Shown here one piece after another: positions 1 through 20,912 of a DNA stretch of 20,912 nt (position 1 is the stretch's first letter; every line of letters begins with the position of its first letter). The notes beneath the pieces are model-generated. The model did not search any database and had not been told where the DNA came from. It saw only the letters and a list, made by a program, of their open reading frames with translations. The stretch is from a virus: positions 1 to 20,912 of IMG/VR virus record IMGVR_UViG_3300021962_000780, one strand, 5' to 3'. A program made the position numbers and the translations under genes.

Positions 1-1
1 T

Positions 2-12
2 AAACCCTAATA
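2..12. promoter_or_regulatory. Operator half-site AAACCCTAATA at the window edge
   Basis: The 11-mer AAACCCTAATA recurs exactly at 7056-7066, where it forms the right half of a 20-bp palindrome in a divergent promoter region. Here the left half would lie outside the window. It sits just before a weak promoter-like pair and the first gene, so a shared regulator is plausible (inference). Confidence 0.4.
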
Positions 13-45
13 GACAAGCATAAAAACAACAGTAGTATTCTGAGT

Positions 46-225
46 ATGAAAACTGAAATACTTGAAAAAAGATGCGCTGAAGCCTTGCTTGGGTACTCCC
101 AAACAATGGCAGATGCTTATACAACCGAACCAGAGGACTTTGATGCGGCTGTAACAGCTTTGCTTGCCAGAACGCTAGAACTCCATCTAAACCGAACAAT
201 TAACCTAGAGAACCTTTACAAATGA
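46..225 (+). CDS. Small phage protein of unknown function (59 aa)
   Basis: An ATG at 46 opens a 59-codon frame ending in TGA at 223-225. Its stop overlaps the ATG of the next gene at 222 (ATGA), the same coupling used throughout this strand, which is the main reason to accept it. The product (starts MKTEILEKRC) is predicted mostly helical, acidic in the middle (TTEPEDFDAA), with no motif I recognise. The upstream Shine-Dalgarno is weak. A TAGACA (11-16) and a TAGTAT (33-38), 16 nt apart, could form a weak promoter, and the AAACCCTAATA element at 2-12 lies just ahead. It is probably the first gene of the early rightward block, but more coupled genes may lie before the window. Confidence 0.6.
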   Translation: MKTEILEKRCAEALLGYSQTMADAYTTEPEDFDAAVTALLARTLELHLNRTINLENLYK

Positions 226-584
226 CCCAAGAATCAGTCATTCAAGCATTACAGAATGGATCACTAACTTCATACCAAATAGAAGACCTAACTGGCATTC
301 CTAGACTACATATTGTGGCTGCTTGCAAACATCTGCACCACAAGAAAAGAATCACAGTTGAAAAGATAAAGTTGGGTCGTTCATGGGTTTGTAAGTACAC
401 CCTAGAGCCACACATGGTTGAAAATAAACCAGTAGAAGAGTCTCGTGACCTGCTAACTCCGTTTGACATTAGAAACGCACAGGGCATCTTTTCTAAGGCT
501 GAGTATGCTTCTATGAACTCTCAAGCTAAACGATTGCTTGGCAGACAACCAACAAATGAAATCACAAATAATCAATTTATTTGA
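222..584 (+). CDS. Winged-helix/HTH DNA-binding protein
   Basis: 120 aa. Residues about 4-60 look like a winged helix: helices around ESVIQALQNGS and TSYQIEDLTGIPRLHIVAACKHLHHKKRI, then a basic beta-wing with VEKIKLGRSWVCKYTL. The pattern 'xSYxIEDLTGIPRxxIxxACKxL' is a normal recognition-helix layout. The C-terminal half (about 65-120) is polar and may be a flexible tail or partner-binding segment. The start overlaps the previous stop (ATGA). Its stop lies inside the spacer of the strong promoter feeding the replication gene, so it ends an upstream transcription unit. Likely a transcriptional regulator or replication accessory; which one cannot be told from sequence. Confidence 0.6.
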   Translation: MTQESVIQALQNGSLTSYQIEDLTGIPRLHIVAACKHLHHKKRITVEKIKLGRSWVCKYTLEPHMVENKPVEESRDLLTPFDIRNAQGIFSKAEYASMNSQAKRLLGRQPTNEITNNQFI

Positions 585-585
585 G

Positions 586-614
586 TTTACAAAGTAGAAT
601 TAGTTTGATATTAT
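586..614 (+). promoter_or_regulatory. Strong sigma70-like promoter with extended -10
   Basis: TTTACA (586-591; 5 of 6 match to TTGACA), a 17-nt spacer, then TATTAT (609-614; 5 of 6 match to TATAAT), preceded by TG at 606-607 as in extended -10 promoters. Transcription would begin near 620, giving a leader of about 93 nt before the replication gene at 714. This is the best promoter match I found by eye in the window. Confidence 0.6.
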
Positions 615-619
615 GGAAT

Positions 620-675
620 CCAGCTAGGTCGGGAGTTGCTACCCAACCGAAAAGAGTTATCCCTTCTCCTGCTGG
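620..675 (+). ncRNA. Foldable 5' leader of the replication operon
   Basis: CCAGC (620-624) can pair with GCTGG (671-675), enclosing a hairpin GGT-C-GGG / CCC-A-ACC (627-633 with 642-648, loop 634-641). GGAAT (615-619) could extend the outer stem with ATTCC (678-682), but that arm probably lies upstream of the transcript start. No known riboswitch class is recognised. The replication gene has no strong Shine-Dalgarno right before its ATG, so the leader may matter for translation (inference). Confidence 0.3.
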
Positions 676-713
676 CAATTCCTTTAAGGGTGTTTTAAAA
701 AGCGGCACACATT

Positions 714-1481
714 ATGGCTAATCCATGGTTTAGGCTCTATTCAGAGTTCGCACACGACCCCAAAGTTCAAATGCTTTCAGAGGCAATGCAAAGACGTTAT
801 GTCATGCTTTTGTGCCTCCGATGTAGCGAAGTTCTTGAAACGTTACATGAAACAGAGATAGCGTTTCAACTAAGGTTATCCACAGAAGAACTGGAACAAA
901 CTAAGCAGTTGTTTATCAGCAAGAATTTTATTGACAAACATTGGAATTTACTTAATTGGGATAAACGTCAATTTGTCTCAGACTCAAGCACCATGCGGGT
1001 TGCCAAGCATCGTAGTAAAAAGAAACAGGTAAGTAACGTTAATGAAACGTTACAGAAACGCCCAAGTAACGCTATAGATACAGATACAGATACAGATACA
1101 GAACAGATACAGAAAAGAACAACTAGCGTTGCAACACCTATCGGTGTTTCTGATTCTGTTTGGCAAGAATTCAAATCTTTGAGGAAGGCCAAGAAAGCCC
1201 CGATAACCCAAAGAGCAATAGACAAGATTTCAGAGGAAGCCAACTTAGCGGGTTGGACACTTGAGAAAGCCTTGGAGGAATGTATCGTGCGTGGTTGGCA
1301 AGCATTCAAAGCGGAGTGGGTTGCGAAAAAAGGAAACCCCGCTGACAACATAAGGCTCACAGTTCCACCATCAAATGAGCCTGACCCTGCGCTTGAGAAG
1401 ATCAAGGCAGATGAAAAAACAACTCGCCCTCCAACTGCGGCAGAGCGAGAAATTCTTAACTCTTTCAGGAGAAAAGCATGA
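714..1481 (+). CDS. Replication initiator / replisome organiser (lambda O or DnaT-like)
   Basis: 255 aa. The N-terminal part (about 1-95) has the layout of phage replisome-organiser winged helices: NPWFRLYSEFAHDPKVQMLSE, a central helical part, then NLLNWDKRQFVSDSSTMRVAKHR. A low-complexity linker (about 100-140) contains DTDTDTDTE, encoded by tandem GATACA repeats. The C-terminal part (about 142-210, VWQEFKSLRKAKKAPITQRAIDKI...GWTLEKALEECIVRGWQAFKAEWV) resembles the C-terminal helical domain of DnaT/phage replication proteins that engages ssDNA or the helicase. It is the first gene behind a strong promoter and precedes a RusA resolvase, supporting a replication role. It overlaps the next gene by ATGA. 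Confidence 0.7.
   Translation: MANPWFRLYSEFAHDPKVQMLSEAMQRRYVMLLCLRCSEVLETLHETEIAFQLRLSTEELEQTKQLFISKNFIDKHWNLLNWDKRQFVSDSSTMRVAKHRSKKKQVSNVNETLQKRPSNAIDTDTDTDTEQIQKRTTSVATPIGVSDSVWQEFKSLRKAKKAPITQRAIDKISEEANLAGWTLEKALEECIVRGWQAFKAEWVAKKGNPADNIRLTVPPSNEPDPALEKIKADEKTTRPPTAAEREILNSFRRKA
1033..1111. repeat. Iteron-like cluster inside the replication gene (candidate origin)
   Basis: A perfect 8-bp inverted repeat GTAACGTT / AACGTTAC (1033-1040 and 1046-1053, 5-nt spacer) is followed by another AAGTAACG copy (1064-1071, first copy 1031-1038) and by tandem GATACA units (1077-1100 four times, GAACA, then GATACA at 1106-1111). AACGTTAC also occurs at 839-846. In lambdoid phages the origin is a set of iterons within the initiator gene O, so by analogy this may be the origin. 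The sequence pattern is certain; the function is inference. Confidence 0.45.
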
Positions 1482-1684
1482 ACTTTTTAGATTCTTACCC
1501 AACAGAGTTTTATATTTCTGATGTTGGTTATTTGGTTTTTAAGCAAGATTGTTTTGAATGTGGTCATCAAACTCAGTTTTTGATAAGCCCTGAGCAGACA
1601 AAAATACTTTTAAATTTATTGCCTGACATGATTAAGCAGCAAACAGAAAGATGGACAGGAATTCAGTCTCCTGCTGAAGAATGA
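1478..1684 (+). CDS. Small phage protein with CxxC-x-H knuckle
   Basis: 68 aa, coupled to the replication gene by ATGA at 1478. A single CFECGH (C25, C28, H30) suggests a zinc or metal knuckle but there is no second Cys pair, so metal binding could require a dimer. The rest is SPEQTKILLNLLPDMIKQQTERW, a likely amphipathic helix. No family recognised. Position between the replication initiator and RusA suggests an accessory in DNA metabolism, without direct evidence. Confidence 0.65.
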   Translation: MNFLDSYPTEFYISDVGYLVFKQDCFECGHQTQFLISPEQTKILLNLLPDMIKQQTERWTGIQSPAEE

Positions 1685-1702
1685 ATTTTCAATGGCCTAT
1701 AA

Positions 1703-1906
1703 ATGACTCCAGCAGAATTAGAGCACTTCAAGAATTGCGAAGCTCAAGAGTGGCTCAGACGCTACCAAAAGAAGAAATCGATGATTGGCTCAAGCAAAGC
1801 GTTGCTCTGGTGGCAGGGAGTGTTGCTGGACTTGCAGCGAATCAGAGGCGAATCCGCTACTTTGGATTTGAGAAACCGCATGAACAAACTGAGGGTTAAC
1901 AAATGA
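1703..1906 (+). CDS. Small conserved-looking phage protein (67 aa)
   Basis: Starts MTPAELEHFKNCEAQEWLRRY and ends LRNRMNKLRVNK; its TGA overlaps the RusA ATG at 1903 (ATGA). Helical and strongly basic, with a 'WWQGVLLDLQRIRG' core that resembles small proteins next to RusA in other phages (from memory). A competing frame at 1681-1899 also starts with an ATGA overlap, but its translation looks less protein-like and it does not couple to RusA. The Shine-Dalgarno before 1703 is poor. Function unknown. Confidence 0.6.
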   Translation: MTPAELEHFKNCEAQEWLRRYQKKKSMIGSSKALLWWQGVLLDLQRIRGESATLDLRNRMNKLRVNK

Positions 1907-2331
1907 CATTTATTGTGATGTACACAGTTTATGGTGAGCCAGTAGGAAAAGGTCGCCCAAGGTTTGCCCGTAGAGGGAATTTCGTTTCTACGTACAGTCC
2001 ACAAAAGACCAAAACCTACGAAGATGAAATCAGGATGATGGCAAAGGCAGCAATGGGTAGCTCAGAGCCACTAGAAACGCCTGTAACAGTAGCAATCTAT
2101 ATCAGAGTTGGAATACCTACATCATTCTCAAAACAGAAGCGCAAAGATGCTTTGGCAAACATAGAAAAGCCAACAAAGAAGCCAGATATTGACAATATTG
2201 CAAAGTGTTTTCTGGATGCTATGAATGGAATTGTCTATCTGGATGACAAACAAGTAGTTAGTCTTCACATCACAAAGGTCTTTGCTGAAACACCAGCAGT
2301 AGAAGTTATGGTGAAAGAAGACTTAGGGTAA
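1903..2331 (+). CDS. rusA: RusA-family Holliday junction resolvase
   Basis: 142 aa, close to E. coli RusA (about 120 aa). The N-terminal GEPVGKGRPRFARRG (11-25) is the RusA signature, and the catalytic region KPDIDNIAKCFLDAMNG (93-109) followed by YLDDKQV (112-118) supplies the acidic residues (D95, D97, D105, D114/D115) expected for Mg2+-dependent cleavage. RusA dimers resolve four-way junctions, in phages usually to process replication or recombination intermediates before packaging. The ATGA overlap with the preceding gene and a GAGGG Shine-Dalgarno (just upstream) support this start. All key residues appear intact. Confidence 0.92.
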   Translation: MTFIVMYTVYGEPVGKGRPRFARRGNFVSTYSPQKTKTYEDEIRMMAKAAMGSSEPLETPVTVAIYIRVGIPTSFSKQKRKDALANIEKPTKKPDIDNIAKCFLDAMNGIVYLDDKQVVSLHITKVFAETPAVEVMVKEDLG

Positions 2332-2389
2332 GTCCCTATTCAAAGACCAATAAAACATTGATAAAGTGTAATTTTTAACAGGAGTAAAT

Positions 2390-2623
2390 ATGTCCACATG
2401 GGAATTTGACACCACCACAGGTGCAGGTAGCGAGATCGTCACAGTCGTTTATGAGTATGAATCCGACCAAGATTCGACCTATAACGAGTCAATCAAAGAG
2501 ATTTGGTTCAATGGTCGAGATGTCATTGGCTTACTGTCTGATGAACAGTTCAAAGAACTAGAGATGGAAGCGGCTATGCGCTTTCAACATCACAAACTTA
2601 ATTACAAGTTGGAGGATGTATGA
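2390..2623 (+). CDS. Small acidic phage protein of unknown function (77 aa)
   Basis: Good Shine-Dalgarno (AGGAG at 2380-2384) ahead of ATG 2390, after a 58-nt gap that ends the RusA coupling chain, so translation re-initiates here. The N-terminal half looks like beta strands (WEFDTTTGAGSEIVTVVYEYES); the C-terminal half is helical (SDEQFKELEMEAAMRFQHHKL). Acidic overall. I do not recognise a named family. It couples by ATGA to the next small gene, making a new run of genes from 2390 to 4894. Confidence 0.7.
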   Translation: MSTWEFDTTTGAGSEIVTVVYEYESDQDSTYNESIKEIWFNGRDVIGLLSDEQFKELEMEAAMRFQHHKLNYKLEDV

Positions 2624-2793
2624 CCGAAGAGCGAAACGAGGTTCTTGAAGAGGTCGCCAAGGAATTCGACAAAATGAAATCCTTGGGTGACACAGCACAA
2701 AGCTTCGCATCTTATGTACGAAACATGAAAACCTGCCCTCCATGTCATGGAAACTGTAACCAAGGTCGAACCTGCCCTGCGAGGAACAAATGA
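2620..2793 (+). CDS. Small Cys-rich protein, putative zinc knuckle (57 aa)
   Basis: ATG at 2620 overlaps the previous stop (ATGA), and its own TGA (2791-2793) overlaps the next start at 2790. The first 36 residues are a charged helix (MTEERNEVLEEVAKEFDKMK). The tail carries C39-P-P-C42-H43-G-N-C46 and C52, a compact Cys/His cluster likely to bind zinc. No known family is recognised. The double coupling and the conserved-looking Cys cluster support a real gene despite its size. Confidence 0.6.
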   Translation: MTEERNEVLEEVAKEFDKMKSLGDTAQSFASYVRNMKTCPPCHGNCNQGRTCPARNK

Positions 2794-2963
2794 CTAATGA
2801 AGAAAGAGATTTGTTTGTCAAAGCTCGTGATCTTTTGACTAAATCAAAGTTTCATTACAACAAAGACAAAGAACAAAGAGATATTGTTGTAGAAAAGATA
2901 CAAGATGCATTGATTATTCATGCCTCAAACCTATTGGCAAACCTAAATGAGAAAAAGAACTAA
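2790..2963 (+). CDS. Small helical phage protein (57 aa)
   Basis: Starts by ATGA overlap at 2790 and runs to TAA at 2961-2963, overlapping the next gene by 17 nt. The product (starts MTNEERDLFVKARDLL) is predicted all-helical and highly charged, with no Cys cluster or membrane segment. Nothing in it identifies a function; accepted because it fills the gap exactly between two coupled genes. Confidence 0.55.
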   Translation: MTNEERDLFVKARDLLTKSKFHYNKDKEQRDIVVEKIQDALIIHASNLLANLNEKKN

Positions 2964-3408
2964 ACGCAAGTTCTGGGCATTGATAGACCCAATAGCGCAT
3001 AGCATAGTAGGTGCTTCAATTACCCACAGGGATAAGCTAGACAAACTCCGCTTAATGGAATACTCAGCCCTAGAAGCCATGACCAAGGGTAACGGGACAA
3101 TCCACGATTGGAGAACCCTAGTCGATGTTTTAAACCTAAGTGAAACGATGGCTAGAAACAATATCGGAAAAGATGAGGTAATGCCTGTTTGCCAAAAAGC
3201 ACAAGATGCATTGCACCAGGCAGCCGAACGCTATCAAAAGACAATGAGGATGGGTTTATCGGGTGAGGGTATCCAAGCCGTGCGAGAACTACTTGAATAT
3301 GCAGACCTTCAACAATCGAGCATTTCAAGGGCAGATTTTGAAAAGTACATTCAAAAAACCAAAGACTACATCAGATCAAACGGGAACCTAGTGGTTGAAA
3401 TCAAATGA
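2947..3408 (+). CDS. Conserved phage protein of unknown function (153 aa)
   Basis: Basic N-terminus (MRKRTKRKFWALIDPIAHSI), then helical segments including 'LRLMEYSALEAMTKGNGTIHDWRTLVDVLNLSETMARNNIG', and 'AVRELLEYADLQQSSISRADFEKYI'. The layout is familiar to me from proteins in the early region of proteobacterial phages, always uncharacterised; that is recollection only. It starts inside the end of the previous gene and ends in an ATGA overlap with the first alpha-CTD-like gene, suggesting coordinated expression with it. Confidence 0.7.
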   Translation: MRKRTKRKFWALIDPIAHSIVGASITHRDKLDKLRLMEYSALEAMTKGNGTIHDWRTLVDVLNLSETMARNNIGKDEVMPVCQKAQDALHQAAERYQKTMRMGLSGEGIQAVRELLEYADLQQSSISRADFEKYIQKTKDYIRSNGNLVVEIK

Positions 3409-3791
3409 AAAACGAAGAATTACTAGATCACTTTGCAATCAATGCAATGAACTCTCAAATTGAGAAATTTGGGATAACCAACCCGCACAGCCTAGCTCAA
3501 ACAGCGTACCGAGTCGCTCAGAATATGCTTGAGAATAGAAATCGGATTATCGCTGAATGGAAAAGAGATGAAGAGCAAAAAATAGAATATGCCACTGCTG
3601 ATATTCACGAATTAAATCTACCTATTAGATATTATCGTTGTTTAACCGCAGAGAATATCTATACTAAAACGAAACTATGCGAATGGCCTGAAAGAGATAT
3701 TAAAAGAATCCCAAATCTAGGCCCTAGAGGGTTGAGATACTTAAAAGAAGCAATGGCGCAAGAGGGTTTAAAGTTTAAAGGTCAAGCATGA
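3405..3791 (+). CDS. RNA polymerase alpha-CTD-like protein, copy 1 (divergent)
   Basis: 128 aa. N-terminal helical domain (about 1-55: MKNEELLDHFAINAMN...AYRVAQNMLENRNRII) shared with the gene at 3949. The C-terminal part (about 66-126: IHELNLPIRYYRCLTAENIY...RIPNLGPRGLRYLKEAM) aligns with the bacterial RpoA C-terminal domain, including the helix-hairpin-helix 'PNLG'. Against E. coli numbering R75 matches R265 and C79 matches C269, but N268 is R, K271 is T, K298 is R108, S299 is G109 and E302 is Y112, so DNA-contact residues are partly changed. It lacks the alpha N-terminal assembly domain. Likely a DNA-binding or RNA-polymerase-directed regulator; could be a generic HhH DNA-binding protein. 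Confidence 0.7.
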   Translation: MKNEELLDHFAINAMNSQIEKFGITNPHSLAQTAYRVAQNMLENRNRIIAEWKRDEEQKIEYATADIHELNLPIRYYRCLTAENIYTKTKLCEWPERDIKRIPNLGPRGLRYLKEAMAQEGLKFKGQA

Positions 3792-3952
3792 TTGAACAAA
3801 AGAAAGACGCACCAGGCAACCCGCCCTATTACGTTTGCACTAACTGCAAATGGGCTTTTCAGGCTTTGCAAGAGGCTAACGAGCATGGTAGGCGATGCGG
3901 GAGAGATGAAGTAGCCCCTATATACCGACATTACGAAAGAGACATTAAATGA
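3788..3952 (+). CDS. Small zinc-finger protein (54 aa)
   Basis: ATG 3788 overlaps the previous stop and its TGA (3950-3952) overlaps the next ATG at 3949, so it is coupled on both sides. It contains C17-x2-C20-x12-H33-x3-C37 (YVCTNCKWAFQALQEANEHGRRC region), a classic single C2HC zinc finger. The basic residues around it (RR, R, RH, R) would suit nucleic-acid binding. It lies exactly between the two alpha-CTD-like paralogues, hinting at a joint regulatory cassette (inference). Confidence 0.7.
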   Translation: MIEQKKDAPGNPPYYVCTNCKWAFQALQEANEHGRRCGRDEVAPIYRHYERDIK

Positions 3953-4299
3953 CAAGGGAAGAACTCTTAGACCAGATCGCAATAGAAGTATTAAAGAACC
4001 TACCCCATAACTTTGCCCGTGATGCCTATAACATCGCAGAGGGTGTGCTAGAACGCAGGGATGCAATACTTCACAAATGGGCTTTAACTGAGGCTATCGT
4101 TTTTGATGGATTAGAGAAACTCAATTTAACTGTTCGATCTGAGCGTTGTTTAAAAGCCGATGAAGTATATACATTAACGCAATTATTAAACTGCACAAAA
4201 GATAGATTATTAAAAACACCCAATATGGGTAGAAAAAGCGTTAATGAGATAATCGAGAAACTAGCCGAGCATGGTTATAAACTAAAAGGCGAAGCATGA
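3949..4299 (+). CDS. RNA polymerase alpha-CTD-like protein, copy 2 (well conserved)
   Basis: 116 aa. N-terminal helices (MTREELLDQIAIEVL...AYNIAEGVLERRDAIL) match copy 1. Residues about 55-113 closely follow RpoA-CTD: LEKLNLTVRSERCLKADEVY, then LLKTPNMGRKSVNEI. Relative to E. coli alpha, R63 = R265, C67 = C269, K69 = K271, G94 = G296, K96 = K298, S97 = S299 and E100 = E302 are kept; only N268 is replaced (R66). These are the residues that bind UP-element DNA, so a UP-element-like DNA contact is plausible. No alpha N-terminal domain is present. It starts and ends with ATGA overlaps. Possible roles: recruiting host RNA polymerase, competing with host alpha, or a plain DNA-binding regulator. Confidence 0.75.
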   Translation: MTREELLDQIAIEVLKNLPHNFARDAYNIAEGVLERRDAILHKWALTEAIVFDGLEKLNLTVRSERCLKADEVYTLTQLLNCTKDRLLKTPNMGRKSVNEIIEKLAEHGYKLKGEA

Positions 4300-4619
4300 A
4301 CGAACCCACACTTGCGATAGAGTTCATCATAAAAACAGCCCCTTTGTACGCCAAGGCTAAATCAGATCGTATGTTTTTAGAAGAATTTAGACGATCAAAA
4401 CACGCACAACTGAAAAGCCTTGCAGGGACTGAAGTGCTAGGTAAGCAGGACACATTTGCTTATGCTCATCCTGAATATGTGGAGATTCTCGAAGGAATCA
4501 GGGCAGCCGTTGAAATAGAAGAACGCTATCGCTGGTTAATGACAGCCGCCCAAGCCAAGGTCGAGTGCTGGAGAACCGCCCAATACAGTGCGAGAATGGA
4601 AATGAAGGCCACCACTTGA
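4296..4619 (+). CDS. Conserved phage protein of unknown function (107 aa)
   Basis: ATGA-coupled start. Predicted nearly all-helical and charged: 'YAKAKSDRMFLEEFRRSKHAQLKS', 'AYAHPEYVEILEGIRAAVEIEERYRWLMTAAQAKVECWRT'. I have seen this arrangement (YAKAKA-R-YLEEFRKSKKA...AYAHPDY) in early regions of other phages next to nuclease genes, always without function. Its stop (TGA 4617-4619) overlaps a TTG start of the HNH gene at 4616, so the two are probably co-translated, consistent with a role in recombination or DNA processing (inference). Confidence 0.7.
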   Translation: MNEPTLAIEFIIKTAPLYAKAKSDRMFLEEFRRSKHAQLKSLAGTEVLGKQDTFAYAHPEYVEILEGIRAAVEIEERYRWLMTAAQAKVECWRTAQYSARMEMKATT

Positions 4620-4894
4620 ACAACAAACTAAGCGCAAAGCAAAGACTACACATAGGTAAGGTTAAACTATTGCCATGCTCAGTATGCGATCAACAAGGGC
4701 CAAGCGATGCCCACCATATCGAGCAAAAACTACAATATTGCGTGATTGCTTTATGCAGGGATTGCCACAATAATTGGCATGGTACTAAGGCTATATGGCG
4801 GGTTAAAAAAATGGATGAGTTGGCAGCCCTTGACGTTACCATTCGGAGATTGACTCAGGAAATGCCCCTAGAAGGCGATTTAAGCCCCTTTTAA
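4616..4894 (+). CDS. HNH nuclease, Ref-like (recombination enhancement family)
   Basis: 92 aa from a TTG start. C21-x2-C24 and C47-x2-C50 form a zinc-binding treble-clef frame; DAHHIEQ (31-37) and HNNWH (51-55) supply the HNH catalytic histidines. The pattern resembles phage P1 Ref, a RecA-dependent HNH nuclease, and related small phage nucleases; the WRVKKMDELAALDVTIRRL tail follows as in similar phage proteins. The ATG at 4565 would add 17 unlikely residues overlapping the previous gene, whereas TTG 4616 overlaps its stop (TTGA) with an AAGG about 8 nt upstream. It ends the rightward early block. Confidence 0.75.
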   Translation: MNNKLSAKQRLHIGKVKLLPCSVCDQQGPSDAHHIEQKLQYCVIALCRDCHNNWHGTKAIWRVKKMDELAALDVTIRRLTQEMPLEGDLSPF

Positions 4895-4972
4895 GCCGTT
4901 TTCAGGGATTAGGGAATAGCGTGATGAGGGTTTAGCCGCTTAGAGCCTTAAATATGCGCTTTTTATAGACGT

Positions 4973-4998
4973 AAAAAAACCCGCTTTTTAGGGCGGGT
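4973..4998 (-). terminator. Intrinsic terminator of the leftward operon
   Basis: Read on the minus strand, stem ACCCGC/GCGGGT (4993-4998 with 4979-4984, 8-nt loop) is followed by seven T (complement of A 4973-4979). It lies 58 nt past the last leftward gene (5057). On the plus strand no T tract follows, so it acts on leftward transcription. The rest of 4895-5056 holds no gene that I can support. Confidence 0.9.
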
Positions 4999-5056
4999 CT
5001 GAGGGTTTAGCGTTTTCCTGAGAGTATTCGCAAAATTAGGGCAGCAATGGCATAGA

Positions 5057-5227
5057 TCATTCAAACCCCACAAATTCTAAAGCTTCAAATTTGCAAGCTT
5101 CAACTTGATCAACTGATAACCCGAAGGCTATTTTTTCCGCTAGTTGTGAAGCTTGATCGGCTTTTTTATCATTTGGAGCTGTAAGGGCTAAAATTAAACA
5201 CTGGGTTAATGCTTCAATTTGTGACAT
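5057..5227 (-). CDS. Small phage protein, last gene of leftward operon (56 aa)
   Basis: Minus-strand ATG (5225-5227) preceded by AAGGGG with 5 nt spacing; the SD includes the TAA stop of the previous gene. Product starts MSQIEALTQC and includes LILALTAPNDKKADQASQLAEKIAFGLSVDQVEACK, a two-helix layout that I recall from small early proteins of podoviruses, all uncharacterised. It is followed by the operon terminator. No catalytic or metal motif is visible. Confidence 0.7.
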   Translation of the reverse strand: MSQIEALTQCLILALTAPNDKKADQASQLAEKIAFGLSVDQVEACKFEALEFVGFE

Positions 5228-5236
5228 ATAGGCCCC

Positions 5237-5461
5237 TTAAATTGTGCAGCAACCACAGCATGGTGCATCAATACAGCGTCCACGTTTATTTCTGTAGAAC
5301 GTAGAAGGCCCGTTCTCACCGATGAAAGTAATAGTGTCCGAATCGGGTTGTAGTTGTGCTGTTTTATTGCTTGTGTCATACAAAATATAATCACCTGGCT
5401 TAATAAGTGCGCCAGATAACTTACATTTACCAAAATACTTTGCTTTCATTGTTTTAAGCAT
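5237..5461 (-). CDS. Small basic protein with Cys-rich C-terminus (74 aa)
   Basis: Start chosen at 5461 (MLKTMKAKYFGKCK) because AGGGG lies about 8 nt upstream and it overlaps the end of the Gp88-like gene by 8 nt; an upstream start would extend 24 residues through that gene. Core 'KYFGKCKLSGALIKPGDYILYD' resembles a small treble-clef/zinc-ribbon-like beta fold seen in phages (inference). The C-terminus CIDAPCCGCCTI packs five cysteines in ten residues, unusual for a cytoplasmic protein and suggestive of metal or Fe-S binding. Function unknown. Confidence 0.7.
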   Translation of the reverse strand: MLKTMKAKYFGKCKLSGALIKPGDYILYDTSNKTAQLQPDSDTITFIGENGPSTFYRNKRGRCIDAPCCGCCTI

Positions 5462-6212
5462 AATGAACACCCCTAATTTGAACAAAGCCGCCATTGTCTT
5501 TTTTAGCTTTTCCTTTGGCATATAAAGCCACAACTACAGCTTTGGGTTCTATGTGACGCACGTCCGTATTGTCCCCGTCAATTACACGCCAGCCACGAAA
5601 ATTGTCAGGGATATCGCTTTGCTTTTGAAAAACCACGGCCGTACGGGAATTGTTCGGATTAGTCAGGCCCTTAATTGATATCGGTTTTGGGGTAATAGCT
5701 GAAAAACTATACGTAAGGTCATAATTACCCGCTGTTTTCCCGTCTAATTTGCGTGAAGGGTGTTTTGTATAGTCGTAAAACTGTACGTCAGGGAATAACT
5801 GAAAAATTGTTTTTCCATCATGCACAATAATATTTTCAAAAGCGATATCACTTGTGCCATTAGGTCGAACCAAAGGGTTTAAACCGATGCGCTTTGCCTT
5901 GTTAACCAAAGACCACACGTCAGCGCACAAAGAGAGCATAAAAGCTTCTTGATTATTGTAAAAAAACTGTGTTTTTGCTTGCCTAGCTTGTTGAACACTA
6001 TTGAATGCCCCACGTCCTGCGCTTTTTAGGCAACCTTCGAAGCAGCCAGCCAGCTTAGCCAAAGGGCAAATTATTTCATCGGGTACAAGGTAGACAATAC
6101 CCGTCAAATAGCCGATTTTTTCACCCTTAATTGTTTTTGCTGACGACTCACCCAAAATCGTTTTGTAAGGTAAGCCACGAGCAGCCAAGATTGTTTTGTA
6201 TGGATTTTTCAT
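5454..6212 (-). CDS. Gp88/DUF7227-like phage protein
   Basis: 252 aa. It has the block pattern I associate with the phage/plasmid Gp88-type family (DUF7227): SAKTIKGEKIGYLTGIVYL (24-42), C49-P-L-A-x3-G-C57-x3-C61 with SAGRG (64-68), ARQAKT (76-81), VRPNGTSDIAFE (115-126), FPDVQFYDYTK (140-150), VIDGDNTDVRH (210-220) and AKGKAKKDNGGF (232-243). The three cysteines look like a metal site. Biochemical function is unknown to me. The ATG at 6212 is preferred over an upstream GTG (6219-6221) because that GTG is part of the AGGTG Shine-Dalgarno. The N-terminus contains an 11-residue-spaced duplication (PYKTIL at 4-9 and 15-20). Largest gene of the leftward operon. Confidence 0.75.
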   Translation of the reverse strand: MKNPYKTILAARGLPYKTILGESSAKTIKGEKIGYLTGIVYLVPDEIICPLAKLAGCFEGCLKSAGRGAFNSVQQARQAKTQFFYNNQEAFMLSLCADVWSLVNKAKRIGLNPLVRPNGTSDIAFENIIVHDGKTIFQLFPDVQFYDYTKHPSRKLDGKTAGNYDLTYSFSAITPKPISIKGLTNPNNSRTAVVFQKQSDIPDNFRGWRVIDGDNTDVRHIEPKAVVVALYAKGKAKKDNGGFVQIRGVHYA

Positions 6213-6243
6213 TATTAACACCTATAAACAGTTAAAAAATACA

Positions 6244-6271
6244 ATTCTAGGGGCACAAAACCCCTAGTAAA
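6244..6271 (-). promoter_or_regulatory. Palindrome CTAGGGG/CCCCTAG with overlapping promoter-like boxes
   Basis: A perfect 7-bp inverted repeat (6247-6253 and 6261-6267, 7-nt loop) lies in the 75-nt gap before the Gp88-like gene. Read leftward, TTTACT (6266-6271) and TAGAAT (6244-6249), 16 nt apart, make a moderate promoter whose spacer and -10 overlap the palindrome, so an operator is possible. It could instead be a terminator hairpin after the 31-aa gene, since a T run follows a few bases later. A smaller GGGT/ACCC repeat lies at 6273-6284. Sequence resembles the 7047-7066 palindrome. Confidence 0.5.
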
Positions 6272-6287
6272 CGGGTAAAAACCCTAG

Positions 6288-6383
6288 TTATTTGACCAAA
6301 ACGTCAAAATAATCAAGTAAACCTATGCAAAGCACAAGGGCTATTGCAAGTGCAGCGGCATAGTCTAAAAATTGATCGTTCAT
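6288..6383 (-). CDS. 31-aa single-span membrane peptide
   Basis: Minus-strand ATG at 6381-6383 with AAGGGG 6-7 nt upstream, the same signal as its neighbours, and 3 nt past the previous stop. The product starts MNDQFLDYAAALAIALVLCIG and ends LLDYFDVLVK: a short acidic N-terminus, about 19 hydrophobic residues (8-26), and a charged tail, i.e. one transmembrane helix. Too short for most gene finders. The role is unknown; phage micropeptides of this type can target host membrane proteins or act as holin-like or inhibitory peptides (inference). Confidence 0.65.
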   Translation of the reverse strand: MNDQFLDYAAALAIALVLCIGLLDYFDVLVK

Positions 6384-6386
6384 TGT

Positions 6387-6587
6387 TTAACCCCTTTTAT
6401 AGTGTACTGGGCGCTCATAAAAACCCCGTTCGTCACGATAAATTGAGACGTAATACCCGTATTTTGAGCCATCGTCATAAGTTAAACCGATCGTTTGCCC
6501 GTATGCAATAGGCGTACAAGGCCATGCATGGGAAAGGTTTTCCGATTCCAAAGCTTCTGACAATGTTGGAAAGAAATTGTTTTTCAT
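6387..6587 (-). CDS. Small phage protein of unknown function (66 aa)
   Basis: Start at 6587 (MKNNFFPTLSEALESENLSH) rather than the longer open frame reaching 6704, because AAGGGGC lies 6 nt upstream and overlaps the stop of the preceding gene. The C-terminal half (YGQTIGLTYDDGSKYGYYVSIYRDERGFYERPV) looks like a small beta sheet rich in Tyr. No family recognised. Its own stop follows GGGG of the next gene's Shine-Dalgarno. Confidence 0.7.
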   Translation of the reverse strand: MKNNFFPTLSEALESENLSHAWPCTPIAYGQTIGLTYDDGSKYGYYVSIYRDERGFYERPVHYKRG

Positions 6588-6597
6588 TGTTTGCCCC

Positions 6598-6786
6598 TTA
6601 AATAAACTCAACATGAGGGTTTCCCGTTTGACGGGTTTTCCATGCGTCAAGCTCATCGAACGTCTCGAAAACCCAGTAAGAACCCATGAAACCATTAGAA
6701 GCATAAGCTACGGGTTTTGCCCCTTGTTTTTTAGCCTTCGCTACGGCATTTAAACCATTACGGCATTTGATAAAAGAGTAGATCAT
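6598..6786 (-). CDS. Small phage protein of unknown function (62 aa)
   Basis: ATG at 6784-6786, preceded by TAAGGGGCTAAAA, in which TAA is the previous gene's stop. Basic first half (IKCRNGLNAVAKAKKQGAKP) followed by an aromatic-rich strand region (VAYASNGFMGSYWVFETFDELDAWKTRQ). Possibly a compact alpha/beta fold; I cannot assign function. Accepted on the strength of the ribosome-binding site and tight packing. Confidence 0.7.
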   Translation of the reverse strand: MIYSFIKCRNGLNAVAKAKKQGAKPVAYASNGFMGSYWVFETFDELDAWKTRQTGNPHVEFI

Positions 6787-6796
6787 TTTTAGCCCC

Positions 6797-6976
6797 TTAT
6801 CCGTTTTTAGCGATAAGGTTAAAACACTTTAAGTATTCCCGTGCAGCTTGATAAGTGTCCGTCATAACCTTATCAACTAACCCGCCGTTTTTGTACACTT
6901 TGACGATGTAATAACCATTGTGGGAAACACGTTCGAATGTAGTGTAATCCCCGTTTTTTTGCTCAGTGATTTTCAT
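6797..6976 (-). CDS. Small phage protein, first gene of leftward operon (59 aa)
   Basis: Start chosen at ATG 6974-6976 (MKITEQKNGDYTTFERVSHN) with AAGGG upstream; a GTG at 7004-7006 would add ten residues and lacks a clear ribosome-binding site. Reads like a beta-rich N-terminus (GDYTTFERVSHNGYYIVKVYKNGGLVDKV) plus a helix (TYQAAREYLKCFNLIAKNG), an arrangement common in tiny phage early proteins. It is nearest to the divergent control region 6977-7102 and would be transcribed first. Confidence 0.7.
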   Translation of the reverse strand: MKITEQKNGDYTTFERVSHNGYYIVKVYKNGGLVDKVMTDTYQAAREYLKCFNLIAKNG

Positions 6977-7046
6977 ATTAAAGCCCTTAGTAGTTGACAC
7001 TTTCACTTGAAAGTAAAGTAATTTTATGGCCTAAAAAAGAAAAAAC

Positions 7047-7066
7047 TATTAGGACAAACCCTAATA
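7047..7066. promoter_or_regulatory. Palindromic operator in the divergent control region
   Basis: TATTAGG (7047-7053), 6-nt spacer, CCTAATA (7060-7066): a perfect 7-bp inverted repeat midway between the leftward operon and the rightward gene at 7103. A good -10 hexamer TACAAT follows at 7070-7075 for rightward transcription, with only a weak -35 (TTAGGA, 7049-7054, short 15-nt spacer) inside the palindrome. Binding here would block that promoter. The leftward promoter is less clear (TAAAAT, complement of 7021-7026, is one candidate -10). Confidence 0.6.
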
Positions 7067-7102
7067 AAGTACAATTATTTCAAATTATTTTATGGGTAGA
7101 TC

Positions 7103-7351
7103 ATGGGTAGACCTTCAACCCCTAATACAAAGTACTTTCAACGAACACTTTCAACCCAGCAACGCATGATCTTATTGGCAGCGGGTAAGGGTAATTTATG
7201 CCGTGGCTTTGAGAACGTATTAGACGTTTACAGTGAGGCTCACAATAAGGGATATCGCCCAGGCATGGAATTGAGTATTTTAAATATAGACCACGCAACA
7301 ACTAACAGCCCCAATTCAAGTGAACCAGTAAGGGAAACAGTAAGGGAATAG
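7103..7351 (+). CDS. Putative small regulator (82 aa)
   Basis: Starts MGRPSTPNTKYFQRTLSTQQ, a basic N-terminus with a GRP triplet, then helices (QQRMILLAAGKGNLCRGFENVLDVYSEAHNKGYRPGMEL), and an acidic repeat-like tail (EPVRETVRE, encoded by two AGTAAGGGAA copies). Monocistronic between the divergent operator and the noncoding region ahead of terminase, the usual place for a phage regulator. No confident HTH or ribbon-helix-helix assignment. ATGGGTAGA occurs twice (7092 and 7103); the Shine-Dalgarno is poor, so the transcript may be nearly leaderless. Confidence 0.6.
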   Translation: MGRPSTPNTKYFQRTLSTQQRMILLAAGKGNLCRGFENVLDVYSEAHNKGYRPGMELSILNIDHATTNSPNSSEPVRETVRE

Positions 7352-7673
7352 ACAATAGACGGATAAGGCTAGATCAATTCAAGTACATCAAAAAAGCTGC
7401 CGCCGTGTCCTACACTTTGGTAAACGCAAATGAGAATCATTCGCATCTAGGATAACTAAGGGTAAACCCTATGCTGTACGTTTAGCCAGTACTGTAAGGA
7501 TAGACAGTAGTAGAAACCCTGATAGGGAAAACCCTTAGGTAGAAACCCCAGGTGTATGGAAAGATGGGGGGGGGAGGGGGTAGGTTGGGTTGGTAGATAT
7601 TTGTGGTACACCCCCTATACCGAAAAAGCTAAAACGAATAAACTAAGTCATCACTTCCTAGAAAGGGAAAAAA
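7352..7673. other. 322-nt noncoding control/packaging region
   Basis: No credible gene on either strand. It holds a Fur-box-like 15-mer (7431-7445), palindromic elements of the form AGGG-A-rich-CCCT at 7458-7471 and 7523-7536, another CCCT-GAT-AGGG palindrome (7517-7527), a direct repeat GTAGAAACCC (7510-7519 and 7539-7548), and a G tract (nine G at 7566-7574, A, five G at 7576-7580, then TAGGTTGGGTTGG) able to form a G-quadruplex. Location right before the terminase genes makes a packaging-start (pac/cos) or late-promoter function plausible, but no clear sigma70 promoter is visible. Confidence 0.6.
7431..7445. promoter_or_regulatory. Fur-box-like inverted repeat
   Basis: TGAGAATCATTCGCA matches 11 of 14 defined positions of the 7-1-7 Fur consensus TGATAATNATTATCA, and the wider AATGAGAATCATTCGCATC looks like Fur boxes of beta- and gammaproteobacterial iron genes. 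A phage site is unexpected; chance or host origin is possible. Confidence 0.3.
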
Positions 7674-8042
7674 GTGGAAACATTAAAAAGAGGTAGGGGT
7701 AGACCAAAGGGTTCAGTAAAGATGACCATACAGAGGTTTGCTGACAACCCACCTGCTGTACTGCCTAAGACAGACCACCAGAGGCTCAAGGAGCTTAAGG
7801 AGTTGATGATTAGGAGTGGAGGTAAGGATGTGGCTCAGAAGGTGATAGAGATAGCCCTTAATGATGACCATCCCCATCAATTAGTAGCTTTGAAGATGTG
7901 TTTAGATAGGACTCTACCTGTAAGTATGTTCGAGAAAGACAAGACTCAAAGGTCTGCTGTTAGCATCACAATTACAGGACTTGGTGAGCCAACAGTCATA
8001 GATACGAACCCTGTAGAAGATGTGGAGGCTAAATATGATTAA
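7674..8042 (+). CDS. Putative terminase small subunit
   Basis: 122 aa from a GTG start with AAAGGG upstream. The N-terminus has an AT-hook-like RGRGRPKGS (6-14), then a helical region (LKELKELMIRSGGKDVAQKVIEIALND) and HPHQLVALKMCLDRTLPVSMFEKD, a pattern I know from small terminase-like proteins adjacent to large terminases in other phages. It would recognise the packaging site and load the motor. It precedes the large subunit with one small gene between them. No structural signature proves it, so the call rests on position and resemblance. Confidence 0.65.
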   Translation: METLKRGRGRPKGSVKMTIQRFADNPPAVLPKTDHQRLKELKELMIRSGGKDVAQKVIEIALNDDHPHQLVALKMCLDRTLPVSMFEKDKTQRSAVSITITGLGEPTVIDTNPVEDVEAKYD

Positions 8043-8211
8043 CTGGATTGTTACTATTAACAGACCATCGTATTTAGAGACACAGGCGCTGTTAGTGCCA
8101 AAAGACAAGATCACAGAGTTGGTGAATAAAATCCTAGAAGATGAGGGTGTTTGGGCAGATGGGGACTACATAACCATTAAGCCTACCAAGATGGAGTATT
8201 TTGATGGCTGA
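8035..8211 (+). CDS. Small protein between terminase subunits (58 aa)
   Basis: Start at ATG 8035 (MINWIVTINRPSYLETQALL) with GGAGG 7 nt upstream; an earlier ATG at 8020 lies before that site and is less likely. It overlaps the small terminase end by 8 nt and the large terminase start by 8 nt. Predicted alpha/beta (INWIVTINRPS strand; KDKITELVNKILEDEG helix; DYITIKPTKMEYF strand). Function unknown. Confidence 0.7.
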   Translation: MINWIVTINRPSYLETQALLVPKDKITELVNKILEDEGVWADGDYITIKPTKMEYFDG

Positions 8212-9463
8212 CCTTAATTTTTCCCTTCTGCCGTGGCAACAGCAAGTTTTTGCTGACAAAACAAGGTTCAAGGTTGTGGCTGCTGGGCGTAGATGTGGTA
8301 AGTCTCGGATGGCGGCAGTTACCCTACTAATAGAAGGACTCAAGTGTCCACAAGGCTCTGCGGTTCTTTATGTTAGTCCTACTATGGGACAGTCAAGACA
8401 GATTATCTGGGACTTACTGCTAGACCTTGGCAGAGAGGTTATTCAGTCATCCCATGTGAACAACCTAGACATTACCCTGATAAACGGGGCTAGGATATAC
8501 GTCCGTGGTGCGGATAGACCTGATACCCTTCGTGGAGTGTCATTGACCTATGCTGTACTAGACGAGGTAGCCGACATCAAGCCTGAAGCATGGGAGCAGG
8601 TCATTCGAGCCAGTTTGTCTGATAAACGGGGGAGAGCACTCTTCATCGGCACTCCAAAGGGCAGAAATTGGTTCTACGATACCTTCAAGCTAGGTGAGAG
8701 TGAGGATGATCCTGATTGGAAAGCATGGCACTTCACCACTGCTGATAACCCCTTAATCGACGCAAAAGAGATAGAAAGTGCTAAAAAGACCCTGAGTACC
8801 TTTGCTTTTAAACAAGAGTACATGGCTTCGTTTACCAATGCGGGTTCTGACATCTTTAAAGAGGAGTGGATCAAGTACGGGGTTAAGCCTGAACATGGAA
8901 GCTATTACATCGCTGTTGACCTTGCAGGATTCGAGGAAGTTGCCAAACAAGCCGCAAATTCCAAGAAGCGTCTGGACGAGTCTGCTATCTCGATAGTTAA
9001 GGTCACAGAGGATGGGAAGTGGTTTGTTGAGAAGATTGAACACGGGCGCTGGGACATCCGAGAGACTGCTTCTAAGATTCTGATAGCCATTCGGGACTAC
9101 CGACCTCTTAGTGTGGGAATAGAGAGGGGGGCGCTAAAGAACGCTGTTTTGCCCTATCTGAGCGACCTTATGCGAAAGAACAACACCTATGCCCATATCA
9201 TAGATTTGACCCATGGAAATAGAAAAAAAGCAGACAGAATCATCTGGGCTTTACAAGGTAGGTTCGAGCATGGCAGAATTGTGTTAAATTCTGAGGAAGA
9301 TTGGGATGAGTTTGTAGACCAGTTAATCCTGTTCCCTGCTCAAGGAGTCCACGATGACTTGCCTGACTCCCTTAGTTACATTGACCAACTTGCTGTTACA
9401 TCTTACATGGAAGAAGATGACTCCGAGGAGTGGGAACCTGTAGATATTATTAGTGGGGTATAA
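8204..9463 (+). CDS. Terminase large subunit (ATPase/nuclease)
   Basis: 419 aa. Packaging motor ATPase: Walker A GRRCGKS (28-34), Walker B YAVLDE (116-121) and coupling motif GTPKG (149-153). The C-terminal RNase H-like nuclease shows YYIAVD (D239), SVGIER (E307) and HDDLPDSL (D384/D388), the acidic cluster that cuts concatemers. Length is typical for compact podoviral TerL. ATG 8204 has GGAG 7 nt upstream; a TTG codon just before (8201) is not needed. All motifs look intact, so the phage should package its own DNA. Confidence 0.95.
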   Translation: MADLNFSLLPWQQQVFADKTRFKVVAAGRRCGKSRMAAVTLLIEGLKCPQGSAVLYVSPTMGQSRQIIWDLLLDLGREVIQSSHVNNLDITLINGARIYVRGADRPDTLRGVSLTYAVLDEVADIKPEAWEQVIRASLSDKRGRALFIGTPKGRNWFYDTFKLGESEDDPDWKAWHFTTADNPLIDAKEIESAKKTLSTFAFKQEYMASFTNAGSDIFKEEWIKYGVKPEHGSYYIAVDLAGFEEVAKQAANSKKRLDESAISIVKVTEDGKWFVEKIEHGRWDIRETASKILIAIRDYRPLSVGIERGALKNAVLPYLSDLMRKNNTYAHIIDLTHGNRKKADRIIWALQGRFEHGRIVLNSEEDWDEFVDQLILFPAQGVHDDLPDSLSYIDQLAVTSYMEEDDSEEWEPVDIISGV

Positions 9464-9465
9464 GA

Positions 9466-10056
9466 ATGGCAGAGGGTTTGTTATCGCCTGACAAAAAAAA
9501 TCAGCCCGCATTGACGGGTGCTAATAGATTGGTTGATTTTCTATTGCAGAAGTTAAGGGCAGATATGTTTCCGACATCTGCAAAAACATTGATTGAAACT
9601 GCTCAAGGCAATAAAGACCCTATAACTGAAAAGAACTTTACTCCTGAAGAATTGGTGGCTTTGCAGAAACTTATTGCATCTACCAATGAAAGAGGGGATG
9701 TTCAATATCCTGATTACTATAACTTGATGACAAAAGAACGTAAAGAAAAGGGAACAATTCCCGCTTCTTTAATGCCTTCGATACTTTCAATGGCAGACCC
9801 TATTGGCAATTTACAAACAACATTGGGTCGTTTTACATACTCAAGAGATGCTGATGGAAATCTGATTGTTGTTGACAAGTACGATTTTAATAAACCAAGC
9901 AATCTTGGCGGGATGTATGGTTTGATGAGAAACTATGCGGGAGAGAAAATACCTACTGGCTTTGGAAGAGATGTAAGAATCAACCTTGGCAAGACTCCCA
10001 TAAATCAACCACAATCCTTACAATACCAAGACCCATTTGGAAATACTACAAAGTAA
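9466..10056 (+). CDS. Putative virion-associated protein with C-terminal DPFGNTTK tag
   Basis: 196 aa, 2 nt after the large terminase. Helical N-terminal half (LVDFLLQKLRADMFPTSAKTLIE), then a region with TLGRFTYSRDADGNLIVVDKYDF and 'YGLMRNYAGEKIPTGFGRDVRINLG', which resembles a domain I recall embedded in larger phage internal or tail proteins; function unknown. The last eight residues DPFGNTTK closely match the end of the next protein (DPFGDTTR). Located between terminase and portal, so a packaged or head-internal protein is plausible. Confidence 0.65.
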   Translation: MAEGLLSPDKKNQPALTGANRLVDFLLQKLRADMFPTSAKTLIETAQGNKDPITEKNFTPEELVALQKLIASTNERGDVQYPDYYNLMTKERKEKGTIPASLMPSILSMADPIGNLQTTLGRFTYSRDADGNLIVVDKYDFNKPSNLGGMYGLMRNYAGEKIPTGFGRDVRINLGKTPINQPQSLQYQDPFGNTTK

Positions 10057-10061
10057 TTAAC

Positions 10062-10535
10062 ATGGCTAGTAAAAAAATTGGGAATTATAAATTATTTGAC
10101 CAAGGTGCTAATCGTAAACCTGCGCTTTCTGGTGGAAGATATCTAGAAGAAGGTCAAAAATTACCCGATAGTACATTCAAAGGTAAAGGGTACTTTGGAG
10201 AAATCCCGACAATGGATGGTAGTGTGATGACTGAGTATTCATCAGCTTTTGAGATTGGCGATAAAACAATTTCCTATCCTTTGATTGTTCCAACATTAAC
10301 TACTGATGAATTAAACTTATTGCGTACAACAGGTGAGGCTACACCTGAGATAGAAAAAAAAGCGCAGCAGTTTGCTTTAGACAGAATAGCACAAGGTAAA
10401 AGCCCGTTTGCCATGCCTTCAGAGTTAAGGTATCCTCTTCCAGAAGGATTTGACCCTAAGATTTTTGCTCCTGTTGTAAACTCTGCACCAGTAAACCCCG
10501 CTTATAGCGACCCTTTTGGCGATACGACAAGGTAA
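10062..10535 (+). CDS. Putative virion-associated protein with C-terminal DPFGDTTR tag
   Basis: 157 aa. The middle (GYFGEIPTMDGSVMTEYSSA, KTISYPLIVPTLTTDELNLL, QQFALDRIAQGKSPFA) looks like a domain I recall inside larger proteins of freshwater and marine phages, usually without function. The sequence is otherwise unrelated to the upstream gene, yet both end in YxDPFGxTT(K/R), suggesting a common recruitment or assembly signal. Weak Shine-Dalgarno. Ends 4 nt before the portal start. Confidence 0.65.
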   Translation: MASKKIGNYKLFDQGANRKPALSGGRYLEEGQKLPDSTFKGKGYFGEIPTMDGSVMTEYSSAFEIGDKTISYPLIVPTLTTDELNLLRTTGEATPEIEKKAQQFALDRIAQGKSPFAMPSELRYPLPEGFDPKIFAPVVNSAPVNPAYSDPFGDTTR

Positions 10536-10539
10536 TATT

Positions 10540-12510
10540 ATGGAATTCCAAGAACCAAGCGACTCAGACAAAGAACTTGTTGACTTTGTTGTTAACCATT
10601 GTGATCGCTGGAGGGATTATCGAGACACAAACTACCTAACTGAATGGTTGGAGTACGAACGTATCTTCAATGGTGAGTGGGATGCCCAAGACAAAACCCG
10701 TGAGTCTGAGCGTAGCCGTATCGTCACTCCCGCTACCCAACAAGCCGTAGAGACACGCCATGCTGAGATCATGGAAGCCATCTTCGGTCAAGGTGAGTTC
10801 TTTGACATCCAAGACGATATTCGTGATGTCAATGGTAGCCCCCTAGATGTTGCTGCTATCAAAGCACAACTCATGGAAGACTTCAAAGTCGATAAGATTC
10901 GCAAGTCTATTGACCAAATTGAACTACTTGCTGAACTCTATGGTACGGGTATTGGTGAGATTATTGTTAAAACAGAGAAAGTCTTTGTTCCAAGCACTCA
11001 ACCTATTCCTGGTCAAATCGGTCAAGCCGCTATCGGAGTGGTAGAACAAGACCGCATTGCAGTCAAGATTGTTCCTGTTAACCCCCGTAACTTCTTGTTT
11101 GACCCCAATGGAACATCTATTGATGACTGTATGGGTGTGGCTATTGAGAAGTATGTCTCTATCCACAAGGTCGTTAAAGGTCAAGAGGATGGTATCTATC
11201 GCAAGGTAGAGATTGGTACTGACTCTATGGATACGGACTTAGAGCCTACCCAAGAGATTACTCAGTACGAAGACGACAAAGTTAAGTTATTGACCTACTA
11301 TGGTCTAGTTCCTCGTGAATATTTAGATCAAATAGAGAATGAAGATGGTGAAATAGAGGATTTATTCCCTGAAGACTCTATTCAGGATGAGTATTCCGAT
11401 CTGGTTGAGGCTATCGTAGTGATTGCCAATGATGGTGTTCTTCTGAAGGCAGAAAAGAACCCATACATGATGAAAGACCGCCCAATCCTTGCTTATCAGG
11501 ACGATACAGTTCCTAATCGCTTGTTGGGTCGTGGTACTGTAGAGAAGGCTTACAACTCACAAAAAGCCATAGATGCCCAAGTGCGTAGCCACTTAGACTC
11601 TCTTGCCCTGACAACTTCTCCTATGATGGCTATGGATGCCACTCGTCTCCCAAGGGGTGCTAAGTTTGAGGTAAAGCCAGGCAAAGCTATTCTGACAAAC
11701 GGCAATCCTAACGAGATTCTGTTCCCATTCAAGTTTGGCAATACTGATGGCTCTAACCTGACGACTGCTAAAGAGTTTGAACGTATGCTTTTGATGGCAA
11801 CAGGCACTCTTGACTCACAAGGAATGGTTACTGCTGTCTCTAGAGATGCGGGTCAGGGCGGTATTTCGATGGCTACTGCCTCGATTATTAAGAAATACAA
11901 GCGTACCTTGGTGAACTTCCAAGAGGATTTTATGATCCCCTTCATAACCAAAGCCGCCTATCGCTATATGCAGTTCGATCCAGAGCGTTATCCTACTGTG
12001 GACATGAAGTTCATTCCTACGGCAGCACTTGGTATTATTGCTAGAGAGCATGAACAACAACAGTTCATTGCGCTCCTCCAGACTCTTGGCCCTAATACTC
12101 CTGTTTTGCCTATCATTTTAAAAGGCATTATGGCTAATTCCTCTCTGTCAAACAGATTTGAGTTGATTGAGATGCTAGACAAGATGTCTCAGGCTGATCC
12201 ACAGGCTCAACAAGCGGCTCAGATGCAACAACAATTGGCTATGCAACTGGCTCAAGCACAGATTGCCGTCCAAACAACTCAAGCAGAGCAGAACAAGGCA
12301 GAGGCTCAGAAGTTATTGACTGAAGCGCAATTGATGCCTATTGAGTTGCAAGCTAAGAGCATGGCGGCTAACACCAAGAACCTCCCTACTGACGATGCTT
12401 TGGCTTCAAAAGAGTTTGATAAACGGGTCAAAGTTGCTGAATTGATGCTTAAAGAGGCAGATATTCAGAATAAGGCTAAGATTGTTGAAAAACAGATGAC
12501 TAGACAATGA
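10540..12510 (+). CDS. Portal protein
   Basis: 656 aa. Recognisable portal features: early helical domain with RDTNYLTEWLEYERIFNGEWD, PATQQAVETRHAEIMEAIFG, the wing/stem section with VPVNPRNFLFDPNG, VPNRLLGRGTVEKAYNSQKAID, and the C-terminal coiled, Gln-rich part (SQADPQAQQAAQMQQQLAMQ region) forming a barrel-like tail. Size fits P22-like podoviral portals. Dodecameric portals form the DNA entry vertex and bind terminase and adaptor. ATG 10540 is preferred to an upstream TTG (10516) that overlaps the previous gene; an AAGG lies about 8 nt upstream. Confidence 0.85.
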   Translation: MEFQEPSDSDKELVDFVVNHCDRWRDYRDTNYLTEWLEYERIFNGEWDAQDKTRESERSRIVTPATQQAVETRHAEIMEAIFGQGEFFDIQDDIRDVNGSPLDVAAIKAQLMEDFKVDKIRKSIDQIELLAELYGTGIGEIIVKTEKVFVPSTQPIPGQIGQAAIGVVEQDRIAVKIVPVNPRNFLFDPNGTSIDDCMGVAIEKYVSIHKVVKGQEDGIYRKVEIGTDSMDTDLEPTQEITQYEDDKVKLLTYYGLVPREYLDQIENEDGEIEDLFPEDSIQDEYSDLVEAIVVIANDGVLLKAEKNPYMMKDRPILAYQDDTVPNRLLGRGTVEKAYNSQKAIDAQVRSHLDSLALTTSPMMAMDATRLPRGAKFEVKPGKAILTNGNPNEILFPFKFGNTDGSNLTTAKEFERMLLMATGTLDSQGMVTAVSRDAGQGGISMATASIIKKYKRTLVNFQEDFMIPFITKAAYRYMQFDPERYPTVDMKFIPTAALGIIAREHEQQQFIALLQTLGPNTPVLPIILKGIMANSSLSNRFELIEMLDKMSQADPQAQQAAQMQQQLAMQLAQAQIAVQTTQAEQNKAEAQKLLTEAQLMPIELQAKSMAANTKNLPTDDALASKEFDKRVKVAELMLKEADIQNKAKIVEKQMTRQ

Positions 12511-12746
12511 ATCAGGAACTACAGCGTTATTATGAAGATCGTTTCTCCACAATGTCCACTCAAGGGTGGCTAGATTTGATGGAGGATATTGACAAAATGA
12601 TTGAACCTTTGAATAATATTTCAACGATTGCAGATGAAAAAAGTCTACAATTCAGAAAAGGTGAGTTATCAATCCTTATTTGGCTGAAGAACTTGAAACA
12701 AGTCAGCGAAAGAGCATTTGAGGACTTAAATGAGAAGAATGTATGA
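12507..12746 (+). CDS. Small head-assembly-region protein (79 aa)
   Basis: ATGA overlap with portal. Helical and acidic (MNQELQRYYEDRFSTMSTQG..., then LQFRKGELSILIWLKNLKQVSERAFEDL). In comparable phages a small gene of this type sits between portal and scaffold and has no known function. It overlaps the next gene by 17 nt. No motif beyond predicted helices. Confidence 0.7.
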   Translation: MNQELQRYYEDRFSTMSTQGWLDLMEDIDKMIEPLNNISTIADEKSLQFRKGELSILIWLKNLKQVSERAFEDLNEKNV

Positions 12747-12957
12747 ATTTGCCTGTATAAACGGGCATAAAACGTCAAGACTTGTTGTTTATGAGACAAC
12801 GAGTCTTATGTGTGAGTGTGGTGAGGAATCTCATCGCACTTTATCCGCGCCTTATTTTAGGCTTGAAGGATGGTCTGGTTCATTCCCAACGGCTCACGCC
12901 AAGTTTGATAAAAGCCATAATGACAAGTTGAAATCTGAGCGCAAACTCAACTCATAA
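12730..12957 (+). CDS. Zinc-ribbon-like small protein (75 aa)
   Basis: Start at ATG 12730 with GAGG about 7 nt upstream. N-terminal zinc-ribbon layout: YEFAC-x3-H (C9, H13) and MCECGEES (C28, C30), followed by 'LSAPYFRLEGWSGSFPTAHAKFDKSHNDKLK', similar to FmdB-type regulatory zinc ribbons seen in phage genomes near structural genes. Likely a metal-binding assembly or regulatory factor. The start overlaps the previous gene. Confidence 0.75.
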   Translation: MRRMYEFACINGHKTSRLVVYETTSLMCECGEESHRTLSAPYFRLEGWSGSFPTAHAKFDKSHNDKLKSERKLNS

Positions 12958-12964
12958 GCAATTA

Positions 12965-12999
12965 TGCCGAGTTGAATCTCCTACAACCGATTGACGGCA
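12965..12999 (+). other. Imperfect hairpin ahead of the scaffold gene
   Basis: TGCCG (12965-12969) pairs with CGGCA (12995-12999) and GTTG (12971-12974) with CAAC (12984-12987), with an asymmetric interior loop. It ends about 5 nt before the AAGGA ribosome site of the scaffold gene and has no T run, so it is more likely a translational or RNA-stability element than a terminator. Confidence 0.3.
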
Positions 13000-13015
13000 G
13001 GAAAAGGAAATAAGT

Positions 13016-13756
13016 ATGTTGATTGATGATGACAAAGAAGAGTTGGGCGAGTTAGAAGTCGAAGAACAGAAGATCGAGCAAAAGCCTGAACTTCCTGAGA
13101 AATACAGGGATAAAAGTTTAGACGAGATTGTGCGGATGCACCAAGAGGCTGAAAAGCTCATTGGAAAGCAAGCACAAGAAGTAGGCGAAGTCCGTAAGTT
13201 AGCCGATGAACTCATCAAGCAGAACCTTGGTACACGACAACAGACTAGACAGGAAGAGCCTGAAGTAGATTTCTTTGAGAATCCACAGAAGGCAGTTCAA
13301 AGGACAGTTGATAATCACCCTGATGTCCAAGCGGCTAGACAAGCCACACTTGAGATGAGAAGGGCGCAGATTCAGCAAAGGTTAGCGCAAGAACATCCCG
13401 ACTTTGGAGACATCGCCAGAGATCAGGATTTTGCAAATTGGGTGAAGTCTAGCCCTGTTCGCATCAAGATTTTTGAGCAAGCCGATTCTGGATATGATTT
13501 TGACTCAGCCAATGAATTGCTATCTACCTATAAACAGTTACGTTCTGTTAAACAGAAGCAAACGAGTGATGATGGCGAGATTACTCGCAAGCAGAACTTA
13601 AAGGCAGTAGGTGTTGATGTAGGTGGTTCTGGTGAATCATCAAAGAAAGTATATCGAAGGGCTGACCTTATTCAGCTTCAGTTGAAAGACCCTGAACGCT
13701 ACAATATGCTTGCAGATGAAATTATGCTTGCGTATGCAGAAAAACGGGTTCGTTAA
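13016..13756 (+). CDS. Scaffolding protein
   Basis: 246 aa, highly charged (Glu, Lys, Gln) and predicted coiled coil: acidic N-terminus (LIDDDKEELGELEVEEQKIE), helices with LDEIVRMHQEAEKLIGKQAQEVGEVRKLADELI, and a basic C-terminus ending in KVYRRADLIQLQLKDPERYN...YAEKRVR, the usual coat-binding end of scaffolds. Position directly before the major capsid gene is the standard one. The capsid gene has no N-terminal delta domain, so a separate scaffold is needed. Has a normal AAGGAAATAAGT ribosome site. Confidence 0.8.
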   Translation: MLIDDDKEELGELEVEEQKIEQKPELPEKYRDKSLDEIVRMHQEAEKLIGKQAQEVGEVRKLADELIKQNLGTRQQTRQEEPEVDFFENPQKAVQRTVDNHPDVQAARQATLEMRRAQIQQRLAQEHPDFGDIARDQDFANWVKSSPVRIKIFEQADSGYDFDSANELLSTYKQLRSVKQKQTSDDGEITRKQNLKAVGVDVGGSGESSKKVYRRADLIQLQLKDPERYNMLADEIMLAYAEKRVR

Positions 13757-13780
13757 TTTTTTGTTTTAGGAGATTTAATC

Positions 13781-14743
13781 ATGGCATATCCAACACCAGC
13801 GGTAACAGTAACAACCGCAGCAACTTTCATTCCAGAAATCTGGTCTGATGAAATCGTAGCCGCATACAAGAAGAATCTTGTTTTGGCTAACATCGTTCGT
13901 AAGATGAACTTCAAGGGTAAGAAGGGTGACACAGTTCACGTTCCAGCTCCTACCCGTGGTTCAGCTTCCGCAAAGGCGGCATCTACTGCCGTTACTTTGA
14001 TTGCCGACACTGAGACAGAAGTTCAAATCTTGATTAACAAGCACTATGAATATTCACGTTTCATTGAGGACATCGTTGAAGCACAAGCCTTGAACAGCTT
14101 GCGCCAGTTCTACACTGCTGATGCGGGCTATGCGCTTGCCAAGCAAGTGGACACTGACTTGATCCAATTAGGTCGTGCATTCAATGGTGCTACTGTCGGT
14201 ACTAACGACTACGCAACAAGCAATACATCCACCAAGGCTTATATCGGCTCTGATGGTACTACTGCTTACAACAGCACATCTTCAAATGCAGCCGCTTTGA
14301 CTGATGCCGCTATCCGCAGAACTATTCAGCGTTTGGACGACAATGACACTCCTATGGATGGTCGTTTCTTCATCATTCCTCCTTCAAGCCGTAATACGTT
14401 GATGGGTCTTGCCCGTTATACAGAACAGGCTTTTGTGGGTAATGGCGATGCAATCCGCAATGGTGAAATCGGTCAACTGTATGGTATTCCTGTGTTTACA
14501 TCTAGCAATGCTGATACTGGTGCTGGCAACTCCACCACAGATCGTATCTGCTTGATGGGTCACAAGGATTCTATGGTTCTGGTTGAGCAAGTTGGTGTTC
14601 GTTCACAGACTCAGTATAAACAAGAGTACCTTGCTACTCTGTTTACATCTGATACTCTGTATGGTGTGAAAGCCATGCGTACAGCCGCCACAACTGGTGC
14701 AGCTTTGTCTTCTAGCGCATTTGCGTTAGCAGTTCCAGCCTAA
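13781..14743 (+). CDS. Major capsid protein
   Basis: 320 aa with a strong Shine-Dalgarno (AGGAG) 8 nt upstream. N-terminus MAYPTPAVTVTTAATFIPEI, then EIVAAYKKNLVLANIVRKMNFKGKKGDTVHVPAPTRG, IKxH-like region EVQILINKHYEYSRFIEDIVEAQALNS, and the later MDGRFFIIPPSSRNTLMG, YGIPVFTSSNADTG and ILMGHKDSM-type strands, together the layout of HK97-fold coats of podoviruses. No cleaved delta domain is evident. Gene is followed by an intrinsic terminator, so it is likely highly expressed on its own. Confidence 0.85.
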   Translation: MAYPTPAVTVTTAATFIPEIWSDEIVAAYKKNLVLANIVRKMNFKGKKGDTVHVPAPTRGSASAKAASTAVTLIADTETEVQILINKHYEYSRFIEDIVEAQALNSLRQFYTADAGYALAKQVDTDLIQLGRAFNGATVGTNDYATSNTSTKAYIGSDGTTAYNSTSSNAAALTDAAIRRTIQRLDDNDTPMDGRFFIIPPSSRNTLMGLARYTEQAFVGNGDAIRNGEIGQLYGIPVFTSSNADTGAGNSTTDRICLMGHKDSMVLVEQVGVRSQTQYKQEYLATLFTSDTLYGVKAMRTAATTGAALSSSAFALAVPA

Positions 14744-14755
14744 TAGTTGCCCTTT

Positions 14756-14786
14756 CCCCTCGCCTTAATTGGTGGGGGGATTTTTT
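14756..14786 (+). terminator. Intrinsic terminator after the major capsid gene
   Basis: Stem CCCCTCGCC (14756-14764) pairs with GGTGGGGGG (14771-14779) through nine pairs including two G-T wobbles, loop TTAATT, then A and six T (14781-14786). Very likely a rho-independent terminator or attenuator. It lies 13 nt past the capsid stop. Confidence 0.9.
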
Positions 14787-14804
14787 ACATCAAGGAGATT
14801 TATT

Positions 14805-15128
14805 ATGGCAACCGCATCCGCAGTGGTATCTCGCAGAGGCAACGATCAATTCCGTGGACTTTTTAGCGACACATGGGCAGTAGTTTGCACATTGAACGCT
14901 GGTTCATTGGTTGATGGTGCTGGCGAAACAGACGATGTAACAGTACCAGGTGTAGCCCTTGGCGACATGGTTATTGGCACATCTTTGGCAGTTGACTTAG
15001 TTGGTTTGACAGTTACAGGTTATGTTTCTGCCGCCAATACAGTCAAATTCCGCATTCAGAATGAGTCTGGCTCAACTGTTGACTTGGCTTCAGCAACAAT
15101 GAATATTGTTATTGTTCGCATGGTCTAA
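14805..15128 (+). CDS. Capsid decoration-like structural protein (107 aa)
   Basis: Start ATG 14805 with AAGGAG about 8 nt upstream; an in-frame ATG at 14769 lies inside the terminator hairpin and is rejected. Product is beta-rich: VVCTLNAGSLVDGAGETDDV, then VPGVALGDMVIGTSLAVDLVGLTVTGYVSAANTVKFRIQNESGSTVDLAS, the pattern of many small phage head-decoration or fibre-like proteins that assemble as trimers. Exact role is inference. It sits alone between two terminators. Confidence 0.65.
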   Translation: MATASAVVSRRGNDQFRGLFSDTWAVVCTLNAGSLVDGAGETDDVTVPGVALGDMVIGTSLAVDLVGLTVTGYVSAANTVKFRIQNESGSTVDLASATMNIVIVRMV

Positions 15129-15129
15129 T

Positions 15130-15155
15130 AAAAGGGGGCTAATAACCCCCTTTTT
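15130..15155. terminator. Bidirectional-capable intrinsic terminator
   Basis: Perfect stem AAAGGGGG (15131-15138) with CCCCCTTT (15146-15153), loop CTAATAA, five T at 15151-15155 for the plus strand and an A run (15130-15133) that serves the minus strand. It immediately follows the decoration gene stop. Confidence 0.9.
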
Positions 15156-15167
15156 AATGGAGTTCTT

Positions 15168-15362
15168 ATGGCAACCTTTAGATGTTTAACAAGTGGACAG
15201 ACAGTCACTTTTACCTATCAGCACGATATTGATTCGATGAAGGGTCATCAAGGTTATGTAAGAATTGATGAAATTCAAGAAGAACCTTCTGAGAAGCAAA
15301 TAGTCTTGCAACCTCCAGTACCTGTTAAGAAGATGGGTCGACCAAGGAAATCAAATGTCTGA
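15168..15362 (+). CDS. Small phage protein with C-terminal AT-hook-like motif (64 aa)
   Basis: GGAG 7 nt before ATG 15168. N-terminus (MATFRCLTSGQTVTFTYQHD) and RIDEIQEEPSEK resemble small proteins located just after capsid genes in other phages (recalled). The C-terminus KKMGRPRKS (54-62) is an AT-hook-like sequence that could hold DNA in the minor groove. Its stop lies inside the next gene (8-nt overlap). Function unknown. Confidence 0.65.
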   Translation: MATFRCLTSGQTVTFTYQHDIDSMKGHQGYVRIDEIQEEPSEKQIVLQPPVPVKKMGRPRKSNV

Positions 15363-15558
15363 GATTGATCCACGAGAATTTGGTAAATTGGAAGCCCAAG
15401 TTGAGGCTTTACAGGCAGAAGTCCATGCACTTCGCCAAGATATTAAAACACTTTTAGAGATGGCAAACAAGTCTAAAGGTGGCTTTTTCGTTGGAATGGC
15501 TATTGCCTCTGTAGTAGGCGGTATCATTTCTTTCATTGCAACCAAGCTAGTTCGATAA
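15355..15558 (+). CDS. Coiled-coil protein with single transmembrane helix (holin-like?)
   Basis: 67 aa. Residues 8-37 (REFGKLEAQVEALQAEVHAL...) form a heptad-rich coiled coil; 43-62 (GFFVGMAIASVVGGIISFIA) is a single glycine-rich transmembrane helix with a short basic tail KLVR. Similar small proteins in phages are annotated as holin-like or of unknown function. No endolysin or spanin lies beside it here, so a lysis role is unproven. It overlaps the previous gene by 8 nt. Confidence 0.65.
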   Translation: MSEIDPREFGKLEAQVEALQAEVHALRQDIKTLLEMANKSKGGFFVGMAIASVVGGIISFIATKLVR

Positions 15559-15566
15559 GGATTTAT

Positions 15567-15752
15567 ATGCCTCAAGTTGGAAACAAGAAATTCCCATACA
15601 CAGAAAAAGGCGAGAAAGAAGCCAAAGAGTATGGAAAGAAGAAATCTATGCCCGTTACTGTAATGATTGCTATTGGTAAGCCTAAAGCTATGCCTACCCG
15701 TGGTGGTCGTACCGCTACCAACATGATGAAAAAAGCAGGTCGTGGGAAATGA
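15567..15752 (+). CDS. Lysine-rich small protein (61 aa)
   Basis: AAGGA precedes ATG 15567. Product starts MPQVGNKKFPYTEKGEKEAK and contains 'KKKSMPVTVMIAIGKPKAMPTRGGRTATNMMKKAGRGK'; strongly basic. The 'KKFPYTEKGEKEAKEYGKK' start matches small phage proteins of unknown role that I recall near head genes. First of a row of basic mini-genes. Its stop overlaps the next ATG at 15749 (ATGA). Confidence 0.65.
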   Translation: MPQVGNKKFPYTEKGEKEAKEYGKKKSMPVTVMIAIGKPKAMPTRGGRTATNMMKKAGRGK

Positions 15753-15892
15753 AACCCGCCACCAAGATTAGGAAAGTAATGCGTGAGTTTAAGGAAGGAA
15801 CTCTCCACTCTGGCAAAAAAGGCCCTGTGGTGAAGAATCCTAAACAAGCCATTGCCATTGCTATTTCCGAATCTAAAAGGAAGAAGAAATGA
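15749..15892 (+). CDS. DUF6496-like basic small protein (47 aa)
   Basis: Starts MKPATKIRKVMREFKEGTLH, then SGKKGPVVKNPKQAIAIAIS and ESKRKKK. The 'KVMxEFKxGxLHSGKKGxVVKNxKQAIAIAxSE' pattern is the one I know as DUF6496. Fifteen of 47 residues are Lys or Arg against three Glu. ATGA overlaps on both sides (15749, 15889). Plausibly a DNA-binding or virion-internal protein; function unproven. Confidence 0.65.
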   Translation: MKPATKIRKVMREFKEGTLHSGKKGPVVKNPKQAIAIAISESKRKKK

Positions 15893-16035
15893 AACAAGGT
15901 CTGTACGCTAACATCAATGCCAAACAAGAACGCATCAAAGCTGGTTCTAAGGAAAAGATGCGTAAGGTTGGTTCTAAAGGCGCTCCTACTGAGGCGGCAT
16001 TTAAGGCTGCGGCTAAGACCGCAAAGAAGAAATGA
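15889..16035 (+). CDS. Lysine/alanine-rich small protein (48 aa)
   Basis: Starts MKQGLYANINAKQERIKAGS and ends in FKAAAKTAKKK, a histone H1-like tail. Twelve Lys and two Arg among 48 residues, three Glu, no Asp. Family looks familiar (QGLYANIxAKxxRIxAGSxExMRKxGSKGAPT) from phage genomes, unnamed to me. Coupled to both neighbours by ATGA; the downstream neighbour is an HNH endonuclease. Confidence 0.65.
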   Translation: MKQGLYANINAKQERIKAGSKEKMRKVGSKGAPTEAAFKAAAKTAKKK

Positions 16036-16649
16036 TCCCTGAATCATTAGACAAAACAACTGTTAATCAGTTACTTCTGTCTCATGGGACATGGAAACAT
16101 CTTTTTTACCGATGCTATTCAGAAGTAAGCCCTGATTACAAAAACTATGGCGGTCGTGGAATTGATGTGCATCTATCGTGGCATGGAGAAGATGGCTTTT
16201 ATCAATTTATCCAAGATGTTGGACTTAGACCATCAAAAGATTACAGTCTTGATAGAATTGATGTGAATAAAGGTTATTCGCCAGAAAATGTGAAATGGTC
16301 AACTAGCATTGAGCAAGCCAATAATCGAAGGAATAGCAAGCGATACTTGTTTGAAGGCGAGAATCTTACGTTGGCTGAGATTGCTAGAAAAACAGGAATT
16401 GGATACCAAAGAATCTGGAAAGCAACAAAGATTTATGGTGATCCATCAGAACACACAAAAATTGATCCAGATCGTGGCAAACGTATGTATCAAGGTGAAT
16501 TACGCTCAACAACTGAGATTGCTAAAATGGTCAATATGAAGCCAGAAACGCTTATGCAAAGATTAAGAAATGGCTTAGATTTTGATTTAGCTATTGCATT
16601 ACCACCTCAGCCTGGTGTACACTTCACAGGAAGATCATCATGGTCTTAA
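16032..16649 (+). CDS. Free-standing HNH homing endonuclease with HTH repeats
   Basis: 205 aa. Endonuclease part: WKHLFYRCYSEVSPDYKNYG (21-40), GRGIDVHLSW, SLDRIDVNKGYSPENVKW (72-89) and EQANNRRN (94-101), the motif series of phage HNH homing enzymes. Two C-terminal helix-turn-helix repeats follow (about 106-136, LTLAEIARKTGIGYQRIWKA; and 153-190, RSTTEIAKMVNMKPETLMQRL), likely target-binding modules. It starts by ATGA overlap with the previous basic gene and overlaps the next by 10 nt, which is unusually tight for a homing gene. A selfish element inserted into a late operon is the likely explanation. Confidence 0.85.
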   Translation: MIPESLDKTTVNQLLLSHGTWKHLFYRCYSEVSPDYKNYGGRGIDVHLSWHGEDGFYQFIQDVGLRPSKDYSLDRIDVNKGYSPENVKWSTSIEQANNRRNSKRYLFEGENLTLAEIARKTGIGYQRIWKATKIYGDPSEHTKIDPDRGKRMYQGELRSTTEIAKMVNMKPETLMQRLRNGLDFDLAIALPPQPGVHFTGRSSWS

Positions 16650-16915
16650 AAAAATACCAGAATCCAAAAGGCGGATTGAATGAGGAAGGTCGAGAGTTCT
16701 ACAAAAGGACTGAGGGACTGAACTTAAAAGCGCCTTTAAAAACGGGTAATTCAGGTCGACGATCTAGTTTTTTAGCACGAATGGGCAATATGCCTGGCGC
16801 TGAGATGAAAGATGGGAAGCCTACCCGACTCCTATTATCTCTTAGAGCTTGGGGTGCATCGTCCAAGGAAGACGCTAAAGCTAAGGCTAAAGCGATCTCT
16901 AAGAGGAATAAATGA
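16640..16915 (+). CDS. DUF6321-like basic protein (91 aa)
   Basis: Start near ACAGGAAGATC upstream. KGGLNEEGREFYKR (10-23), RRSSFLARMGNMPG (40-53) and DGKPTRLLLSLRAW (58-71) fit the phage family I know as DUF6321 (Cys replaced by Leu in FCARM). Basic, with a helical Lys/Ala-rich tail (KEDAKAKAKAISKRNK). Together with the three preceding mini-proteins it makes a basic cluster. Coupled to the next gene by ATGA. Confidence 0.65.
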   Translation: MVLKKYQNPKGGLNEEGREFYKRTEGLNLKAPLKTGNSGRRSSFLARMGNMPGAEMKDGKPTRLLLSLRAWGASSKEDAKAKAKAISKRNK

Positions 16916-17247
16916 GACCTGTATCCGTTGGAGTTGAACCTGCAGCCGCTACGTTGACTACTGTTTATACAGTACCAACGGGTTACTACGCCAAATTCAC
17001 AGTCATGTATATCCACAATACTGGTGGATCGACAAAACACATTACTGTGGTGTGGAATGATGCAAGTACCGCTACTTCCTACGACATCCTAACTGAATAC
17101 AACTTTACTTCTAAGCAATACCTTCAATTTGATGGCAATGCTTACATCGTTTTGGAAGAAGGCGATAAGATTCAAATTACGACTGAAGCGGGTAGTACAT
17201 TCAGTTTTATTGCAACCTTTGAGGTTCAGGGAGCACAACGAACATGA
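16912..17247 (+). CDS. Small structural protein, beta-rich (111 aa)
   Basis: Mostly predicted beta strands: VGVEPAAATLTTVYTVPTGY, FTVMYIHNTGGSTKHITVVW, and 'YLQFDGNAYIVLEEGDKIQITTEAGSTFSFIATFEVQG', the pattern of a jelly-roll-like accessory head or fibre protein. ATGA-coupled to both neighbours (16912 and 17244), in the head-to-tail section. Exact structure not assignable. Confidence 0.6.
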   Translation: MRPVSVGVEPAAATLTTVYTVPTGYYAKFTVMYIHNTGGSTKHITVVWNDASTATSYDILTEYNFTSKQYLQFDGNAYIVLEEGDKIQITTEAGSTFSFIATFEVQGAQRT

Positions 17248-17888
17248 CCTACTTAGAACTTGTTAACGATGTGCTAGTTCGCTTGCGTGAAAGCACAGTA
17301 TCTACTGTTGGCGAAACAACCTATTCTTCTTTGATTGGCAAGTTTGTCAATGATGCTAAGAGACAGATTGAAGACTCTTATTCATGGAACGTCTTGGCTC
17401 AAACAATCACAGTTACGACTGCTTCTGGTACAAGTTCCTATGCTTTAACAGGTGTTGGTCAGAAGTTTCGTATTAACGATGCTATCAATACTACAAGTGT
17501 TATTACTTTAGATAACACTACTGTTTCGGATATGAACCGAAAGTTAAACTTCGGTACGCCTTCACAGTCTATTCCTTCAGAGTTTTGCTTTAGTGGTGTA
17601 GATGGCAATGGCGACACAAAGGTTGATTTATTCCCTGTTCCTGATGGCGTATATACGTTGAAGTTCGATGTAACTGTGCCACAAGCAAATCTAAGTTCCG
17701 ATTCAACATCTGTAAAAGTTCTTGATTACTTAGTGACTCAGAGTGCGTATGCTCGTGCCTTGATTGAGCGTGGTGAAGATGGTGGAACAAACTCTACTGA
17801 GGCTTATGCCTTGTTTAAAGGAATGCTCTCTGACGCTATTGCGATGGAAAGCACTCGTTACCCTGAAGACAATTTTGAGGCAGTCTAA
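17244..17888 (+). CDS. Head-tail adaptor/connector protein
   Basis: 214 aa. N-terminal helices 'YLELVNDVLVRLRESTVSTVG' and 'YSSLIGKFVNDAKRQIEDSYSWNVL' followed by beta strands (TITVTTASGTSSYALTGVGQKFRIN) and a final helical part (SAYARALIERGEDGGTNSTEAYALFKGML). This is the layout of podoviral adaptor proteins (P22 gp4 / T7 gp11 class) that bind the portal. TAATG links its stop to the next start with one shared base. Confidence 0.75.
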   Translation: MTYLELVNDVLVRLRESTVSTVGETTYSSLIGKFVNDAKRQIEDSYSWNVLAQTITVTTASGTSSYALTGVGQKFRINDAINTTSVITLDNTTVSDMNRKLNFGTPSQSIPSEFCFSGVDGNGDTKVDLFPVPDGVYTLKFDVTVPQANLSSDSTSVKVLDYLVTQSAYARALIERGEDGGTNSTEAYALFKGMLSDAIAMESTRYPEDNFEAV

Positions 17889-19432
17889 TGGCAGCTCCAC
17901 TACAAAGTTACAGTCTTTCAGCACCAGGCTTTTATGGACTGAATACTGAAGATTCTCCCCTTGATTTAGGGGCGGGATTTGCTTTGGTTGCTACCAACTG
18001 CATCTTGGATCAGTATGGTCGTATTGGTGCTAGAAAAGGTTGGTCAAGGGTTAACTCTTCCTCTGGAAACCTTGGTGCTAATGATGTTGGTGTAATCCAT
18101 GAGTTAGTCCAGACTGACGGGACTCTTACAGTTCTATTTGCTGGCAACAACAAGATATTCAAACTTGGCACTTCTAATGCGGTAACTGAGTTAACCTATG
18201 GTGGTGGCGGTTCTGCTCCAACTATCACGGCATCTAACTGGCAAACTGCCTCCTTAAATGGGATTGCTTATTTCTTTCAAACAGGTCACGATCCTCTAAT
18301 TTTTGACCCTGCTGTTAGCACAACAACATTTAGACGAGTCTCTGAGAAGTCAGGTTATGTAGCAACTGTTCCACAAGCCAACATCTGTATCTCTGCTTTT
18401 GGTCGTCTCTGGGTTGCTAATACTACTTCTGACAAAACAACCATTACCTTCTCTGATCTGATTGCAGGTCATGTATGGGGGGGTGGTACTTCAGGCTCAT
18501 TGGATGTTTCTCGTGTATGGCCTAATGGTGCGGATGAAGTGATGGGCTTGGCAGCGCATAATGATTTCTTGTTTATCTTTGGTAAACGACAGATTCTTGT
18601 TTATTCTGGTGCTTCTACACCCGCATCTCTTGTTCTAAGCGACACAGTAGGCTCTATTGGTTGCATAGCAAGGGATACCATACAAAGTATTGGTACTGAT
18701 GTAGTTTTCTTGTCAGACTCAGGTGTTCGTTCACTAATGAGGACTATTCAAGAGAAGTCTGCACCCCTGAGAGACCTATCTAAGAATGTTCGTTTCGACT
18801 TAGCTTCATCATTGGCAAGCGAAACATTGGCCAATCTGAAGTCTGTTTACTCAGAAAAAGAAGCCTTTTATCTACTTGTTTTACCCGCATCTTTTCAAGT
18901 TTACTGCTTCGATACCAAGCAAACATTGCAAGATGGTGCTTCCCGTGTAACCAAATGGGACTCAATTGCTCCTACTGCTTTGCGTTCTTTGCGTAATGGC
19001 GACTTGTACATTGGTAAAAATGGGTATATCGGTAAGTATGGAACTTATCTTGATGACACAACAACGTACCGATTTGCGTACTACACAAACAATGCTGACT
19101 TGGGAAACCCTAATCAGATTTCTATTCTGAAGAACGTGACTGCAATTGTGATTGGTGGCTCTGACCAGTATTTAACAATCAATTGGGGATTTGATTATTC
19201 TGGTGCTTATCGTGCAGAGAACATTTACATTCCTTCACAGACAAGTTATGAGTATGGAACTGCTGAATACAACATTGCTGAATACACAAGTGGTGTGCCA
19301 ATTAAGACACTAACGGCTAATGCTTCAGGTGCAGGGAAGATTGTCCAAACAGGGTATGAAACAACCATTAAAGGTGTCTCATTTTCATTGCAAAAGATTG
19401 AAATTCAAGCCAAAGATGGCAAAATGGGCTAA
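17888..19432 (+). CDS. Tail nozzle / stabilisation protein (P22 gp10- or T7 gp12-like)
   Basis: 514 aa, beta-rich with repeated blade-like segments: 'NCILDQYGRIGARKGWSRVN', 'VIHELVQTDGTLTVLFAGNNKIFK', 'DEVMGLAAHNDFLFIFGKRQILVYSG', 'DVVFLSDSGVRSLMRTIQEKSAPLRDLS'. Such proteins close the portal channel and form the tail nozzle. Placement between adaptor and tail fibre supports this. No membrane or enzymatic motif seen. Confidence 0.75.
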   Translation: MAAPLQSYSLSAPGFYGLNTEDSPLDLGAGFALVATNCILDQYGRIGARKGWSRVNSSSGNLGANDVGVIHELVQTDGTLTVLFAGNNKIFKLGTSNAVTELTYGGGGSAPTITASNWQTASLNGIAYFFQTGHDPLIFDPAVSTTTFRRVSEKSGYVATVPQANICISAFGRLWVANTTSDKTTITFSDLIAGHVWGGGTSGSLDVSRVWPNGADEVMGLAAHNDFLFIFGKRQILVYSGASTPASLVLSDTVGSIGCIARDTIQSIGTDVVFLSDSGVRSLMRTIQEKSAPLRDLSKNVRFDLASSLASETLANLKSVYSEKEAFYLLVLPASFQVYCFDTKQTLQDGASRVTKWDSIAPTALRSLRNGDLYIGKNGYIGKYGTYLDDTTTYRFAYYTNNADLGNPNQISILKNVTAIVIGGSDQYLTINWGFDYSGAYRAENIYIPSQTSYEYGTAEYNIAEYTSGVPIKTLTANASGAGKIVQTGYETTIKGVSFSLQKIEIQAKDGKMG

Positions 19433-19442
19433 GAGGTAAACT

Positions 19443-20912
19443 ATGTCAAATTACACCAAAACCACTAACTTTGCATCAAAAGACAACCTGTCGCCTGGCA
19501 ATCCTCTAAAGATTGTCAAGGGTACTGAGATTGATACAGAGTTCAACAACATTCAAACTGCTGTTGGCACTAAAACAGACAATGCTTCTGCCAATATTAC
19601 TGGTGGTTCGATTACTGGTATCACAGACTTAGCGGTTGCTGATGGCGGTACTGGTGCTTCTACGGCTACTGCTGCTCTGAATAACCTCTTGCCTACCCAA
19701 ACAGGTAACGCAAACAAGTATCTACAAACTGATGGAACTAATGCCACATGGGATGCAGTAAGCCTTTCTACTTCTGATATTACTGGCACTTTGCCTGTCG
19801 CTAATGGTGGTACTGGTGTAACTACCTCTACTGGTACAGGCGCAGTTGTTCTGTCAAACAGTCCTACTTTGGTTACTCCCGCCTTGGGAACTCCTGCTTC
19901 TGGTACGGCTACTAACCTCACAGGTCTGCCGATCTCAACAGGTGTTTCAGGTCTTGGCACTGGTGTAGCGACATTCTTGGGTACGCCTTCAAGTGCTAAC
20001 CTTGCATCTGCTGTAACAGATGAAACTGGTTCTGGTGCTTTGGTGTTTGCCAATAGTCCAACATTGGTTACTCCTACTTTGGGTACTCCAGCTTCTGCTA
20101 CTTTGACCAATGCTACTGGTTTGCCAATCAGTACTGGTGTAAGTGGTTTGGGTACAGGTGTGGCTTCTTTCTTGGCTACTCCTAGTTCAGCAAACTTGGC
20201 TACTGCCGTATCTGATGAAACAGGTAGCGGTGCATTGGTCTTTGCTAACTCACCTACTCTTGTTACTCCTGCTCTTGGTACACCTTCTAGTGGCACTTTA
20301 ACAAACGCTACAGGGCTTCCAATTGCTACTGGTGTGTCAGGTCTAGGAACAGGAGTAGCAACTGCTCTAGCGGTCAATGTAGGCTCTTCTGGCGCACCTT
20401 TGGTTAATGGTGGTGTGCTTGGTACTCCATCAAGCGGAACTGCTACCAACTTAACTGGTTTGCCTTTGTCTACTGGCGTGACAGGAACACTTCCTGTTGC
20501 CAATGGTGGTACAGGACAGACTTCTTACACAGATGGTCAGTTGTTAATTGGTAACTCTACTGGAAATACATTAACCAAAGCCACTTTGACTGCGGGAACA
20601 AACGTCACAATTACCAATTCTGCGGGTGCTATCACTATTGCGGCATCTGGTGGTGGTGGTGGGTCAGGTGATGTTGTTGGCCCTGCGTCTTCTACAGATA
20701 ATGCCTTTGCTCGTTTTGATAGCACTACAGGTAAGTTGCTTCAGAACTCTACTGGTGCAACATTGAGTGATACTGGTGGTGCTACTTTCACAGGCTCTGT
20801 GGATGTTGCAGGTACTTCTACAGCAGGTTCTAACATCAAGCTGTACGAAGATACTGACAATGGTACAAACTATGTGTCATTTAAAGCACCAGATACTATT
20901 GCTGCAAATGTA
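19443..20912 (+). CDS. Tail fibre protein, 5' part (incomplete)
   Basis: ATG 19443 is preceded by AGAGGT about 7 nt upstream. The frame stays open to the window edge (490 codons, no stop). The N-terminus (MSNYTKTTNFASKDNLSPGN, then KGTEIDTEFNNIQTAV) is the usual virion-attachment end of phage fibres. The body is Gly/Thr/Ser/Ala-rich with 65-residue repeats around TNLTGLPISTGVSGLGTG (195-nt period), a Gly linker (ASGGGGGSGD) and the fibre-type segment DNAFARFDSTTGKLLQNS. The distal receptor-binding end is outside the window. Confidence 0.85.
   Translation, partial: MSNYTKTTNFASKDNLSPGNPLKIVKGTEIDTEFNNIQTAVGTKTDNASANITGGSITGITDLAVADGGTGASTATAALNNLLPTQTGNANKYLQTDGTNATWDAVSLSTSDITGTLPVANGGTGVTTSTGTGAVVLSNSPTLVTPALGTPASGTATNLTGLPISTGVSGLGTGVATFLGTPSSANLASAVTDETGSGALVFANSPTLVTPTLGTPASATLTNATGLPISTGVSGLGTGVASFLATPSSANLATAVSDETGSGALVFANSPTLVTPALGTPSSGTLTNATGLPIATGVSGLGTGVATALAVNVGSSGAPLVNGGVLGTPSSGTATNLTGLPLSTGVTGTLPVANGGTGQTSYTDGQLLIGNSTGNTLTKATLTAGTNVTITNSAGAITIAASGGGGGSGDVVGPASSTDNAFARFDSTTGKLLQNSTGATLSDTGGATFTGSVDVAGTSTAGSNIKLYEDTDNGTNYVSFKAPDTIAANV
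19911..20460 (+). repeat. 195-nt coding repeats of the tail fibre
   Basis: Four copies of the TN(L/A)TGLP(I/L)(S/A)TGV(S/T)G unit begin at 19911, 20106, 20301 and 20445 (steps of 195, 195 and 144 nt). The amino-acid sequence is well kept, while many codons differ between copies. Confidence 0.85.

Follow-up and report, generated by a model that had tools for sequence, protein, structure and literature searches.

Several phages act on the alpha subunit of host RNA polymerase. The T4 enzymes Alt and ModA modify Arg265 of the host alpha C-terminal domain (alpha-CTD) (PMC2988021), and Rac of phiKMV-like phages, which is linked to alpha cleavage, also targets alpha (PMC7552054). None of these is like the two proteins described here: Alt and ModA affect host alpha-CTD function at R265 as alpha-modifying enzymes and not as alpha-CTD homologues, and Rac is acetyltransferase-like. 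The alpha-CTD itself is a known domain, with which a few phage records are annotated; among named phages it occurs in gp005 of Bacillus phage vB_BmeM-Goe8 (YP_009849950.1, annotated 'RNA polymerase subunit alpha'; C-terminal alpha-CTD, 78 bits) and in gp23 of Ruegeria phage vB_RpoS-V16 (AWY09459.1; 41 bits). In a literature search that covered few subscription journals, we found no description of phage-encoded alpha-CTD homologues, and no paper on the large phage family reported here.

We analyzed a 20.9-kb virus record (IMGVR_UViG_3300021962_000780, positions 1 to 20,912; hereafter the window), in which two small proteins, P1 (3405..3791, 128 aa) and P2 (3949..4299, 116 aa), are encoded on the forward (+) strand, as are their domains, the neighboring genes (zinc-finger, g10, g14, RusA, terminase large subunit) and the intergenic stretch at 7034..7095 described below. 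ORF calls agree with the coordinates given for both genes in a preliminary description of this DNA, and with its statement that only a coupled zinc-finger gene separates them. This gene (3788..3952) encodes a 54-aa zinc-finger-like protein with a CxxC..H..C pattern, and P1, the zinc-finger gene and P2 follow one another with successive 4-bp ATGA overlaps. Judging from sequence comparisons, and with about even confidence, we propose that P1 and P2 may be phage DNA-binding transcription regulators that act at upstream promoter DNA with or against host RNA polymerase.

Alpha-CTD homology and a phage-specific N-terminal module

Both C-termini had been described as RpoA-CTD-like. We found that the C-terminal regions of P1 (3570..3758) and P2 (4108..4269) match Pfam RNA_pol_A_CTD (PF03118) at 42.1 bits (E 7e-11) and 66.5 bits (E 1.7e-18), above the gathering cut-off of 23.8 bits. 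The generic helix-hairpin-helix model HHH_5 reached 19.3 bits in P2, below its cut-off of 27, and was not found in P1. NCBIfam matches were overwhelmingly RpoA models, and nearly all matches in a PDB sequence search were RpoA (best E 5e-7 for P1 and 4e-12 for P2). AlphaFold models of the two proteins (pLDDT 85.5 and 86.5) matched RpoA or alpha-CTD chains throughout, among the Foldseek matches listed against the PDB. The P2 model superimposes on most isolated alpha-CTD chains with an rmsd of 0.9-2.4 Å, at mostly 41-44% identity, and the P1 model on RpoA or alpha-CTD chains with an rmsd of 0.7-3.0 Å, at 28-34% identity. The preliminary description had named structure prediction as a check and had held that an unlike fold, or matches to generic HhH proteins only, would speak against its reading; because PF03118 is passed, HHH_5 is below cut-off or absent and both models take the alpha-CTD fold, neither objection applies. 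A chance HhH resemblance was rejected on the PF03118 scores and the fold matches. These results confirm that the C-termini of P1 and P2 are genuine alpha-CTD relatives, that is, captured domains; the earlier term 'mimic' is loose, since the homology is by descent. No alpha-CTD family was matched in PHROGs, and Pfam, PHROG and NCBIfam gave no notable match of P1 or P2 to phage regulator families (Q, RinA, ArpU).

A common N-terminal helical domain had also been noted, and the two proteins do align from end to end (33% identity, E 3e-20). Their N-terminal ~50 residues (3405-3569 in P1, 3949..4089 in P2) form one short and one long helix in the AlphaFold models and are homologous to stand-alone phage proteins that lack an alpha-CTD. 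These contain '..MTLRDYFAAKAMQ..' or are of the type '..AFP..GMTLRDYFAAKAMQ..AY..ADAMLxAR', and some are encoded in the same phage contigs as the fusions. Single-sequence PHROG matches of the module were weak, and hhalign against the stand-alone modules gave a probability of 97.7% (E 1.8e-12); for the stand-alone proteins, the PHROG matches are phrog_2201, 37111 and 20565, all three of unknown function. Since the module also occurs alone in phages, each window gene joins an orphan phage module to an alpha-CTD, the latter conserved in P2 and derived in P1. As stated earlier, the alpha N-terminal domain is absent: the proteins are only 116 and 128 aa long and begin with the phage module, and they are therefore unable to replace alpha. 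The proteins of the named phages are built differently, Goe8 gp005 having another 145-aa N-terminus, no zinc-finger partner seen and an origin in another phage group, and V16 gp23 carrying its alpha-CTD N-terminally, joined to an unrelated C-terminal part. The related contig L242 encodes, on its minus strand (486-1353), a stand-alone RDYFA module and a protein that is only an alpha-CTD, with one gene in between; it carries a fused gene as well, flanked by ERF-like and YqaJ-like genes.

Scans of IMG/VR (>140 contigs by tally) yielded 99 distinct CTD sequences, of which 82 carry the common N-terminal module. The family splits into two old types, A (with P2) and B (with P1). The nearest relatives of P1 are in L024 (91%) and L025 (75%), and that of P2 is in L001, at 99-100% protein identity and a synonymous distance of 0.33. 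Both types are under strong purifying selection, with dN/dS of 0.01-0.14 for P2 and of about 0.1 or lower for P1 against L024 and L025 (0.11 against L024). The phylogeny against host RpoA that had been suggested as a way to date the capture gave no date; in this CTD tree of 70 columns P1 and P2 fall in separate groups, and the data are compatible with one origin for all the phage CTDs (p-AU 0.81). A whole-family scan of genome contigs found no cellular member, and 249 genomes from the phylum of G051 (Pseudomonadota) gave only RpoA-length matches among the matches listed. In comparisons of portal and terminase, cultured relatives were too distant to name a host.

Other phage proteins in IMG/VR carry the alpha-CTD on different N-termini. 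One of these, at 5476-6186 of the unrelated phage L183, fuses Sigma70_r4 (34.9 bits, above cut-off) to an alpha-CTD (72.4 bits); with two promoter-reading modules in a single chain, it is a direct link between phage alpha-CTDs and promoter recognition. The L183 gene belongs to a recombination operon, where RecT-like, YqaJ-like, HNH-like and SSB-like genes come directly before it, on a contig with an integrase-like gene. A second recurrent fusion, of a 'MTKEIYLKQYQEARG..VCVKFDSLEEARSFRNEIENP' module with an alpha-CTD, occurs in L142, L143, L145, L151 and L154-L156.

Contact residues in the two types

Positions 259/261 and 285-288 of the alpha-CTD contact sigma and activators. We tallied contact residues, in E. 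coli numbering, for module-bearing sequences of type A (41) and type B (39) and for 33 sequences of RpoA, the last a sample biased towards P2-like sequences. The equivalent of R265 is Arg63 in P2 and Arg75 in P1. P2 retains R265, C269, K271, G296, K298, S299 and E302, exactly the residues that the preliminary description had listed as kept, and its DNA-contact face is intact except for N268, which is Arg. P1 retains R265, C269, G296 and K298 (as Arg) and has R268, T271, G299 and Y302. The UP-element contact set (R265, N268, C269, G296, K298, S299, E302) is thus represented by 6/7 residues in P2 and, with Arg counted for K298, by 4/7 in P1. That P1 had lost several contacts holds for positions 271, 299 and 302, but this copy is not simply degenerate, because G299 (39/39) and Y266 (37/39) are fixed across type B; these residues look like the signature of a different conserved function. 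The idea of P1 as a decaying copy was rejected on the same fixed residues and on its dN/dS against L024.

R265 and G296 are invariant in type A, type B and RpoA, with R265 present in 80/80 module-bearing sequences. All 41 type-A sequences have S299 and E302, and 38 have K298 (Arg in the other 3); E302 is lost in 37/39 type-B sequences and is F, L or Y in 34. About a tenth of type A has an acidic residue at 259 (Lys in 21), and 7/41 have one at 288 (Arg in 26), compared with 29/33 and 31/33, respectively, in the P2-biased RpoA sample; in type B each of the two positions is acidic in 37/39 sequences. N268, whose replacement in both copies the preliminary description had passed over, is found in 33/33 of the RpoA sequences sampled, whereas most type-A and most type-B members have Arg or His there (type A: Arg 20, His 10, Asn 8). 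In E. coli, N268 is needed for UP-element function: N268A fails to complement, and with N268W UP activation is abolished (PMC11434276). Given N268 and the type-specific changes, the host domain is not simply reproduced in either type. Both share with RpoA the fold, the HhH DNA-contact face and the R265, C269, G296 and K298 equivalents, to which type A adds S299 and E302; they differ from it in the missing alpha N-terminal domain, the fused phage module and the replacement of N268, and type A also in the reversal of 259 and 288.

Gene neighborhood and the tandem pair

The P1-zinc finger-P2 cluster lies between a RusA Holliday-junction resolvase gene (1903..2331; PF05866, 131.9 bits), used here as a context marker, and the HNH/terminase region, where the late operon begins just upstream of the terminase large subunit gene (8201..9463; PF03237, 57.3 bits). 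Other phages often place late regulators between RusA and HNH/terminase. Two genes of unassigned function are coupled to the cluster, g10 upstream (2947..3408), a neighbor conserved in L001, L005, L014, L024 and L025, and g14 downstream (4296..4619), also a conserved neighbor. An A+T-rich intergenic stretch between divergent blocks (7034..7095), conserved in L001, L015 and L022, is a candidate target DNA. The search for a repeated operator near terminase found a GGGTWWACCC palindrome only once in the window, with partial conservation in relatives, and a sigma-70 promoter scan showed no excess over shuffled sequences.

Other parts of the window have features of their own. Between HNH and terminase, a leftward block that includes a GP88-family gene is inserted (5057-7006, minus strand), and its content differs among relatives. 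Non-coding DNA before the terminase genes (7352-7673) contains a conserved run (GGGGGGGGAGGGGG..) and a AGGGTAAACCCT palindrome common to several relatives. Two adjacent genes between terminase and portal (9466-10535) encode near-identical tails (..YQDPFGNTTK and ..YSDPFGDTTR). A 205-aa protein encoded among the structural genes (16032-16649), with weak sub-cut-off Sigma70_r4/HTH matches and an HNH/AP2-like look, is possibly a homing endonuclease.

Neighbors were counted in deduplicated loci with both flanks, which are related and hence not independent. A CxxC..H..C gene lies next to the CTD gene in 25/47 type-A loci (upstream) and in 15/45 type-B loci (12 downstream, 3 upstream), compared with a share of 1.5% among small ORFs; the window cluster unites the two orders. 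ERF and/or YqaJ genes adjoin another 18/45 type-B genes, and in L059 they flank the CTD gene on either side (Pfam-confirmed). This context and the loss of N268 both count against a regulatory role and make a serious rival of a function in DNA recombination or replication, in which the alpha-CTD would be reused as an HhH minor-groove binder that aids an annealing protein, exonuclease or resolvase without RNA polymerase contact. The ERF/YqaJ cassettes around many relatives fit such a function equally well, and the position downstream of RusA and the weak HHH_5 match in P2 are in keeping with it. However, type A retains the alpha-CTD-specific DNA face exactly, other members occur with zinc fingers or beside an HTH-like gene, one phage fuses sigma region 4 to an alpha-CTD, and operon position alone says little. 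We regard a recombination function as possible but rather unlikely.

The two main types usually occur singly, and their presence together sets the window genome apart. An alpha-CTD was matched in 49 of 50 related records, 48 of which contained it once; two family members occur together in L056, and L242 combines a family member with a different kind of CTD. Because nearly every relative is single-copy and P1 and P2 belong to separate lineages, the pair is a co-residence of two old lineages, brought about by recombination or, less likely, by chimeric assembly. The same two observations argue against the earlier suggestion of a functional activator and decoy pair. A recent tandem duplication was rejected, given the 33% identity and the closer similarity of each copy to other phages. 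Chimeric assembly would concern the tandem order and not the proteins themselves: a type-B and a type-A genome could have been joined through the zinc-finger gene, which occurs next to either type and whose DNA is strongly conserved (up to 93% identity), and the single copy in nearly all relatives fits this scenario. Each junction is found elsewhere, though, at 79-88% and so not identical (P1-zinc finger in L025; zinc finger-P2-g14 in L004 and L005), and two CTDs also occur in L056, independently, and in L242. An artifact of this kind seems improbable to us.

A proposed role at upstream promoter DNA

The transcription regulator reading draws on the retained DNA face of type A, the sigma-4/alpha-CTD fusion, the position of the genes and a presumed dependence on host polymerase, and also on the low dN/dS, the PF03118 matches and fold, and the precedent of phages that target the alpha-CTD. 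Searches for a T7-type RNA polymerase, in which a T7 control was positive, found none in 24 related records (up to 63 kb), which may be incomplete; these phages therefore presumably use the host polymerase. Family members probably control transcription, and our best guess is that they act at the host RNA polymerase or at UP-like DNA.

In the mechanism that we envisage, a captured bacterial alpha-CTD would work fused to a phage-specific helical module that is probably self-associating, so that the proteins may dimerize. P2 most likely grips A+T-rich, UP-element-like DNA in the minor groove by its R265/G296/K298/S299/E302 face. It probably does not simply copy the contacts of the host alpha-CTD, because the sigma- and activator-contact positions 259 and 288 are charge-reversed. 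By occupying upstream promoter DNA, P2 could displace the host alpha-CTD and shut off UP-dependent host promoters, or it could recruit polymerase to phage promoters, with the N-terminal module or the coupled zinc finger as the link. P1 would be a conserved variant whose remodeled DNA face and acidic 259 and 288 suggest a different target.

The acidic 259 and 288 and the altered DNA face of type B (S299G in 39/39, E302 lost in 37/39) would also suit decoys: soluble versions of the alpha-CTD, chiefly type B, that would sequester activators, sigma or other alpha-CTD ligands of the host and thereby stop host transcription that depends on activators. We find this very doubtful, since positions 261 and 287 are not retained as a set in either type and are reversed in type A. 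Returning to transcription regulation, a bolder version, which we also hold to be very unlikely, is a two-part device in which type A supplies a DNA-reading face with its polymerase and activator contacts dropped, type B supplies an acidic contact side with its DNA side rebuilt, and the common module and the zinc-finger protein link the two, rewiring host polymerase at upstream promoter DNA; the window phage would then have both parts.

Phages modify or cleave host alpha, and we found no description of a detached, evolving alpha-CTD used as a DNA-binding module. The family is sizeable, has no PHROG alpha-CTD match, falls into two sharply defined residue classes and has a counterpart in another phage in which sigma region 4 is fused to an alpha-CTD. 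The P1 and P2 fusions also provide a first lead to the role of the common orphan phage module.
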